Assembly (NCBI GenBank): GCA_029263415.1
Contig: JAJCXN010000051.1
Location: 186,001-250,000 of the forward strand
Direction of reading: 5' to 3'
Origin: Acidobacteriota bacterium
GTDB lineage: Bacteria; Acidobacteriota; Thermoanaerobaculia; Multivoradales; Multivoraceae
Length of the DNA: 64,000 nucleotides
Part shown: piece after piece, positions 1 to 64,000 of the stretch
Layout of the letters: every line of letters starts with the position of its first letter
Numbering within the stretch: the stretch's first letter is position 1
Program-made: the position numbers and the translations under genes
The notes under the pieces: generated by a model
Databases searched by the model: none
What the model was told of the DNA's origin: nothing
The model's input: only the letters and a program-made list of their open reading frames with translations

Positions 1-259
1 TGCTCAAGGCATGGACCTGCCCACGACCGTGATGCCCTTTATCCTGCGTGGTGTCACTCTTGCCGGTGTAGACAGCGTTTACTGCCCCCTCGAACTGCGC
101 CAAGAGGCGTGGTCGAGACTTGCTTCAGACCTCAACGCAGAAGCGTTGGCTTCGATGACCACGTTGATTCCGCTGGCTGCAGCCATCACCACCGCGCCCG
201 AGCAGCTAGCAGGCAGGGTTCGTGGTCGAGTGGTGGTCGACGTCAACGCCGGCCAGTGA
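1..259 (+). CDS. YhdH/AcuI-like acrylyl-CoA reductase family protein, C-terminal fragment
   Basis: The reading frame is open from the first base of the window, so only about the last 85 residues are present. The residues [19 protein letters not shown] followed by [14 protein letters not shown] are the typical C-terminal block of YhdH/YhfP/AcuI medium-chain reductases, which reduce acryloyl-CoA or quinone-like substrates with NADPH in the cytoplasm. The ending [15 protein letters not shown] also fits the family, whose members end shortly after a G-R-x-V-V-D-V strand. The N-terminal catalytic half and the Rossmann fold lie upstream of the window. The substrate cannot be judged from this fragment. 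The MAPEG gene begins 50 bases downstream on the same strand. Confidence 0.85.
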
Positions 260-309
260 ATGCCCGAAGGCCCTCCAATGCAACAACCCTCTAGCCGCTG
301 TCGCCGGCG

Positions 310-699
310 ATGACTCCTGACCTCTATGCGCTCGCGGCGGTAGTGCTGCTCGCCGCCGCGCAGGTCGGGCTTGCAAGTATCGCGACGCTCAAGAAGGCTG
401 GGCCCAGGTGGGTACTTGGCCCTCGCGACAAGCCATTCGATGTTCCGGGGGCTTCGGGCCGGATTGTGCGCGCGCACCGCAACCTGCTCGAAATCCTGCC
501 GCAGTTCGTAGCAGTGATTGTCTTGGTGCATCTAGCGGACTCGGTCTCGCAGATCTCTACGATCGGCGCATGGACTTTCTTCGCCGCCCGCGTGCTCTAC
601 ATTCCGGCATACGTCAGCGCCATCCCGTGGCTCCGCCCGATCTGTTGGCAGGTCGCCTTTGGCGGTCTACTCGCGGTGCTCGTCGACGCCTTTGTCTGA
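310..699 (+). CDS. MAPEG family membrane protein
   Basis: This 129-residue integral membrane protein has about four hydrophobic segments (near 5-25, 62-77, 85-105 and 112-128). The motif RAHRNLLE (54-61) and the later ARVLYIPAY (93-101) are hallmarks of the bacterial MAPEG family (membrane-associated proteins in eicosanoid and glutathione metabolism), many of which are glutathione transferase-like. The length is normal for the family. The ATG at 310 is the only start that gives the complete first helix. It lies between the reductase fragment and a VOC gene on the same strand. Family membership is clear, but the actual substrate is unknown. Confidence 0.88.
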   Translation: MTPDLYALAAVVLLAAAQVGLASIATLKKAGPRWVLGPRDKPFDVPGASGRIVRAHRNLLEILPQFVAVIVLVHLADSVSQISTIGAWTFFAARVLYIPAYVSAIPWLRPICWQVAFGGLLAVLVDAFV

Positions 700-807
700 G
701 TCCCCGCGGACCGCGCGGACGGCAGCAGCGGTACGTTTCGATAGTCTGCGCAAGCCTTTCCCAAGTGCTCTAACTTCTACGCCACAACCCTTTTCAAGGA
801 GTCACCA

Positions 808-1185
808 ATGATCGGTTACATCACCCTAGGCACCAACGACCTTGCCCGAGCAGCTGAGTTCTATGACGCCTTGCTTGCCGAGGTTGGCGCAAAGCAGGCG
901 TTCGGGATGGACCGCATCAAGTTCTGGAGCGCGGGCGAGGGGCAGCCGATGTTGGCGGTTTGCATCCCGTACGACAAGGAACCACAACACCAGGGCAACG
1001 GCAACATGGTCGCGATCCCGGGTGGGGACCGCGCAGGGGTCGACGCTTTACACGCCAAGGCGCTCGAACTCGGCGCCACTTGCGACGGCGAACCCGGCGA
1101 GCGCATGCCGACCTTCTACGGTGCCTACGTGCGCGATCTAGACGGCAACAAACTGTGCTTCTTCCAGATGGGCCCCGCTTCTTAA
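808..1185 (+). CDS. VOC (glyoxalase/bleomycin-resistance fold) family protein
   Basis: This 125-residue cytosolic protein has one vicinal-oxygen-chelate module. It opens with IGYITLGTNDLARAAEFYD, the usual first strand and helix, and closes with AYVRDLDGNKLCFFQ, the usual last strands, where D-x-D-G-N-K-L is characteristic. Proteins of this size act as dimers and include glyoxalases, dioxygenases and drug-binding proteins. The metal ligands cannot be assigned reliably and the substrate is unknown. The ATG at 808 has an AAGGAG ribosome-binding site about six bases upstream. A strong hairpin follows the stop codon before the convergent reductase gene. Confidence 0.88.
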   Translation: MIGYITLGTNDLARAAEFYDALLAEVGAKQAFGMDRIKFWSAGEGQPMLAVCIPYDKEPQHQGNGNMVAIPGGDRAGVDALHAKALELGATCDGEPGERMPTFYGAYVRDLDGNKLCFFQMGPAS

Positions 1186-1274
1186 GCGACGCGCCTGCCT
1201 CTGTTCGACACGGCCTCTTCCGCTAAGGGCGTATTCGACACGAGCCTCCACCCCTCGGAGGGTCTGACATTCGA

Positions 1275-1298
1275 GCGCCGCCGCCCAAGCGGCGGCGC
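1275..1298. terminator. Hairpin between convergent genes, probable bidirectional terminator
   Basis: There is a perfect 10-bp GC-rich stem (1275-1284 with 1289-1298) and a four-base loop CCAA. It lies between the stop codons of the VOC gene (1185) and the convergent MDR gene (1315). No long T tract follows on either strand, so intrinsic termination is plausible but not certain. Confidence 0.5.
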
Positions 1299-1314
1299 CT
1301 TGGATCCTCAACCC

Positions 1315-2448
1315 TTAGGCGTTGGGGTTGATCAAGTACTTCTCTCCAGTTGCTTGCTTGCCGTAGATCCCGATGTGCCCAAGTTCGAGCGCCTGAGCCA
1401 AGGACACCTCTTGAGCGTAGGTGCTCTTGAAGGTGGTCTTAATCTCGCTAGCAACCCGCATGCGCAGGCGTTGCGCGGTCTCGAAGCCGATCTTCTGCAA
1501 GAACGGAATCAGCAGCCAACCGCCGATTCCCCAAGCCATGCCGAAGTTGCGCTGCAACACCGAGGGGCTGCGATCGAGACCGCCATAGATGTACACCTGT
1601 TTGTGGGTGGTGGATCCGTAGCGGCTGTACTCTTTGGCAGTGAGGTTTGCGGCGCGCTCCATGCAGGACAAGATGCGGCCGGCCAGATCGCCACCGCCAA
1701 TAGCGTCAAACGCGAGCGTTGCGCCGGTGGCGACCAAAGCGTCGGTGAGGTCTTGCATGAAGCTCTCTGAGCTCGAGCTGCACACGTGCTCAGCACCAAT
1801 GCCGCGCAGCAAATCTTCTTGCTCTTGCTTGCGCACGATGTTGACCAGCGGCACACCGTCGGCCAAACAGATCTTGTTGAGCATCTGACCGAGGTTGGAA
1901 GCGGCAGCCGTGTGCACCAGTCCGCTGTGTCCTTCAAGTTTCATGGTCTCGACCATGCCCAGCGCGGTCAGCGGGTTAACGAAACACGACGCACCTTCAG
2001 CGGCCGTGGTGTCGTCTGGAAGCGGCAAACACTGTTTTGCCTGCATGATCCGATATTGCGAATACATCGCACCGCCGACCGCCGCGACCGTCTTGCCAAC
2101 GAGCGACTGTGAGTAGGGATCTGAACCCGCGGCAACCACGGTGCCGGCACCTTCATTGCCCACCGGCATGGACTCGCCAACCCGCGCTTGGAGTGCGGCC
2201 ATGAACGACGCTGGAATGTCAGCCGTGACCACGGCATCCGCTCCGCTGCCTAGTGAGCGTGCGCTGTCCATGTCGGCCAAGCCAAACAGCAGGCCCAAGT
2301 CTGATGGATTGATCGGCGAGGCTTCGACGCGGATGAGCACCTCGTCTTCTTTGGGTTCCGGGGTCGCCACTGATGCCAGGGAGAGTTCAAGCACTCCTTC
2401 GCTCGTGACGGTGGACCGCAGCTGCAAAGACGTTTCTGGGATGGACAA
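1315..2448 (-). CDS. Medium-chain (MDR) quinone/enoyl reductase-like oxidoreductase
   Basis: This 377-residue cytosolic oxidoreductase has the GroES-like N-terminal half (DEVLIRVEASPINPSDLGLL, then GNEGAGTVVAAG) and a Rossmann half containing HTAAASNLGQML and LAFDAIGGGDLAGRI. This is the quinone-oxidoreductase/zinc-binding dehydrogenase branch. I see no cluster of zinc-binding cysteines, so it is probably a zinc-independent NAD(P)H reductase. The start chosen is the TTG at 2448, because AGGAG lies seven bases upstream and homologues begin near this point. An ATG at 2490 would add 14 residues rich in Arg, Ser and Pro. It is divergent from the probable selenoprotein operon, with 12-bp tandem repeats in the shared upstream region. 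Confidence 0.85.
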   Translation of the reverse strand: MSIPETSLQLRSTVTSEGVLELSLASVATPEPKEDEVLIRVEASPINPSDLGLLFGLADMDSARSLGSGADAVVTADIPASFMAALQARVGESMPVGNEGAGTVVAAGSDPYSQSLVGKTVAAVGGAMYSQYRIMQAKQCLPLPDDTTAAEGASCFVNPLTALGMVETMKLEGHSGLVHTAAASNLGQMLNKICLADGVPLVNIVRKQEQEDLLRGIGAEHVCSSSSESFMQDLTDALVATGATLAFDAIGGGDLAGRILSCMERAANLTAKEYSRYGSTTHKQVYIYGGLDRSPSVLQRNFGMAWGIGGWLLIPFLQKIGFETAQRLRMRVASEIKTTFKSTYAQEVSLAQALELGHIGIYGKQATGEKYLINPNA

Positions 2449-2544
2449 AAGAGGGCTCCTTGGGTTTCGTTGGGTGCTGGCCGGCCGCATTCGCTGCCAG
2501 TTGGAAGGCGCCTCACTGGCAGATTGACTTGGCTACGAGCTGGC

Positions 2545-2592
2545 GAATCGGCGTGTGAATCGACGCATGAATCGACGCATGAATCGACTGGG
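2545..2592. repeat. Four tandem 12-bp units in a divergent promoter region
   Basis: Units at 2545, 2557, 2569 and 2581 each begin GAATCG. The middle two are identical (GAATCGACGCAT) and the outer two differ in the second half. They sit in the 217-bp gap between the divergently transcribed MDR reductase and the AhpD-like gene. They could be an operator array or slippage-generated sequence. Confidence 0.75.
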
Positions 2593-2665
2593 CATCCGGC
2601 GCATGCTACGTCAAGATGAGCCTCCACCTATCTTGAGCCCGTTCGTTCAATCTCCGGAGATACCG

Positions 2666-3226
2666 ATGACCGACTCGCTTCGCATTGCGCAGATCGACCC
2701 AGCGATGGCTGAGCCGCGCGTCAAAGCCGTGCTCGAAGCCCAACGCAAGCAATGGGGAGCACCCTTGAACAACCACCTGGTGTACGCCCGCCTGCCAGAA
2801 CTGTTCAAGGGGGCCCGCGGCATGTGGTCGGCGCTCGCTGCCTGCGGCGGGCTTGACCCTACGCTGGTTGCTCTGCTCAATCGCAGAGTGGCTAGTCTCA
2901 ATCAGTGCCCCTTCTGACAGGACATCAACGCTGCCGTGGGTAGCGCACGTGGCCTCTCAGAGGAGAAAATCTCTGCACTCGACGACTATGCGACCAACGC
3001 ACTTTACAGCGCGGCGGAACGGAGCGCTCTTGCCGCGGCGGATGCGATCACACTCACGAACGACGACCTGTCCGACCAGCAGTTCGCCTCGTTGCGCGAG
3101 CACTTTTGCGACAACACCATCATTGAGCTGATTGCCGTGATCGCGTGGGAGAACGCCTCGAGCAAGTTCAATCGCGCGCTCCGCGTTCCCTCGCAACAAC
3201 TGTGGAAGAGACCAGCCAATGACTGA
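2666..3226 (+). CDS. AhpD/carboxymuconolactone decarboxylase-like protein with in-frame UGA, probable selenoprotein
   Basis: Read through the TGA at 2915-2917, this is one 186-residue protein of the AhpD/CMD fold. Residues 72-90 read N-R-R-V-A-S-L-N-Q-C-P-F-[UGA]-Q-D-I-N-A-A, matching the family's active-site CxxC helix with the second Cys (residue 84) replaced by UGA. The 102 residues after the UGA keep the family pattern (helix ending ERSALAAADAITL, then DDLSDQQFASLREHF and IIELIAVIAWENASSKFNRAL) with no frameshift. AhpD-like selenoproteins with CxxU motifs are known. A hairpin sits at the spacing expected for a bacterial SECIS element. The ATG at 2666 has GGAGA about eight bases upstream. 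The stop overlaps the start of the next gene by eight bases. A Cys-to-stop mutation is the alternative, and no sel genes are in the window to decide. Confidence 0.78.
2929..2945 (+). promoter_or_regulatory. SECIS-like hairpin downstream of in-frame UGA
   Basis: A seven-base-pair stem (2929-2935 with 2939-2945, one G-U pair) closes a GUG loop that begins 19 bases after the UGA at 2915-2917. Bacterial SECIS elements, recognised by SelB, are short hairpins directly after the UGA. Their apical loop usually has a G in its first two positions and lies about 16-37 bases downstream. The fit is good but was judged by eye. Confidence 0.6.
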
Positions 3227-4238
3227 GCAAAGACTACCTCTCGGCCTCGCACTGCGCTTGTGGGATCGCACCACGACGTGGGACCAGGTGGTTGAGATCG
3301 TTCGCTTTGCTGATGAGCTCGGCTACGACCAAGTCTCGGTGACCGAGTCCTTCGGCCGCGACGGGTTCTCCTTGGCAGATCGGCTGCTGCACGCAACAAG
3401 CAACATCAAGGTTTGCGTTGGCATCGCGAACGTGTTCTCCCGCACTCCGGCGCTGCTCGCAATGACGGCCGCCACGTTGGACGAAGCCTCAGGCGGTCGC
3501 TTCGTCCTCGGGCTCGGAGCCAGCACACCAAACTTGGTGGAAGGGCTTCACGGGCTCACTTTCAAGGAGCCCATGCAACGCATGCGCGAGACCATCGAGC
3601 TGACTCGGAAGGTCTGGGCACGCGACCCCTCTCGATATGACGGCAAGATCTTCCGCGCCGGTGGGGTCAAGCTGGGATTCGCCCCGCTACGAGAGCGGAT
3701 CCCCATCTGGATGGGTTCATTGCTACCGCACAGCTTGGCCCTATGCGGAGAACTCGCAGACGGCTGGACGCCCACCATGTCTCCTAAGCAATGCCTCGGT
3801 CCAGGCGCTGAACGCATCGCGGTTGGAGCTGCGCGGATTGAGCGCGACCCGGGCGAAGTGATGATCGCGCCCAACCTGCAGGTATCCGTTGGTGATCCAG
3901 CCGAGGTCTTAGCGTCCCTCAAGTTCTCGATCGCGATCTACTATGGCCCGCCCAATAGCCCTTACGCCAAGGCTGCGATCGGGCTTGGCTTCCGAGACGA
4001 AGTGGAGGCGGTTCAGCAGGCCTACGCAAATGGCGGCTCGAAAGCGGCGGCAGCGGCAACTGCGGACCACTTCGCATTGAGCATTGCGATCACCGGATCG
4101 GAAGCTGACTGTCGGGCTGAGATCGACAGTCTCCTATCAGCGAACGCGGATCAGGTTCTGGTCGCCCTGCCCGCGCCTACGCGGGCTGAGTGCGAGCCGA
4201 TTCTCGAGGGCATCATTCCTGGGCGGCTACGTCAATGA
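3219..4238 (+). CDS. LLM-class flavin-dependent oxidoreductase
   Basis: This 339-residue luciferase-like monooxygenase fold (TIM barrel) protein would use FMN or F420 in the cytoplasm. Typical features are the N-terminal strand LGLALRLWDR, the segment FADELGYDQVSVTES, the block ATLDEASGGRFVLGLGAS, and RMRETIELTRKVW. These resemble the F420-dependent reductase branch of the family more than true luciferases, but the cofactor is not provable here. The ATG at 3219 overlaps the end of the AhpD-like gene by eight bases, and its TGA overlaps the ATG of the acyl-CoA dehydrogenase gene by four, so the three are translationally coupled. The substrate is unknown. Confidence 0.9.
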   Translation: MTEQRLPLGLALRLWDRTTTWDQVVEIVRFADELGYDQVSVTESFGRDGFSLADRLLHATSNIKVCVGIANVFSRTPALLAMTAATLDEASGGRFVLGLGASTPNLVEGLHGLTFKEPMQRMRETIELTRKVWARDPSRYDGKIFRAGGVKLGFAPLRERIPIWMGSLLPHSLALCGELADGWTPTMSPKQCLGPGAERIAVGAARIERDPGEVMIAPNLQVSVGDPAEVLASLKFSIAIYYGPPNSPYAKAAIGLGFRDEVEAVQQAYANGGSKAAAAATADHFALSIAITGSEADCRAEIDSLLSANADQVLVALPAPTRAECEPILEGIIPGRLRQ

Positions 4239-5428
4239 TCAGCCCTGGCATCAAGAAGCTCTCGTTCGAACAGTACCTCGACACCATTCGCGCCTTCACC
4301 GACTCTGAGTTGATTCCCGGTGAGAAGGAGATGGTCACAGCCGGAGCGGTGCCTGAACGATTGGTGGATCGCATGATCGAACTCGGCTTGTTTGGCATCA
4401 CGTTGCCAAGCGAATGGGGCGGCCTAGGTTGGAGCATGGAGCAACAAGTTTTGCTCACCTTCGAGTTCACGCGCGCTTCCTGTGTCTATCGATCGCGCTT
4501 CTCCACCACCATCGGACTGTCCTCGCAGATCATCCTCGACCACGGCACCGACCTTCAGCGCGAGCTGTACTTGAGCAAGATGGCCAACGGTCGTTGCGTC
4601 ACGTCGTTCGCGCTCACCGAAGAACACGCCGGCTCCGATGCGGGCTCAGTCCGCACCACCGCGATCAAGGACGGCAATGACTACGTGCTTAACGGTTCCA
4701 AGCGCTACATCACCAATGGCGCATGGGCTGACCTGTTGATCGTCTTCGCCCGCACCAACCCAGAGATCCAAGGCGGACGCGGCACCTCGGCCATCCTGGT
4801 CGACGCCAAGTGGCCTGGGGTCAGCGCGACCCTGCCAACAATCATGAACGGCCACGAGGCTGGCCCGGTGGCAGAGCTTTCCTTCACCGATGTGCGAGTT
4901 CCGGCTGCCAACCTGATCGGTACGCACGAGGGAACCGGTCTGAGGCTTGCGCTGCGGGGAATCAATCACGCACGCACCCATGTCGCTGCAACGGCTGTGG
5001 GCCAAGCCACCCGCATTCTGCATGAAGCGACGCGGCACGCACGAACGCGAGAACAGTTCGGTCAGCCGCTCGCGGATTTTGGCGCGGTCGAGAGCTTGCT
5101 CGGGCAGAGCTACGCTGAGCTTGAAGCCGGTCGTGCGCTGGTGCTCGACTGCGCTCGCGCCTTTGACGCGGCAACCGGGCCCGGCAACGACACTGCCGCG
5201 CCGCCGGCGATTCCCGCGGCACGGATCGCCGCAGCCAAACTGTTCTGCACCGAAATGGCGTCTCGCGTTGCCGATCGAGCGCTACAGATCTTGGGCGGTG
5301 AGGGCATCGTCGGCGATCACCCGGTACCGCGAATGTGGCGGGACGTTCGAACCTTGCGCATCTACGAAGGTGCCTCTCAAGTCCACGAGCGTAATCTCGC
5401 TCGCCACCTCAAGAAGACCGTTTTGTAA
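4235..5428 (+). CDS. Acyl-CoA dehydrogenase family protein
   Basis: This 397-residue FAD enzyme would catalyse alpha,beta-dehydrogenation of an acyl-CoA and pass electrons to ETF. The FAD/substrate motif is present as VTSFALTEEHAGSDAGS, followed by GSKRYITNGAWADLLIVF. The C-terminal domain has ARTREQFGQPLADFGAVE and RALQILGGEGIV. The catalytic-base region is LRIYEGASQVHERNLARHL, which keeps the Glu of the usual I-Y-E-G-x-x-x motif. The length is normal. The start at 4235 is chosen because its ATGA overlaps the stop of the preceding gene; a GTG at 4190 would add 15 residues inside that gene. It is the third gene of the 2666-5830 operon. Confidence 0.95.
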   Translation: MISPGIKKLSFEQYLDTIRAFTDSELIPGEKEMVTAGAVPERLVDRMIELGLFGITLPSEWGGLGWSMEQQVLLTFEFTRASCVYRSRFSTTIGLSSQIILDHGTDLQRELYLSKMANGRCVTSFALTEEHAGSDAGSVRTTAIKDGNDYVLNGSKRYITNGAWADLLIVFARTNPEIQGGRGTSAILVDAKWPGVSATLPTIMNGHEAGPVAELSFTDVRVPAANLIGTHEGTGLRLALRGINHARTHVAATAVGQATRILHEATRHARTREQFGQPLADFGAVESLLGQSYAELEAGRALVLDCARAFDAATGPGNDTAAPPAIPAARIAAAKLFCTEMASRVADRALQILGGEGIVGDHPVPRMWRDVRTLRIYEGASQVHERNLARHLKKTVL

Positions 5429-5443
5429 CGAAGGGCTTTCCGC

Positions 5444-5830
5444 ATGAAGTACTCACGTCAGTTGTTCGCGCTACTCCTCTTGGTCTCAGGACTCCTCACC
5501 GCTTTTCTGGGAGCGCGCACCTTGCTCGACCCTGAAGGGATGATGGAAACATTCGGTGCCAACGCCGCGGGCGCCCAAGGCCTCGAGCTGCTGATCGCAG
5601 TCCTGGGCGCTGCCCTGCTCTCACTCGCTCTGTTCGTACTGCTCGCGGGCCACTGGGCTTGGCGAGGTCACCAGCACGGCCGCACTCTGGGGCTCTTGTG
5701 CGCCGCGACCTTGTTGCTGGTGGCAATCTCGGCATGGTTGGTCGGCAACTCGACGGAGATCCTGATCCTTGATGGCGTCCGCGGCGGCTTGCTCTTAGCC
5801 TTCGGTCTTAGCTGGAAACCTGACGCTTAA
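5444..5830 (+). CDS. Small four-helix membrane protein of unknown function
   Basis: This 128-residue protein has four predicted hydrophobic segments (about 6-27, 44-67, 80-99 and 104-122) and no recognisable catalytic motif. The arrangement resembles DUF4345-type small membrane proteins, but I cannot assign a family with certainty. The ATG at 5444 has AAGGG about eight bases upstream and lies 15 bases after the acyl-CoA dehydrogenase stop, so it is probably the last gene of the operon. It converges on the sulfatase-like gene with only ten bases between the stop codons. Confidence 0.75.
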   Translation: MKYSRQLFALLLLVSGLLTAFLGARTLLDPEGMMETFGANAAGAQGLELLIAVLGAALLSLALFVLLAGHWAWRGHQHGRTLGLLCAATLLLVAISAWLVGNSTEILILDGVRGGLLLAFGLSWKPDA

Positions 5831-5840
5831 GGCATTGGCT

Positions 5841-7523
5841 TCAGTTCAGGTACCCCAACCGCTTGAGAGTTTCGAGTTCCTTGTTCGAGCAGGGGCGCTG
5901 CGTCTCGGTGAGCGAGGGGTGTGCTTGATCTGTCAGTTCAAGCAAACGCTCGCTCAGTTTGCGAACGACCTCCGGGTGATCGTCTCGAACATTGTCGGTT
6001 TCCAGAGGGTCGCTGATCAGATCGTAGAGCTGAAAATCCTGAGGCCCCGGGCGCCGATCGCTCCTCGGAGCCTTGAAGACCAGCTTGAAACGCTCCTCTT
6101 GCAGACTGCGAAACCGACGCCCCCCGCTTCGGCCAGCCTCTGCGAAGGCAGCCTCGAGTTCGCCCGCTGCGACTTGGTGGGACGGTCCGCCGCTCAGGAA
6201 TGGTCGCAATGAACTTCCCTCAAAGCGCCGGTCGGCGACTGAGCCGCGGAGGGTGCTAGCGCAACTCTGGGCGGCTTCCGTGACTCCGGTTGGCGACGCT
6301 GTATCGGCCGAAGGCGTGGTCTCAGGCTCCGGGAACTCGCCGTTGACGCTGGGAAGCAGCAGGTCCGCGATGGTGGGCGCAAGATCGACCAACTCCACCG
6401 GCTGAGCAATCCGAGCGCTGGTGAATGCGCTCGCTTGTAGAGCCGGCGGGCGCACCATCAGCGGCACGTGACTTGTGGTGTTGTACGGCAAAGGACCATG
6501 CTCGAAGTAGAGGTCGTGTTCGCCAAGGCTCTCGCCATGATCGGCGGTGAGAAACGTCCAGGCACGCTCGAACACTCCAACTTGCTTCAAATGGTCAACG
6601 ATGTTCGCCAGCGCCTTATCGACCTCGAGCACGTTGGCGTCATACAGCGACACATAGTCTCGCAATTCAGTGACGCCTGAGATCACCCGTCCTTGTGGGC
6701 GGGTGAGTTTCTCGATCACCGGATTCGGGGGCGACGCTTGATAAAGGGCATCGTCGTCGAACGGATTCTCGACGCCTTCAAGGAGCAGGTAGGGAGAGTG
6801 TGGATCCGAATAGTGCAGCCACAAGAACAGCGGTCGGTCCGGCGCGGAAGCACTCCCCTGCGCACCATACCCGTGCGTTGCGAGTAATTCCTTGGCGATG
6901 GCGTTGACCCGAGTTGCCGCTACTTCCGGCCGATAGTGCCGAGGATCGTTCGACGGCTCTTCACTCCATGTCTGTCGATAGTCATCGAAGCCTCGGTCCC
7001 AACCACTATCCTTGGAAAGGACCTCGTTGGAGACAACCGCAAGCGTCTTGTACCCCTCGTTTTGCATCGCCTCGGGGAGCAGGCCATACGCGGCAGGAAT
7101 CTGCAACGACGCTTTGTGGGTCAGGCCCGTGCTGTTGGGGAAACGGCCAATGAACATCGACGCAAACGATGTACCGGTCTTTGGCCACTGGGCGATCGCC
7201 CGATCGAACACCACGGATTCCTCGGCCAGGCGCTCTAGGAAGGGCGTCGTGGCGCGTTGATAGCCATAGAGGCTCATGTGGTCGGCCCGCAGGGTGTCGA
7301 TCGTCAGCAGCACGAGATGAGGTCGCAAGCCCTTGACTCTGGGCTCCTCCGTTGGCCTACTGCAACTCGCGGTCAGCACCGCGCTCAACGCCAGCACCAG
7401 CATCAGCACCAGCGGCCACGAGGTCACCCCAACGAGCGCATTGAGAGGCCAAGGATGGCGTCGACTTTTGGAGTGCACTGACGTTAAGACCTCAGCGTCT
7501 TCGATTGGAGGGTAAGGCGTCAC
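5841..7523 (-). CDS. Sulfatase/alkaline-phosphatase superfamily protein, membrane anchored
   Basis: This 560-residue protein has an N-terminal hydrophobic anchor (about 30-52) and a periplasmic sulfatase-fold domain. Visible motifs are LVLLTIDTLRADHMSLYGY (metal-binding Asp residues near 76 and 81), YSDPHSPY, and TFLTADHGESLGEH (C-terminal metal site). The segment where sulfatases carry C/S-x-P-x-R reads K-T-G-T-S-F-A-S-M-F-I-G-R. There is no modifiable Cys/Ser in the correct context, so a formylglycine sulfatase is unlikely and phosphatase or phosphoethanolamine/phosphoglycerol transfer is possible. The start is GTG at 7523 with a weak ribosome-binding site; downstream starts before the anchor are possible. 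The SGNH hydrolase gene ends 37 bases upstream of this start on the same strand. Confidence 0.85.
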   Translation of the reverse strand: MTPYPPIEDAEVLTSVHSKSRRHPWPLNALVGVTSWPLVLMLVLALSAVLTASCSRPTEEPRVKGLRPHLVLLTIDTLRADHMSLYGYQRATTPFLERLAEESVVFDRAIAQWPKTGTSFASMFIGRFPNSTGLTHKASLQIPAAYGLLPEAMQNEGYKTLAVVSNEVLSKDSGWDRGFDDYRQTWSEEPSNDPRHYRPEVAATRVNAIAKELLATHGYGAQGSASAPDRPLFLWLHYSDPHSPYLLLEGVENPFDDDALYQASPPNPVIEKLTRPQGRVISGVTELRDYVSLYDANVLEVDKALANIVDHLKQVGVFERAWTFLTADHGESLGEHDLYFEHGPLPYNTTSHVPLMVRPPALQASAFTSARIAQPVELVDLAPTIADLLLPSVNGEFPEPETTPSADTASPTGVTEAAQSCASTLRGSVADRRFEGSSLRPFLSGGPSHQVAAGELEAAFAEAGRSGGRRFRSLQEERFKLVFKAPRSDRRPGPQDFQLYDLISDPLETDNVRDDHPEVVRKLSERLLELTDQAHPSLTETQRPCSNKELETLKRLGYLN

Positions 7524-7559
7524 GACAAAAGAGCGAAGGTTCGACGCCCAGACCGAGGC

Positions 7560-8726
7560 CTACAAGGAGACGCCGAAGTTCTCGACCAGGATCGCAAGAT
7601 CATTGCCATCAATGTCGCCATCTTGATCAAGATCGGCATCCGGATCGTGCCGAAAGTCGGCCGGCTCCAGGCCAAAACCGCGAGCCAGTATCAGCAGGTC
7701 CTTGCCGTCAACGCGACCGTCACGGTTGACGTCGCCGGTGGGGAAGTTGGTCTGGACCGTGAAGAACTTAGCGATCTCTCGGTTGATCTCATTCGGAGGC
7801 GAGGCCGAGTCCCGGGCGGTCACCCCAACTGTCACTTGCCCGAGAAACGGAGAGGGCGCCGAGTAGATCAACGAGGCCCGTCTCCCGGAGATGATTGGGT
7901 CGACCGTCACCGGCTGTCCGTTGACGCGCAGTTCGATGCTCGTTGCATCGATGCCGGTGCCAAAGTCCCACAGATCAACCTGCACTCGCGCACCGCGCGC
8001 CACGCGCTTTTGTCCGTTGGTCGGACTGATGCGGCCCGGCGCCGGATTGGCAGTGTCGATGTCCTGGAGCGCGTCGCCAAAGGCACCCGCGATTTGGTCG
8101 TAGCCAGTAGGGCTGGGGTGTCCTACGACATCATCGGGATTGGCGTTGCTGTAGTAAAGAGCGAAGGCTCGAGGTTCCTGCAGGAATCGCTCGTTGACGT
8201 CGACGAGCGGTCGGCCGTTGATGCCGGCGTAGTCGCGGATGGCCTCGTTGAGCTGCTGGGTCTCGATGTTGTCGGGATCCTTCTTCGCGCGCGGCCAGCG
8301 ATTGATCACGGTGGCCTGAACCGTATCCATCCCAGAGTTAGATGCCCGCCGGTAGAGCTGGTTGATGTTGAAGATCGAGTCTTCGATGGCGATTGCGTCG
8401 CGCGCGACATCGTTGGTGCCGATCATCAGCAGCATGGTGTCAGCGTCCACATTGCCGATCTGAGCGTCGAACCGCTCTAGTAGATCCAGCGTGGTGCCGT
8501 TGGACTGGCCCCGATTGAGCACGGTGGAGTCTACGAGCAAACCCTCAAGGCGGACCGGGTATCCCGCGCCTGGGCCTTCTGGCTCGGTATCGCCAGTGCC
8601 TGCAGTGATGCTGTCGCCGTAGGCAACGTAAGCCGTTGCTTGTGCTGCAAGCGGCGAAGTCAGCAAACACGCCGCCAGGATGGCGACCCCCACGAGTGTG
8701 GGGCGGTTGATGGATCGCTGGGTCAT
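7560..8726 (-). CDS. Secreted SGNH/GDSL hydrolase with C-terminal dockerin-type repeats
   Basis: This 388-residue secreted esterase-like protein has a signal peptide (about 1-28) followed by an SGNH hydrolase domain. Block I is AYVAYGDSITAGTG (nucleophile Ser39), block II is NRGQSNGTTLD, block III is LMIGTNDVARD, and the catalytic His sits in VVGHPSPTGYDQIA. An Ig-like linker (about 235-325) leads to two calcium-binding repeats, GDVNRDGRVDGKDLLILARG and DLDQDGDIDGNDLAIL, the dockerin type I pattern. The ATG at 8726 is preferred because it begins the signal peptide; an upstream start at 8783 would place 19 polar residues before it. The natural ester substrate is not evident. It follows the beta-propeller-like gene after a 61-base gap. 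Confidence 0.88.
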   Translation of the reverse strand: MTQRSINRPTLVGVAILAACLLTSPLAAQATAYVAYGDSITAGTGDTEPEGPGAGYPVRLEGLLVDSTVLNRGQSNGTTLDLLERFDAQIGNVDADTMLLMIGTNDVARDAIAIEDSIFNINQLYRRASNSGMDTVQATVINRWPRAKKDPDNIETQQLNEAIRDYAGINGRPLVDVNERFLQEPRAFALYYSNANPDDVVGHPSPTGYDQIAGAFGDALQDIDTANPAPGRISPTNGQKRVARGARVQVDLWDFGTGIDATSIELRVNGQPVTVDPIISGRRASLIYSAPSPFLGQVTVGVTARDSASPPNEINREIAKFFTVQTNFPTGDVNRDGRVDGKDLLILARGFGLEPADFRHDPDADLDQDGDIDGNDLAILVENFGVSL

Positions 8727-8787
8727 CACTGAGATCCTGGTGGGCTGGCCACAACGAGAATGGGACGTTGAACTGGAACGCATGGGC

Positions 8788-9975
8788 TTAAGGGGACTTC
8801 AGAGCCAAGCTCTTCACAACCAGTGAGCGAAAGCTGTTCGCGGCATCGGCGCCCTGCGGCGCGGTGTTGAACTCAGTGGTTTGTTCGGGCATTTGTCCGG
8901 ACATGTGTCCGGCTATCGGCCCGGCTGGAGCCGTCGAGCGATCGACCAGGACGACGTCGATCGTGTCGGGCCCTATAGAGCGCGCGACCGGGCGCTGCTT
9001 GAACTCTGGCGCAAGAGCGACGCGATCCGGAGCACCGTGAGCGTCTAATTGCAGGAAGCTCCAAGAGTCCGCTCGGTAGTCGAAGTAGGTCATGGTTGGC
9101 GTCTGCGCTCCTGCCACAAACTCCGGGAACGCAGCCGGGTTAGGACTTGCGATGCCGGGCGCACCCCAAGCGTTGCCGCTGAAGGTCGCGGTCACCAGCC
9201 GATAGCTGGTGCCATCGAACCACGACCACGCGACGATCGCCGAGTTGCCTTGGGCGATCAGGCTGGGGCCGATGTCGGGCACTTCGTTGTTAGGGGCGAG
9301 GCGTTGTGGACGCGACCACACACCGTTGCTCTTAATGACCCACAGCAGCTCGGTGTCGTTGCCATCAAAGGCACTCCAAAGAACAATCTGTCGGCCGTCG
9401 TTCAGGGTGACCGCGTTGAGGCCAACCTGACTTCCTAGAGCCGGCCCGGCGAGTTGCTGCGGCCGAGAGAAGCCGTTGGCACCGCCTTCTGCAAACCACA
9501 CTCGGTTGTCGCGCTTGCTTGTACCCTCGAACCAGGCGATCGCGAAGCTCCCGGGTTCTTCAGAGCCGGTCAGTCGCGGAGACGATTGGCTGAACTCTGA
9601 TTTCGCCCGCGGGCCCAAGCGCTCGACTTGGGCGTGAGAGCCATCGCTCGCGAGACCCACCTCGATCAGTACTAGACGACCACCGGTCTCGCCGAGGCGG
9701 CTTCCGGCGACCAGATATCCTTCCTCCTGGGCGGGAAGTACGGAGACGAAACTATCTCCCTGCTCGCCCAGCACAACCAAACCTGTTTCCGTGATCAGTA
9801 GGTCTTGGCGCTCTTCGGAGGTAATCCCTGCGAAGCGTTCACCGCCTAAGTGGTTCGTGTTGCCCGCAGCAACCGTGGCCGTGCAGCATAAGGCGAGCGC
9901 GATCGAGATCGAAGCCTGCCAACGCACGCTGGTCTTGGGGAGGCGGCCGAATCTAGGGCTCAAGGACATGATCAT
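8788..9975 (-). CDS. Secreted beta-propeller-like protein of unknown function
   Basis: This is a 395-residue protein with an N-terminal signal sequence ending near AGNTNHLGG. The body is built from repeated strand-rich units (for example GRQIVLWSAFDGNDTELLWV, then SAIVAWSWFDGTSYRLVTA and TPTMTYFDYRADSWSFL), each with a Trp followed by D-G/N, which suggests beta-propeller blades. No catalytic motif is visible and I do not recognise the family. Two ATGs (9975, 9969) lie together and the choice hardly changes the product. It precedes the SGNH hydrolase gene by 61 bases on the same strand, so the two are probably co-transcribed and exported together. Confidence 0.75.
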   Translation of the reverse strand: MIMSLSPRFGRLPKTSVRWQASISIALALCCTATVAAGNTNHLGGERFAGITSEERQDLLITETGLVVLGEQGDSFVSVLPAQEEGYLVAGSRLGETGGRLVLIEVGLASDGSHAQVERLGPRAKSEFSQSSPRLTGSEEPGSFAIAWFEGTSKRDNRVWFAEGGANGFSRPQQLAGPALGSQVGLNAVTLNDGRQIVLWSAFDGNDTELLWVIKSNGVWSRPQRLAPNNEVPDIGPSLIAQGNSAIVAWSWFDGTSYRLVTATFSGNAWGAPGIASPNPAAFPEFVAGAQTPTMTYFDYRADSWSFLQLDAHGAPDRVALAPEFKQRPVARSIGPDTIDVVLVDRSTAPAGPIAGHMSGQMPEQTTEFNTAPQGADAANSFRSLVVKSLALKSP

Positions 9976-10505
9976 GGTCTATAGAAGTGAGGGGATAGCG
10001 GTCTGTTGGTCGATCACTTTGAACAGGGACTCCATTCGGGTCAAACCTCAAAGGCTTGGCTCACTTGGCGTGTGAACTGAGCACCCTCAAGTGGAACGAC
10101 GCGCTCGAGTTTGAGTTCCGATGGGTCGTGAGGAAGAGAGGCCACCAACGGTGCCAACGGGTGCCGAATCAAAACCTGGGCTGAACCCGGACTGAGCAGC
10201 TCAGCGGCCATAAGCATGGCCGCTCTTCTTTGTGCCCCGGCGGTCAGATTTCGGCAACATCATAGCGTAGGGTCGCGGCCCCGGCACAGGCGAGCCCCGG
10301 CCCTGGCTGATCCGAGCCTTTGCAAAGATCGACATGCTCTAATAGCATTAGGGGCAGGATCGAGTTGTAGCTTGCGCTGGCCCAGCCGCTGCAACGTGCT
10401 CCCTAACTAGAGGCTGTCTCAGTCCAAGGCTACCTGTGCCCCGCCTCGGGCTCTCCGCAAACCTCAACCACAGCCCCTAAACTCAAGACTCTCAAGGAGT
10501 TACCT
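9976..10505. other. Intergenic region with an isolated terminator-like hairpin
   Basis: This 530-bp gap separates the divergent genes at 9975 (minus) and 10506 (plus) and must hold promoters for both. No credible ORF was found. It contains a perfect 9-bp hairpin followed by a T-rich run (10203-10232) that does not follow any annotated gene, so a small plus-strand transcript starting near 10.0-10.1 kb is possible. I could not match it to a riboswitch or known RNA by eye. Confidence 0.5.
10203..10232 (+). terminator. Orphan intrinsic terminator-like hairpin
   Basis: Nine perfect base pairs (10203-10211 with 10216-10224) close an AAGC tetraloop, followed by CTTCTTTG. It reads as a plus-strand terminator but has no plus-strand gene upstream within the intergenic region. 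Confidence 0.55.
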
Positions 10506-11876
10506 ATGACCCTCACGCATCCCGAAGGCCGCCGACCCAGGCTCTTCACCGCGCTTCTGTTGAGCCTTGTGCTCGCGTTGCTGGCGGCCCCGTCTATAGC
10601 CGGAACCGTATATGTCGCCCTCGCATCAACCGGCGTCACATTGGAAGGCTGGAACCTCGAAACCGAGGTCACCGTGGTGAACCCCACGGGGAACTCCATC
10701 GACGGCTCGATGCACTTCATCCCCAACTACACCGACGGTGCCGATCGACCTGACGGCTTCGAGCCGATGCCTTTCAGCGTGCCGGCCGGAGAATCAATGG
10801 TGTTCACCGATGTCGGCAACGCGGGCGAGAACGGTGTCCTGGAAGTCACCGTGCCGGACCTGGTCAGCGTGAGCGCGGAGCTGGTGAGCACGAGCGGCAG
10901 CGTTCGGAACGTGACTGAAGTGCCGGTGGTGGGTTCCGCCCAACTCATTGGCGCTTCCGACTTCCACACTGTCAACGGTCTGCGACGCAGCAGCGACACG
11001 CGCACCTCGGTGGGCATGATCAACCTCTCGCACTCGCCCAACAGCTGCCTAACGCAAACCGTCAACGCAGCCGGCACGCCCCTACTGCCGCTCCTTGACA
11101 TCACTGTTCAGCCCTTCTCCGGCGTCTTTTTTGCAGACGCAGTACTGGCATCCGGCGTCGACTCAGGCTCTGACATGCGCCTGCAGTTGGCTTGCGATGG
11201 TCCCGGCTACACCTACGGCATCGTGCGCAACACCACAACCGGCGCCATGAACACCCTGCGCCCAGGCGTTGATGGCGACTCGCGCTTGACCCCTCCGGGG
11301 GCCACAGAGGCCTGCCCCGCTGGGGCGTACTGTTTCGCCGTACAGGGCATGTTCCACCGGCCTACACCAGGCAACGAGATCGCCCACTTCAACATCCCTA
11401 CACCGCCACTGGCGACCTATTCCGCGGTGGCCGTACATATGAGGGCGGTGCACGGTGGATGGTCTTCCATCGAAGCGGACGGCCTGCACAACTTCTTCTG
11501 GCTGTACCGCAATGGCATCTGGCGTGGCAACACTTTCGGCTACGCCAACCTTCGCGGGCCCAACAAGAACCTCATGCGTAACCTCACCAACGTCAACGAA
11601 GCGGCCGGCATCACCAACACCACCAGCGCGAACGTCAGCGTGAGCCAAGGCGACGTGTTGGATGTTGACTACATTTACGACACACGCAGCAACGCGATCC
11701 GCACCACCCTCCAACGTGACGGGACTGTGCTTGCCGACATGTTTGACCAGACGACGTCGAACATGGTGCACATTGAAGGCGGCTTCGAGATCGAGGTCGG
11801 TCTCGTGCGTGGGCACGTCGAGGTTCCAACCTACAACTGGGAGTACAGCGACCTGTGGGTGATCTTCTACCCGTAG
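10506..11876 (+). CDS. Secreted beta-rich protein of unknown function
   Basis: This 456-residue protein has a signal peptide (about 12-33, ending in APSIAG). The first half is strand-rich and Thr/Val/Ser-rich and resembles adhesin or Ig-like folds (TEVTVVNPTGNSIDGSMHF, then VSVSAELVSTSGSVRNVTEV). The C-terminal half (about 265-456) is a different domain containing YCFAVQGMFHRP, FFWLYRNGIWRGNTFGYANL and a Trp-rich end. I do not recognise either domain and assign no function. The ATG at 10506 has a clear AAGGAG six bases upstream. A strong terminator follows at 11919, so it appears to be a single-gene unit. Confidence 0.78.
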   Translation: MTLTHPEGRRPRLFTALLLSLVLALLAAPSIAGTVYVALASTGVTLEGWNLETEVTVVNPTGNSIDGSMHFIPNYTDGADRPDGFEPMPFSVPAGESMVFTDVGNAGENGVLEVTVPDLVSVSAELVSTSGSVRNVTEVPVVGSAQLIGASDFHTVNGLRRSSDTRTSVGMINLSHSPNSCLTQTVNAAGTPLLPLLDITVQPFSGVFFADAVLASGVDSGSDMRLQLACDGPGYTYGIVRNTTTGAMNTLRPGVDGDSRLTPPGATEACPAGAYCFAVQGMFHRPTPGNEIAHFNIPTPPLATYSAVAVHMRAVHGGWSSIEADGLHNFFWLYRNGIWRGNTFGYANLRGPNKNLMRNLTNVNEAAGITNTTSANVSVSQGDVLDVDYIYDTRSNAIRTTLQRDGTVLADMFDQTTSNMVHIEGGFEIEVGLVRGHVEVPTYNWEYSDLWVIFYP

Positions 11877-11918
11877 CCGGTCACTCCACCTAAAGGGGAG
11901 GGGCGGTTGCCCGTATAG

Positions 11919-11956
11919 AGGCCAGGCTTCCTTGCAAGAGGATCCTGGCCTTTCTT
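11919..11956 (+). terminator. Intrinsic terminator after the 10506-11876 gene
   Basis: A perfect 8-bp stem (11919-11926 with 11944-11951) with a 17-base loop is followed by TTCTTCG. It lies 43 bases after the stop codon of the secreted protein gene. Confidence 0.6.
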
Positions 11957-12029
11957 CGTTGCCGCCGCTCCCACGCGAAGCGCTTCATCCAGGTAAGGGG
12001 ACAGGCATCGAGCTGGCGTGCGGACTGAC

Positions 12030-13136
12030 TCAGCCTCCGATTTGGCCCGACCATTCATCGCGCGCGCGACTGTAGGGGATCGCAAAACCGATCCCAGTGG
12101 CGCCTCGAGCGATGGCCGTGTTGATGCCAATGACTCGACCGTCTTCGGTCAAGAGTGGACCACCGCTGTTACCACTGTTGATCGGTGCATCGGTCTGAAT
12201 CACGCGCTTGCCGTATTCATCCCTGCGGTAACCCGAGAACACGCCCGAGGTCACGCTGTGGGTGAGACCAAGCGGATTGCCAATGGCAAATAGCCGCTGC
12301 CCAAACTCGAGATCGTCATCGGGTGCGGGTTTCAGATACGGGCAATCAACCGCGTTCAAACGCACCACGGCAAGGTCACTTCGCTCGCTCTGCCACAGCA
12401 CCTCAAGGGAGACCTCGACGCCATCCGCTAGCATCGCCACGGCACCGCGAGAGCCGTCCTCGAACTGTTCTCGCAACGCCTCAAGCGCGACCTTCGCCCG
12501 ATTGAGACGATCGAACTCGCTCGTCAGCATGTCGTCGATCTCTGACAACCGGCAACTTGGGCAGCTACGATACTTCGAGGCACGTCGACTCTCGATTCTC
12601 TCTTCGAGCCTCTCGACCAAGTCTTCGGCAGCCCGCAGATTCCGATCAGCAGCGCCTTCATCTTCGGTAGCCATCGCGGTCAATACGTGCTTGTTGGTGA
12701 ACGCACGACAGCTATTGTCGATCAGAAAGGCGGTGCCGCTGGCAACCGAAGTGCGCAGTTGCACAGTGGCTAGACGCGCACGCTCGATTGGGTTGCGCGG
12801 CGCGGCACCAGCCTCTAAGCGGTCGCGCTGCGAACCGCGCACCGACCCTTGGCGGCCATCGTCGAGCGCGCCCTTTTCTGGCGGTAGCACCAAGGGCGTG
12901 TCCGCAAGCTCGACATCGGGCGGGCTCGGCCACCAGATCGCGGCGCCTGCGATGACCAAAGCGCCAACAGCAATGAGGTGCAACAAGGTCGGCCCGCGCG
13001 ACTGCTGGGCGCTCGCTTGACCTCGCATCACCGGGGACCGAGGCAAAAGCGGTGCCACACTCTCGGTATATCCACAGTAGATGCACTGGTTCTCGGCAAG
13101 TGGCTTGCCGCAGTTGGGACACGGGGAATCAATCAT
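12030..13136 (-). CDS. Membrane-anchored trypsin-like serine protease with N-terminal zinc ribbon
   Basis: This 368-residue protein begins with a zinc ribbon, C6-P-N-C9 and C18-I-Y-C21, followed by one transmembrane helix (about 50-69) and a chymotrypsin-fold (S1C, HtrA/DegP-like) domain. The catalytic triad is visible as His150 in FTNKHVLTA, Asp254 in SDLAVVRL and Ser324 in NSGNSGGPLL. No PDZ domain follows. About 70 residues inserted between His and Asp (157-228) form a charged, probably coiled-coil hairpin carrying a second C-P-S-C pair (192-195). The ATG at 13136 is chosen because the zinc ribbon starts there; an upstream in-frame start at 13409 gives an Arg-rich extension without features. 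The cytoplasmic ribbon and periplasmic protease suggest quality control or signalling, which is inference. Confidence 0.85.
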   Translation of the reverse strand: MIDSPCPNCGKPLAENQCIYCGYTESVAPLLPRSPVMRGQASAQQSRGPTLLHLIAVGALVIAGAAIWWPSPPDVELADTPLVLPPEKGALDDGRQGSVRGSQRDRLEAGAAPRNPIERARLATVQLRTSVASGTAFLIDNSCRAFTNKHVLTAMATEDEGAADRNLRAAEDLVERLEERIESRRASKYRSCPSCRLSEIDDMLTSEFDRLNRAKVALEALREQFEDGSRGAVAMLADGVEVSLEVLWQSERSDLAVVRLNAVDCPYLKPAPDDDLEFGQRLFAIGNPLGLTHSVTSGVFSGYRRDEYGKRVIQTDAPINSGNSGGPLLTEDGRVIGINTAIARGATGIGFAIPYSRARDEWSGQIGG

Positions 13137-13326
13137 GATGCAGACAATGTAGCAAAGCAGCGTCGCTCGCCTCAGCCTGCGCGACCTCCCAGAGCGCCTG
13201 CGCGGGCCGGTCGAGCCTGCGCAAATAGGAGCCTGTGCGTGCGCTGAAGAAGCGAGGCGCCCGGGCTTTCTTTTGCAAGCTCCTATAATCAGCACCCGCC
13301 AAAAACCACCGGATGCCACATCGACC

Positions 13327-16269
13327 ATGCGCAAACCAATCCCCTTCGCCGTCCTGCTCCTTTGCCTCGGAGGAGCTGCGTTATCACTGCAATCCCCGAT
13401 CGACAGCATTCAGCCGAAGGCACCCGCCTACACCCACTTCGAGAGCGGGCCGGTTAGACCCATCGCGCTCTCGCTTGACGGCCGGCAACTGTTCGTCACC
13501 AACATCTCCGATGCTCATCTCGAGATCTACTGGGTCAAAGACGAGGGCCGCGGCTTAGAGCATCGCGCCTCGGTGCCCGTCGGTCTCGAACCGGTAGCAG
13601 TGGCGGCAGAGAGCAACAACCGCGTGTGGGTGGTCAACCATTTGTCGGACAGCGTCAGCGTCATCGATCTGGGACTCGCCCTGGACCAAGCGGAAGGTGA
13701 CCCCGAAGGCGACGGCCCTCGGACACCCCGCGTGGTCAAGACCTTGCTGGTGGGCGACGAGCCCCGCGACATCGTGTTCGCCGGCCCCAAGGGCAAGCGC
13801 GCCTTCATCACCACCGCGCGGCGCGGCCAGAACAGTGTGGTCGATCTAGGCATCGAGGAGACCACGAGCGGGCGCGCCAACGTTTGGGTCTATGACGCGG
13901 AGCAGGTCGCCCAAGCTCCGGTTCCGGCACCGCTCGAAGTGCTCACCCTGTTTGGCGATACTCCGCGCGCGCTTGCAGCCAGTCCTGACGGCAAGACCGT
14001 CTATGCCAGCGTTTTCAAGTCGGGCAATCGCACCAGTTCGCTCACCGAGATCATCGACGAGCTCTTGGTTTTGTTCAAGAAAGAACGCCAGCTCGGACCA
14101 ACCACCAACCATGCCGGCGACCTAGCACCTCACGTCTCGCGCATCCTGCAAGAGAACCCTGAAACCGGAGCCTGGCTCGACCTAGCCGGCAACGACTTCA
14201 ACGAACAGATTCCGTTCACCTTGCCGGACCAAGATATCTTCGCGATCGACGCCATGGCGAAGAAGCCCAAGCAGGTTGCGAGCTTCAGCGGAATCGGCAC
14301 AATCTTGTTCAACATGACCACGCACCCGGTCTCGGGCGCACTGTTCGTCACCAACACATTCGCCAACAACATGGTGCGCTTTGAAGGTCCGGGTGACTAC
14401 CTTCGCTCGACGGACGCAACGCTCAAACGCAGCGAAGCGACCGTGCAAGGCAAGTTGCATCTGTATCGCGTCTCAGTGCTCGACCCTGAAACCGGCAGTG
14501 CCCAAGCCCGTCATCTCAACAAGCACATCAACTACGACCTCGACCCGGTCGAAACGGCCAAGAGCGGGGTGCGCGATCACTCGCTCGCCACTCCCCTCGA
14601 GATGGTGTTTAGCAAAGACGGCAGCAAGCTTTATGTTGCAGCGTTCGGATCGAACAAGATCGGTGTCTTCAATCCGAAAACGCTGGCCAACGACACCTTC
14701 ACTCCGAGCGCACAGCAGCACATCGAACTGAGCGGCGCCGGCGGCCCCGCAGGCTTAGCGCTTGATGAATCGAACAACCGGCTTTATGTGTACACCCGCT
14801 TTGATAACGCTGTCGCCGTCATCGACACACGGAACAACCTGGAGAACGGCGAAGGCGTTGGCAAAGAGATCGCTCGGATACTTCTGCCCAACAACCCGGA
14901 GCCCGAGATCGTTCGCGAAGGTCGACGCTTTCTTTATGACGCGCGCTTCACATCATCCAATGGCGAAGCGTCGTGCTCGAGCTGCCACATCTTCAGTGGC
15001 GGTGACGGCATCGCTTGGGATCTCGGCAATCCAGACGACGTGGTTTCTTATAACAATGTCATCCAACGCGACGTGCCGCTCGATCAACTCGAGAGTGAGT
15101 TCAAGCTATTCTTCCGCGGCGGCAAGTCAATCCGCCGCACCTTCACCCGCGAGTTTCATCCCATGAAGGGTCCGATGATGACCCAGAGCTTGCGCGGCAT
15201 GGACGGTCAAGGTCCGTTGCACTGGCGCGGTGATCGGCGGGGTGGCGCAACCTCCATGGAGCGCGAAGACCCCGCTTCGCTCGACTCGCTCAGTGCCTTC
15301 AAGGAATTCAATGTCGCGTTCGAAGGCCTGCTTGGTCGCGCGCAGGGGCCGCTGTCAGATCCACAGATCGACGCCTTGGCCAAGTTCCACCTGCAGATCC
15401 CTTATCCGCCCAATCCGATCCGCTCGCTCGACAACTCGCTTACCCCGGACGAAGACAACGGTCGCGAGGTATTTGTGCACGCCTTGACCAGCGCGCCGCG
15501 CGCCAACAGTGGGGCCGAGCCAACGCTAACTTGCAACTCGTGCCATGTGCTCGATCCGAATAGAGGAAAGTTTGGCAGCGGTGGTGTGCAGGCGTTCGAC
15601 GCGCTCAACCAAATGTTCAAGGTACCTCATCTGCGCGAGCTGTACCAAAAGGTCGGCATGTCGGGCCAGCAGACTCTTGAGCCGGCGGGCGATACCGGAC
15701 CTGCCGTGCGCGGTTACGGGCTCAACAGTGATGGCTTTGTCTCAAGTGCTTATAGCTTCGTCGGGGGCCGGGTGGCACCTGAGCCGGATGATGAGGGAAC
15801 GTTTCGGTTCCCTGGGGAGACGGCGGAGGAGAGGCGCAAGAACCGGCGGGATGTGGAGCGCTTTCTTTATGCCTTTGATACCGACACTCTGCCCGCAATG
15901 GGGCAGCAGGTCACCTTGACTGCTGCAAATGGTGATCAGCCGGTGGTTGTGGGTCGCGCAGAGACGGTGCTGCAGCGGATCGACCTGTTGCGGGGACGGG
16001 CGCTTCATGCGATTCGTGAAGGAGATCCGCAGGATGCGCGGCCTGATTGTGAGTTGATTGCTAAGGGCGTGATTAGCGGTGTGCAACGCGGCTTTGTTTT
16101 GCGGTCGGACGGCAACTATCTTTCGGATCAGGATGAACGTGTGTCTGGAGATGCGCTGCGGGCCATGGCGAAGACACCGGGGCAGGAGTTGACTTTCACT
16201 TGTGTTCCGGTCGGTGCCGGGTATCGCATGGGGGTCGATCGTAATGGTGATGGAGCGATCGGTGGCTAG
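13327..16269 (+). CDS. Secreted YVTN beta-propeller / c-type cytochrome fusion protein
   Basis: This 980-residue exported protein has a signal peptide (about 1-25) and a long beta-propeller of YVTN type (about 30-520; repeated units such as VWVVNHLSDSVSVIDL and KLYVAAFGSNKIGVFNP). Two c-type haem motifs follow, CSSCH (550-554) and CNSCH (736-740), in a region resembling di-haem peroxidase/MauG-like proteins. The tail contains DRNGDGAIGG, an EF-hand-like end. A periplasmic redox or electron-transfer role is likely, with unknown substrate. The ATG at 13327 is favoured over 13273 because it starts the signal peptide. The last 26 bases overlap the next gene. Base use changes near 15.77 kb from C-ending to G/T-ending codons. 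Confidence 0.87.
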   Translation: MRKPIPFAVLLLCLGGAALSLQSPIDSIQPKAPAYTHFESGPVRPIALSLDGRQLFVTNISDAHLEIYWVKDEGRGLEHRASVPVGLEPVAVAAESNNRVWVVNHLSDSVSVIDLGLALDQAEGDPEGDGPRTPRVVKTLLVGDEPRDIVFAGPKGKRAFITTARRGQNSVVDLGIEETTSGRANVWVYDAEQVAQAPVPAPLEVLTLFGDTPRALAASPDGKTVYASVFKSGNRTSSLTEIIDELLVLFKKERQLGPTTNHAGDLAPHVSRILQENPETGAWLDLAGNDFNEQIPFTLPDQDIFAIDAMAKKPKQVASFSGIGTILFNMTTHPVSGALFVTNTFANNMVRFEGPGDYLRSTDATLKRSEATVQGKLHLYRVSVLDPETGSAQARHLNKHINYDLDPVETAKSGVRDHSLATPLEMVFSKDGSKLYVAAFGSNKIGVFNPKTLANDTFTPSAQQHIELSGAGGPAGLALDESNNRLYVYTRFDNAVAVIDTRNNLENGEGVGKEIARILLPNNPEPEIVREGRRFLYDARFTSSNGEASCSSCHIFSGGDGIAWDLGNPDDVVSYNNVIQRDVPLDQLESEFKLFFRGGKSIRRTFTREFHPMKGPMMTQSLRGMDGQGPLHWRGDRRGGATSMEREDPASLDSLSAFKEFNVAFEGLLGRAQGPLSDPQIDALAKFHLQIPYPPNPIRSLDNSLTPDEDNGREVFVHALTSAPRANSGAEPTLTCNSCHVLDPNRGKFGSGGVQAFDALNQMFKVPHLRELYQKVGMSGQQTLEPAGDTGPAVRGYGLNSDGFVSSAYSFVGGRVAPEPDDEGTFRFPGETAEERRKNRRDVERFLYAFDTDTLPAMGQQVTLTAANGDQPVVVGRAETVLQRIDLLRGRALHAIREGDPQDARPDCELIAKGVISGVQRGFVLRSDGNYLSDQDERVSGDALRAMAKTPGQELTFTCVPVGAGYRMGVDRNGDGAIGG

Positions 16270-17623
16270 GGCGCTTCGGTCGTTTGCTGTTGTTGTGGTG
16301 CTAGCAGTGGCAATGGGGTTGTTGTGCGTTGTTGCCAGTTATATTCCGGCAGAGGACGCCCAAAAGGAAGTGGAACAAGCGGCGGGAGGCAGCGTGCTGC
16401 GCGTGGCGTTGTTCAACGTTAAGGAACTCTCTGCTGACAAGTTGGGAGCGGGGGCATCAGAGGCCGACGCTGAGCAGGTCAGTGCTGCCATCGCGATTGT
16501 GCGCGGTATCGATGCGGACATCTTGGTGCTTCAAGAGATCGATCAAGGTAGCGATGAGGATCCTGCTTCGGTTGCGCGTTTGTTCGCCGATCGCCTACGC
16601 AATGATCCGCTGGGCGATCTGGCCGGTGAGCCGCACGATGATCCTAATGAACATCCTCAAGGCGATCTGCAGAAGGGCGGCGTCCGGCCGAGCGACTTTC
16701 CTTATGTGTTCTCGGCGCCGAGCAACACGGGGCGCTTGACTGGTATCGATCTTTCTGGCGATGGTTTGATCGCGACCGAGGAGCACAGCGGCAGCCGGGA
16801 ACACGGTGATGACTCCTATGGCTTCGGCACCTATCCTGGCCAGTACTCGATGGCGGTTCTGAGTCGGACGCCCTTTGACCTTGAAGGCACACGCACGTTT
16901 CAACGGTTCTTGTGGAAAGACTTGCCTGGGCATCACATCGACACTGGCTTGGAGGAGCCCTTCTTGAGTGAGCAGGCTCGTGAAATCTTCAGGTTGTCGA
17001 GCAAGTCGCATTGGGATTTGGCGGTGAAAACTGCGGATGATCCCGGCGCTCCGGTGATCAGGCTTTTGGTCAGCCATCCAACGCCGCCGGTGTTCGACGG
17101 ATCAGAGGACCGCAACGGACGGCGGAACTTCGATGAGCTTTTGTTTTGGGCTCACTACTTGGACGGGGTGGAAGGGCTTGCTGACGATCGCGGGTTTGCG
17201 GGTGGGTACGGCGTTGGGCTTGAGGCTAGTGGGTTTGTGGTTGCCGGTGATCTGAATGCTTTTCCGCAAGCTTCGGTTGAGGCAGGCGATTCGGTGTATG
17301 ACGGGCGGACTGCTATTTCACAGTTGCTTGAGCATCCTTTGGTGCAGGATTCAGGGGCGTGGCTGACGAGTGCAGGAGCGGTTGTTCACAGCGGGGAGCC
17401 TGCGGGGGCACCGTGGTTTCGGGAGCGGGCCACGGCGGGGTTTGGTGGTGGGCTGCGGATTGACTACTTGTTGCCGTCGGTGGGACTTGAGATCTTGGCG
17501 GGCGGGGTGTTCTGGCCGGATCCGGAAGTGGATGCGCGAGGGGCTGGGTTGGCGGGGGTGGCGTCGGATCACCGGTTGGTGTGGGTTGATCTTGGGGTGC
17601 CCCCTGAGATGTCGGGTTCTTAG
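16244..17623 (+). CDS. Endonuclease/exonuclease/phosphatase (EEP) family protein, exported or membrane anchored
   Basis: This protein of about 459 residues has an N-terminal hydrophobic segment (about 9-30) and an EEP/DNase I-like domain. Catalytic landmarks are VALFNVKELS (Asn), ADILVLQEID (metal-binding Glu), VVAGDLNAFPQASVE (Asp and Asn) and VASDHRLVWVDLG (Asp-His). Exported members include nucleases and phosphodiesterases or phospholipases, and the substrate is not identifiable. Two ATGs (16244, 16250) lie inside the end of the cytochrome gene; an upstream frame extension to 16202 is less likely. Codons are much richer in G and T than in neighbouring genes. The reading-frame overlap suggests co-expression with the beta-propeller cytochrome. 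Confidence 0.87.
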   Translation: MVMERSVARALRSFAVVVVLAVAMGLLCVVASYIPAEDAQKEVEQAAGGSVLRVALFNVKELSADKLGAGASEADAEQVSAAIAIVRGIDADILVLQEIDQGSDEDPASVARLFADRLRNDPLGDLAGEPHDDPNEHPQGDLQKGGVRPSDFPYVFSAPSNTGRLTGIDLSGDGLIATEEHSGSREHGDDSYGFGTYPGQYSMAVLSRTPFDLEGTRTFQRFLWKDLPGHHIDTGLEEPFLSEQAREIFRLSSKSHWDLAVKTADDPGAPVIRLLVSHPTPPVFDGSEDRNGRRNFDELLFWAHYLDGVEGLADDRGFAGGYGVGLEASGFVVAGDLNAFPQASVEAGDSVYDGRTAISQLLEHPLVQDSGAWLTSAGAVVHSGEPAGAPWFRERATAGFGGGLRIDYLLPSVGLEILAGGVFWPDPEVDARGAGLAGVASDHRLVWVDLGVPPEMSGS

Positions 17624-18830
17624 TTTGGAACCGGTCGGGGCGCGGCGATCGGCCGAGGGGCTGGCTCGCTGGCTTGACCCATGGAGCTAAACCCGCGGAC
17701 AGAGACGCGCAGACCAGCAGCCGCGCCGAGGCTCCTCCAGAAGACCGCGTGAACGAAGAGGCTGCGATGCCTTAGTTGTTCTGAGCCTGTCGATCGCAGG
17801 AGATCGATTCTAGCCGGACACGAACGCGTGACCTCGCCGCTCAACAGCCCGCAGCTCCAGGCGCCGGCCGTGCTTGCGCGTTCGGCTATCCTGTTGGCGA
17901 TGAGCAAAGGTCTCGCGGAGAGTAGAAGCTCAAGATCGCAGACCGCAGGCGCAGCGACAACCTACTCACGAGGCACCCACATGATGAAGAACTCAACCTT
18001 CCGGATGACGTTCCCGCTAGGACTGTCGACTGGCCTCCTGTTTCTGGTTCTCCTGGGCTTCTCAAAGAGTATTGAGATCGGGATCCAAGCGGCCGGTGGA
18101 TTGTGAATGGAAGAGAACGTCCTGATCTGGACGTAACCGGGCCTGCTTGCCGCGCCAGGTGTCGCGCCCTGGTGCAGCACGAGAACCGAGCCTCGCGCAT
18201 CCAGCTGGGTGACGCTCGGATCCGCATCGAGAATCGGAAGTCCGACCACCTCGTTATAGAAACTCGTCAGGGCCTCAACGTCGTTGGTGAAGATCGTAGC
18301 GCCTCGCATCCTCAGGGGACTGGAAAGGCCCGACTCCGTGATGCGCGTGCTCTTGAAGCCTCCAAAGTCAGGCAGCTTCTTCAGGCGCCTAGCCTCGCCG
18401 GGGGTCAGCCAGGTGGCTTGCTTGAAGGCGCGGGTGAAGGTTTGTTGCGATTCAAACTGGTAGTCCAATGCGATATCGACGATTCGGCGCTTCGTGGACA
18501 CCAGTTCTTTCGCAGCGGGTTGAGACGCAGCCTTCTCAGGAACAGCGCGACGGTTACGTCGGTGGCCTCCAAGAATCGACGTTGTGGCGTCGATTTTGAA
18601 AAGCCGGGAGTGAAGGCACCCACAGAGATTCCTCACCTCAAAGGAGCCGCTCGTGGCTACCGTAGTCGAGACCACTTTCAACGCCGCCTACTTCCATCTC
18701 GGTCGACTCGACTCGACCTCTACCCGAGGCGACGGACCTCGGCTCCGGGCACCCGGGAGCGCCAGCTAGCAGCACACCGATACAGACTTCGATTCGAAGA
18801 ACCGACTCGCCACTACTGAAAGAACGATCA
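17624..18830. other. Region without an intact gene; holds a decayed AraC/VOC sequence
   Basis: Apart from the minus-strand remnant at 17962-18681, no convincing gene is seen. A short plus-strand frame (17981-18106, 41 residues, MMKNSTFRMTFPLGLSTGLL then more hydrophobic sequence) could be a truncated membrane-protein start, but it lies antisense to the remnant and I do not call it a gene. Confidence 0.4.
17962..18681 (-). pseudogene. Remnant of an AraC-family regulator joined to a VOC-like segment
   Basis: One open minus-strand frame carries the second helix-turn-helix of AraC/XylS regulators (KRRIVDIALDYQFESQQTFT, then RAFK and TPGEARR). About 25 residues later comes a VOC-type first module (TIFTNDVEALTSFYNEVVGL, PILDADPSV, then SVLVLHQG). 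The first AraC helix-turn-helix and the regulator's N-terminal domain are missing, and the VOC half stops after its first strands and runs into unrelated sequence. Both halves are incomplete, so I read this as a decayed fusion or two adjacent decayed genes. A genuine small fusion protein is possible but less likely. Confidence 0.6.
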
Positions 18831-19358
18831 ATGACAATCTCGCGCAAGCTGACCGCCTACCGAGTTGCAATGCTCGCTGCGTGCGCGCTTCTCTCCGCCG
18901 TGCTTCTCGCCTGCAACGCGCGCCAACTCGGGTTTCCCCGCACCCCTTTGCAGGCCACGTCGCCCGACGGAATTCGTCGAGCCTTCGTGCGCAACCACGC
19001 CGAGTTCGATCCGCCGAACCAAAGCCTCTGGATCGAAGACGAGCATGAGAAGCGGCACAAGCTGCAGCACCTTGGCTCCGACTCCGACTGGGTGGACCAG
19101 ATCGCTTGGTCGGCGGACGGAAGCACGTGCGCCTTCCTCGTGCAAGGCGCACGAGCTGTCGTCGTCGATGCGCACCGCAACGAGATCATCGCGAGCGGCT
19201 GGTTGTTCGACTACCGAGGTAACTATCCTCCAGCCCGCCGCGTTGATCGGTTCGAACTATCCGACGACGGATCAGTTGTCCGCTCAACGAACTGTCCCCG
19301 CCTGGGCGGGACGTGCACTGAGTTAGCTGAGCACCGAGTAGCTCAGCTGGGGCCTTGA
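18831..19358 (+). CDS. Putative lipoprotein of unknown function
   Basis: This 175-residue protein has an N-terminal hydrophobic stretch ending in a lipobox-like SAVLLACN (predicted lipidated Cys near residue 28). The mature part contains TSPDGIRRAFVRNH, DWVDQIAWSADGSTCAFLVQ and ARAVVVDAHRN, which look like one or two WD40/PD40-like beta-propeller blades, too few for a full propeller. The ATG at 18831 is the only good start; no strong ribosome-binding site is visible. The neighbourhood holds degraded sequence and offers no functional clue. It may itself be a remnant of a longer protein. Confidence 0.6.
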   Translation: MTISRKLTAYRVAMLAACALLSAVLLACNARQLGFPRTPLQATSPDGIRRAFVRNHAEFDPPNQSLWIEDEHEKRHKLQHLGSDSDWVDQIAWSADGSTCAFLVQGARAVVVDAHRNEIIASGWLFDYRGNYPPARRVDRFELSDDGSVVRSTNCPRLGGTCTELAEHRVAQLGP

Positions 19359-19707
19359 GCATAGGAAGACAATCCGTGACGCGGACGCCTCGGCCCACGG
19401 CTCCGCCCCAAGTGCTGGGGCCATCAAGCGACCGTGTCTGTACGAAGCGTAGGGGGGTCAGGCGAGACATGAGACGTGGACATCGGCGTCGGGCACTCCG
19501 CAAGAAGGCCGGGCAGCACGGCTGGTTCGCTGAGAAGCACGCGCCTGCGCGTTCTGCGGCTTGCTCGCAGCCGCACTCGGTTCGGGGCCGTGTGCACACC
19601 TGCGCTCGGCGGGCGATCTGTGGTCAGCGAACGCGTGCACTCCTCCGATGTGCCAACGCAGTCGGAGATTCGCGGTCACCGTTCAATACACGGACACAGC
19701 CACGCCG
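19359..19707. other. Intergenic, nothing recognised
   Basis: This is 349 bp between the lipoprotein gene and the convergent ATP-grasp ligase gene. Overlapping open frames on both strands are Arg/Ala-rich and show no family features. No clear terminator was found. Confidence 0.4.
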
Positions 19708-21210
19708 TTAGCGGCACTCGGCTTCGAGTGCGGCGACGGTGCGATCGTAGTACTCGCGAGCTTTGTTCGGCGAATCGCCGACCGCGACAACCCCCAACTT
19801 GCCGAACTCGGAGAGCGCTCCGATCAGGTGAAAGACAACTCCTTGCTGAGATGCGCCATGGAAGTGCAACTGCCGGCGGACCACCAAATCGATGAGGTCT
19901 CGAGGAGTTAAACCACGGTAGCGATCGCTCTTTAGGTTGTCGCTAGCAAAGTAATAGCGCGGCTCGCCGCTAAGAGTCCGGAACAAGCCGTCACACCTGT
20001 CGTACTGCCCGTCGGTAAGGAACTGAAGCATTAAGAACGGGTGCGTCGTCCCGCCCTTGCGTAGGTTCACTTCAATCGCGTAGTTGTCCCAGCCTGCTGT
20101 GCCCTTGACCGAAACAAAGTCGACCGCAAACCGACCCAGCACACCGCGTTCGCGCAAGACAACGCCCGCTTGGTGAGCTTGCTCGCTGATCGCAACACGA
20201 TAGTCATCGCGGGCTGGAAACTCACAACCAACGAAGACCTGCCCGCTGTGTCCACCGAGAACTTGATCGTGTGTGGAGGTTTCCACCAACTCGCCGTCGG
20301 GCTGCACCCGTAGCTGAACTGAGGGCGACGACTTCGGGTCGCCCTCTACAAACGCCTCGACGATGCCCTGCATTCGCTCGAACTTCTCGAAATAACGTTC
20401 GTAGTCGAGGCTCTCGTCTTCGAAGTCAAGGCGTCCACGAAGTTCGCCGCGAACCCAGGACTCAAGCTCATTGCCCGCAGGCGCACCTTGAAAACTGAAC
20501 AAGGCGTTGCCGGCGCCCGAAAAGCCCTCGTTGAGCTTCACCGCCGCGCGCTCGGCGCCATGCTCGCGGCGCAGCCTAGCCAGTGCCGCGACCACATCCG
20601 AGGCGTCGCCAAGGTTCTCGTAGCCGGGGGGCATCTGCACGCCAGCCTCCCTGAACACCTCTCGGCTGCCGCTCTTGCTGCCAAGGTGTTCCAAGCTCGG
20701 GTCACAACCGAAGATTGGGATCCCCAGTTTCAAGGCAAGCTTGCGTTCCAGCTCCGTAACGGTGAAGCAAGCCATGTGAGCCGTCTCTACGTTCTCGATC
20801 TCGCGAGCGATGCGTTCAAGGGTAAAAGGACGCTCAAGCAACTTCTCTGTCAGCGATCGAGCGGAGGAGTCGTGGCAGTCCAGCATGCGCAGCCTCTCTC
20901 GAGCGTGGGTGCTAGGGATGCCGGGCAACAGATGGAGGTAGTAGTCAACAATCGACGGGTCGATTCGAACACTCGATAGAAAGATCAACTTCGCTCGCGG
21001 GTAGCGCAACAGCATGAGCAAGCACAGCATGCGCTCTTCATAGTGGTGCACACCCCCGACGCTCGCGAGCGTCGCCTCATCCATGGTGAGACTTGGCACC
21101 ACCACTACAGTGCGCTCCAGCAGAGGGTCTTGAAACACGGATTCGTACTGAACCACCAGGCTCTTCTGCAAGCTTCGAAAGCGCTCGGGGTCCGACAGTG
21201 CTCGCTTCAC
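19708..21210 (-). CDS. ATP-grasp carboxylate-amine/peptide ligase, PGM1-like
   Basis: This protein of about 500 residues resembles the ATP-grasp peptide ligase of pheganomycin biosynthesis (PGM1) and related proteins. The N-terminal half includes the family segment TVVVVPSLTMDEATLASVGG. The ATP-grasp part has AAVKLNEGFSGAGNALFSF (Lys and Gly-rich loop), GIVEAFVEG, SVQLRVQPDG, GRFAVDFVSVKG and IEVNLRKGGTTHPFLMLQFL, the last holding the metal-binding Glu and Asn. The enzyme would form amide bonds through an acyl-phosphate. The start is GTG at 21210, with AGGAGG ten bases upstream; a TTG at 21261 would extend it by 17 residues. It is divergent from a methyltransferase gene, which suggests a small peptide or amino-acid modification pathway. 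Confidence 0.8.
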   Translation of the reverse strand: MKRALSDPERFRSLQKSLVVQYESVFQDPLLERTVVVVPSLTMDEATLASVGGVHHYEERMLCLLMLLRYPRAKLIFLSSVRIDPSIVDYYLHLLPGIPSTHARERLRMLDCHDSSARSLTEKLLERPFTLERIAREIENVETAHMACFTVTELERKLALKLGIPIFGCDPSLEHLGSKSGSREVFREAGVQMPPGYENLGDASDVVAALARLRREHGAERAAVKLNEGFSGAGNALFSFQGAPAGNELESWVRGELRGRLDFEDESLDYERYFEKFERMQGIVEAFVEGDPKSSPSVQLRVQPDGELVETSTHDQVLGGHSGQVFVGCEFPARDDYRVAISEQAHQAGVVLRERGVLGRFAVDFVSVKGTAGWDNYAIEVNLRKGGTTHPFLMLQFLTDGQYDRCDGLFRTLSGEPRYYFASDNLKSDRYRGLTPRDLIDLVVRRQLHFHGASQQGVVFHLIGALSEFGKLGVVAVGDSPNKAREYYDRTVAALEAECR

Positions 21211-21499
21211 TTCTGATCCGCCTCCTAGAATCCATGCCAGAGAACGCGCCAACCGTCGCAAAGATGAGCGGCGCTACAAGGATGATCTCATCACAGCACC
21301 TCGGCGGCAACGACGTGGCGGAGAAGCCGGCGTGCTCCACAACCGAGACGCCCTCACCTGTGCGAACCGCCGAGGACTCACAACCAGACGTTTATGCTGT
21401 CTTTGTACAATGGGCTTCCCTTGAGTTCACGCCGGTGAGCAGAGTTCCTTCTCAGCGAAGAAAGCCTGCAGTGGCGAACTTCCGACAGACCTGACATTG

Positions 21500-22168
21500 A
21501 TGACCACATCCAACCCGGCACGTAAGTTTTACGACCGCATCAGCTCCGTCTACGACCTGATCGCTGACAAGGGCGAACACCGAGCGCGGGAGCTGGGGCT
21601 CGAACTGCTCGCTGCGGTACCAGGTGAAGACGTGCTCGAGATCGGCTTCGGCACCGGCCACAGCCTCGTCGCCTTAGCAAAGGCGGTGGGTCCAACCGGC
21701 AGCGTCACCGGGGTTGACTTGTCCGAAGGGATGAAACGCTCCGCTTCACGAAGAGTCGACGCAGCGGAGATGGAGGGGCGCGTGACTCTGGTCTGCGACG
21801 AGGTGCCGCCCCTAGCCTTCGACTCCAGCTCGTTCGACGCCGTTTTCCTGAGTTTCACCTTGGAGCTGTTTCCCCTCCTCCGGATCCCAGAAGTCCTCGC
21901 CGAGATTCAGCGCGTTCTGAGACTTGGGGGCCGCGTCGGTGTTGTCAGTATGGCCACAGTCTTACCTGGAGAACACGAGAGCCCTCTCGAGAAGAGCTAC
22001 AAGTGGATGCACCAGCACTTCCCTCATATCGTTGACTGCCAGCCAATCGAGGCCGAGCGCCTGGTCGAAAAATCGGGCTTCGAGATCCTAGATTCGCAGC
22101 GCATCGCGCTGTTCACGATGCCGGTTGCCGCTGTCATCGGGCACGTCCCCGCGTCGACAACGCAATGA
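21500..22168 (+). CDS. Class I SAM-dependent methyltransferase, UbiE/COQ5-like
   Basis: This 222-residue cytosolic methyltransferase has SAM motif I as DVLEIGFGTGHSLVALA, motif II (acidic residue) in GSVTGVDLSEGM, and FDAVFLSFTLELFPLLRIPE in the motif IV region. The pattern ARKFYDRISSVYDLIAD at the N-terminus is typical of UbiE-like enzymes. The substrate is unknown. The ATG at 21500 is chosen over the adjacent TTG at 21497; the product is nearly the same. It is divergent from the PGM1-like ligase, with about 290 bp of shared upstream DNA. Confidence 0.88.
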   Translation: MTTSNPARKFYDRISSVYDLIADKGEHRARELGLELLAAVPGEDVLEIGFGTGHSLVALAKAVGPTGSVTGVDLSEGMKRSASRRVDAAEMEGRVTLVCDEVPPLAFDSSSFDAVFLSFTLELFPLLRIPEVLAEIQRVLRLGGRVGVVSMATVLPGEHESPLEKSYKWMHQHFPHIVDCQPIEAERLVEKSGFEILDSQRIALFTMPVAAVIGHVPASTTQ

Positions 22169-22562
22169 CCGGGGCTGCTGTAGGCCAGGATGCAGACGAC
22201 TCCAGACAACGGTGGCGCGCCCGCAGAAATGCCAAACAGCCAGACGTTACCTGCTCGTCACTCAGAGCACTCAAGCCTACCGAAGCCACCACACACCTAC
22301 CCATTCCTCGAAAGCGTTCTTGAACTGAGCCTTGCTCGCCGCGTTGCACCCAAAGGGACCGAACACCCCTACGTCGTCTCTTTGCGAAAGATGGCAGAAG
22401 AGCAACGATCGGCACCAGCGCTCATGCCGTCCCTCTTGGGCAGATCTCTGCGCCTTTCTCGAACTCGACCAGCAGGTCATCGGCTATGGCTTGCGTCAGA
22501 TCGAGAGGAACGTGACGAGTTGAGATTGTGCGCCTTTAGTAGCTCACTCGCTTCGACGTACG
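22169..22562. other. Intergenic, no credible gene
   Basis: This is 394 bp between the methyltransferase gene and the convergent peptidase gene. A plus-strand frame (22190-22690) runs antisense into the peptidase and shows no family features. Two minus-strand frames are short and Arg/Ser/Trp-rich. Nothing convincing is seen. Confidence 0.4.
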
Positions 22563-23966
22563 CTACTGCCAGGCGCCCGCGTCACCAACTTCAAAGCCAT
22601 CGCAGAACACGCGAACGAACGGGTCAACCCTCACCCCGGAGCACTCGCTCTTTGGTGCCACGAACACGCCTTCTCGCAAGGTCCAGTTAGAAACCTGGCG
22701 ACGCCACGGGTCATCTGGCCGTGGATTCAGACCGACGTCAACCTCGCCTAGTTCAATCGGACGAGAAGGGAACATGCCGCCCAGTGTCTGTGCCTCCAGA
22801 TGGAGGTGCGGCCAGGAGCAGGACCCGGAATGGCCCACCGTTCCTAGTAGGTCGCCTGCAGCGACGACACTTGCCGGACTCGTGGTGATGGAACCCTGTT
22901 GCAGATGGCTCATGAGCAGACCGATGCCAGACCCTACATCGAGGAAAACGAAGTTAGGCGTGGACGCGGCGCACGGATCAGCAAGCGGAGGCTGGTCGGG
23001 CTGGGCGTTGTCGAGCGAAATAGCGGTCGCCTCAAGCGGTGCCGTCAATGGTTCGCCGAAGGAGAAGTAATCCGAGTTGTTGTCGCTGCCAACCGGTGAT
23101 CCGGGTTCAAGATTCGCGTCCGTCTGAAAGAGGTCGTAGGCCCACTGGGCCGAGTGAGAAGTGAGCCCGCCAGCGCCTTGTCCTACGAACTGTTGCTGTG
23201 TGGTGGGAAGTGTTGGCAACACGAGCGGCGGCGCTGGGCTTGGTTCGCCGGAGACGGTATCGAGCGGTCCATCGAGGTTGTAGGGCGTTTCGAGAAGGCG
23301 ATAGGCCGCGGACGGCGGAGCGCGATCGACGATGTTGCCCATGGTGTCGCGCGAGAGCGCTGTGATGCGGACCCATGGTCGCGCGTTGGTACCTGTTAGG
23401 TCATCGGCCATCGGGCTCGGCAGCACTGCTGCGAGTTCAGTGAGCGGGACTCGGACCTCCAGAAACGAGCTGCCCAATACTGTTGCAGTGTGATCCCAAT
23501 TCTGAACGGAGGCGCCGGCATCCTCTGGGTAGACCCATAGGACATCGGGAAACCCCAGATAGAGACCTAGTTCCAGATCAAGGCGCTCTCTTCCTCGGTA
23601 GTCGATGAACAGCCAAAAGGCCAGGTCGGCGGTTGACGGTGCGGCGGCGGTCTCGATTCGCAGCAGCCAAGCATCCGCGAGAGGAGCGATCGTCACCCCG
23701 ACGATGTCCCGGCTTGCATCTGCAGCGTCACCGACAGGATCGGGCCAGCTCGGAATCGACGTCCATTGAGGGTCGGCTTGTCCATCAACCACGATGGAGG
23801 TTGCCGCCGACCTCGCCGTGTCGATCAGCGCGAAGACCCGATCGTCCGGTCCGGCCCAGAGTTGCTCACTAGTCGGCGCGAACCAAGTAAGGAACAAGCC
23901 GAAGCCCGCAGTCAAAGCCCTCGATCTCCGGCATCGTGATGCGCGTGCTGCCTCGTCTTGATCCAT
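22563..23966 (-). CDS. Secreted M23-like metallopeptidase with C-terminal DGFE motif
   Basis: This 467-residue protein has an N-terminal signal-like segment (about 12-38). A beta-sandwich region (about 45-235; for example LAFWLFIDYRGRERLDLELG) leads to an M23/LasA-like peptidase domain with HSAQWAYDLFQ (putative metal-binding His and Asp), LMSHLQQGSI, GDLLGTVGHSG and WPHLHLEAQ (His-x-His). M23 enzymes cleave peptidoglycan cross-bridges, but some relatives are inactive. The last residues VFCDGFEVGDAGAWQ carry the terminal motif shared with three other exported proteins in this window. The ATG at 23966 is chosen because upstream sequence to 24146 is Arg-rich and lacks features. It is divergent from the S8 peptidase gene. 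Confidence 0.8.
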   Translation of the reverse strand: MDQDEAARASRCRRSRALTAGFGLFLTWFAPTSEQLWAGPDDRVFALIDTARSAATSIVVDGQADPQWTSIPSWPDPVGDAADASRDIVGVTIAPLADAWLLRIETAAAPSTADLAFWLFIDYRGRERLDLELGLYLGFPDVLWVYPEDAGASVQNWDHTATVLGSSFLEVRVPLTELAAVLPSPMADDLTGTNARPWVRITALSRDTMGNIVDRAPPSAAYRLLETPYNLDGPLDTVSGEPSPAPPLVLPTLPTTQQQFVGQGAGGLTSHSAQWAYDLFQTDANLEPGSPVGSDNNSDYFSFGEPLTAPLEATAISLDNAQPDQPPLADPCAASTPNFVFLDVGSGIGLLMSHLQQGSITTSPASVVAAGDLLGTVGHSGSCSWPHLHLEAQTLGGMFPSRPIELGEVDVGLNPRPDDPWRRQVSNWTLREGVFVAPKSECSGVRVDPFVRVFCDGFEVGDAGAWQ

Positions 23967-24312
23967 AGAAACGATTGTAGTCGCGATCGATCTTCCAAGC
24001 ACGGACGGGGCGTCGAGTCGACGATGAGCTCGGCAGCTCGAACCAGCTCTCGGGGCTGCGCCACTCGTGGCCCGAAGCGCGTTGATGCGGCCGGACACGA
24101 CCTGTGTCGACCGTACCCCAAGGCTTCCGAAGTGCTGCTTCAGCAAACCAAAGCTAGAGCCTTCCCGCGCGGGCAGTCACTACACCTAAACCTCAAGCGA
24201 CATCTCATTAGAAGAAAGTTGATCCGCTTTGCAAGCGGAATCCGCGTCTCCTGTGTTCGGCGCCAGACCCTGACGCCGACTATCACAAAACAGAAACGAC
24301 ACGGGGGCCCGA
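23967..24312. other. Divergent promoter region between two secreted peptidase genes
   Basis: This is 346 bp between the starts of the M23-like gene (minus) and the S8 gene (plus). No independent ORF is convincing. Promoters for both must lie here, but no unambiguous -35/-10 pair was identified by eye. Confidence 0.4.
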
Positions 24313-26142
24313 ATGACAACCAACACTTCCTCTCGCACGACAACAGCGTGCTCGATTCTTCTGGCGCTTCTCTTGGCCATAGTGGGCGCTGCAACCAATC
24401 TAGCGGCGCAAGAGCGCGGGCAGATCAAGGAAAGCGCGGCACAACAAATGACTGCACTCATCGAAGAGAAACGCAGCCGCTCCGTGGCACAGCGGAAGAT
24501 GGACTCATCCTTGGTGTTCGCAACCCGGGCTTCACAAGGAGAGGATCTTCGTTTGTACGGACCGATTGCCGCCCCAGGCCCAGCGCTGCTTGAGGCAGAC
24601 GGCCGCATCCTCGTTGACGTCAAGGCCTCGATCAGCGCCTCGCTGATCGAGGCTGTTGAACTACTGGGGGCACAAGTAGTGAACGCCCATCCGGCACTGA
24701 GTGCGATGCGCCTACTAGCGCCAATTGAAGGGCTCGAAGCAATCGCGGCGCGCACGGATGTCCTTCGTGTCCGTCAAGCAGACCCGATGATGCTCCAAGT
24801 GACCTCGGAAGGTGATGTTGCTCACGGCGCGGATGTCGTGCGCACCGACCTCGGCATCGATGGCACCGGGGTGATGGTGTGTGCGATATCTGACAGCGTG
24901 GAGTCGCTAGCTGACCTCCAAGGAGCCGCCGAACTACCCGCGGTAACCGTCTTGCCCGGTCAAGCCGGTACTGGGACGAGTGAGGGTACGGCCCTACTAG
25001 AAATCGTGCACGATCTTGCACCCGGTGCGACTCTCGCGTTTGCTACCGGCCAGGGTGGATTGGCGCAGATGGCTCAGAACATCCTAGACCTTGAGGCTGC
25101 GGGTTGCGATGTCATCGTTGATGACATCCTCTACTTCGCAGAAGGCGTCTTTCAAGACGACATCATCACCCAGGCCGTGGACACGGTCACCGCGCTCGGG
25201 GTCCTCTACGTTACGTCGGCCGGCAACTCGGGCAACCTCAACGATGGAACTGCCGGCGTATTCGAGGGCGATTTTCTCGCAGGCACGGCCCCCGGCCCGT
25301 TGCTAGGCGCGGTCGAATCAGTCCACGACTACGGCGCCGGCCAGGTCGGCAACGAAGTCACCCTGGACAGCCCGTTCCTTTTCACTCTTCAGTGGACGGA
25401 GCCACTCGGCGGTTCAGTGAGTGACTACGACCTCTTCTTGCTCGATGCTGCGCTGGCCAACGTCATCGCGTTCTCCACCAACACCCAAGATGGTGATGAT
25501 GATCCGCTCGAATTCATCTTTTCGGACACCCGCGATGACACCGGCAACCAATTGGTAGTCGCAAAGTTCGCTGGCGACGACGAGTTCTTTCACCTCAATG
25601 TACACAGAGGACGACTCGGCAACGCGACCGACGGCCAGATCTTTGGTCATCCCGGAAGTGCCAACGCGTTAACTGTAGGGGCGATCAACGTCACCGAAGC
25701 CGGTGGCGGCCAGTTCTTCGGTGGCGCCGGTGTGCAGGTCGAGTCATTCAGTTCCGACGGTCCGCGACGCATCTTCTTCAATCCAGACGGATCGCCGATC
25801 GGCGGCGCTCGCTCCGGCCCACCGGTTCCCGAGGTTCGACAGAAGCCAGATGTCGTGGCGGCGGATGGAGTTTCAACAGCCACACCTGGCTTCAACCCGT
25901 TCTTTGGCAGCTCAGCTTCTTCGCCCCATTCGGCTGCCATCGCGGCTCTCCTTACGGAGCTCTTTCCATCACTCTCGGTGACCAGCCGCTTGGAGATTCT
26001 TAGGAGCTCGGCGCTCGATATCGAGGACCCAGGATTCGACCGAGATTCTGGCAGCGGCATCATCAACCTCACGGAGGCCGTCGACCAACCCATTTTTGCC
26101 GACGGGTTCGAAAGCGGAGACACGTCGGCCTGGTCCAACTAG
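24313..26142 (+). CDS. S8/S53-type serine peptidase with Glu at the usual His position and a C-terminal DGFE motif
   Basis: This 609-residue exported protein has a signal peptide (about 12-32) and a propeptide-like region, then a subtilisin-type domain. Asp194 lies in VCAISDSVES, the oxyanion Asn305 in VTSAGNSGNL, and the Ser534 block in FGSSASSPHSAAIAALL. Where subtilisins have H-G-T-H, this protein has S-E224-G-T-A-L-L-E, followed by the usual VHDLAPGA. The triad is therefore probably Ser-Glu-Asp, as in sedolisins, on an S8-like scaffold, or the enzyme is inactive. A strand-rich insertion (about 330-440) separates Asn and Ser. The C-terminus is IFADGFESGDTSAW plus SN. The ATG at 24313 begins the signal peptide. 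Confidence 0.85.
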   Translation: MTTNTSSRTTTACSILLALLLAIVGAATNLAAQERGQIKESAAQQMTALIEEKRSRSVAQRKMDSSLVFATRASQGEDLRLYGPIAAPGPALLEADGRILVDVKASISASLIEAVELLGAQVVNAHPALSAMRLLAPIEGLEAIAARTDVLRVRQADPMMLQVTSEGDVAHGADVVRTDLGIDGTGVMVCAISDSVESLADLQGAAELPAVTVLPGQAGTGTSEGTALLEIVHDLAPGATLAFATGQGGLAQMAQNILDLEAAGCDVIVDDILYFAEGVFQDDIITQAVDTVTALGVLYVTSAGNSGNLNDGTAGVFEGDFLAGTAPGPLLGAVESVHDYGAGQVGNEVTLDSPFLFTLQWTEPLGGSVSDYDLFLLDAALANVIAFSTNTQDGDDDPLEFIFSDTRDDTGNQLVVAKFAGDDEFFHLNVHRGRLGNATDGQIFGHPGSANALTVGAINVTEAGGGQFFGGAGVQVESFSSDGPRRIFFNPDGSPIGGARSGPPVPEVRQKPDVVAADGVSTATPGFNPFFGSSASSPHSAAIAALLTELFPSLSVTSRLEILRSSALDIEDPGFDRDSGSGIINLTEAVDQPIFADGFESGDTSAWSN

Positions 26143-26197
26143 CCTCCCTTCTGGGGCCTCCAAAGACCAACCCGGGCGTGTCGCGAGTTCTTGAGCT

Positions 26198-26226
26198 GCG
26201 TCGCTGAGAGCCAAGGTCAGCGACGC
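26198..26226. terminator. Hairpin between convergent genes, probable terminator
   Basis: A perfect 10-bp stem (26198-26207 with 26217-26226) and a nine-base loop lie between the stop codons of the S8 peptidase gene and the convergent kinase gene. No long T tract follows. Confidence 0.5.
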
Positions 26227-26246
26227 TCAGTTCTCGGGCGGGTTCA

Positions 26247-29066
26247 TCAATCCGAGGCGCTGCTTGCACTGCCGGCAAGCAGGGCTTCGGCTCTGCGCAC
26301 GATCATTCGATGCCAGACGTGATGCTCAGGGAAGACCTCTGCCAGGTCTGCAACGCCGCGCATTGTTAGTTCGCGTGCTCGCGCACTTGTTCCATTGCGC
26401 TGGATCTCGAAGCTAGCCAGCATGATGTGTGCAAGTCCCCGGGCCTCCCAATCCCCGTCGTCATCTGGAACCACAGCTTCATCCAAACGAGACTGAAGCA
26501 ACAGCTCTTGCTCTGCGTGCGGCTTTCCATTTAGATTCTGGGCGCGGACCGCCTCCAGCAAGAGCTGAAAGGAGGAGGTCGTGGGGATGCCGTGCAAAAG
26601 TTCCGCTGCGGTATCAAGCGCTACCTTGGCCTTCACGTACTCATCCTGAGCATGCCAAGCAATCGCGAGTCCCAGGAGTGGCCCAGCCTTGGCGCGCGGT
26701 GTGGCGTCGACGATGTCGCGAATCTCGGAACAACGCTGGAAGGCGGCGAGCGCACCAGCATAGTCACCCTGCCCCAATCGGAGGTCGCCGATGTTGTACT
26801 CAGGGTAGGACGACCACAGATGATCTGGACCCAGGCTCTTCAGCCAGACCTCACGAGCCTCATTCAACAACCCTTCAGCCTCGGCCCAATCGCCTACCCG
26901 CATCGCCAACTGCGCTTGCAGATTCACAGTCAAGCCGTAGTACGGGTGGTCCACTCCAAGAGAAACCTCGCGCACTCGACGCGCCTCCTTGAGTGCCTCG
27001 CGCGCATCATCGAATCGTTTGGCCTCTTGCAGCAAGATCCCGAGATTGTTGAGCGCGAACGCTCGCTGAGGGTGATTTTCCTCGTAGAGGTCGTCTTGAA
27101 TCTCGATCGTCCTCCTCAGCGCTTGTTCGGCGTCTTGCAGACGGCCGAGTTTGCGGTACGGAACAGAGAGATTCGACAAGACCGAAGTAATGCGCGCCAC
27201 GTCGGGTGCCGGCTGGCGCTCGAGGATGCCTAGGGCCTGTTCGTAGTAGTCCAAGGCCAGCTGATCCAGGTCCTGCTCTTCGTGAATGGCGCCTAGATTG
27301 GCCAGGACATCGGACACCTTGGTCGAATCGTAGCTATGCACTTCGACATTGCGATCGAGGGCTTCAAGCAAGAGTTCCGTGCTTCGCTCGTAGTCTCCCA
27401 CCTCACTCGCAATTGTGCCCGCAACGTGCAACCCGCCGAGAACCAACCTGTGATTCTCGCCGAGTTCTTTCTTTCCCAGCTCAAGCGCCTCATTGGCAAG
27501 TATCAGACCCCGCTGCGGATCCCCTCGCCTCCAATGAACCTCGGCGAGCTGCAGCAAGAGATCAGCTCGTACTTCTGGGCTATCCACAAACACATCTTTT
27601 CCAAGACGCTCTGTGGCCTCCTCCAGCATGTCGCTCACTGTCGCTTCCTCTCCCGCCGCGACGTCGGGTGCCGCCTCTCGAAACAGAGTCAACAAGAATT
27701 CGACGACTTTCTTGGTGTCGTCACGAGCAACGATTGCCTCGGCAGCGCGCTGATTGGCGCGACGCGCTTCGATCGTGCGTGCAACGAACCCAAAGGTCAG
27801 AGCAAGGAGCACTAGTGCCGCACTCAGCGCGGCACTGCGATTGCGTTTGAGCAGTTTCACTAGACGATATCTGGCCGTCGGAGGACCCGCTTCGACGGCC
27901 TCTCCGTCCAAGTGCCGTTGAACGTCAGCGGCCAAGGCCGTAACCGTGGAATACCGCTCGTCTCGGTTCCTCACGATCGCCTTCTGCACGATCCACTGAA
28001 GATCTCCGCGCAGGCGACGCTGGAGTTGGATCGGAGTCTCAAGGCTTCGTTCCAGGGCCAACCGCTTCTGCCGCTCCGGCTTTAACCCATACCACCGCTC
28101 TATGAGTGGGGGAGGGTCTGTATTGGCCACCTTGCTAAGCACACTGACAACCGAATCGGAAGGTGACTGGGCGTGGGGCCGGCATCCCAGAAGGAACTCC
28201 TGCAAGAGGACTCCGAGACTGTAAATGTCACTGCGCGTGTCAGCCACTTGAGGAGCTTCGAACTTCTCGCCTATCCCGATGGTCTCGGGCGCGATGTAAG
28301 ACGGCGTTCCCACAATCGCCAGGCCGGTGACCTGGGTCAGATCAAGCAACGGTTCATCGAGACCCTTCGCGATGCCGAAATCGATGATCTTCGGCACCAG
28401 CTCTGACCCTTCCACACTGGCAAGAATGTTGGACGGTTTCAGATCGCGATGGAGAATGCCATTACGGTGAGCGTGTTCGACGCCACGACACACCTGGAGG
28501 AAGACCTTTAGCCTCTCCGCAATCCCCAACTTTCGCTCGTCGCATGCAGCAAGCACCGGTCCTCCATCTATGTACTCCATCGCAAAGTACGGTCTCTGGT
28601 CTGACGTCTGACCCGCTTCGAGAATGCGCGCGATGTTCGAATGGTTAAGCCGTGCCAAGGCTTGTCGCTCAGCAGCTATGCGCCAGTTCGCCTGGAGACC
28701 GAGGGGCTGAAGCGCAATCTTCACTGCAACCTGGCGGCGAACCGGTTCCTGCTGTTCGGCTAGGTAGACGATGCCCATGCCACCCTTGCCCAGGACTCGA
28801 CCGATCCGGAACGAGCCAATGCGGTTACCGCTCAGCTCTCCACTACTGTTGGCGCCGGGCTGCGATGCAGATGGAGGATGGGACTCTCGCACCGGCGAAG
28901 TGGACTCAGTACTCGCTAGCAACAAGTCAACCGCCGCAGCCAGCGGAAGCCCTTCCCCTTGGCACCTACGAACAACCTCGCCTGCGCGTTGCTCTGCTGG
29001 AAAACCAAGGCATTCTTCGACCAAGCTGGCGATTCGGCGGAACTGCACGCCCTCGGTGGCTGTCAC
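26247..29066 (-). CDS. Hanks-type serine/threonine protein kinase with TPR C-terminal region
   Basis: This 939-residue protein has a short helical N-terminal part and a kinase domain (about 85-370) with the Gly loop GKGGMGIVYLAEQ, Lys116 in VAVKI, catalytic loop HRDLKPSNIL, DFGIAKG and GTPSYIAPE, all intact. One transmembrane helix (about 410-432) is followed by many TPRs (about 460-890; for example ALNNLGILLQEAKRFDDARE). This architecture is common in Acidobacteriota and Planctomycetes. The cytoplasmic kinase and distal TPRs suggest a receptor or scaffold for protein partners. It starts with GTG at 29066, overlapping the TGA of the sigma-factor gene by four bases, so the two are translationally coupled and probably work in one signalling pathway. 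Confidence 0.95.
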   Translation of the reverse strand: MTATEGVQFRRIASLVEECLGFPAEQRAGEVVRRCQGEGLPLAAAVDLLLASTESTSPVRESHPPSASQPGANSSGELSGNRIGSFRIGRVLGKGGMGIVYLAEQQEPVRRQVAVKIALQPLGLQANWRIAAERQALARLNHSNIARILEAGQTSDQRPYFAMEYIDGGPVLAACDERKLGIAERLKVFLQVCRGVEHAHRNGILHRDLKPSNILASVEGSELVPKIIDFGIAKGLDEPLLDLTQVTGLAIVGTPSYIAPETIGIGEKFEAPQVADTRSDIYSLGVLLQEFLLGCRPHAQSPSDSVVSVLSKVANTDPPPLIERWYGLKPERQKRLALERSLETPIQLQRRLRGDLQWIVQKAIVRNRDERYSTVTALAADVQRHLDGEAVEAGPPTARYRLVKLLKRNRSAALSAALVLLALTFGFVARTIEARRANQRAAEAIVARDDTKKVVEFLLTLFREAAPDVAAGEEATVSDMLEEATERLGKDVFVDSPEVRADLLLQLAEVHWRRGDPQRGLILANEALELGKKELGENHRLVLGGLHVAGTIASEVGDYERSTELLLEALDRNVEVHSYDSTKVSDVLANLGAIHEEQDLDQLALDYYEQALGILERQPAPDVARITSVLSNLSVPYRKLGRLQDAEQALRRTIEIQDDLYEENHPQRAFALNNLGILLQEAKRFDDAREALKEARRVREVSLGVDHPYYGLTVNLQAQLAMRVGDWAEAEGLLNEAREVWLKSLGPDHLWSSYPEYNIGDLRLGQGDYAGALAAFQRCSEIRDIVDATPRAKAGPLLGLAIAWHAQDEYVKAKVALDTAAELLHGIPTTSSFQLLLEAVRAQNLNGKPHAEQELLLQSRLDEAVVPDDDGDWEARGLAHIMLASFEIQRNGTSARARELTMRGVADLAEVFPEHHVWHRMIVRRAEALLAGSASSASD

Positions 29067-29650
29067 GATTCCACCTGACTCTTACCGAGGTTCCGGCGCA
29101 ACCAGCCGCGGGTCACGCGCCAACGGCGAACCACACTGGCTCTGGACAGCCCTAGATGCTTAGCCGTCTCCTCTAGCGAAAGGCCTGCGAAGAAGCGTAG
29201 CTCTACAAGGCGCAAGCGATCCGGATCCAGCGTACCCAGGGCTTCCAAACACCTGTCGAGCGCAACCAAGTCTTCAGGCTGGTTGTCGAGATTGAGTTCC
29301 TCAGCATAATGGAGCGGCAGCAGCGGCTGGCCTGCGCCGCGCTTCTCGGCCAGTCGCTCTCTCGCCTTGTCAATGACGATTCGGCGCATGACCCTCGCCG
29401 CCACGGCGAAGAACTGTGCGCGATCTTGCCATTCGGCGTGTGACTGATCGACCAAGCGAAAGTAGGCTTCGTGAAGGAGCTCGGTCGCACCGAGGTCGCT
29501 ACGGGGCCCTTCGTTCGCCACCCTGCTGGCAGCCAAGTGTTTCAACTCGTCATACAGATGCACAAACAGCTCGCTGCCAGCGGCACTGTCGCCCTCGCGC
29601 CATTGTCGCAATAGCTGGAACGTATCCAACGTCTTACTCACTTGCTGCAT
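29063..29650 (-). CDS. ECF-type RNA polymerase sigma factor paired with a protein kinase
   Basis: This 195-residue sigma-70 family protein has region 2 (SELFVHLYDELKHLAASRV and LLHEAYFRLVDQSH) and region 4 (LVELRFFAGLSLEETAKHLG, then RASVVRRW, a helix-turn-helix). The sequence matches the sigma group found beside Ser/Thr kinases in Acidobacteriota, Planctomycetes and Xanthomonadaceae (TIGR02999-like), often regulated by phosphorylation rather than by an anti-sigma factor. The ATG at 29650 is chosen; a TTG at 29674 would add eight residues. Its stop overlaps the kinase start by four bases. Confidence 0.93.
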   Translation of the reverse strand: MQQVSKTLDTFQLLRQWREGDSAAGSELFVHLYDELKHLAASRVANEGPRSDLGATELLHEAYFRLVDQSHAEWQDRAQFFAVAARVMRRIVIDKARERLAEKRGAGQPLLPLHYAEELNLDNQPEDLVALDRCLEALGTLDPDRLRLVELRFFAGLSLEETAKHLGLSRASVVRRWRVTRGWLRRNLGKSQVES

Positions 29651-30458
29651 CAGTCTCACTCTCGCAAGATCCAAGTCATCTGCGAAGCCGACCTCCTTCT
29701 CGCGGTGACACCCCCTTACGAGAGATCACGGTCGGCACGCACAACGCCAAAGGGGACGCTCATCGGTGAAAATCGGATGGTACTACGGCCTATAGGGAAG
29801 GGTTGAAGGGACTCGCATCCAAGGTTGTTCTTGTCAATCGGCAAGGCTTCATTCGGAAAGTAGACGGTGAGCCTCAGAGTGATCCAGCCCGGGTCTTCCG
29901 GTCTCCGATCACGGTTCATAGCTGTGTTCGAGGTGAACCGCTTCTGAAAGGCCTTCGCAGCGAGCCTCGACGGTCCTTTTGGCAGGAGGTTGCTCTTGTT
30001 CGCGCGAAGGGCGACCACACCGGATGGGTGCCGAGGCTAAGGAGGCCACCCCGCTAGCACTCGGTATGAGCGCACAAGACGGAGGCGCGCCGACTGAGCT
30101 TTGTGGCCGCTCCCGCTTGTGCCGCTGGGCCGTGTTCGCCCATCAAGCGACGGCCCACCACAGCGCGGCTAAGGCGCCAGGCCGTTGGTGGCCCGCGTCC
30201 GCTGCTTCGCGACGCGAGGGCCCTAAAACAGAGTGCTCGTGAGGAGGTCCTAGAGCAAAGGGCTCGGCAGAGGAAAGCGTGTCTTTTCACAACGCCTTAG
30301 GGTGAAGGCGGCTAGAGTCGCATCGACAATGCTCGACATCGCCTGACCCAGCCGCATTTCCCGGCTAGTCGCTCATGCCCCTTCTTCAACCCGGTGAGAA
30401 CAAACCCGGGATGTCGTTGGGTGGCGCTTGGCGCGGCTCAACTAGGTACTCAGTTCAT
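29651..30458. other. Long intergenic region, no gene recognised
   Basis: This is about 800 bp between the divergent sigma-factor gene and the PAS protein gene. Several frames are open on both strands (for example minus 29716-30018) but none shows family features or a good ribosome-binding site. It should contain the promoter of the sigma-kinase operon. No repeats, tRNA or terminator were evident. Confidence 0.45.
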
Positions 30459-31034
30459 ATGCAGTCACCGGACGACAACGCTTCCCTCGGTTATCAAATC
30501 GGCCACGATGACCGCATTACTTTCGTCGACTCGAAGTGGATCTCCTTTGCGGAACGAAACAAAGCTCCTGAGTTGACTGAACGGGCCATCGTTGGCAAAT
30601 CCATCTGGAACTTCGTCGCGGGGAGGGAAGTCCAGCATCTTTACGGGCTCATGTTTCATGTCGCGCGCTCCGAAGGCCGAGAGGTTGCCGTTCCCTTTCG
30701 CTGCGATTCCCCAACCAGCCGCCGGTTTATGGAGCTGAGGGTTGCCCCTGGCCAAAAAGGGGCCCTTTCCTTCCAGAGCTTGCTTGTTCGAGAAGAAGCG
30801 CGGGCATACATCGAGCTGCCAGACACTGGCGATCGCGCCCCTGAAGCCCTCCAAACCATTTGCAGCTGGTGTAAGCGGCTGCACCTCAAGGACGATTCAT
30901 GGGTCGAGATCGAGCGCGCTGTTCGTGAACTTGGTCTTTTCGGATCGGCTCGCTTACCCAGACTTACACATGGCATTTGTCCGGATTGCCGCTCTGAAAT
31001 CAGGCAGGAGATCCGGACCCTTCCAGACCGCTGA
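30459..31034 (+). CDS. PAS-domain protein with C-terminal Cys-pair motif
   Basis: This protein of about 191 residues has a PAS-like sensor domain (IGHDDRITFVDSKW, FVAGREVQHLYG and MFHVARSEGREVAVPFRCD). The C-terminal segment carries C-S-W-C (ICSWCKRLHLKDDSWVEIE) and later THGICPDC. The ICSWCK and LTHGICPDC pair is a recurrent module in bacterial PAS proteins and response-regulator-like proteins and probably binds a metal. No output domain is present. The start is taken at the ATG at 30459, just before the PAS fold; an in-frame start at 30375 is possible. It is likely cytosolic and has no partner gene nearby that reveals its signal. Confidence 0.8.
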   Translation: MQSPDDNASLGYQIGHDDRITFVDSKWISFAERNKAPELTERAIVGKSIWNFVAGREVQHLYGLMFHVARSEGREVAVPFRCDSPTSRRFMELRVAPGQKGALSFQSLLVREEARAYIELPDTGDRAPEALQTICSWCKRLHLKDDSWVEIERAVRELGLFGSARLPRLTHGICPDCRSEIRQEIRTLPDR

Positions 31035-31330
31035 GCCCTAGCGTTTGGCACTGCAAGGAGGATCTGGGCTCCACTACGGTTCTGCCGTCTTGCCGCAACC
31101 CCCCGCCCATCCTTCAGCCACGGTCGTCGGTGGCCCGGCTACCGGCTCCCCTGTTGCGCACCATCTGCAGACAGGGGCCGGCATTGGCATCAAGATCGCG
31201 CCGGCCGCTTGGACCTTGTGGGGTTGGTGGCTCGCTTCGGATGGCCGTGCCGAGCGCGCAGCGCCGCCGCTCAGTTCGACGCAGACTTTACTCAGTCGAC
31301 TGGTACTCAAAGGCTGATATAGCTGTGGCA

Positions 31331-31789
31331 ATGCAAATCAATCGCGATCGACTGGCCGACGTTCAAGTGTGTATAGGCCTGGGAAGCGTTGTTGTCGGCT
31401 TGCTGTTGGTTGTGGCTCCTGGCACGCAATTGTTCTCGTTCTATGAACAGAGCATCACCGCTGCTCTCGGCGACTCGGCAGAGTCGAGCGCGACTCAGAG
31501 CACCCTCCTTCACTGGCTACTTGCAACCTGCGGGGCCGGTGTGGTCGGCTGGGGGATCGCTTGGGCGACGATCGCTCACATCCCCCTACGGCGCGGGGAT
31601 CGTTGGGCATACAACTGCCTGTGGATCAGCCTCCTGGCCTGGGCGGCGCTCGACGCTTTGATCGCTTGGTGGTTTGGAGTCGCTGGCGAACTTGTCTTTG
31701 TTTCGCTCGCCTTCTTGGCTGCATCGGTGCCACTTGCCCTCGGCAGGCGCGGCTTTCTTAGGCCGAACGACGAGCGGGCTCCTTCTTGA
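31331..31789 (+). CDS. Four-helix membrane protein of unknown function
   Basis: This 152-residue protein has four predicted transmembrane helices (about 12-32, 62-82, 97-113 and 116-135) and no polar catalytic motifs in them. A short hydrophilic loop (about 38-58) follows helix 1. The ATG at 31331 is chosen because the frame open from 31130 is Arg-rich and featureless upstream. It lies 72 bases upstream of the phosphatidylserine decarboxylase gene on the same strand and could share its transcript. I do not recognise the family. Confidence 0.7.
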   Translation: MQINRDRLADVQVCIGLGSVVVGLLLVVAPGTQLFSFYEQSITAALGDSAESSATQSTLLHWLLATCGAGVVGWGIAWATIAHIPLRRGDRWAYNCLWISLLAWAALDALIAWWFGVAGELVFVSLAFLAASVPLALGRRGFLRPNDERAPS

Positions 31790-31861
31790 CGAGGAGCGGG
31801 CCTACCGAGGGTTGAGTCATCGATCTCGGCAGCGCTCGCCTGATTTGTTAGCGTCGCATCG

Positions 31862-32806
31862 ATGCGCGCCATTGAGTTCTACAATCGCTATAGCGGCGAG
31901 ATCGAAAGCGAAGAGATCTACGGCGAAAAGTGGCTGCGCTGGGCTTATGAGTCGAGGGTGGGCCGCGTCAGTGTCGAAGTCTTGGCGAAGCGCGCTCTCT
32001 TCTCGAAGCTATTCGGCTGGCGAATGAGCCTGCCCTCGAGCCGCGCGCGTGTGTTGCCCTTCATCGATGACTACGGGATCGACGCCAGCGAATTCGCCGA
32101 CGAGCCGGATAGCTACCAAAGCTTCAACGAATTCTTCTACCGCAAGCTCAAAGACATGGCCCGACCGGTGGATGCCGACCCGGGCTCGGTGGTCTTCCCA
32201 GCAGACGGCCGCCACCTCGGCTTCGCCGACCTCAGTCGTTGCGATGGGGTCTTCGTCAAGGGTCAGCGCTTCGACCTGCCAAGCTTGCTCGAAAATTCTG
32301 CCCTTGCCGAGCGCTATGCGCACGGCTCCGCCGTGCTCTCCCGGCTGTGCCCGGTCGACTACCACCGGTATCACTTCTGCGCGGATGGAACGCCGAGCGC
32401 TGCGCGTGTGGCGCAAGGCTCGCTCTACTCCGTCAGCCCGGTGGCGCTGCGTCGCAACCTTCAACTGCTCACAGAGAACAAGCGGGTGATAACCGAGCTG
32501 CGCACCGAGTGCCTCGGCACGGTGCTGGTCATGGAAATCGGCGCCACCAACGTCGGAACGATTCGCCAGAGCTTTCGAGCCGAAGCCCCCGTTGTTAAAG
32601 GGGCCGAGAAGGGTTGGTTCGAATTCGGCGGATCGGCAGTGATGACGTTCTTCGAACCCGGCCGTGTCGAGCTCGCAGCGGACCTGCTCCAGCACTCCTC
32701 CGAACAGCGCGAGGTCTACGCCAAGATGGGCGACACGCTCGGCCGCGTCCTGCCGAACGACGCTGGCACCTTTGTCCGCCCACCCCTGCCTACCGCGTCG
32801 TTGTAG
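31862..32806 (+). CDS. psd: Phosphatidylserine decarboxylase proenzyme
   Basis: This 314-residue pyruvoyl enzyme makes phosphatidylethanolamine from phosphatidylserine at the inner membrane. The substrate and catalytic motifs CPVDYHRYHF, MEIGATNVGTIRQSF and VVKGAEKGWFEFGGSAVMTF are all present. Self-cleavage would fall between Gly257 and Ser258 in F-G-G-S, giving a large beta chain and a small alpha chain with an N-terminal pyruvoyl group. The family name is well supported; a specific subtype is not. The ATG at 31862 gives a typical start (MRAIEFYNRYSGEIE). A partial, frameshifted copy of the same gene lies about 1.2 kb downstream. Confidence 0.94.
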   Translation: MRAIEFYNRYSGEIESEEIYGEKWLRWAYESRVGRVSVEVLAKRALFSKLFGWRMSLPSSRARVLPFIDDYGIDASEFADEPDSYQSFNEFFYRKLKDMARPVDADPGSVVFPADGRHLGFADLSRCDGVFVKGQRFDLPSLLENSALAERYAHGSAVLSRLCPVDYHRYHFCADGTPSAARVAQGSLYSVSPVALRRNLQLLTENKRVITELRTECLGTVLVMEIGATNVGTIRQSFRAEAPVVKGAEKGWFEFGGSAVMTFFEPGRVELAADLLQHSSEQREVYAKMGDTLGRVLPNDAGTFVRPPLPTASL

Positions 32807-32827
32807 GCCCCAGAAGCAAGGGCCTAC
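32803..32827 (+). terminator. Hairpin at the psd stop codon
   Basis: An 8-bp perfect stem (32803-32810 with 32820-32827) spans the psd stop codon and is followed by TCGGTG rather than a T run, so termination is uncertain. Confidence 0.35.
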
Positions 32828-32867
32828 TCGGTGACTACGCTGTTGTGCCTGAGACAGCTGGCTGTAC

Positions 32868-33086
32868 CTACTGAGTCCACCCCACAAAGAGCAGCACGGC
32901 GGCAATCGCAACCAGGATGATCCGGACGAGCATCACCCTGGCGTCGAAGTGCCTTTCCGCAAAACTCACTGCCCAATTCCAACCGAGCCCTCTAAGGAAT
33001 CCGATTTTGAGTCGTACCAGCGCTGGCGCGAACGGAATCAGGATCAGAAACAGGATTGCTACTGCCAACAACGGCCAGTTATTCAT
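32868..33086 (-). CDS. Small two-helix membrane protein
   Basis: This 72-residue protein has two predicted transmembrane helices (about 4-22 and 50-69). They are joined by a loop with GFLRGLGWNWAVSFAERHF. The ATG at 33086 has GGGAGG four bases upstream, a strong ribosome-binding site, while the upstream extension to 33185 has none. The gene converges on psd. It has no recognised family. The clear Shine-Dalgarno sequence and well-ordered hydrophobicity make it credible despite the length. Confidence 0.65.
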   Translation of the reverse strand: MNNWPLLAVAILFLILIPFAPALVRLKIGFLRGLGWNWAVSFAERHFDARVMLVRIILVAIAAVLLFVGWTQ

Positions 33087-33216
33087 CACACCTCCCATGC
33101 TGCAAGAGCGGTAATCGACAAACGGATCCGTCACCTCGCGGCCTCCGCGATTGTGCAGCCGGAGGCCAGCACCTACGAATTCCACTTGGAGCCTACATCG
33201 CTGCGCTAAGAGACGT

Positions 33217-33440
33217 CGGTGTCGGGCGGGGCCGCATCCACGTCGAAGCCTTGGCGCAGCGCGCTCCTGGCGAAGGTCCTCGGCAGACGAGGACGTCTTG
33301 CCCCCCTAGGAGCCGTTCGCGCCTCTTGCCCTTGATCGATGGCGAGACGGTCGACGCCAGCGAGTTCGTCGACAAGACCAACGGCAACCAGGCGAAGCCG
33401 CGTCTTCTGCCGCTGAGCTCAAAGCAAGCCGCTCGGCCGT
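33217..33440 (+). pseudogene. Frameshifted fragment of a second phosphatidylserine decarboxylase gene
   Basis: The sequence matches the N-terminal part of the intact psd gene (from about 31973 to 32165) over roughly 220 bases, with small insertions and deletions. Aligned pieces include GRIHVEALAQRA against GRVSVEVLAKRA in the intact protein, and SRLLPLIDGETVDASEFVD against ARVLPFIDDYGIDASEFAD. Further downstream a shifted frame matches the codons for FFYRKLKDMARP. No catalytic region remains. It is a decayed copy, not a gene. Confidence 0.7.
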
Positions 33441-33487
33441 CGGATGAGAGATCCGGCGTCGGCGTTCTTCACCCCCAAGCGTGAGCG

Positions 33488-34960
33488 CTACCTGGGTGCT
33501 GCACGGCATCCCTCGCCCCACGCCAGCAGGTCGCCGGTCTCGAAGCCATCGCCGAAGACTCCGTCGCCATCGAGAAAGCGCATGACCGCCGCCGTGGGGT
33601 CTTCAATGTCATCCGTATCGCGAAGGTACAAGGAGGTTACAAAGGCACTGCTGTGCCAGGTGGGATCACGGTAGGCCAATTGGTTCTCGTACGCTGGATC
33701 AAAGATCAGATCCACAACGCCACCAGTGCCGAAAGAAGCGTCTCGCCCTCCGCCTTGGTTGATTCGCAGAAGCTTGCCCCGCTGCTGAAGGCTCGCGCTG
33801 GAGTCGGGGTCCGGCAGGATTTCTACAAGAACGATCACCGGGTTGGAATTGCCGGGCGCGACTCCGGCTCCTTGGGGTTGGAGGCGCCATCCTGGGTTGG
33901 TGGCGTTGTGGTGGGTGACTCCAAAGCAGTTATCGACAGTCAGATCCGGGGCAAGCCGGCGCACAAACATCTTGCGAATATCGTCACCCCGGCTGGTATC
34001 CAAAAGCCCGGTGTAGCCGACCAGGAGGAAGCCGCCGTCAGGCTGTTCGAGGATTTGGGTTAGGTACCCCGGCAGCTCGCCACCAAGCTGAATAACTCCG
34101 TCGGGTGAGATGGAGGTGTCGGGATCACCGTTGGCCAAGAGAACCCGAGCGGTTGGCAACCGGTCAACACCGGCCTCTCCCTCGCCCCCGGACGCCACGA
34201 TTCGGCCATCGTCCAGCAGGATCAGGTCCGTGTACGTGGAGTCAACCACGCTATCCAAGTAGAGTTCCCCACCCGCTCCGAAGGACGCATCCAGGGCACC
34301 CGAAGCGGTGAACTTGGCCATGATGAAGTCCCGATCCGAGAACGCAAATCCAACAACGAACAACGATCCGTCCGCGGCTGCCTTCAACGCCCAGGGAAAC
34401 ACGTACCGATCGCCACCGCCACCGTCCACCAGGCTCGTGAACGGAGCGACCGCATAGCCGGAGTCTCCGAAGCCGGGATCGATGTCGCCTGCCGCGTCCA
34501 ACTTCGCAACCACGATGTCCGCCGTTAGAGCGAACGACTTGGCGTCGAATCGCTCGCCGAGCGCCGTCACGATGATGCTGTTGTCAGGAAGGATGTCGAG
34601 GTCGAACAGGCTTCCACCTCCGCCAAACCCTTTCGGATCCGCATAGTCTGGAAACGAAACGATGCGAGTCCCGCCGCTGCCAAAGGTGGGATCGAGGGCG
34701 CCCGAGGCGTCGACGCGAATCACCTCGACACCAAAGTCGATCGCACCGACAGCTACTTGTGAGGCAATGACCCATTTGCCATCGCTCTGCGGTCCTGCAA
34801 TCGGTCCAGTTCCAGTGAATGGTCCTCCGAGGAGAACACCGTCTGAATCGAAGGACGGATCGAGGGCGCCGTCCTGAGCGCGGTTGGGTTGGCTCAGACC
34901 AATCAAGCACACAGCAGCAAGTGCGCACCAGATGCGCGTCGACAATGAAGACGTAGGCAT
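33488..34960 (-). CDS. Secreted delta-60 repeat protein with C-terminal DGFE motif
   Basis: This 490-residue exported protein has a signal peptide (about 10-28) followed by delta-60 repeats (for example GALDPSFDSDGVLLGG, VDASGALDPTFGSGGTRIV, AAGDIDPGFGDSGYAV and ASGALDASFGAGGELYLD). The repeats predict a large beta-propeller. Enzymatic activity is not indicated. Near the end the sequence reads DGVFGDGFETGDLLAWGEG, the motif shared with other exported proteins here, with about ten further residues after it. The start at 34960 has GGAGA seven bases upstream; an upstream extension to 35029 adds an Arg-rich tail. A 20-bp-spaced direct repeat lies in its upstream region. Confidence 0.85.
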   Translation of the reverse strand: MPTSSLSTRIWCALAAVCLIGLSQPNRAQDGALDPSFDSDGVLLGGPFTGTGPIAGPQSDGKWVIASQVAVGAIDFGVEVIRVDASGALDPTFGSGGTRIVSFPDYADPKGFGGGGSLFDLDILPDNSIIVTALGERFDAKSFALTADIVVAKLDAAGDIDPGFGDSGYAVAPFTSLVDGGGGDRYVFPWALKAAADGSLFVVGFAFSDRDFIMAKFTASGALDASFGAGGELYLDSVVDSTYTDLILLDDGRIVASGGEGEAGVDRLPTARVLLANGDPDTSISPDGVIQLGGELPGYLTQILEQPDGGFLLVGYTGLLDTSRGDDIRKMFVRRLAPDLTVDNCFGVTHHNATNPGWRLQPQGAGVAPGNSNPVIVLVEILPDPDSSASLQQRGKLLRINQGGGRDASFGTGGVVDLIFDPAYENQLAYRDPTWHSSAFVTSLYLRDTDDIEDPTAAVMRFLDGDGVFGDGFETGDLLAWGEGCRAAPR

Positions 34961-35113
34961 GGATCTCTCCTGGATCTCTGGCAGGCGATGGGATCGCCCG
35001 CATCGAGAACGGGTTCGTTCAGTGGTCACGCCGATCAGCGTTCGGAGTTCCTGGTGTCCTCGTCTTAGACGGACAGACGCGGCAGATTTTGGGATCTGCC
35101 TCTCTCTTTTCTT

Positions 35114-35147
35114 GCGGAGCGTTCCGATTTCTCGCGGAGCGTTCCGA
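35114..35147. repeat. Two 14-bp direct repeats spaced 20 bp apart
   Basis: GCGGAGCGTTCCGA occurs at 35114-35127 and again at 35134-35147, start to start 20 bp, about two DNA turns. It lies in the 244-bp gap upstream of the delta-60 gene and downstream of the VWFA gene, so it could be an operator. Confidence 0.7.
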
Positions 35148-35204
35148 CACTGCGACGCTACCGGCCGGGCGGGCGGTCTAACAGGCCCCCTCGGGGTGGG
35201 TCGT

Positions 35205-36350
35205 CTATTGCGAGCTGATCGCGTAGGTCGATCGGCAACGAACCGAGAGGTCGGCGTCCACCGCGCGCACCTTCACTTGGTAGACGCCAGGCTCAGACGC
35301 GCGCGGGTGGAACGACAGGCTGTACTGGGCGCGCAGGTCGTTCAAGACGTCGGTGAACACTCGCGACAATCCCTTCAGCTTTTGAATGCCGTGTGATTGA
35401 CCGCCTGTCTCCCGCGCCAGTCGCTGCAGGTCTTTGCGTGCCTCAAGGTCTTCTTTGGTCTTTCCAGAGGCCAACGTGTAAAGAATCGTGTTGCTCGACC
35501 GCACCGTACGGATGGCGTGGTCGAGTGACGCCATGCTGCCCTCGTCGCGTCCGTCAGAGAAAACCAGGATGACCTTGCGACCGCGCTTTGAGCTGAGATC
35601 TGTTGCCAAGCGCGACACGGCATCGTACAAAGCGGTGCTGCCCCCTGTGCTCAGGCCGCGAATTGCGCTGCGCGACTTGCTGCGCGGAACGGACCAGTCG
35701 GCGACCATATCTACGGTGTGATCGAAGGAGTACACGGCGAGTTCATCGCCGGGTGCAAGGGAATCGACGAATTCGATCGCCGCCTCCTGAACCGCTGCGA
35801 GCTTCTGCTTCATGCTCTCGCTGGTATCAATGAGGATCGCGACGTGCAGCGAGGCGACGTCTTGGGAAAAGTTCTCGATCGGAACCGGCTGACCTCGGTC
35901 GAGAATCACAAAGTCGTCGCGCGCCAAGTCCTTCACGTACGCCCCTCGGGCATCCACCACGACTGGATACAGCTCGACCGCCACGACATTGACGAACTCG
36001 TCGACCCGCAGGTCCGCGGTTTGAATCTCTATGCGCTGAACGAGTGCTTGATCCGCGAACACTGCGGCGACAATCTTGGCCGACTGGAGTCCCGTTGGGG
36101 CGTTCCATTGCAGCGTCCAATCGGGCGCGGTCGCGGAGCCAGCGAGGCTGCCTGCGACGTAGACATCGACTCGGTCCAGGTTCTCTGGCCCACTCTCGAC
36201 ATCGAAGCTGAACGTGGTCGGGCCCAAGATCACGGCTCGGTCCTCCGGCGTCACCATCCGTACCTGCGCACAGACCTGAGAGCCCAGCCCCAGGAGGGCG
36301 AATCCAGCCGCTAAGGCCACAACAACTATCTTCATCGGCGATTGCATCAT
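35205..36350 (-). CDS. Exported VWFA-domain protein, Acidobacteriota type
   Basis: This 381-residue protein has an N-terminal signal or anchor (about 6-28), an Ig-like region, then a strand preceding the VWFA domain (VVAVELYPVVVDARGAYVKD). The MIDAS metal site is intact, with D-T-S-E-S in VAILIDTSESM, Thr in GGSTALYDAV and Asp in VILVFSDGRDEG. A C-terminal strand-rich domain follows (AQYSLSFHP). This is the VWFA-related form abundant in Acidobacteriota, usually a periplasmic binding or adhesion module. It is the last gene of the minus-strand series; its ATG shares one base with the stop of the 1057-residue gene. The partner it binds is unknown. Confidence 0.9.
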   Translation of the reverse strand: MMQSPMKIVVVALAAGFALLGLGSQVCAQVRMVTPEDRAVILGPTTFSFDVESGPENLDRVDVYVAGSLAGSATAPDWTLQWNAPTGLQSAKIVAAVFADQALVQRIEIQTADLRVDEFVNVVAVELYPVVVDARGAYVKDLARDDFVILDRGQPVPIENFSQDVASLHVAILIDTSESMKQKLAAVQEAAIEFVDSLAPGDELAVYSFDHTVDMVADWSVPRSKSRSAIRGLSTGGSTALYDAVSRLATDLSSKRGRKVILVFSDGRDEGSMASLDHAIRTVRSSNTILYTLASGKTKEDLEARKDLQRLARETGGQSHGIQKLKGLSRVFTDVLNDLRAQYSLSFHPRASEPGVYQVKVRAVDADLSVRCRSTYAISSQ

Positions 36351-39300
36351 TAGATTCCTTCGACGCGGTACATGCCTCGGGTAAAGAAGTCACGGAGAAG
36401 CGCGTCGAACTCGGTGTCAGTCCAGGTCGCGATCCATTTGAGGAAACTCTCCCAGTCGCGCATCGAGCTAAAGGTTATGTTGCTCGAGTCTTCGATTAAT
36501 CTGAGGCTCAAGTCTCCTCCAACGTCTCCCGGCAGTCCGCGGCGTCCCAGGTAGTCCAGGATCGCGAACTTCAAGTCGAGCAGCATACGCTCAGACAGAG
36601 CGTTTGGCAGTTGATGTTGGTCGAGCAATTCATATGGAGGCCATGTCCCCACCCAACGGCGGGATCGACCGTTGAGCCGGGGTGTCGAGGCACTCAGTGT
36701 GGCGAGCTGCTCGGAGGCATCTTCGCCCAGCCGGTCGATGGCGTTCCGGGCCGCTTGGGCGTCGAAATCGCTGTTGCCGAGTTCTGGCCTGCCGTCGCCT
36801 AGGACCAGGGCCAGCGCGAGCGAAAAACGTTCGCTTGGCGAGATCAGGTAGGGCCGCTCCGCTGCAGCTCGCTCCAGACGAGCCAGGGGCAACCTGTGGG
36901 AGACAAACAGCCGGACCGGCCCTCCCGGCCCCTCGTCGAATGCCGCTTGAGTGATTACATCACCGAGCTTCATCAACTCGTGCACGGCTGCCGACCGTTC
37001 GGGCGCTATCGCATGCCAGCGAGTGGTCGAGGTGTCCTGGAAGAATGCGCGGAAATGGATGAGCTTGTCGGAACCGAGCGACAGTCTGAACTGTGCCAGA
37101 GCCGTCGCCACGCGAGGCAGCGCACCGCGAACCAAGACCCCTGACTCCGCCGCATCCTCTCGGTCGACCTGAGCATTGTTCCAACCGTTGTCGCTGCCGA
37201 TCTCTTGGTCGGGCCTATTGAACAACAGATGCTTGCGAAGGAAGTTCGGATCGCCGGCGAGAACATTCGGATCGTCGCCAATCGCTCGCAGGTAGGCAGG
37301 GGCCAGCAGAAACGGGCGGAGTTCTTGTGCAAGCAGCTGCTTAGCCTCTTGTAGCTGGGCGTCAACTCCAGAGAGCCGCTTGACTCGATCGATCTTAGAC
37401 AGCTTGTTGAGTCGAGAGTCCAGGCCGGCCCGGTCGGTCGGCAAGACTCGCTCCCAGAAGCGCTCTGGATCTCGCTCCGGTAGGTCGACCCTGGGCTCTG
37501 GCAGGGCCGCGACTGCGCGTCGCACGGCTCCCAGGCCAGCCCTGGTCGCTTCGAGTGCGCCAGATCGAGCTGCGGACGTCGCTTCCGCGAATGCCTGGTC
37601 CAGCTTGACCAGGGTGTCTGCTGCCGCGACTCCTTGACCGGTGAGCACCTTCGCGGCCGCGGCGGCAAACTGCTGAGGCCTTGCGGAGACGTAACCAAGT
37701 CCCTGGTATGAAAAACTGGTGTCCTCGGCAAACGGGATCAGTGCGAAAATCAAGCGTGCTTCGAATGGATCACGAGCTTCGATCGTGAACGTTGGCTCGG
37801 GCAAAGCCTCAAGCGTTTCCCTGATCCAACGGAGCTGCGAGGAAGCTGCTGGTCGAGGTGCTCGCACTCCGAGGTGCAGCTTGCTCCAAGCCGCGAGTCG
37901 AGCTTCGAGTACCTCCGGAGCGACGCGCTGCGCCAGGCTCATGGCCCGAAGCCACTCGACCCCACCTTGAAAGTTGGCGAGCAGAAGCTCCTTGTCTCGG
38001 CTGTGGCTGGTCGAGTTGAGATGGGCGACCGCCAGCAGGTAGTCCCGCAGCGTTTCCGGATCCTGCAACTCGATAACGTCCAGAATGTCGAGCGCGGCAG
38101 GCATCGTGTCGGACGCACGAGCTAGGAGAATCACGTTTCCCGAGGTCAGCAGTTCGGTGTCTGTGCCGAATAGGTTGACGGTACGCAGAAGCCGGGGAAG
38201 TGCTGAGCGCTTGACTCCGAGAACGTCGTTCTCTTCGGTCAGCAGCCGGAGGATGAAGTCTGCTTGCGTCATGGACTCCTTGTCGGCACGCCTCACGGCG
38301 CGTGACAGACCCTGCAGGTCGGTGGGAGCATCTGCCCAACGCACGGCTGCGTACCAGAGTCCTGGACCTCCCGGCAACTGGATCGAGGTCGAGTTGTCGG
38401 CGAGCGGTAGCGAGCGCACGAACGTGCCGAATCCGAGATCTCCGCCTCGAGCGCTGTCAAAGTCGATCGCCGCCGAGTCGTCTAGGCGAAGGAACACGTC
38501 GCGAGCGAACCCTGACTTGCTCGCAGTCGCCGAATCGCCGGCCCCGATGTAAAAATCGGCTACCGCAGGTTCGAGATAGCTGAGCGAATGCAGCAGGTTG
38601 GCGCCGCGGGCCTTGCGATTGTCCAGCAGATCGCGCACGAACTGCTCGGTGTCGCCGATGTTGGACCGCAGCACTCCGGCCCATGCAGTCCTCGCCTCCC
38701 CACCTCCCGGGAACACCAGGTCGCCGCCTCGAAACTGAAGCGCCGGCGCATAGCGGTGGAACTGGATTGCCTTGCGGTAAACGCGGTCCCATCCAACACC
38801 AGCCATCGCCGCTCGACTTTCCGCAGACAAGTGCCGGGCGCCTTCCATCACGAGACTCAATCGCTGGTCTCTGATGATCTCTCCCATGACGTCGTCTGGC
38901 GCAGGCTTTCCGCTGAGCGCCCGCCACTCGCTTGCGGTGAGCGGCACCGTCGCGGTCGAGCGTGGAATCTCAAGACTCTGAGCCGAAGACGACAGGTTCG
39001 AACCGATTTGGTCAAGGTCCCAGCCAAGAGCCCTAGCCAGGCGCCGGGCTGCGGCCGCCTCTGGTCCCTCCTGCGGAATCAGTTCCAGATCGTTCTTTCG
39101 GTACTTGGCCTTGTAGCCGAGCGTCCGCGCGACATCGGCAAAACGACTTCTGCCTTGCTTGGTGGCAGACAAGTTGACCGTTGTCCCAAAGTCTTTGGCC
39201 AGCCTGGTGAGCAAACGCAGATAGCGGTCTGCTTCGGCCCTGGCCGGCACCCGCTTCCAGTCGTGGTCCGGTTCAATCGTGTCGAGCAGGGTTTGATTGA

Positions 39301-39523
39301 CCGCCACCAAAGCATGCTCCGGGGAGGATTCGACATCGCCAACTAGCCGGGCCCAGGTAGCGGGTCCGCCCAACAGACTGGTTTCGAGAAACGGTTCAGC
39401 TTGCGCTTGTAAGCAGGTCGAAAGAGCCCAGAGAGTCAACGCGACCAGGACCCTTCGGCGGCGGGTGGTTTCCTGACGAGGTATGTTCGTTGCTCCCAGG
39501 CTAGACGGCTCTACTGCGTTCAT
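36350..39523 (-). CDS. Large exported protein of unknown function (1057 residues)
   Basis: The N-terminus has an Arg-rich stretch and a hydrophobic segment (about 25-42, VLVALTLWALSTCLQAQA), a signal peptide. The rest is alpha-rich with no transmembrane helix and no family I recognise. Recognisable segments are FRGGDLVFPGGGEARTAW (about residue 270) and RFWERVLPTDRAGLDSRLN (mid-protein). It is encoded seven bases after the 76-residue gene and overlaps the VWFA gene start by one base, so it is co-transcribed with the envelope genes upstream. It could be a periplasmic structural or substrate protein of that system, which is inference only. No catalytic residues can be named. Confidence 0.75.
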   Translation of the reverse strand: MNAVEPSSLGATNIPRQETTRRRRVLVALTLWALSTCLQAQAEPFLETSLLGGPATWARLVGDVESSPEHALVAVNQTLLDTIEPDHDWKRVPARAEADRYLRLLTRLAKDFGTTVNLSATKQGRSRFADVARTLGYKAKYRKNDLELIPQEGPEAAAARRLARALGWDLDQIGSNLSSSAQSLEIPRSTATVPLTASEWRALSGKPAPDDVMGEIIRDQRLSLVMEGARHLSAESRAAMAGVGWDRVYRKAIQFHRYAPALQFRGGDLVFPGGGEARTAWAGVLRSNIGDTEQFVRDLLDNRKARGANLLHSLSYLEPAVADFYIGAGDSATASKSGFARDVFLRLDDSAAIDFDSARGGDLGFGTFVRSLPLADNSTSIQLPGGPGLWYAAVRWADAPTDLQGLSRAVRRADKESMTQADFILRLLTEENDVLGVKRSALPRLLRTVNLFGTDTELLTSGNVILLARASDTMPAALDILDVIELQDPETLRDYLLAVAHLNSTSHSRDKELLLANFQGGVEWLRAMSLAQRVAPEVLEARLAAWSKLHLGVRAPRPAASSQLRWIRETLEALPEPTFTIEARDPFEARLIFALIPFAEDTSFSYQGLGYVSARPQQFAAAAAKVLTGQGVAAADTLVKLDQAFAEATSAARSGALEATRAGLGAVRRAVAALPEPRVDLPERDPERFWERVLPTDRAGLDSRLNKLSKIDRVKRLSGVDAQLQEAKQLLAQELRPFLLAPAYLRAIGDDPNVLAGDPNFLRKHLLFNRPDQEIGSDNGWNNAQVDREDAAESGVLVRGALPRVATALAQFRLSLGSDKLIHFRAFFQDTSTTRWHAIAPERSAAVHELMKLGDVITQAAFDEGPGGPVRLFVSHRLPLARLERAAAERPYLISPSERFSLALALVLGDGRPELGNSDFDAQAARNAIDRLGEDASEQLATLSASTPRLNGRSRRWVGTWPPYELLDQHQLPNALSERMLLDLKFAILDYLGRRGLPGDVGGDLSLRLIEDSSNITFSSMRDWESFLKWIATWTDTEFDALLRDFFTRGMYRVEGI

Positions 39524-39530
39524 TCCCTGC

Positions 39531-39761
39531 TCACTCCTGATCGTCGCGATTGAATTGGATGGGTGCGCCTAAAGCGGTAGCCGTCGCGCGAAGCACAGCC
39601 AGCGCTTGTGGCGACGATTCCACGGCTGCAGGTAAGACGGACCCAGGGCGGGCCTTCCCTCTTCGAGCCGGCACTTTTTTGGATGTGGATGCCGGATGAT
39701 ATAGGTACCAGGCACCAGATGGTCTCAGATAGCAACACACCGCTTGCTCGTCAATCACCAT
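39531..39761 (-). CDS. Small protein of unknown function (76 residues)
   Basis: The frame runs from ATG at 39761 to a stop seven bases before the start of the 1057-residue gene. The C-terminal half AAVESSPQALAVLRATATAL, then GAPIQFNRDDQE, looks helical with a polar end. I see no known domain, and the N-terminal half is Cys/Lys/Arg-rich. The tight spacing to the downstream gene supports a real gene, but the ribosome-binding site is weak and it follows a 100-bp gap. Treat it as tentative. Confidence 0.4.
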   Translation of the reverse strand: MVIDEQAVCCYLRPSGAWYLYHPASTSKKVPARRGKARPGSVLPAAVESSPQALAVLRATATALGAPIQFNRDDQE

Positions 39762-39861
39762 TGAAGCGACCGAACTCGGTATCGCCCCGCGCTTCGCTGA
39801 GAGTTGTCGGCAGGGGATTCCAAGGGTCGCCAGGGTTTTTGCCGGGGTGCCTCGGCGCCGG

Positions 39862-41142
39862 CTAGTTTCCTTCCGCTCTCAAAGCGAGAGCCGGCTCGAT
39901 CCGCGACGCGAAGCGCGCCGGAGCGTACGTAAAGATCAGGCCCAGCAAGACCGACACGGCCACCGGCACCAACCAACTTGCAGGCACCGACTCGATGCGC
40001 AGGTCGACCGCTCGGCGCAACAGTGGGACCAGTCCTCGAGCGATTGCTGCGCCCACCAAGCCGCCACCAAGAGTGAGCAGAGCCGCCTCCGCGAGGAACT
40101 GGATCATCACGTCGCCACGGGTTGCTCCTAGGGTCTTGCGCAGACCAATCTCCGAGGTGCGCTCTCGGATGTTGGACACCATCAAGCTCATCAGTGTGGT
40201 GCCTCCGAGGGCCAGGCACAGGCCACTCACGATCGCGATCGTGCCGCCCAGGGCGACTTGCAGTCGCCGGATGCCGCTCACCAAAGTTGACGGTGTGACA
40301 AAGGAAACGCTGGGACTCTGCTCGAGCCCTTGAAGCAGGAGGTTCCTTGCGCTTGCGACCAGGTCCGCGGACGACCGTTGCGGCCCCTCGGTGTCTCTGG
40401 TGGACACTGAACTACGCAAGAATACCGCGTCAATCGCTCTGCGTTTCCGGCCACCCTGCGCGCTCGCAGTCGGCTCCCAATCGGGGCTCACTGTGTGCGG
40501 CACGAACACCAGCCGCTCGCCCAGCGCCACCGAAGGATCACCGAACTGACCCGCTAAGGCGCCGCCCTGCACTCGCACGATGCCCACCACGAGGAACGGC
40601 GTGTCGCCAAGCATCACCACATGGCCGACTCTCCACTGCCAACGCGTGGCTAGTCGTTCCGTTAGCACCGCGTGCCGGGCCGCTGCATGGAGATCGCCTT
40701 GATCGAGAAAGCGACCATCGACAATTTCCCAATCGCGCACGTAAGCCAAGAACTGGTCGGTCGCCACTACCTGCAAGGAGCTATCGGAGCCCAGCGTCCG
40801 AGCGCGGCTGCGAGCCACTGCGGCAACCACCACGCCCGGTATGTTAGCGCGCAGCAATCCAGCATGGGCCTGATCGAGGCTCTGCTTTGCCAGACTCACA
40901 CTGTGAGGCGCGCTCGGCCCCAAGGCTCCCTGGTTCGATGTCGACGCGTCCGCCACTACCGCCACGGTGTTAGCGCCCAGTTCTTGGATCAGCCGCTGGG
41001 ATGTGTTTTCCAACGAGAACAGGACGGTGGTCAGCAAGCTCGCTGTTGCAGCGCCCACTGCGACTGCCGCAATCGCCAGCAGCGAGCGCAACGGCTGTAC
41101 GCGCAGTCCATCAACGATGTCTCGCAGCAGGACCCCGCTCAC
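39862..41142 (-). CDS. MacB-like ABC transporter permease
   Basis: This 426-residue protein has one N-terminal transmembrane helix, a periplasmic MacB core-like domain (about 50-290), and three C-terminal helices of FtsX type. These include VALGGTIAIVSGLCLALGG, the cytoplasmic loop IRERTSEIGLRKTLGATRGD (coupling motif), and VPVAVSVLLGLIFTYAPAR. MacB-type proteins are mechanotransmission transporters that work with a periplasmic adaptor and TolC rather than moving substrates through the membrane. The start is GTG at 41142, overlapping the ATPase stop by four bases. The partners (ATPase, HlyD-like adaptor, TolC-like channel) are encoded immediately upstream, so a complete tripartite complex is predicted. 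Confidence 0.92.
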   Translation of the reverse strand: MSGVLLRDIVDGLRVQPLRSLLAIAAVAVGAATASLLTTVLFSLENTSQRLIQELGANTVAVVADASTSNQGALGPSAPHSVSLAKQSLDQAHAGLLRANIPGVVVAAVARSRARTLGSDSSLQVVATDQFLAYVRDWEIVDGRFLDQGDLHAAARHAVLTERLATRWQWRVGHVVMLGDTPFLVVGIVRVQGGALAGQFGDPSVALGERLVFVPHTVSPDWEPTASAQGGRKRRAIDAVFLRSSVSTRDTEGPQRSSADLVASARNLLLQGLEQSPSVSFVTPSTLVSGIRRLQVALGGTIAIVSGLCLALGGTTLMSLMVSNIRERTSEIGLRKTLGATRGDVMIQFLAEAALLTLGGGLVGAAIARGLVPLLRRAVDLRIESVPASWLVPVAVSVLLGLIFTYAPARFASRIEPALALRAEGN

Positions 41143-41876
41143 GCCGCGTCCTCACTCGCTTGGTCTCGCTTGGTGAAACCCGATTCCGACAGGGTCCCTT
41201 CCACGCAGGCGACGTGGCGGTTGCACCGAGCCAACAGAGACAGATCGTGCGTTGCTAGCACGATAGTTGTGCCGGCCTCGGCGTTTAGCTTGGAGAAGCA
41301 GTCCATCACCACCTGCGAACTTTCGCCGTCTAGGTTGCCGGTCGGCTCGTCTGCGAGCAGTACCTCGGGCGGCAGGACAACAGCTCGCGCGATCGCGGTG
41401 CGCTGCATCTCGCCCCCAGACAGCAGTCGTGCAGGCTTGTGCGCTACCGACGCCAACCCCAAGCTCTCGATCACCTCGTGCGCTTGAGCGCGCTCCTGCG
41501 TTCGACGACTCTTGCGGGAACCACGACTCTTCAGAGAACCGGAACCAAGATACCGGAAGCGGAACAGCACGTTCTCGAGCACCGTACGGTACCCCAGCAA
41601 CTTGAAGCCTTGAAACACGAAGCCAACCTGATGACCGCGCAGCCGAGCGCGCTCTGCACCCCGCAGATGCACGGTGGATTCACCGCCCAACAAGACCTCA
41701 CCTGTGTCGGGCCGATCCAGCAGGCCGCACAGATTGAGCAAGGTCGACTTGCCAGAGCCAGATGGCCCCGTTACCGCAACGAAATCGCCCTGCGCCACAG
41801 CCAATCTCGAACGCTTGAGAACACAGCTTCCTCCATACGCCTTGGAGACATCTCGCAGCTCAAGAGCGGTGGTCAC
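41139..41876 (-). CDS. ABC transporter ATP-binding protein, MacB/LolD-like
   Basis: This 245-residue cytoplasmic ATPase has Walker A G-P-S-G-S-G-K-S-T (37-45), signature LLSGGEMQRTAIARA, Walker B VLLADEPTGNLD and the His switch in VLATHDLSLLARC. These are the features of MacB/LolD/FtsE type ATPases. The ATPase is a separate protein rather than fused to the permease as in E. coli MacB. The GTG start at 41876 overlaps the adaptor stop by four bases, and the stop overlaps the permease start by four, which argues for equal expression of the complex. Confidence 0.95.
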   Translation of the reverse strand: MTTALELRDVSKAYGGSCVLKRSRLAVAQGDFVAVTGPSGSGKSTLLNLCGLLDRPDTGEVLLGGESTVHLRGAERARLRGHQVGFVFQGFKLLGYRTVLENVLFRFRYLGSGSLKSRGSRKSRRTQERAQAHEVIESLGLASVAHKPARLLSGGEMQRTAIARAVVLPPEVLLADEPTGNLDGESSQVVMDCFSKLNAEAGTTIVLATHDLSLLARCNRHVACVEGTLSESGFTKRDQASEDAA

Positions 41877-43135
41877 TGCAGAACAACCCGCTCACCTGCT
41901 TGCACCCCTTCGACAACCGCGAACTGTCGCTCGCCGCGCGCGCCAAGCACTAGGTCTCTCAGCTCTACACCGTTGCGTGTCACCACCGAGGCCAACGGTT
42001 GCCCATCGACAAAGCGCACCGCTCGTCTGGGAATCAAGAGAACACCGGTCTCATGGTGGGTGATGACCTGGTTCACCGCTGACATTCCGGGTCGCAGCAA
42101 TGGGTGTTGGTCGCTAATGGACAATGTCGCCCTGAAATAGCGCTGCCACGATGGTTTGTTCGGCAAGGTCTGCGCCAAACCGCTCACATGCTCCACCACC
42201 CCATCGATGGCGATGTCTTTGTATGCCGTTGGATGTACCAAGACCAGGTTGCCTTCGTGAACCGCGCTGACTTCTGATTCCGGAATCGTGATGTGGACTA
42301 CCAGATCAAAGAAGTCGAGTACCTGCATCAACGGTTGATTGGCATAGACGCTGTCCCCAACTCGCACGCTTCGGTAGGTCCCGTCTAAGTGAAGCTGACG
42401 ATAGGCAACCACCCCCGCGGTAGTGGCTCGGACTTCCACCCCAGCTAGGCGCCGCTCAGCCCGATCCAGGGTCATCCGCGCCGCGTCATACGACGCCTTT
42501 GCCCGCTCGATCGCGATCGGGTGCAGCGTCTCCTCGGTGACTGCTAGATCCGCTTCCAGGCCCTGAATCCTTCTGGCGGTCGCATCCACCTTAGCTTTTT
42601 GTTCTTTGACCTCCGCTTCAGACAAGAGCTGCTCGTTTGCCAGTTCTACGCTGTCGGCTAAGTAGGCCTGTTCGTTGCTCAAGGCGCGACGCTGTTCAGC
42701 GATCTGGCCACGGAGCTTGCGCAGCGCCATCGGGTGGTCTCCGTCGCGCAACTTCCTGAGCTCCGCTGATCGCAGAGTCAAATCGGTTCGCTGCCGGGTC
42801 AGGTCGGCTTCGATCTCGGCTCCATCGAAACGCACCAAGAGATCGCCAGGAGCCACTTGCGACCCTTCGGCCACCAACTCCACCACCGTCGCTTGGCCCT
42901 GGATTCTCGACGCTACGGAAATCACGTTACGTGAGTCGATACGCCCTTCGTAGGGCTGCCGAACGACCAGATCGCCACGTTCCACCGTAGCCAGTTGTTG
43001 GCCTTGATTGGCGCTGAACGCGGGGTCTCGCGCATCGAGCCCGACCACGAGTGCCGCGACTGCGGTCGCTGCTAGGAGCACCACCAGCACAAAGGCCACG
43101 CCTCCGAACCGCTGTTTGAACTCGCTAAACCCCAT
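41873..43135 (-). CDS. HlyD/MacA-type periplasmic adaptor subunit
   Basis: This 420-residue protein has one N-terminal transmembrane helix (about 11-32). The adaptor body has the split lipoyl halves (QLATVERGDLVVRQPYEG, then GDLLVRFDGAEIE and VRATTAGVVAYRQLHLDGTY), a long coiled-coil hairpin (about 115-215), and beta-barrel and membrane-proximal parts near the end (FAVVEGVQAGERVVLQ). It would link the MacB-like permease to the TolC-like channel. The ATG at 43135 overlaps the channel gene's end by 11 bases and its stop overlaps the ATPase start by four. Confidence 0.93.
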   Translation of the reverse strand: MGFSEFKQRFGGVAFVLVVLLAATAVAALVVGLDARDPAFSANQGQQLATVERGDLVVRQPYEGRIDSRNVISVASRIQGQATVVELVAEGSQVAPGDLLVRFDGAEIEADLTRQRTDLTLRSAELRKLRDGDHPMALRKLRGQIAEQRRALSNEQAYLADSVELANEQLLSEAEVKEQKAKVDATARRIQGLEADLAVTEETLHPIAIERAKASYDAARMTLDRAERRLAGVEVRATTAGVVAYRQLHLDGTYRSVRVGDSVYANQPLMQVLDFFDLVVHITIPESEVSAVHEGNLVLVHPTAYKDIAIDGVVEHVSGLAQTLPNKPSWQRYFRATLSISDQHPLLRPGMSAVNQVITHHETGVLLIPRRAVRFVDGQPLASVVTRNGVELRDLVLGARGERQFAVVEGVQAGERVVLQ

Positions 43136-44636
43136 CGTCCCGCTCCTCCTTGGGCCTTAGGCGCTCCGGCGCCTCGACCAGTGTGCCTAACGAGCGCAGT
43201 AAGCGATGGGCCTCCACCGTCACGTCCACTCGGCCTGAGAACAGATCGCGCTCTGCGCGAGCAAAAGCGTCCTCTGCATCCACTACCGAGAAGTTGTCGC
43301 CACGCCCGATACCGAATAGTCGGGTGGCGAGGTCGCGTCGACTGCGTGCGTGGTCGAGATTTCGTTCGAGCAGGAGAATCTGTGAGCCGGCGCGACGGTA
43401 GGCGAGCCACGCTTGCTGCACGCTGCGCGCGACCACTTGCTGGAGGATCTCCACCCGCCGTGCACTCGCCGTCGCTTCGAGCGCGGCCCGCGCCATATCG
43501 ACCCGCACGTCGCGGGCAAACACATCACGACCAGAAGTCAGACCAACCATCACGCTGCGATCGGTCGCGCCCGATTGGTTCTGCAACGCCGCACTCAGAC
43601 CTGCACTCTCGTAGCGCGCAAAGGCGGCTACGTCGGGCAATCGACCGCGTCTTGCGATCGCTTGATTCCGCTTTGCATCCAGGAGATCCTGCAGGGATTG
43701 TGCGTAGTCCAACCGGTTAGCAAGTGCCACTTGAACCGCCTGCGCGATCGAAGGCAGTTCGAGCTCTAGCGCGGGTGCCGCTGCCAACGCGAACCGTGCA
43801 TCTAGCGGCGCTCCGATCAACACCGCTAGGTCGGTCTGCGCCAAGGCAAGCGCTTCGACGGTGTTCTCCAGCCGAGAACGCACCTCTCCCAGTTCGAGGT
43901 CGACGCGCAGTGTATCGACGCGGCTCGCGCGTCCCAGCCGCTCCTTCGCTCCGGTCACTCGAGCCAGTAGCTCGATCCGAGCCTGACTCGCCCGATCGGC
44001 CTCGACCTGTTGTCCGAGTCGCAGTACGTCCTGGTAGCTCGACACTACTTCGACAACCAAATCGGCCTCTTGTTGGATCAGGATGCGTTCCGCCGCCATC
44101 AGTGCGCTGTGCGCCGCTACCAGCGGTTCAGCGTTGACCAAACGTCCAAAACGGCGCAGCAGCGGCTGCGACACTTGCACCGTCCAGCGCAGGCCGTTTC
44201 CGGTGCCTGAATCGAGCGCGTGCTGGACGTCTAGGCTGAAGTCGGTACCAAACTGGGTGCTCTTGCTTGCCGTTAGGCCGAGCAGGGTTTGCCTATCGGT
44301 ACTCGTTTGAGCGCCACCCGACTCGACCCGAACCGCTTCGCTGACAATCTCTGGGCGTAGATTCAACGAGTAGCGATTCTTGGCTCCCGCGACATTCAGC
44401 CGGCTCTGCTGCGTCCCCAGCGCACTGAGAGCAAAGCGCAGGTTGCCATCCAAAGCTAGCGTGATCGCAGTCTCGAGATCCAAAGCGCGTCGTGAGGCCT
44501 CGTCGCTGGCTCTAGCCGCCGGCAGAGTCGCAATCGACACCATCAACCAGCAGGCGCCCACCAGCAGAGGACTACGCGCCTTAGCTAACGAACGCAGTGC
44601 AGTAAGCCTGCCCCGCGCCTCGAGCGCGCCTTCCAC
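43125..44636 (-). CDS. TolC-family outer membrane efflux protein
   Basis: This protein of about 503 residues has the duplicated outer-membrane-factor architecture: long helical regions (for example ALAQTDLAVLIGAPLDARFA and RRDLATRLFGIGRGDNFSVV) around strand segments. A signal sequence lies near the start (LLVGACWLMVSIATLPAARA). It would form the outer-membrane exit duct of the export complex. The start is uncertain. GTG at 44636 is listed because it lies after the upstream gene's stop; the only ATG in frame, at 44714, would overlap that gene by 58 bases and add 26 residues. The stop overlaps the adaptor gene by 11 bases. Confidence 0.88.
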   Translation of the reverse strand: MEGALEARGRLTALRSLAKARSPLLVGACWLMVSIATLPAARASDEASRRALDLETAITLALDGNLRFALSALGTQQSRLNVAGAKNRYSLNLRPEIVSEAVRVESGGAQTSTDRQTLLGLTASKSTQFGTDFSLDVQHALDSGTGNGLRWTVQVSQPLLRRFGRLVNAEPLVAAHSALMAAERILIQQEADLVVEVVSSYQDVLRLGQQVEADRASQARIELLARVTGAKERLGRASRVDTLRVDLELGEVRSRLENTVEALALAQTDLAVLIGAPLDARFALAAAPALELELPSIAQAVQVALANRLDYAQSLQDLLDAKRNQAIARRGRLPDVAAFARYESAGLSAALQNQSGATDRSVMVGLTSGRDVFARDVRVDMARAALEATASARRVEILQQVVARSVQQAWLAYRRAGSQILLLERNLDHARSRRDLATRLFGIGRGDNFSVVDAEDAFARAERDLFSGRVDVTVEAHRLLRSLGTLVEAPERLRPKEERDDGV

Positions 44637-44656
44637 GCCAGCAGCTTTGCCAAGAC

Positions 44657-47600
44657 CTACCGGCACGGCGGGCAGTTGTCGAGCGCCTTGCGACGCAGCG
44701 TCTCGAGATCCCAATCAGGACGGTTCTGACTCTTCAGGTACATCTGGTTCTGCACACAGGCGCGCTGGACCGCTCGGCACGACAGGTCGACGTTGCCGGG
44801 ACAAGGCCTGCATGTCTGCCCATAGCGACTGCAGAAGGCCTCGTCATTCCCGTCGTGGTTGTTGCAGTTCACCTGGAACGCTTCTTTGCACAGTCCGCAC
44901 GGCTCGCCACCACCCCAGTAGCGTGGGTCGAATTCGAGTCCTTGGCCGTCGTCGTCACCTCCTGCGTTCGAACCAGAATCCCCGTCGCACATACCGGCGA
45001 ACTGATCACGCATTTGACGAAGATTGTCCATCGGAATGCGTACTCCGCAATCCCGTTCAATGCTCTTTAGGAGTCGCTCCAACTCTCCGAGCTTGGCCAC
45101 GTGGGCATTCACAACGACGCAGTCGTCTCCATCCCCGGCGGCCGCTCGTTGGAGATCCGCAACCCAGGTCTGTGCGAGCCGGTTGAAGTCACTCTGGCGA
45201 TCGCGGCAAGACGCGGCTGGTTGGCCACCGCCAGTGTTGTCACCCCCCGTGCTGCCGCCGCTTGTATTGCCCCCTCCAGTACCGCCGCTCGGGTTGCCGC
45301 CCGTGGTACCGCCGCTCGGGTTGTCGGCGCCACTGTTGCTGCCGCCCGACCGACCGCCGCCACCCGCGCTTCGACCTTGCCCGGTCGCGCCCCCGGTGTC
45401 CGGAGTGGAACCGCCGGAGGTCCCGAGGTCTACGATGTCTCCATCGTTCGGGTCGATGGGTCTGTTGCGCGGATCGTACGGATCATTGTCGGGCTCGGTT
45501 GGCGCTTCGAAACCGGTGTCCAGCGGATCGCCGGCAGGCAAGGGCACTGGTTGCCCTTCGCCCCCTGAAGAGCCACCCGGACGTGCAGCGGCCCGCCCGC
45601 GTGCCGTCGCCTCATCGACCCCGTCTAGATCTACGGGTCCGGCACTGGACGGTCGCCCACTCCGATCGGTGCGAGGGTCGTAGCCACCACCGGACCCTGC
45701 CGTATCGGGAGGAGCAGGTGCCGCCGCCGCGGAACCGCACTGTGCGCGCAGCGCCCCTAATCCATCCAGCTGGGCTCTCACACCGTCCAGAAGCAGAACC
45801 GCCCGGCTAGCACCCAAGAAGGTCGCGTAGGAATCCGCCCCGTTGGGACAAGCGTCTAGATCTGCGATCGATTGATCGAGCCTTGTTCGCACTTGTTTTC
45901 GCGATTCACGAAGGGTGGCACCGCGACTGCGAGCCGCGGCCAACCACGTGTCGTCAGGTACGGCCGCTGTGACCGCCGCTATGCGCTGACCCAAGGCGCG
46001 CATCCGTTCGCTCGAAGCACCTCCAGCTGCGGCCCACCGTTGCTGGAGCGAAATCTGAAGCGACGCACACTCAGCGGCTTTCTGCTTAGCGCTGGCCGCG
46101 TCACGTTCCGCATTGTTGATCTCTGAGCGAAGAGTGCCAGCGAAGACGTCGAGTGAAGGCAGTGACTTGTGCTGCTGCCGGCTCTTGGCGGCGGCGAGAG
46201 CCGCCGCGTCTGCGGCTGCACTAATGCGCCGTTCGAGAACCTCTGCCTGCCCGAACGCCAGCACTGCTTGGCTTGCTTCTGCGCGAGAATTCCTCTCCAA
46301 GACATCAGCACGGTCGAAGCCTGGTTGGGTGCAGCCCAGGGTCGCCGACCGCGCTTGATCTGCACCGGCTCGCGCATCGGTGGCAAGGGTTGTTGTGGCT
46401 GCTGCGGCAGTGTCCAGTATGCGCTGTTGTGCAGGCAAGAGCGCACAGTCAGCCAGCGCGCTCTTCGCTTCGGGGCTCGGCTCCAGATTGGCCATGCCGT
46501 CGGCAAGGGTGTCTGCGGCCTTCGACACACGCGGTTCGCTTGCCAAGAGCGTACGGGCAAGGTCCGTCGCGTCCTTGCAAACGGCCTCCAAGCCGTCCGT
46601 CGCGCTGGTCAGTTCTGTTGCTACATCGGGCAACGCATTCACCGCGAGCACCGCCTGCGCGAGACACGTTTCTGCATCCCTTCGGTGAATCGTCACTGCA
46701 AACTCGTCCGCCTCAGCATTGGTCAGTAGCTGCTTCGCGTCTGCGGTGCGGCGATCGAACTCCGAAGCGTCCGGCAGATTGCTACAGGCCCGTTCCGCAG
46801 CAGTCATCTTGCTGTCAAGGTCAGCTGGGACATTCGGGTCGGTCCATCGTTGGCTCTCGAGTGCCGTCCAGCTCCGGACGCAAGCGGGACTCCTGACGCG
46901 ATCAAGCTGAACCTTGGCCTTATCGAGGATCGCCTTGGCTTTCTCGTCCTTGCGATAGGGCATGAGCAAGTTGAACAATCGCGTGTTCTCTTTTGCCCGC
47001 TCACCGCCGCCCTCAAGAAGAGCCTCTAGCCGGGCAAAAACACCGGGTTCAGCCGGGTTGATCTGTTCGATATGGCCGGCCAACGCATCGGCCTTGGCCG
47101 CCGCTTGCGCCATTGCGACGCGGGCCGCGCGGTACGCATCCTCTGCCCCCTCTGCAGCGCGAACTTGGCTCAAGGCCTGTTCGGCCTCTTTGCTGTCGTC
47201 GGAGAGCTGGTTCGCGCTCGAAAGCAACCGCCGTGCCTCGCTAGCAATGGCGTCGATGTCGGTTTTGCCTTCTCTCAGTCGCTGCATGGTGCGCTCCGCT
47301 TGGTCGGCCGCCGCCACCAGCTGCGTACCAACGGTGCGCATGGACTCGAGCATTGCGGTGCCCGTTGCGCGCGCAAGCGGGCTCACCAGTTTTGCGCGCT
47401 CCGTGCACACTTCGCTCTCAAGGCGCGCTACTTGCGCAATGTGCGAACCAAGCTCGCTCTGCAGGCTTCGCAAACCCTGCATATCAGCATCGATTCCTGC
47501 GGTGTGGTCCCCGATTTCGCTGCAGGCCTCTCGCTCCTGAATCGCGCGTTCGACCCGGTCAACAGCGTCGTTGGCCACGATGACCTTCTCCCGTTGCTCT

Positions 47601-48727
47601 TGCGCGGTTGCTGCAGCAGCATCGAACGCTGCACACTGCGCGTCTATCCCGCCGGCAGCAGTGTCCAACTGCTTGGCGATCTCGGTGGCCTTGCGCAGTG
47701 CCTCTTGGTAGTCCTGGTTGCGTTCGCGGGCGAGCCGGTCACGCTCTTGCTGGATCCGGGCGACACGCTCCTTGAGCAAACGTCGATTGCGTTCAGACGA
47801 CTCCCGCAACAGGGCTACCGCTTTTGCCTTCTTCTGCTGGATCGCGCGGTCTAGCGCAGCTTGCTTTGCGTCCTCGGCAGTCTTGAACTCCACGTAGCAA
47901 GCGTCGAAGTCAAGACCGCGGCAGCTTTCGAACAGAGGTTTGAGCGACTCGAGGTCGTCCTCCCAAAGGCCAAAGCCACCGCTCCGCCCAAGGCCTTGCC
48001 CAAAGCCACCGGAAGCGTACAAAGCATTCCAGTCGTGGCCGTACTCAACGTAGCGGTCAAACAAACTGCTCAGTTTCTCGCGCTCGAGCTTCTGGCTCAG
48101 CAGCGGGATTGCCTTGACCTCGGCAGCGACGATGTATCGGAAAACGTCGAAGGGGGTTATCACTGACCCAGCGATCGTCGCCTTTGCGTCGTTGAACACC
48201 CAGTTGTAGTAGCCCTTCAGGGCCTGTTCGCTGGTGCCTTTGACCCAAGTGCGTGCCTCCGACTCGGCCGTCTTGAATACTAGGGCCTGCGCCTCTTGCC
48301 ATTTACCGTTGAGCAACTGCCGCGCCACCGTCTTGGTGAGCTCTGGGTGTTTGTTCAAGAAATCGTAAGCGCCCTGGGCCACCGGGCTATCGAGGGCCTT
48401 CACCTTCTTGTCGAGATCAGCCTTGACGGCACCCACCAGCACCTGCTCGCTGCGCTTAAAGAGCTCGTCGGCCACGCCTTGCGGGTTGCCTCCGACATCT
48501 CCCGCTAGGGTCGCTAGTTTCCCGATGTCTTCCTTCGCGAGGGCGCGCAAGGCGGAAGTGAAAGCACTGTCGTCGTCTGCTGGAAGGAGCTTGGGCAACT
48601 CTGCCTTGAGCTTCTCCAACACTATGGTTTTCTCACTCTCGCTGAGTTCATCCCATACGCTCGCCGTTGCCGCAGTGGCCGACAGGCTTGCCAGCAAGAG
48701 CCACAGAACGAGAATGGTCCTATTCAT
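44657..48727 (-). CDS. Large exported coiled-coil protein with Gly/Pro linker and Cys-rich C-terminus
   Basis: This 1356-residue protein has a signal peptide (about 1-22). The N-terminal part (about 25-280) is alpha-rich. Residues about 285-1000 are charged helices with heptad-like spacing (for example QERDRLARERNQDYQEALRK), a long coiled coil. A Gly/Ser/Pro/Asn/Thr-rich linker (about 1020-1190) leads to a C-terminal domain with many Cys residues, including GEPCGLCKEAF, QTCRPCPG and LDNCPPCR, probably disulphide-bonded. No known family is evident. It is encoded between the small CsgG-like-associated gene and the TolC-like gene, with an eight-base overlap upstream. A periplasm-spanning rod or stalk is a reasonable inference but unproven. 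Confidence 0.82.
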   Translation of the reverse strand: MNRTILVLWLLLASLSATAATASVWDELSESEKTIVLEKLKAELPKLLPADDDSAFTSALRALAKEDIGKLATLAGDVGGNPQGVADELFKRSEQVLVGAVKADLDKKVKALDSPVAQGAYDFLNKHPELTKTVARQLLNGKWQEAQALVFKTAESEARTWVKGTSEQALKGYYNWVFNDAKATIAGSVITPFDVFRYIVAAEVKAIPLLSQKLEREKLSSLFDRYVEYGHDWNALYASGGFGQGLGRSGGFGLWEDDLESLKPLFESCRGLDFDACYVEFKTAEDAKQAALDRAIQQKKAKAVALLRESSERNRRLLKERVARIQQERDRLARERNQDYQEALRKATEIAKQLDTAAGGIDAQCAAFDAAAATAQEQREKVIVANDAVDRVERAIQEREACSEIGDHTAGIDADMQGLRSLQSELGSHIAQVARLESEVCTERAKLVSPLARATGTAMLESMRTVGTQLVAAADQAERTMQRLREGKTDIDAIASEARRLLSSANQLSDDSKEAEQALSQVRAAEGAEDAYRAARVAMAQAAAKADALAGHIEQINPAEPGVFARLEALLEGGGERAKENTRLFNLLMPYRKDEKAKAILDKAKVQLDRVRSPACVRSWTALESQRWTDPNVPADLDSKMTAAERACSNLPDASEFDRRTADAKQLLTNAEADEFAVTIHRRDAETCLAQAVLAVNALPDVATELTSATDGLEAVCKDATDLARTLLASEPRVSKAADTLADGMANLEPSPEAKSALADCALLPAQQRILDTAAAATTTLATDARAGADQARSATLGCTQPGFDRADVLERNSRAEASQAVLAFGQAEVLERRISAAADAAALAAAKSRQQHKSLPSLDVFAGTLRSEINNAERDAASAKQKAAECASLQISLQQRWAAAGGASSERMRALGQRIAAVTAAVPDDTWLAAARSRGATLRESRKQVRTRLDQSIADLDACPNGADSYATFLGASRAVLLLDGVRAQLDGLGALRAQCGSAAAAPAPPDTAGSGGGYDPRTDRSGRPSSAGPVDLDGVDEATARGRAAARPGGSSGGEGQPVPLPAGDPLDTGFEAPTEPDNDPYDPRNRPIDPNDGDIVDLGTSGGSTPDTGGATGQGRSAGGGGRSGGSNSGADNPSGGTTGGNPSGGTGGGNTSGGSTGGDNTGGGQPAASCRDRQSDFNRLAQTWVADLQRAAAGDGDDCVVVNAHVAKLGELERLLKSIERDCGVRIPMDNLRQMRDQFAGMCDGDSGSNAGGDDDGQGLEFDPRYWGGGEPCGLCKEAFQVNCNNHDGNDEAFCSRYGQTCRPCPGNVDLSCRAVQRACVQNQMYLKSQNRPDWDLETLRRKALDNCPPCR

Positions 48728-49565
48728 CGAGCACCGCCTCCATTTCGATGAGCGACGGCGAGACGTGGGTCACGTCCAACGAGAATCCGCGAAACTCAAC
48801 CTGGCCAATGGCTCGAGCAAAGTGCGCAGCATCGTTTCCGCTTGAGATGGCTAGTTCCGCGACTCCACCGTGAAAGCTCCGCAAGGTCGCGTCGTCGACG
48901 CCTTGCATTTCTTGCTGCAGGTAGCCAAGCAGGAAGTCGAGGTGGCGATAAGACACCAGCCCCTTGATCTGCACAGTCAGCGGCGCGCCGGCCCGCTGAT
49001 CAGCTTGGCTCGCTTGATCGAAGCTGCTTGCCAGCGCGGCGACGGCCTGCTCCGTGGCCTTGGTCAACGCTAGAAGCCCCCCTTGCACCTCATCGAGATG
49101 TGCCTGCGCTGCCTGACCGTTTCCCGCCCCAATGACCCGCCCATCAGAGCGGATTAGACGCAGCACAACGTTCGCCTGGAGGCTTTTCATATTGGTGCCG
49201 AAGAGTGGCGTGCCGGCAGGCTTGGCGGTCGCCGTGCCGCTGAGAATGAAATCGGCCTCTGCTTGCAATGCCACCTCTCGCGCTGCAACCTCGTCGCCCT
49301 CAAGAAGCTGACGCGCCCGCGCGCGCCCTACCCGACGTTCCGCCTCCGCGAGGTCGAGCACCACAAAACCGCGGCGTAAAAGCTCTTGATCAAGCAAGCC
49401 TTCCACGTGTCCTGGTTCCTCGAACCCGGTGGTGTCAAACACCCCCATGACCTTTTCTTCCACAACAACCAACACGGTGGGTTCTCTAGCGGACACAGCT
49501 TGAGCGCCCGCAGGAGCGGCAGTTGCCAAGAGGGCCAAAACGCCGACCCACCTGAAGACACTCAT
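48720..49565 (-). CDS. Exported protein of unknown function next to a CsgG-like gene
   Basis: This 281-residue protein has a signal peptide (about 1-22, ending APAGAQA). The body has a nucleoside-like strand-helix pattern reminiscent of the periplasmic folds found in LPP20/FlgT/CsgG-related accessory proteins: LLDQELLRRGFVVLDLAEAE, ADFILSGTATAK and VVLRLIRSDGRVIGAGNG. I cannot place it in a named family. The ATG at 49565 overlaps the CsgG-like stop by four bases, and its stop overlaps the next gene's start by eight. A periplasmic accessory role in the same complex is likely by context. Confidence 0.75.
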   Translation of the reverse strand: MSVFRWVGVLALLATAAPAGAQAVSAREPTVLVVVEEKVMGVFDTTGFEEPGHVEGLLDQELLRRGFVVLDLAEAERRVGRARARQLLEGDEVAAREVALQAEADFILSGTATAKPAGTPLFGTNMKSLQANVVLRLIRSDGRVIGAGNGQAAQAHLDEVQGGLLALTKATEQAVAALASSFDQASQADQRAGAPLTVQIKGLVSYRHLDFLLGYLQQEMQGVDDATLRSFHGGVAELAISSGNDAAHFARAIGQVEFRGFSLDVTHVSPSLIEMEAVLDE

Positions 49566-50500
49566 TCTCGGGCCTCCAGCCTGACCAGGTGACCGCGGTC
49601 AATCAGCCGTCCGCGACAGGTGTTGCCCGGCGAAGCTACTGAGAACTTGTCTGCTACCCGACGAATCTCGATCACGCAAACGAACTCCTCGTCGGAGCCC
49701 AGATTGAAGCCCGTCTCGGGGTCAATCAATGGCTCGCCGGGCGAGAACACCGCGAGCTTCCGGCCGGGCGCCAGATTGGATCCCTTGCCGCGATTGATGT
49801 ACACATCAGCCTCATCAGCGCGCACAACAGTCCCTTGCCAGGGGATGCGCGCAGACTCTTTGAGGATGAAGGCGACCACCTTCTCGATGGCCTCTCGCAC
49901 GGCCTTGCCTAGGGCCGTACTCTTGAAACCTGAGATTCCGATATCGAACGGGTCGTCGTTGTGAAAGAAATTCGTGCCGACCGAGCCGCCGCCCTGACGA
50001 GCGGTAGCGCTGGCGGTATAGGCGGCAAAGATCTGGCCGGTGGCGTTGTCGACGAGCCGCACGTCCACTGCCACGTAGGCCTTCTTCGATTGCGCACCGA
50101 CCTTGGCCTGCTTCATTCCTAAAGTCAGACCGCCACCACCGGCCTGTGGGTTGAACTCGGTGATCGCCCCTTTGATGAAGAACTGCGCGCCGGCCATCTG
50201 GCCGGTGGCGACCTGCGTTTGTTGGTTCACCAAGCCGGTCATGCCCAGTTCCTGCTCCTTGACGATACCGCGCAGGTCCAATCGGTCGACCACCACAAAG
50301 CGGTCGGCGTTGACCAGGGCGGTGGTCAAGATCTCGGTCATGCCTTCACCAAGCGCGGACGCTCCGTACACACCTTGCACCTTGTTGTCGAACTCAAGGA
50401 CCGCGATGGTCTGCTTTGGCCCTTGATAGCTCTGCGCAAGGCCTGTGGCCGCTGTAAGAAACACAGCGGTCGCAAATAGGCAGCAGAGTCTCCCCAGCAT
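49562..50500 (-). CDS. CsgG/HfaB-family outer-membrane secretion channel-like protein
   Basis: This 312-residue protein has an N-terminal signal segment (about 1-22). The CsgG-type core is clear: TIAVLEFDNKVQG, ALGEGMTEILTTALVNADRF, VVVDRLDLRGIVKEQELGM, AQFFIKGAITEF and KKAYVAVDVRLVDNATGQIF. CsgG forms the nonameric outer-membrane pore for curli subunits, and relatives serve other envelope structures. No canonical lipobox is evident: CC near residue 6-7 is not in lipobox context. A C-terminal extension (about 235-312, GTVVRADEADVYINRGKGS) is outside the core. The ATG at 50500 follows the upstream stop by four bases; an in-frame start at 50575 is less likely. Confidence 0.9.
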   Translation of the reverse strand: MLGRLCCLFATAVFLTAATGLAQSYQGPKQTIAVLEFDNKVQGVYGASALGEGMTEILTTALVNADRFVVVDRLDLRGIVKEQELGMTGLVNQQTQVATGQMAGAQFFIKGAITEFNPQAGGGGLTLGMKQAKVGAQSKKAYVAVDVRLVDNATGQIFAAYTASATARQGGGSVGTNFFHNDDPFDIGISGFKSTALGKAVREAIEKVVAFILKESARIPWQGTVVRADEADVYINRGKGSNLAPGRKLAVFSPGEPLIDPETGFNLGSDEEFVCVIEIRRVADKFSVASPGNTCRGRLIDRGHLVRLEARE

Positions 50501-50504
50501 CACG

Positions 50505-51602
50505 TTAGGGGCAGACCACGGTGAAGTTCCAACCGGTCGATCGGTTGCGGCCGTCGCAGTTCGGCGCCACGTCAATCACGACTTGGGAACTGGATCCACT
50601 GAAGGAAATGGTTCGTGATCGTTCGCCGTTTGTGCCCACACATCCGGTGTCGAACAGAGTGCGACCTTCATACTCCACTCGCATGCGATCGGGGAACGTA
50701 AAGGTTTCGTAACGAAATCCGAAGCTCCCTGATCGCACTCCCAATTCGACGGCAACGCGCTCAGCGATCTCTGCGCCTTGTTGAGTTGTGTTGTTGCACT
50801 GAACCGTGCGATCAGCGACTACCGGTGGCGCCGTATCCGAATGATGGTCGTCACCACCAGAAGCGCCGGCCGCCACCGCGACACCGCCGAGCGCTGCGAC
50901 ACCACCGATCACCGCACCGGCACCCAACCCACCACCAGCACCTATTGCCGTCGCAGCCGCTAGGCCGGCTCCAGCAGCAGCGGGCGCAGAGTTGGCCACC
51001 ACAATGTAGTCGTTGAAGCCGACGATGTTCGACGGCGTCTGGCTACCCGGTACGTCGTTGCGCACTTCCACGCGTTGCGAAGGCTGCGGCTCGCCACCGC
51101 GGCGAGCAAGATCGCGGATCTGCTCGATCTCATCAAGGTCGATCTCGACGCTGGTCGGCTCCTTCGCTTCGAGCCGTGCCAGCGCATCCTCATCGTCCTC
51201 GATCTTGATCGAGAACAGCTCGGTCTTGACAAACTCTCCATTGCCACTCACAGCATAGATGCGGTACTGAATCGAAGTTGCGCCCAGTGCAGGCGCCGGT
51301 AGGACTCCGACAAACCCGTCACCCGAGGCGCGCATCGGCGCGAACCAAAAGCGGGTGTCATAACCCGACTTGAAGTAGGCGCGCACCTCTTTGATGCCGT
51401 TCTGCTTGTCCAGAATCTTCGCGGCCACCTCAATGCGCTGGCCGCTCTTCGACTTCTTGATGTGCTTGTGGTCGATCTTGACCCCTGCAAACACCACAGT
51501 CGAGACGAGCAAGAGCAGCATCACGAGTAGGCCTGACACCGATCGAGTCCTGGCCGGGTTCGAGAGGAGCAAGTGACGGGGGCTAAAACGGACTGTTGGC
51601 AT
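50505..51602 (-). CDS. Envelope protein with glycine zipper and Ig-like domains, first gene of the operon
   Basis: This 365-residue protein has an N-terminal hydrophobic segment (about 20-39). A strand-rich domain follows (about 42-150; IEVAAKILDKQNGIKEVRAY, then MRASGDGFVGVLPAP). A Gly/Ala-rich membrane-inserting stretch (about 208-248) resembles glycine-zipper helices. The C-terminal domain has conserved Cys and ends CDGRNRSTGWNFTVVCP. I do not know a family that covers it. The ATG at 51602 has GAGG about eight bases upstream. As the first gene of the eleven-gene series it sets the likely promoter position, and its membrane segments suggest it interacts with the CsgG-like protein. Confidence 0.75.
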   Translation of the reverse strand: MPTVRFSPRHLLLSNPARTRSVSGLLVMLLLLVSTVVFAGVKIDHKHIKKSKSGQRIEVAAKILDKQNGIKEVRAYFKSGYDTRFWFAPMRASGDGFVGVLPAPALGATSIQYRIYAVSGNGEFVKTELFSIKIEDDEDALARLEAKEPTSVEIDLDEIEQIRDLARRGGEPQPSQRVEVRNDVPGSQTPSNIVGFNDYIVVANSAPAAAGAGLAAATAIGAGGGLGAGAVIGGVAALGGVAVAAGASGGDDHHSDTAPPVVADRTVQCNNTTQQGAEIAERVAVELGVRSGSFGFRYETFTFPDRMRVEYEGRTLFDTGCVGTNGERSRTISFSGSSSQVVIDVAPNCDGRNRSTGWNFTVVCP

Positions 51603-52189
51603 CGGCGAACCCTCAAGCGCCTAAACCCCCACGGATGGTTTGGGCTAACAAATGAACGAGGTCCTTCTCCCCGTCTCTAGAGTGAGAGGTGCCGACTCAA
51701 AGATCCGAGTGAGCCGGTGGGGAGCGTGGGCTGTGATCATCACGATAGCTCCGAGTGGCTGTGACTTCCTATGACGCGTTCGTGTCATCTTTGACTTGAG
51801 CGGCTACCGGCAAGCCGCCCACTTCCGTACTGGTCGGCGCGGCCGCATTGACAAAAGTGGCTTGAGAAGGATGCCGCATACCGCGCCCGCTCAGTTCACA
51901 CGGCTCACCGTCTCGGTGAGCCGGATCGGACCGGATGGCCTGAGGCGCCTTTCTTCGAGACCGAATAGTCACAGTAGATACCCAGCGGCTCTCCGGTGGC
52001 TAACGGATCGCATATCAACGGCACGGGGCGCGCGCGGTGCTCCTGGAAGCGGATCTGCGCTCTGCAACGCAGCCGTTCATCGTCCGCTGAACTTGCCGCG
52101 CCGCTGCCGTTATATCGACTTCGGTGCGATCGAGACTTCGGTGCGATCGAAAGGCGCTGAGAGGCGGCGCGCCATTCCTTGCCCCAACC
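51603..52189. other. Upstream region of the envelope operon
   Basis: This gap lies between the operon start and the terminator of the 52242 gene. It contains a perfect 9-bp hairpin (51901-51909 with 51915-51923, loop GTCTC) without a T run, and a 17-bp tandem repeat near 52117. No credible ORF was found. The operon promoter should be in the first few hundred bases, but no consensus could be fixed by eye. Confidence 0.45.
52117..52150. repeat. Two perfect 17-bp tandem repeats
   Basis: GACTTCGGTGCGATCGA occurs twice without a spacer (52117-52133 and 52134-52150). It sits in the intergenic region just before the hairpin terminator of the Asp-box/Ig-repeat gene. Confidence 0.8.
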
Positions 52190-52220
52190 CAAAAGGGCCG
52201 GTCGTTGCCGACCGGCCCTT
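52190..52220 (-). terminator. Intrinsic terminator of the 52242-56516 gene
   Basis: On the minus strand a perfect 12-bp stem (52209-52220 with 52193-52204) with a four-base loop is followed by TTTTGGG. It lies 22 bases after the stop codon of the large secreted protein gene. Confidence 0.75.
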
Positions 52221-52241
52221 CCTCATCTCAACGTCTGCCGA

Positions 52242-55200
52242 CTATTCGATGATGTGCATCGAGCCGATGTCTTCATTGCTGATGATCCCGAGCGCGGTTA
52301 GGTCGTGACGTATCGAGAAACTTCCCGACGTACTTCCGCCGAAGGTTCCCGAGAAGTTCACCGCGTCTTCGTCCGCACCTGAAGCACCGGTGACCGAGAA
52401 GTTCCCTATCGTCGAGAAGATCAGGTCGCCGGAGTTGGTGAAGGTGATCGCATCAACGTCTTCGCTGGAGCTAGTGGACAATCCCACGTCGCTGCCGTCG
52501 AACAGCATGCTGAACGATCCGGAGGTGTTCGCACCCAGAGTGCCCGTGAACACCACGATGTCTTCGTCGCGCGGGCTGGCACCGTTGGCAGATGCGTTGC
52601 CCAATGTGGTGATTGCCAGATTGCCGCCGGTCAGAGCCAGGCCGTCGATGTCTTCACCATTGGCGGTCAGCCCGACGTCGCTACCGTCGAAGTACAGACT
52701 GAACGTTCCAGCGGTGGTCGTACCCAGCGAAGTGGGTGTGAACTGGACGATGTCCGAATCATCGACCGCAATACCGCCGACGGTTCCCGCAGCGGTGAAG
52801 CTCATGATGATGTCGCCACCCGGCAGCACCGCCATGCCCGAGATTTCGAGCGATCCGATGCCAACATCGCTACCGTCGAACTCGAGCGCCCAGATGCCCG
52901 TGCTCTCGTCGTAAGAGACGATGTCTTCATCGGTCACGGTGCCGACGCCAGGAACGGCGGTATTGCTGCGGAACGACATCCACAGGACCGGACCACCTCC
53001 ACCAACGGCATTCACCGTGATGCTGATGTTCGCTGAGCCCGGAAGGCCGCCACTGTCGGTCACTGAAGCAGTGATGGTGTGAGAACCCACTGACAGCGCG
53101 CTGGTTGCGAAGGAAGCGCCCGAACCGATGGCACCATCGATCGACGATGTCCAAGCCAAGCTCGCAGCGACATTGCCATCCTCGGTATCGGTCGCCGTAC
53201 CGGTGAAGGTCACCGAATCGCCGTCATTTGAGCTAGAACCGTTACCCGGCGTGATGATCGCTACCACCGGCGCGTCGTTGCTCACCGCATTCACCGTCAC
53301 CGTGATCGCATCCGAGTCCTGAAGGCCGCCACTGTCCGTCACTGAAGCAGTGATGGTGTGAGAGCCCACGGACAGGGCGCTGGTAGAGAACGAGGCGCCG
53401 CTGCCAATCGCTCCGTCTGAACTCGACGACCAGGAGAGATTTGCGGAGATGGTTCCGTCCTCCGTGTCGGTGGCTGTACCGGCGAAGTTGATCGAATCAC
53501 CATCGGTGAACGATGCACCATTCGACGGGTTCGTAACGGTCACACTCGGCGCGGTGTTGCTCACAGCATTGATGGTGACGGTGATGACATCAGAACTCGA
53601 AAGTCCACCGCTATCGGTCACCGAGGCGGTGATTGTGTGCGCGCCGATCGACAAGCCGGTGGTCGAGAACGACGCACCGCTACCAATCGCTCCGTCTAAG
53701 CTCGAGGCCCAGGTCAGGTTCGCTGACAGCGTGCCGTCTTCCGCGTCGCTCGCCGACCCTGAGAAGGCCACCGAATCACCAACGGTGAAGGTCGCTCCAT
53801 CAGAAGGCGTGCTGATCGACGCCACCGGAGCAGCGTTGCCACCCAAAGGCTTCACCGCGAAGACAAGATCATCGTTGTCGTCGTAGTTGCCGGTGCCACA
53901 AGAGCTCACCGAACCGTTGTAGCGGAACACCGCGCGGACCGCCTGCAAGCCGCCGGCGGGCAAGGTATAGGTGGCCGACAGTGTCTGCACACCACCGCCG
54001 GGCGGTGCGAGAGTCGCGACGAACGTCCACGAAGGACTGTTGGCGTTTGCTGTGTAGTAGAGGTCTAGGCTGTCTGAAGTCCCGGTGCTCCACGCATAAA
54101 CCGTCGCGTCGATCTGCACGATCGCCCCTTCGATGAAGTCTGAGCTGTCGAGGGTTGAAACCACGATGCGATCGTTCGACTCGTCGCTATGGTAGGAGCC
54201 CGAACCGCCATCAGTACACGCGTCGAGCGTGTTCGGCTGGTTCGGTTCTGGACCGAGGCTGTTGCGACCATCAAGCAACGCAACCGAATCGCAGGAGCTG
54301 CCTGCAATGGCGCACGCGGGGACCCCAAGGCCCGCGTCAAAGAGCGCCGTCTGAGGCCCGTTGTTGTTCGGGTCGACCACAGTGACGCTGATGTTGTCGC
54401 TACCCTGCGCGCCACCTGAATCGGTAACCGAGGCTGTGATGGTGTGCGTTCCGGCCGACAAAGCGCTGGTGGAGAAGGAACCTCCAGAACCGATGGAGCC
54501 ATCAATCGATGACGACCAACCCAGGCTCGCGGTGAGGCTGCCGTCTTCGGCGTCTGTTGCTGAACCGGCGAAAGAGACCGAGGCCCCAAGGCTTGACGAG
54601 GAGCCGTCAGCAGGCGCGGTGACGTTGACCACCGGGCTTGTGTTGGCGGGAATGTCGTCCCAGGTAACGATCGCGAATCCAAGGTTCTCTTCCTGGCTCT
54701 CGGAGGAAAAGTTGGGGAAGAAGTGACGCGTGTCAGTCCAGGCAATGAAGGCCTTGCCGTTCTGAGCGTCCAAGCCCAGATATTCGCCATATTGGTTGGG
54801 GTTGTTGTTCGGGTTGTCGATCGTGTTCTCGTTCGACGACGAGATTCCGGCGTTATTGAACTCGCCGCTGGGAGCAGAAACCGCTACGTTGGTTTCGAAC
54901 GATAGGCCGCAGTCGGTCGAGCGCGCCGCGTAGATCTCGATCGCGTCGTTACCCGCGTCGGCCCGAGCGTCGTGCCATGCAACCACAACATCGCCCGTTG
55001 ACTGGTCAACTTGCAAGAAGGAATGGAATTGGCTGCGGTTCGCCAGGCCGTCATCGTTGACCTTGACCGCTGCTGCCCAGCTGGTACCACCATTGGTCGA
55101 GCGTGACACCCAGACGTCGGTGTCGTTCTCGTCTTCGCCCGCCACGTAGTCGCCAAAGGTTGTGTAGAGGAAGCCGTCGCAAGGTCCGCCGGTGTTGTCC

Positions 55201-56516
55201 GCGCCGATCGCGCCAAAGGGACCGATTCCGCGCTCGTCCTGGGCGTCCGGGTTCGAGTTGTTGCTGAAAGCCACCAAACTGAAGTCGCGAACCTCTGTCG
55301 GTGTCGACCAGCTGACACCACCGTTGGTGGAGACAGTGTGGAACATCTCCTCGTTGTTGCAGGTGGCCTGGCATGACAGCGTGTTGAAGACCACGTGCAA
55401 GGTGCCGTCATCCTCCACTTCCAGTTCACAGCCGAGGTCAAAGCGGCTACCGCTGCCGCTGCCTGTACTCGCGGGGAGATCGACCTCGGTCCAGGTGGCG
55501 CCGTTATTTGACGAGTACGCCATCTTCTCGTTGTTATTGCGATCCCAGCAGGTGTAGTGGCGGCCGTAGAACGGGCTGGTGGTGTGGTTGTCGATGACGT
55601 AGAAGTTCTTGTCCTCGAGTTCGCCGCTGCTCCAGCTATTGCGAATCACGCCCTGGCCGTTCCAAGTGGCGCCTCCATCCGCAGACCTCGCAACCACCAT
55701 CGAGTAGGCAGTGGCGGTGGTGTTGCACAACAACATGTAGTTGATGAACACCTCGTTGTTGTCATTCCAATAGACCGCTGGGTCACTGCCGAAGACGCTG
55801 CCACTGCAGTTCATCCCGGCGTAGCCGGTCTGGTCCGGCGTACAGGTGTAGCCCCAGGTGTCGCCGCCATCGCCGGAGAAGAACACGGCCTGAATCCCGT
55901 TACCGCAGGTGCCGTTGATGGTGTCCCAGGTGTTGCCAGCTGCCACCATCTGGTTGTTGTTGTTGGGATTAACGGCGAGCTGAATTTCGCCCTGGTAGGT
56001 CTCGGGAGCGGGATTGTCCGTCGACGCGACGTTGCGATTGGCTCCGACCTCGGTCGCACGCCCGGGAATGCCGCCCGGCTGCGAAGTATCCGCCCTAAAT
56101 CGGTTGATCTTCGCGTCCACGTAGGTATTGCCGTAGAGGTCTCGTGAGCGCTTCTCGTTGAGCTCGATCCAACGCGTGTGCCAGTCGTTGAGAAACCGTG
56201 GCACCACAGTCTCGAACCGCCCTTTGAACATTTCGATCTTGTAGGCCTCAAGGGGGGAAATCGGCATCGCCCGCAAGTAGCTGTCGACCGCCGCAGGGTC
56301 ATCGTCCTTGCCATCGATCCGGGCCCTTAGCGCCGTGATCCGGCCATCCGTTTGCAGCTTCTCGAAGTCCGGGAGCAGGGTTGCGCGCAGAGTTTTTTGG
56401 TCTAGACCTTCTCTAGTTGCGCCTTGTGCGGCGAGTGGTGAGACGATCCCGAACGCGAATGCTAGAGCCAACGCAATGCTGGCTAAGAGTCGCAATGACG
56501 AAGTGGAGGTGGCCAT
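52242..56516 (-). CDS. Large secreted Asp-box / Ig-like repeat protein
   Basis: This 1424-residue protein has a signal peptide (about 1-30). The N-terminal region (about 100-590) is a sialidase-like beta-propeller with Asp-box motifs such as SGDGGDTWGY, SADGGATWNG, SNNGATWTEV, STNGGVSWST and STNGGTSWAA. Four near-identical Ig-like (PKD/cadherin-type) repeats of about 90 residues follow, each ending in HTITASVTDSGG, interrupted after the first by a beta-sandwich insert. The C-terminal part has repeated FDGSDVG and DEDIV units. Sialidase active-site residues are not identified, so it may be a binding or adhesion protein. The ATG at 56516 has GGAG seven bases upstream; an upstream start at 56552 is weaker. 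Confidence 0.87.
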   Translation of the reverse strand: MATSTSSLRLLASIALALAFAFGIVSPLAAQGATREGLDQKTLRATLLPDFEKLQTDGRITALRARIDGKDDDPAAVDSYLRAMPISPLEAYKIEMFKGRFETVVPRFLNDWHTRWIELNEKRSRDLYGNTYVDAKINRFRADTSQPGGIPGRATEVGANRNVASTDNPAPETYQGEIQLAVNPNNNNQMVAAGNTWDTINGTCGNGIQAVFFSGDGGDTWGYTCTPDQTGYAGMNCSGSVFGSDPAVYWNDNNEVFINYMLLCNTTATAYSMVVARSADGGATWNGQGVIRNSWSSGELEDKNFYVIDNHTTSPFYGRHYTCWDRNNNEKMAYSSNNGATWTEVDLPASTGSGSGSRFDLGCELEVEDDGTLHVVFNTLSCQATCNNEEMFHTVSTNGGVSWSTPTEVRDFSLVAFSNNSNPDAQDERGIGPFGAIGADNTGGPCDGFLYTTFGDYVAGEDENDTDVWVSRSTNGGTSWAAAVKVNDDGLANRSQFHSFLQVDQSTGDVVVAWHDARADAGNDAIEIYAARSTDCGLSFETNVAVSAPSGEFNNAGISSSNENTIDNPNNNPNQYGEYLGLDAQNGKAFIAWTDTRHFFPNFSSESQEENLGFAIVTWDDIPANTSPVVNVTAPADGSSSSLGASVSFAGSATDAEDGSLTASLGWSSSIDGSIGSGGSFSTSALSAGTHTITASVTDSGGAQGSDNISVTVVDPNNNGPQTALFDAGLGVPACAIAGSSCDSVALLDGRNSLGPEPNQPNTLDACTDGGSGSYHSDESNDRIVVSTLDSSDFIEGAIVQIDATVYAWSTGTSDSLDLYYTANANSPSWTFVATLAPPGGGVQTLSATYTLPAGGLQAVRAVFRYNGSVSSCGTGNYDDNDDLVFAVKPLGGNAAPVASISTPSDGATFTVGDSVAFSGSASDAEDGTLSANLTWASSLDGAIGSGASFSTTGLSIGAHTITASVTDSGGLSSSDVITVTINAVSNTAPSVTVTNPSNGASFTDGDSINFAGTATDTEDGTISANLSWSSSSDGAIGSGASFSTSALSVGSHTITASVTDSGGLQDSDAITVTVNAVSNDAPVVAIITPGNGSSSNDGDSVTFTGTATDTEDGNVAASLAWTSSIDGAIGSGASFATSALSVGSHTITASVTDSGGLPGSANISITVNAVGGGGPVLWMSFRSNTAVPGVGTVTDEDIVSYDESTGIWALEFDGSDVGIGSLEISGMAVLPGGDIIMSFTAAGTVGGIAVDDSDIVQFTPTSLGTTTAGTFSLYFDGSDVGLTANGEDIDGLALTGGNLAITTLGNASANGASPRDEDIVVFTGTLGANTSGSFSMLFDGSDVGLSTSSSEDVDAITFTNSGDLIFSTIGNFSVTGASGADEDAVNFSGTFGGSTSGSFSIRHDLTALGIISNEDIGSMHIIE

Positions 56517-57028
56517 CGAATGCTCCTGAATTGGTTTGTGTGCAAAGGGCATGCGAGGCCTAAGGCGTACACCATCGAGTGAGCGCCGCGCCTATCTGAA
56601 ACTGGACTCCGGGGAGCCCATCTGAAAAGAGATGATGTGACCCTTCTATCAGTGAACGTGACTTTCCCGGTAGGCGAAAATTGGGATCGTTGCCGAGCCG
56701 GCCAGGCTCCAACGGGCGCCCGGTGGACGCGGGGGTTGAGACGCTAGCCATCTGCGCCTGACCATCTACGCCTGGCCATCGGTGTCGGCTGCGGCGTCGG
56801 GCATTGGGGTCGGGCATTGGGGTCGGCTAGCGGCCGGAATGGAATGTGGACCAAGCGGAGCTTTGCCACTCGCCACTCACTAGGCTGAGTCGGATCGTCG
56901 AAAGGAGATGTTTGAGAACCTCGGTTATCTCTTGGCACTAACCGGTTTTGCCTCTCCGAACACGCGGGAGGCCGCACAAGGAGACGGCATGTGGCTATCG
57001 GCGCCTAGTCCTTTGCGGCGGTACGTGT
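56517..57028. other. Upstream region with short tandem repeats
   Basis: This is 512 bp between the secreted-protein gene start and the RND exporter stop. A 13-bp unit, GTCGGGCATTGGG, is present about 2.4 times (56796-56826), and a looser 14-bp repeat of CCATC-T-CGCCTG type lies just before it (about 56745-56790). Small frames on both strands are not convincing. Confidence 0.45.
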
Positions 57029-59725
57029 TCACCCTGCGATCACCTCCCGCGACTCGCGCTCACCGTCGAGCAGCCGAATACAGGTCGGAACCACGAGCAA
57101 CGTCACCGCGAGGCAGCCGAGAACACTGAGTACCAACAGCGCTCCGAGCCGCGCGTTCGCCGGCACTTGAGAGAGCGTGAGAATCCCGAATCCCAGCGCC
57201 ACGGCACAGGCATCGGTCACGACGGCCGGTCCAGTCTTTCCTAGCGCACCGGACACCGCATCGGTCACCGTGCGGCCTTCGACGCGCTCCTTTTGATAGC
57301 GACTGACCAGATGAATCGCAAAGTCCACTCCGACACCTAGGGTCATGCCCGCAAACATCGACGTTGCGACCCCCAGCGGGATGTCGAGAAGGCCCATCGC
57401 GACAAAGATCGACAACACGGCTGCCGTCGGCGGCAGAAGGCAACACAGGCCCCAACGCCACGAGCCAAGCAGCAGACTCGCAACCAGGAAGATCCCTACA
57501 AACGAGAGCAAGAGCGAGCGCAGCTGGGTCGTGACGACGCCATCGATCAATGCTTGGCTTACGGCGACGTCGCCGCCGAAACGGATGCTCACTCCGTTGG
57601 GCTCAAGCTGCTGGGCGGCAAAGTCTTCAATCACCGTCATCAGAGCCTCGGTCGCCGCGTAGTTTGAGTCGCGCAGATAGATACTGACCAGCGCCTTGCC
57701 GTAGTCATCGGTCACCAGCTGACCGCGGCGATCTGCTCCACGGATGGAGTCGTAGTTGTGCCACCGGATTCGCGCCTGCGACCGGCCTGCCGGTAGGGCC
57801 CGCGACCTCGGATCATCTGGTCGCATCATGAATCCAACTGTTTCGAGGAAGCGGGCAGGCCCGAGCACGCCGCCAACGCCTGGCTGCTCGTTGACAAAGC
57901 TCTCGAAGCGACCGATCACGGCCAGCAGCTCGGGGATCATGAGCGGCTCACGGTGTATCTCGTAGCCAATCCGGTCGCCGGCCTTGGGGCGCAGCCAGAA
58001 TTTGGCGGAGCCTCGTTGGCGCGGCGTGCTGAGCAGCAAGCGCCCCTGCTCATCCCGCTCAACCCTTTCGACCTCGGTGCGCCATTCCTTCGGGGCCGGC
58101 GCCGAACCCGAGTCGGCCGCCCGCACCTCGAATAGCCGCAACGAGCTTCCCGCCAGCGATGCCGTGCCCGTCTCGGGGAGGGTCAGGGCGAAGTCGCCGA
58201 GATCAACGGCATCGATTTCCCCAACGAGGTGGACGACCTCGGAGGAGACCTCGACTAGCAGGCGATGGGAGCCGAGAAACTGGCGGTCGAAATGCCGGGT
58301 CGACTGAGCGAACGAGCTGCCTTCAGCGAAGCCGTCGATCCAGCTGTCCTGGACTTCGACTCTGGAGGCGCCCAGCGACGCGATGACCAGGAGGATGCCG
58401 ACGAAGGCAAGCAGGGCCCGCGGGCGTCGTGCGCCGAGAGCGGCTAGCCCCGGCAAGAATGGCAAACTTTTTGGTGACCGCTCACCAGCCAGCCAACGCT
58501 CGCGTGGCACCAAGACAAGCAGCGCGGGCACCACCGTCAGCGACCAGGCCAGGCAGACCAGGACGCCGAAGGCTGCGAACAAACCGAAGATGCGAACCGG
58601 GCCGATTGGGGAAAGTGCAAAAGAGAGGAACGCAGCAGCCGTGGTAAGCGATGTCTTGAGCACCGGCGGCGCCATCTCATCGAGCGTCGCGTCGACCGCG
58701 GAACGCCTTGAGAGGCCGGGCCTACGACCGAGAGCGGCAAAGCGCCGAAAGATGTGGATCTCGTCGGCGACTCCAATGGCGGTCAGGATCAACGGCAGAA
58801 CCGACGTCGTGAGGTAGATCGGCACTCCCAGCCAGCCCATGAGCCCGAAGACGATCAACAGGCAGCCCCCAGCCTCGGCCAGCGGCATCAGCGCGGCGGC
58901 CACCCGGCGAAAGGCAACGAAGAACACCAGGCCCATGATCACCAGGGCCGCGGGAACCAACGGCACCAGCAGCAGGAGCCGCTTCGACCAGCTCGTTGCC
59001 TGACTCCGCTCCCCAGACGGCTCTCGGCCAGTTTCGTGATCGAGGAGCGCCGCCGGTAGGCCCAGGTCGCTGAGGATGTGATGACCGAGCAGAGCCTCCG
59101 CGACCGGAGCGCCCACGATCTCGATGGATTCCCCTGTTTCCGTCGTGGGCGAATCGGCGATCAGGGCGCGAATGTCGGCGACAAGCCGGAGCCGATCCGC
59201 CTGTGGCGACACGCCGACGAAGATCGCCGCGCTCGAATCGTCGAACGAAACAAGAGTGCCGTCGTAGAGCTCGATGCGACGCAGGTCCTCGCGTAGTTGT
59301 TCAAGCGCTGCGCGGTCCTCGGGGACCGGCTCGAGCAACCGGCGAAAGGTGAGTGCGCCCGGCTGGTGGCGAAAGCTCTGCTCCGTGGCAAGGCTGATGA
59401 CATCTACGGGGCGCACACCGGGCATTTCAGCCAGCGCCGAGGTGAGCGCGGCGAGTCGACCCAGTACCGACGCTGCGAAGATGCCGCCGGGCGCTGGTGT
59501 TCGGATGACGACCGCGATGTCGTCGCGCAGACCGAACAATTCGCGAATGTCTCGATCGGTCTCGACGGCCTCTGATGCGCGCGGCACAAGCGCCCGGCCG
59601 CCGGTGCGCAGCTCCAAGCGGGTGACCCCGACCGCCGCTATCGCGAGCAGCCCCAGGGTTATCGCCAAGACGTGCCATGGCCGCGCAGCGGAGCCGCGAT
59701 GCACAGTGGAGAGCACGCTCGTCAT
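57029..59725 (-). CDS. RND/MMPL-family exporter
   Basis: This protein of about 898 residues has the duplicated exporter design: one transmembrane helix near the start, a large periplasmic loop, five helices (about 270-420), a second single helix and periplasmic loop, and five C-terminal helices (about 750-890). Typical sequences are VADEIHIFRRFAALGRRPG and GVGVDFAIHLVSRYQKERVEG, the conserved helix-4 region with Asp. It belongs to the MMPL/sterol-sensing-domain branch (lipid or hydrophobic-compound exporters) rather than the multidrug AcrB branch, which is longer. No adaptor gene is adjacent. The ATG at 59725 is preferred over the GTG at 59734. Confidence 0.88.
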   Translation of the reverse strand: MTSVLSTVHRGSAARPWHVLAITLGLLAIAAVGVTRLELRTGGRALVPRASEAVETDRDIRELFGLRDDIAVVIRTPAPGGIFAASVLGRLAALTSALAEMPGVRPVDVISLATEQSFRHQPGALTFRRLLEPVPEDRAALEQLREDLRRIELYDGTLVSFDDSSAAIFVGVSPQADRLRLVADIRALIADSPTTETGESIEIVGAPVAEALLGHHILSDLGLPAALLDHETGREPSGERSQATSWSKRLLLLVPLVPAALVIMGLVFFVAFRRVAAALMPLAEAGGCLLIVFGLMGWLGVPIYLTTSVLPLILTAIGVADEIHIFRRFAALGRRPGLSRRSAVDATLDEMAPPVLKTSLTTAAAFLSFALSPIGPVRIFGLFAAFGVLVCLAWSLTVVPALLVLVPRERWLAGERSPKSLPFLPGLAALGARRPRALLAFVGILLVIASLGASRVEVQDSWIDGFAEGSSFAQSTRHFDRQFLGSHRLLVEVSSEVVHLVGEIDAVDLGDFALTLPETGTASLAGSSLRLFEVRAADSGSAPAPKEWRTEVERVERDEQGRLLLSTPRQRGSAKFWLRPKAGDRIGYEIHREPLMIPELLAVIGRFESFVNEQPGVGGVLGPARFLETVGFMMRPDDPRSRALPAGRSQARIRWHNYDSIRGADRRGQLVTDDYGKALVSIYLRDSNYAATEALMTVIEDFAAQQLEPNGVSIRFGGDVAVSQALIDGVVTTQLRSLLLSFVGIFLVASLLLGSWRWGLCCLLPPTAAVLSIFVAMGLLDIPLGVATSMFAGMTLGVGVDFAIHLVSRYQKERVEGRTVTDAVSGALGKTGPAVVTDACAVALGFGILTLSQVPANARLGALLVLSVLGCLAVTLLVVPTCIRLLDGERESREVIAG

Positions 59726-59758
59726 CGCTGCCACCGTAGCCCGGAAGCCGCTACTCGA

Positions 59759-62098
59759 TCAAGGCACCGTATTGGACCAGGCGACGGTGTCTCCCGACTC
59801 GAAGCCATCGGTGAATATTAGCGTCGACGACAAGACATTGGTAAACGTGCAGGTGATCGCTTCGCCCAAATCGAGGTCGATAGTGGCCTCACCGGCCGCC
59901 ACGTCGACGCTTGTTCCACCGTCGGGGTCGTCACACGTAATCGACAACAACTGCCAGCCTGCCGCCACCGTCTCGGTGACCGTCTTTGTGCCCTCTGTCA
60001 GGTTGTTGAAAGTGCGTTGTTGCGGCAGCGTTGCATCGTTGTCGTCGTCGAGCGAGAAGCTCGCCATTCCACTGAAGGAGAAGTCGGTCCCGTCTTCGGG
60101 ATCCGACTGCTTGATAATCGTGATGTTGTGCGCTGGTGCAGCTGGGCCCTCACGGTCGCAGGCCGTGACACGGATGTCTCCTGTTGTCGATCCGGAGAGT
60201 CCGTCAAGCGCGCCGCCGGGCGCACCGACGAAGTCGATCTGGTAGGTGATATCGAAGAAGCTGTCGACGATGAAGGAGCCGTCCCCCAGGTCGGTGAGTG
60301 TCGTGTGGCCGGGGCTCGGCAGGCCGTTCGCAGAACCGGCCGTGATGCTCAGCTGAGCGAAATCTGGATCTCCGGGTGGCAGGGCACCGAGGAGATTCAC
60401 CATCTCGGTATCGAACACCTGGACGGAAGCCGGACCACCATGCGGCCCGGTGTCGGTCTGCACCTGGGCGGGCAGCTGGATACTTCGCTGGAACCCGGCG
60501 AGCGCACCGGTGCCATTGAGCTGGAGCTCAAGGGTGGACCCGAACGACTCAGTGCCGCCGCCCAAACCGCCGCCCGGGACGCTGCACGGAGTGGTGTCGC
60601 AAAAGAACGACAAGTGGCTGGAATCGACCTCGATCGTGGTTCCTGGAGGCAGTCCGTCAATGATCATGTGCACATCGTCAGGAGAGACATACGCGCCGCC
60701 CTCAGGTGGCAGGTTGACGGTGCCGAGGCCATTGTCCTCTTCCACGGAGTCCGCCTTCCCGGTGCGCGCCTCGACCCGCACGCTGCTCGTCGTCGAGCCC
60801 GAAAGGCCATCAAGCACGCCGCCGGGCGCGCCGATGAAATCGATCCGGTAGGTGATGTCGAAGAAGCTGTCGACATTGAAGGTGCCGTCGCCAAGATCTT
60901 CCAGGATCGTGTGACCGGGCGAAGGCAAGCCGTTGTCCGTGCCAGCCGTGATGACCAGACTGGCAAAGTCCGGGTCTCCGGCGGGCAGGCCGCCAAGCAA
61001 GGAGAACATGTCGGTGGGAAACGACTGCACCGGGTCTCCTGGGGTGCGCGGTCCGGTGTGGGTCTCCACCGTCGCCGGTAGACGCAGCGTGCGACGGAAG
61101 CTGCTGAGGGCGCCGGTACCCTCAAGTTGAAACACAAGCGTCGAGGAGAAGTTCTCCACTTCGCCACCCAGGTTGCCACCGGGCGAGCCACATTGGTTGG
61201 GCTGCTCGCAGATGAAGTTCGTATGCCTCGGATCGAGCTCGATGGTGGTGCCTGGAGGGAGGCCGTCGATGATCATGTGGACTTCCTGCGGGCTCAGGTA
61301 GTCGCAGCCGGGCGGTGGCAACACAACGGTGCCGGTGCCATCGTCGACCGCATTACAGGGATCTTTCTCCCCTGCCGCCGCGACCTGCAAAGAGCCCACG
61401 GTCGCGCCCGAAAGACCCGCAAGCGCTCCGCCGGGCGCGCCGGCGAAGCTGATCTGATAAGTGATGTCGAAGAAGCTATCGACTTGAAACTCGCTGCCGG
61501 GGGGCCCCAGGCGGGTTAGCGTCGTCTGACCAGGGCTCGGCAAGCCGAAAGCGGTACCGGCGACCACCTGCAGGCTCTGGAAGTCGGGGTCACCCGGCGG
61601 CAGGGCCCCCACTAACTGGAACATGTCGGTGGGAAAGGACTGCACCTCATCCCCAGGGTTGCGGGGCCCGGTGTGGGTCTGGACCGCGGCAGGCAACGCC
61701 AAGATGCGGTGGAAGCCGTCCAGGTCGCCGGTGCCTGTGAGCTCGAAGAGCAGTTCGGAATCGAACTCCTCCACTTCACCGCCGAGGGCCCCACCTGCCG
61801 CACCGCAGGTGCCAGGGTCCCTGCAGATGAACGCGGTGTGGATCGGCGCCAACTCGATGGTTGTGCCAGGGGGCAGGCCGTCGATGATCAGGTGCACTTC
61901 GGCGGGGCTGAGATAGGAACAGCCCGCGGGCGGCAGCATGACCGTGCCGCTGCCATCGTCGTTCACGACACAAGGGTCATCTGACTGAGAGTGGCCCGCG
62001 GCAACGGTTGCGAGGGCGCAGAACAGGCCCACAGCAACCACCCGACCTAGCCGCACATCGCAGCTGCGTGACCGTTCGTTCTCGTTGAAACTGCCCAT
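59759..62098 (-). CDS. Secreted protein with three tandem ~200-residue repeats and C-terminal DGFE motif
   Basis: This 779-residue protein has a signal peptide (about 13-36) and three homologous repeats of about 200 residues. Each starts with a G-T-V-x-L-P-P element, then HxIIDGLPPGTTIE, a pair of Cys (F-I/F-C and T/Q-C), LPSPG and VDSFFDITYQIDF-like ends. A surface-layer-type beta domain (about 630-740, ITIIKQSDPEDGTDFSFSG) follows, and the end is IFTDGFESGDTVAWSN. I recognise no enzyme. The ATG at 62098 has GGGGAG seven bases upstream; in-frame starts up to 62263 exist. The exporter gene follows 33 bases downstream on the same strand. Confidence 0.8.
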   Translation of the reverse strand: MGSFNENERSRSCDVRLGRVVAVGLFCALATVAAGHSQSDDPCVVNDDGSGTVMLPPAGCSYLSPAEVHLIIDGLPPGTTIELAPIHTAFICRDPGTCGAAGGALGGEVEEFDSELLFELTGTGDLDGFHRILALPAAVQTHTGPRNPGDEVQSFPTDMFQLVGALPPGDPDFQSLQVVAGTAFGLPSPGQTTLTRLGPPGSEFQVDSFFDITYQISFAGAPGGALAGLSGATVGSLQVAAAGEKDPCNAVDDGTGTVVLPPPGCDYLSPQEVHMIIDGLPPGTTIELDPRHTNFICEQPNQCGSPGGNLGGEVENFSSTLVFQLEGTGALSSFRRTLRLPATVETHTGPRTPGDPVQSFPTDMFSLLGGLPAGDPDFASLVITAGTDNGLPSPGHTILEDLGDGTFNVDSFFDITYRIDFIGAPGGVLDGLSGSTTSSVRVEARTGKADSVEEDNGLGTVNLPPEGGAYVSPDDVHMIIDGLPPGTTIEVDSSHLSFFCDTTPCSVPGGGLGGGTESFGSTLELQLNGTGALAGFQRSIQLPAQVQTDTGPHGGPASVQVFDTEMVNLLGALPPGDPDFAQLSITAGSANGLPSPGHTTLTDLGDGSFIVDSFFDITYQIDFVGAPGGALDGLSGSTTGDIRVTACDREGPAAPAHNITIIKQSDPEDGTDFSFSGMASFSLDDDNDATLPQQRTFNNLTEGTKTVTETVAAGWQLLSITCDDPDGGTSVDVAAGEATIDLDLGEAITCTFTNVLSSTLIFTDGFESGDTVAWSNTVP

Positions 62099-62518
62099 GT
62101 CGCTCCCCTTCGCCATAGTCGGGTTGCTGCCGGGCTGCCGGTCCGTGAGAAGGCCACGAACTTGCAGCCAAGCATCTAGTCTTCTGAAGATCCTACCTTT
62201 CAGAGTACACGACACCGGTACAACCCTCAAGCGGCGCCCCAGGCCACTGCGACGCGAGCGCAAGAGACCTCTTAGCGATCTCGGCGCCCTTCGTGGATCC
62301 CGATCTCGGGCTAGCCGTTCTTTTCGTCACCGAGAACGAGGTCGTCGTCCACGTTTCTGTGACGCGTCGTCGGGGTGCACTGCCACCGAGCCCCAGCTGT
62401 TACGGCGCTTCGGCCATACCCTGGGCTCGCAGCTGTCGTCGTCTCAGGAGAACACCGACGCTAGGCGTGATGTCGATCGCTTTCCAATCGAAGCGCGTTT
62501 ACAAATTGAGAAGACTGA
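62099..62518. other. Divergent upstream region
   Basis: This is 420 bp between the repeat-protein gene and the 91-residue frame on the plus strand. A plus-strand frame (62085-62531) is open but Arg-rich without features and is rejected. No repeats or terminators were seen. Confidence 0.4.
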
Positions 62519-62794
62519 ATGGCTCTCGTGACGCAACTGGCTCTGACCGGTCACTCCATTGAATCTCTCTCGGCTGCCGAGCAAGCTGGCGCGGCCGAAC
62601 TCAAGCACCAGAACGCCCATTGGTTCGGCCTCTGGCTGGCGACGACCAGCTCCCAACCGGCAGCCTTTGAGGCTGCCAACCGATGCGTTGCGCAAAGCCA
62701 ACGCAACCCTTTCGCGGTCTCGCACGTCATGCGGGTTGACAGAAACGAACCCTGGGCCGCGCGACTCTGGCTACTTAAGACGAGACCGTTTTGA
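62519..62794 (+). CDS. Tentative small protein upstream of an ECF sigma gene
   Basis: This 91-residue frame starts at ATG 62519, with GAGAAG about five bases upstream. It ends in TGA overlapping the TTG start of the sigma-factor gene by three bases, which would allow coupled translation. Codon use is similar to the neighbours. The sequence (SLSAAEQAGAAELKHQ, then AHWFGLWLATTSSQP) matches no family I know. An antisense frame of similar length exists, so this is a weak call. Confidence 0.3.
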   Translation: MALVTQLALTGHSIESLSAAEQAGAAELKHQNAHWFGLWLATTSSQPAAFEAANRCVAQSQRNPFAVSHVMRVDRNEPWAARLWLLKTRPF

Positions 62795-63375
62795 AACCAC
62801 GAATACAACAGACGCCACCCGCCAATTGCGATGCAAGCCCGCGCAAGGTGGACCCGGACGGAGAGAAGACGGGTTCTGAAGAGATGGTCTGCTGGGAGAC
62901 GCTGTATGCAGAGGTCGGCGAACGCGTCTTCCGTCTGCTTCACCGAATGATGGGCTGTTCAGAAGAAGCGGCAGATTTGACCCACGATGCGTTTGTCCGC
63001 TTGCACCAGGCAAAGCGCCAGTTTGATCAGCGCGGCCCACTCCATGCGTGGGCATTTCGCATCGCCGCCAACGTCGGACGGGACGCGTTGCGCAGTCGCA
63101 GAGTGCGAAGTGATCACGCTCGAACCGTGGTGCGTGACGCACCGATACAGCTGAGGTCCACGCCCCCGAAGCACTCGGAGAGATCGCTGGGACTCAAGCA
63201 GGCACTCTTGGACCTACACCACAGTTACCGAGCAGTGCTGCTGCTCCACGATGTCGACGGATACACCCATCAAGAGATCGCAGAGATGCTCGCGATCGCG
63301 GTAGGAACTTCGAAGGCCCGCCTCTCACGAGCTCGGCATGCGATGAGGCTTACTCTGGAGGAAACGAGACAATGA
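62791..63375 (+). CDS. ECF-type RNA polymerase sigma factor
   Basis: This 194-residue protein has region 2 as ERVFRLLHRMMGCSEEAADL, THDAFVRLHQ and HAWAFRIAANVGRDALRS. Region 4 is HSYRAVLLLHDVDGYTHQEI, AEMLAIAVGTSKARLSRA, with the helix-turn-helix. It has the RpoE-type ECF architecture. The start is TTG at 62791; an internal ATG at 62884 would give 163 residues and still include region 2. The stop TGA overlaps the ATG of the next gene by four bases, as is common for sigma/anti-sigma pairs. It probably responds to an envelope signal through the downstream membrane protein. Confidence 0.9.
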   Translation: MKPRIQQTPPANCDASPRKVDPDGEKTGSEEMVCWETLYAEVGERVFRLLHRMMGCSEEAADLTHDAFVRLHQAKRQFDQRGPLHAWAFRIAANVGRDALRSRRVRSDHARTVVRDAPIQLRSTPPKHSERSLGLKQALLDLHHSYRAVLLLHDVDGYTHQEIAEMLAIAVGTSKARLSRARHAMRLTLEETRQ

Positions 63376-64000
63376 ACAGTTCATCCGACAACGAATCGAA
63401 GCGCCGCCTGGCCGAGCTTCTGCACGAAACGGAGTCTTGCGCTCTCTTTGAGGCTGAGCGGATTCGATCGCAGATCAGAGACACTTTGGCCTCGGACGGC
63501 CCGATGAAGCACTCGAGCGGCCGCTCATACGCTGCTCCCGATGAGAGCGCAACACCCAACGAGGCTCGTGAACTGGATCGTCAAACGCATCGCCTGATGG
63601 ATCGCCAAGTGGGTCGCAGGTTCGTGGCAACGGCTTTGCCCAGCTCTCAACGAACAACTTCTCAACGAACCATCGCATGGGCGTTGCGCATCGCCGCAGC
63701 AGTCGCCTTCTTTACCTTGGGGCTGCTGTCAGGGAGAGGGAGCGTTCTGACTCCAGTCACCCTGGTCTCCGATACCCAATCAGTGGGGGAATCAGCAGGT
63801 GCCCCACTGTGGAACGCGAGCGCGGTGCCCAAGATGGTGAATCCCAGTGAGTTGCCGTTCTCGATTCAGACAACGGGTACCGGTTATGTCTCTTCGCTCT
63901 CTCTCTTGAGCGAGATGAAAGAACAACTCAGTCCCACAGAGCTTCAACAGGCACGAGAGGTTGCAGTCGCTGTCCTAAGCGGAGCGATCGCCGAGTTGCT
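63372..64000 (+). CDS. Probable anti-sigma factor-like membrane protein, partial
   Basis: The frame opens with ATG at 63372 and runs without a stop to the window end (at least 209 residues). The N-terminal 100 residues are polar and charged, followed by one transmembrane segment (about 104-122, WALRIAAAVAFFTLGLLSG) and an extracytoplasmic region with SLSLLSEMKEQLSPTELQQ. The arrangement of cytoplasmic domain, single helix and periplasmic domain, and the ATGA overlap with the ECF sigma gene, suggest an anti-sigma factor. No ZAS motif (H-x3-C-x2-C) is visible, so the type is not the zinc-binding class. Confidence 0.7.
   Translation, partial: MNSSSDNESKRRLAELLHETESCALFEAERIRSQIRDTLASDGPMKHSSGRSYAAPDESATPNEARELDRQTHRLMDRQVGRRFVATALPSSQRTTSQRTIAWALRIAAAVAFFTLGLLSGRGSVLTPVTLVSDTQSVGESAGAPLWNASAVPKMVNPSELPFSIQTTGTGYVSSLSLLSEMKEQLSPTELQQAREVAVAVLSGAIAEL

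Follow-up and report, generated by a model that had tools for sequence, protein, structure and literature searches.

The gene at positions 2666–3226 on the forward strand of the window—the whole 64,000-nucleotide stretch of Acidobacteriota DNA analyzed here—very probably encodes an AhpD-like (CMD, COG2128/YciW-related) bacterial selenoprotein, a reading to which we assign a probability of about 0.95. When TGA is translated as selenocysteine (Sec, U), the product comprises 186 residues including Sec84, and 102 of them follow U84, in agreement with the frame, coordinates, and residue numbers of the initial annotation. The single in-frame interruption is the TGA at 2915–2917. As that annotation had also recognized, this codon occupies the position of the second Cys in the CxxC motif of the AhpD/CMD family, forming the redox motif C81-P-F-U84 (2906–2917, forward strand); the column contains only TGA, TGC, or TGT in the relatives, and the frame is conserved beyond it. 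From the computed frame, Sec/Cys exchange, hairpin, machinery, and fold, we infer the Sec insertion itself.

A reading frame interrupted by one UGA codon

The ATG at 2666 is preceded by a likely Shine-Dalgarno sequence, GGAGA (2656–2660, forward strand), identified by direct reading of the sequence. The Pfam CMD model PF02627 matches residues 44–126 with 42.1 bits (cut-off 23), and the match spans the UGA. Under the standard code, the mechanical ORF list breaks the gene into two pieces (2555–2917 and 2936–3226), the fate foreseen for it under automated annotation. The stop codon, TGA at 3224–3226, shares eight bases with the next gene on the same strand, as previously noted; this gene begins with the ATG at 3219 and encodes an LLM-class (luciferase-like) oxidoreductase (3219–4238; PF00296, 204.5 bits). 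Its best NCBIfam model is TIGR03559, with 197.7 bits, below the model's cut-off of 335. The third gene, also on the forward strand, encodes an acyl-CoA dehydrogenase (4235–5428; PF00441/PF02770/PF02771 in a Pfam run on 4238–5425). The mechanical ORF list places its start at a GTG (4190); if the alternative ATG at 4235 is the start, it overlaps the stop of the LLM gene by four bases (ATGA). The three genes thus overlap end to start and look like one transcription unit. Since the selenoprotein and LLM genes both terminate in an ordinary TGA, this codon also serves as a stop here.

Is the genome equipped to read UGA as selenocysteine? The initial annotation had proposed a search for selA, selB, selC (tRNA-Sec), and selD, and all four are present in the window's genome (6.89 Mb, 60 contigs, 99.2% complete), each above its cut-off: selA with 457.7 bits, selB with 329 bits, tRNA-Sec with 71.1 bits (ARAGORN also calls SeC(tca)), and selD with 249.2 bits over joined matches. 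The SelD of this genome (L018/L019, G000:C23:163515-164576) shares a single long frame with a preceding pyridine nucleotide-disulphide oxidoreductase domain, an arrangement that resembles the Ndh-SelD fusions described in the accessible text of PMC2398784.

In two CMD paralogues of the window's genome, L068 (G000:C5:107758) and L069 (G000:C38:73106), TGA likewise occupies the column of U84 within the frame (CHYU-TRAH and CHYU-ITHH, respectively). No other CMD genes above the Pfam cut-off were found in this genome, and the same search found no Cys-form CMD gene; the genome therefore seems to hold three CMD selenoproteins. Both paralogues retain the Glu, Tyr, and His residues discussed below, and pass the TIGR01926 model with 151.8 and 121.4 bits.

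We searched 396 genomes from the phylum using the NCBIfam model NF053654 and obtained matches in 182 of them. Among the matches listed, 39 bear an in-frame stop (a hand count that includes the window's gene); all of them carry one TGA, and none is interrupted by TAA or TAG. We also searched the class with a profile of the tight group of relatives, which 31 of 148 genomes match at 1e-15; two of these matches, in G246 and G401, additionally contain TAA or TAG, where the match reaches the gene's own end. We took two further relatives from named contigs, the two loci through which the sampling extends beyond the phylum. An alignment with Cys homologues, suggested in the initial annotation, was built from 59 distinct sequences including the window's; the genome of the window supplied three. 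It displays the Sec/Cys exchange: the U column holds 36 TGA against 23 Cys codons (17 TGC and 6 TGT), and nothing else.

All ten closest relatives, which belong to other families or to the two separately named contigs, have TGA at the identical column. In seven of these ten, identity to the window protein after the UGA is at least as high as before it (63/102 after and 45/80 before in L027, for example). In the other three, L022 (44/99 after and 48/79 before), L023 (46/99 and 32/45), and L074 (56/102 and 48/80), identity is lower after the UGA than before it.

Among the matches listed, 35 genomes besides the window's have one that bears TGA (the TGA position was inspected in 20 of them), and selA is above the cut-off in 34 of these 35, as compared to 13 of 30 genomes with stop-free matches, chosen from the upper part of the match list (Fisher p 9e-7). 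The TGA-relative genome in which selA was not found, G104, is a fragmented draft (91% complete, 750 contigs). This comparison excludes eight tested genomes from the same family as the window's, each with selA, their matches being outside those listed. Within that family (f1), no other member is found among the 31 of 148 class genomes matching at E≤1e-15. The distribution is patchy, and horizontal transfer is a possible origin of the gene.

A hairpin immediately downstream of the UGA

A putative bacterial SECIS-like hairpin lies at 2929–2945 on the forward strand, as indicated by folding, covariation, and synonymous constraint. The arms CGCUGCC (2929–2935) and GGUAGCG (2939–2945) form a 7-bp stem that closes the GUG apical loop (2936–2938), giving a downstream hairpin with a small, G-containing loop, as in bacterial SECIS elements. 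The stem length and the loop given in the initial annotation are correct, and the spacing requires a shift: the stem starts 11 nucleotides after the UGA, and it is the loop that starts 18 nucleotides after it, at the 19th base. The published bSECIS model has a UGA-to-loop spacing of about 16–37 nucleotides. In the RNA fold that had been proposed as a check, the hairpin is predicted, but the window sequence alone folds only moderately better than its shuffles (z of −2.2, −2.5, and −2.2 for three stretches, and −0.97 for the shortest). Rfam gives no match within the window at the gathering level, and at E≤10 the one match near the hairpin is irrelevant and belongs to no SECIS family.

Single-sequence folding was discarded as a test of the register, as the best hairpins differed among the relatives; the register was therefore tested through a comparison anchored at the UGA. 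Over all 36 TGA genes, 4.31 of the 7 pairs can form, and over 34 genes (without L068 and L069) 4.41 of 7, versus 3.86 in arm swaps. This signal is diluted because two registers, +14 and +16, are mixed. After this first look, we divided the TGA genes by the residue preceding U into C-x-F-U genes (19) and C-x-Y-U genes (15 in this analysis, with the divergent own-genome paralogues omitted). At +14, 6.37 of 7 pairs form in the C-x-F-U genes (arm swaps, 5.52), and at +16, 6.93 of 7 in the C-x-Y-U genes (arm swaps, 5.16). None of 20,000 arm swaps attains the observed pairing in either Sec group, also when duplicates are removed, and at least six pairs form in 18/19 and 15/15 genes, respectively. 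Nine of the 19 C-x-F-U genes lack pair 7 of the stem (G-G or C-A instead), which does no more than widen the loop. The Sec-branch gene L024 forms only five of the seven pairs, and L068 and L069 form three each at +16, but both have a different hairpin of their own.

The 23 Cys relatives form only 2.91 and 2.57 of the 7 pairs in the two registers, no better than their own swaps, with one of them, L045, capable of six pairs at the same place. Since the sequences are related and the register split was made post hoc, the swap test does not give a strict probability, and the contrast with the Cys relatives is the better control. At the level of sequence comparison, the hairpin is far beyond chance once the relatives are considered. 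Moreover, the strongest synonymous constraint of the gene coincides with the hairpin: in the 11 tight genes (the window's and its ten closest relatives), 362 of the 479 same-residue pairs at U+1 to U+10 use the identical codon, as compared to 1955 of 4699 elsewhere, and among 184 windows the two that rank highest begin at U and U+1.

We propose that SelB delivers Sec-tRNA at the UGA, aided by this hairpin, and that the ribosomes would then read 102 more codons to the stop overlapping the next gene. The initial annotation had favored selenocysteine over decay, and the full set of Sec genes, the TGA/Cys-only column, and the covarying hairpin uphold this choice. A Cys codon mutated to TGA in a decaying pseudogene, or a miscalled base, would produce the same interruption, and a close copy that could provide an independent read of this base was found in no second genome by the phylum and class searches or in the named contigs. 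The ten closest relatives nevertheless share the codon and its column across other families or the two named contigs, TAA and TAG are absent as interruptions from the 39 stop-bearing matches listed, the downstream half is conserved, and the hairpin is constrained, which makes decay or error very improbable. Decoding of the UGA as another amino acid, by a code change, near-cognate readthrough, or a suppressor, is more improbable still: the identity of the residue cannot be read from protein data alone, but this gene and the next both end with UGA, the genome has a complete Sec set with tRNA-Sec, the relatives exchange TGA for Cys codons only, and a SECIS-like hairpin follows the UGA.

Predicted fold and the missing proton relay

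The selenoprotein is predicted to be helical and AhpD-like, with Cys81 and Sec84 placed where a helix begins. The AlphaFold model (mean pLDDT 95.7; 26-row alignment; Sec entered as Cys) has the helical AhpD-like fold, in which the CxxC motif is present as CxxU (C81/U84). A fold search matched 37 PDB chains at E≤0.001, comprising Bmp8, PA0269, AhpD, peroxidase-related, and CMD entries. Bmp8 leads (6ohj, TM 0.82), followed by PA0269 (2ijc, TM 0.70/0.88), while M. tuberculosis AhpD is a weak fold match (E 0.5 or worse; 1gu9, E 0.8). The sequence profile matched 26 distinct PDB sequences at 0.01, headed by the uncharacterised peroxidase-related protein 2pfx. Against TIGR01926 (peroxidase-related enzyme), the window protein scores 33.8 bits, below the cut-off of 81.8.

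How does the active site compare with that of AhpD? According to the accessible text of PMC3141380, the AhpD relay consists of Glu118, Cys130, His132, Cys133, and His137, and the two Cys residues and the last His are invariant across the structures compared there. The window protein shares the two-helix CxxC core of the AhpD/PA0269 thiol peroxidases, and its predicted fold matches PA0269. In contrast, Glu118, His132/Tyr50, and His137/His55 are replaced by Ala69, Phe83, and Asn88, respectively, and the second Cys by Sec, so that the relay of Glu, His/Tyr, and His is missing.

The same loss extends over the whole C-x-F-U group. Grouping by the residue before Sec fixes Phe or Tyr there by definition, and leaves the Glu and last His positions free. 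In the 19 Phe-type Sec genes, the Glu position is occupied by Ala (11), Ser (3), Val (2), Gln (2), or Cys (1), and the last His position by Asn (16), Gly (2), or Val (1); neither Glu nor His occurs. The Tyr-type Sec genes keep both residues in 17 of 17 cases. The 23 Cys genes have Glu in 16 and His in four at the first position, and His in 20, Thr in two, and Asn in one at the last; the two Thr residues, with a His one residue earlier, probably reflect an alignment shift.

In the tree, the 19 C-x-F-U Sec genes group together (support 89/83), and with the Cys gene L030 as their sister the support is 99/95; all 20 genes of this branch lack the Glu and the final His. L030 (G343:C65:19946-20440) is a Cys form, CAFCVDIN, that shares the relay-less residues with the Sec branch, and its genome has selA. 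It could represent either a return to Cys or the state before Sec. The relay loss in this Cys form means that the loss does not strictly need Sec; in the sampled gene sequences, Sec and relay loss go together. The pKa of a selenol is low, and this property may substitute for the Glu/His relay absent from the branch.

Proposed function and relation to known selenoproteins

As the most likely scheme, to which we would give about even odds, the Sec84 selenolate would attack an oxidised substrate, either a peroxide or some other compound, Cys81 would resolve the product as a Cys81–Sec84 selenenylsulfide, and a cellular thiol reductant would recycle the enzyme; the chemistry, substrate, and reductant are all conjectural here. 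Whether the chemistry is peroxidase-like with Sec as the nucleophile, or the protein has a different redox job, is a nearly balanced question; doubt about a peroxidase role comes from the missing Glu and His of the AhpD relay and from the weak fold match to M. tuberculosis AhpD itself.

The different job could be that of a disulfide/selenenylsulfide adaptor, a Bmp8-like reductive dehalogenase, or a partner of the acyl-CoA/LLM enzymes, and we hold such a non-peroxidase role to be a serious contender, somewhat short of an even chance; this estimate covers the job only, the Sec reading being common to both explanations. The relay Glu and the final His are gone in all 19 C-x-F-U genes, and among solved structures Bmp8 (6ohj/6ohi, titled debrominase) ranks first by E-value; we take it to be a reductive dehalogenase/debrominase, and our literature search found no paper on it. 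However, the identity to Bmp8 is just about 20%, and the second protein in the fold ranking, PA0269, has weak peroxidase activity, as stated in the accessible text of PMC3141380. The operon with the LLM and acyl-CoA dehydrogenase genes likewise speaks for a non-peroxidase job, as do the thiolase and acyl-CoA dehydrogenase flanking one looser relative, but this neighborhood is not shared by the ten closest relatives.

The pairing with LLM and acyl-CoA dehydrogenase genes was highlighted in the initial annotation as a context not known to be described. It holds in the window, and among the 18 other C-x-F-U loci surveyed, none of the ten closest relatives has a gene of either kind nearby within the available DNA (several contigs are short, and that of L023 begins inside the gene, so that the absence there is partial); isolated neighbors of these kinds occur in two of the eight looser relatives. 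The neighbor lists consist of mechanical ORFs. Operon conservation as a general feature was accordingly rejected for the ten closest relatives, and the operon is a hint rather than a rule. In L060 (G395; L060:3496-5724), a thiolase, a C-x-F-U selenoprotein, and an acyl-CoA dehydrogenase follow in series on one strand, the last 20 bases downstream of the selenoprotein gene; this row is a possible second link of the branch to acyl-CoA metabolism. In L103 (G461), a weak LLM match (E 4e-9) lies nearby on the opposite strand. At the strict threshold of E≤1e-60, none of the order's 71 other genomes contains a match to the window's LLM protein.

AhpD-like CxxU proteins are known in other bacteria, as the initial annotation stated, and have been listed in selenoproteome papers since 2005. 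In the accessible portions of these papers, the 2005 Sargasso Sea selenoproteome lists an AhpD-like family (COG2128 YciW, 27 sequences) and a separate CMD selenoprotein family (4 sequences; PMC1088965), another 2005 survey includes a carboxymuconolactone decarboxylase selenoprotein candidate in Geobacter (PMC1242214), and the GOS selenoproteins include AhpD-like 1 (299) and AhpD-like 2 (70) (PMC2398784). AhpD-like selenoproteins also appear in the accessible parts of reviews of 2022 and 2026 (PMC9312934, PMC13188914). With the Sargasso AhpD-like selenoprotein ("AhpD-like 1"), as far as the available text of PMC1088965 describes it, the window protein shares the CMD/AhpD family, a CxxU motif with Sec second, a bacterial SECIS element with a small G-containing loop, and the existence of Cys homologues. 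The best model by far is NF053654 (GroundWater_YciW, "YciW-related (seleno)protein"; E 1.2e-77, residues 6–182 of 186). The window protein scores 259.8 bits, below the curated cut-off of 310, which is exceeded by L024 (324.0 bits) and L025 (319.7 bits) of the same clade. As the AhpD-like CxxU kind is already listed and NF053654 exists, the window gene is a new, divergent member. It adds to the family a protein that scores under the cut-off of the existing NCBI model, and provides a clean example of standard-code ORF finding breaking a selenoprotein in two.

In the article passages covered by our literature search, we found no description of a relay-less, almost Sec-only C-x-F-U branch, a pattern seen here in one sampled phylum and two contigs. 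We tentatively suggest, as a speculation less likely than not, that this branch is an almost Sec-only, selenium-dependent AhpD subfamily in which Sec has replaced the acid-base relay as well as the Cys, perhaps with a shift to a different substrate (an oxidant, or a dehalogenation, tied to acyl-CoA metabolism). The absence of the relay, together with the near-complete use of Sec, offers a testable case for why selenocysteine persists: if Sec makes the relay unnecessary, reverting to Cys should be costly. The branch would then be a natural case in which selenium renders catalytic residues dispensable, and Sec is thereby locked in.
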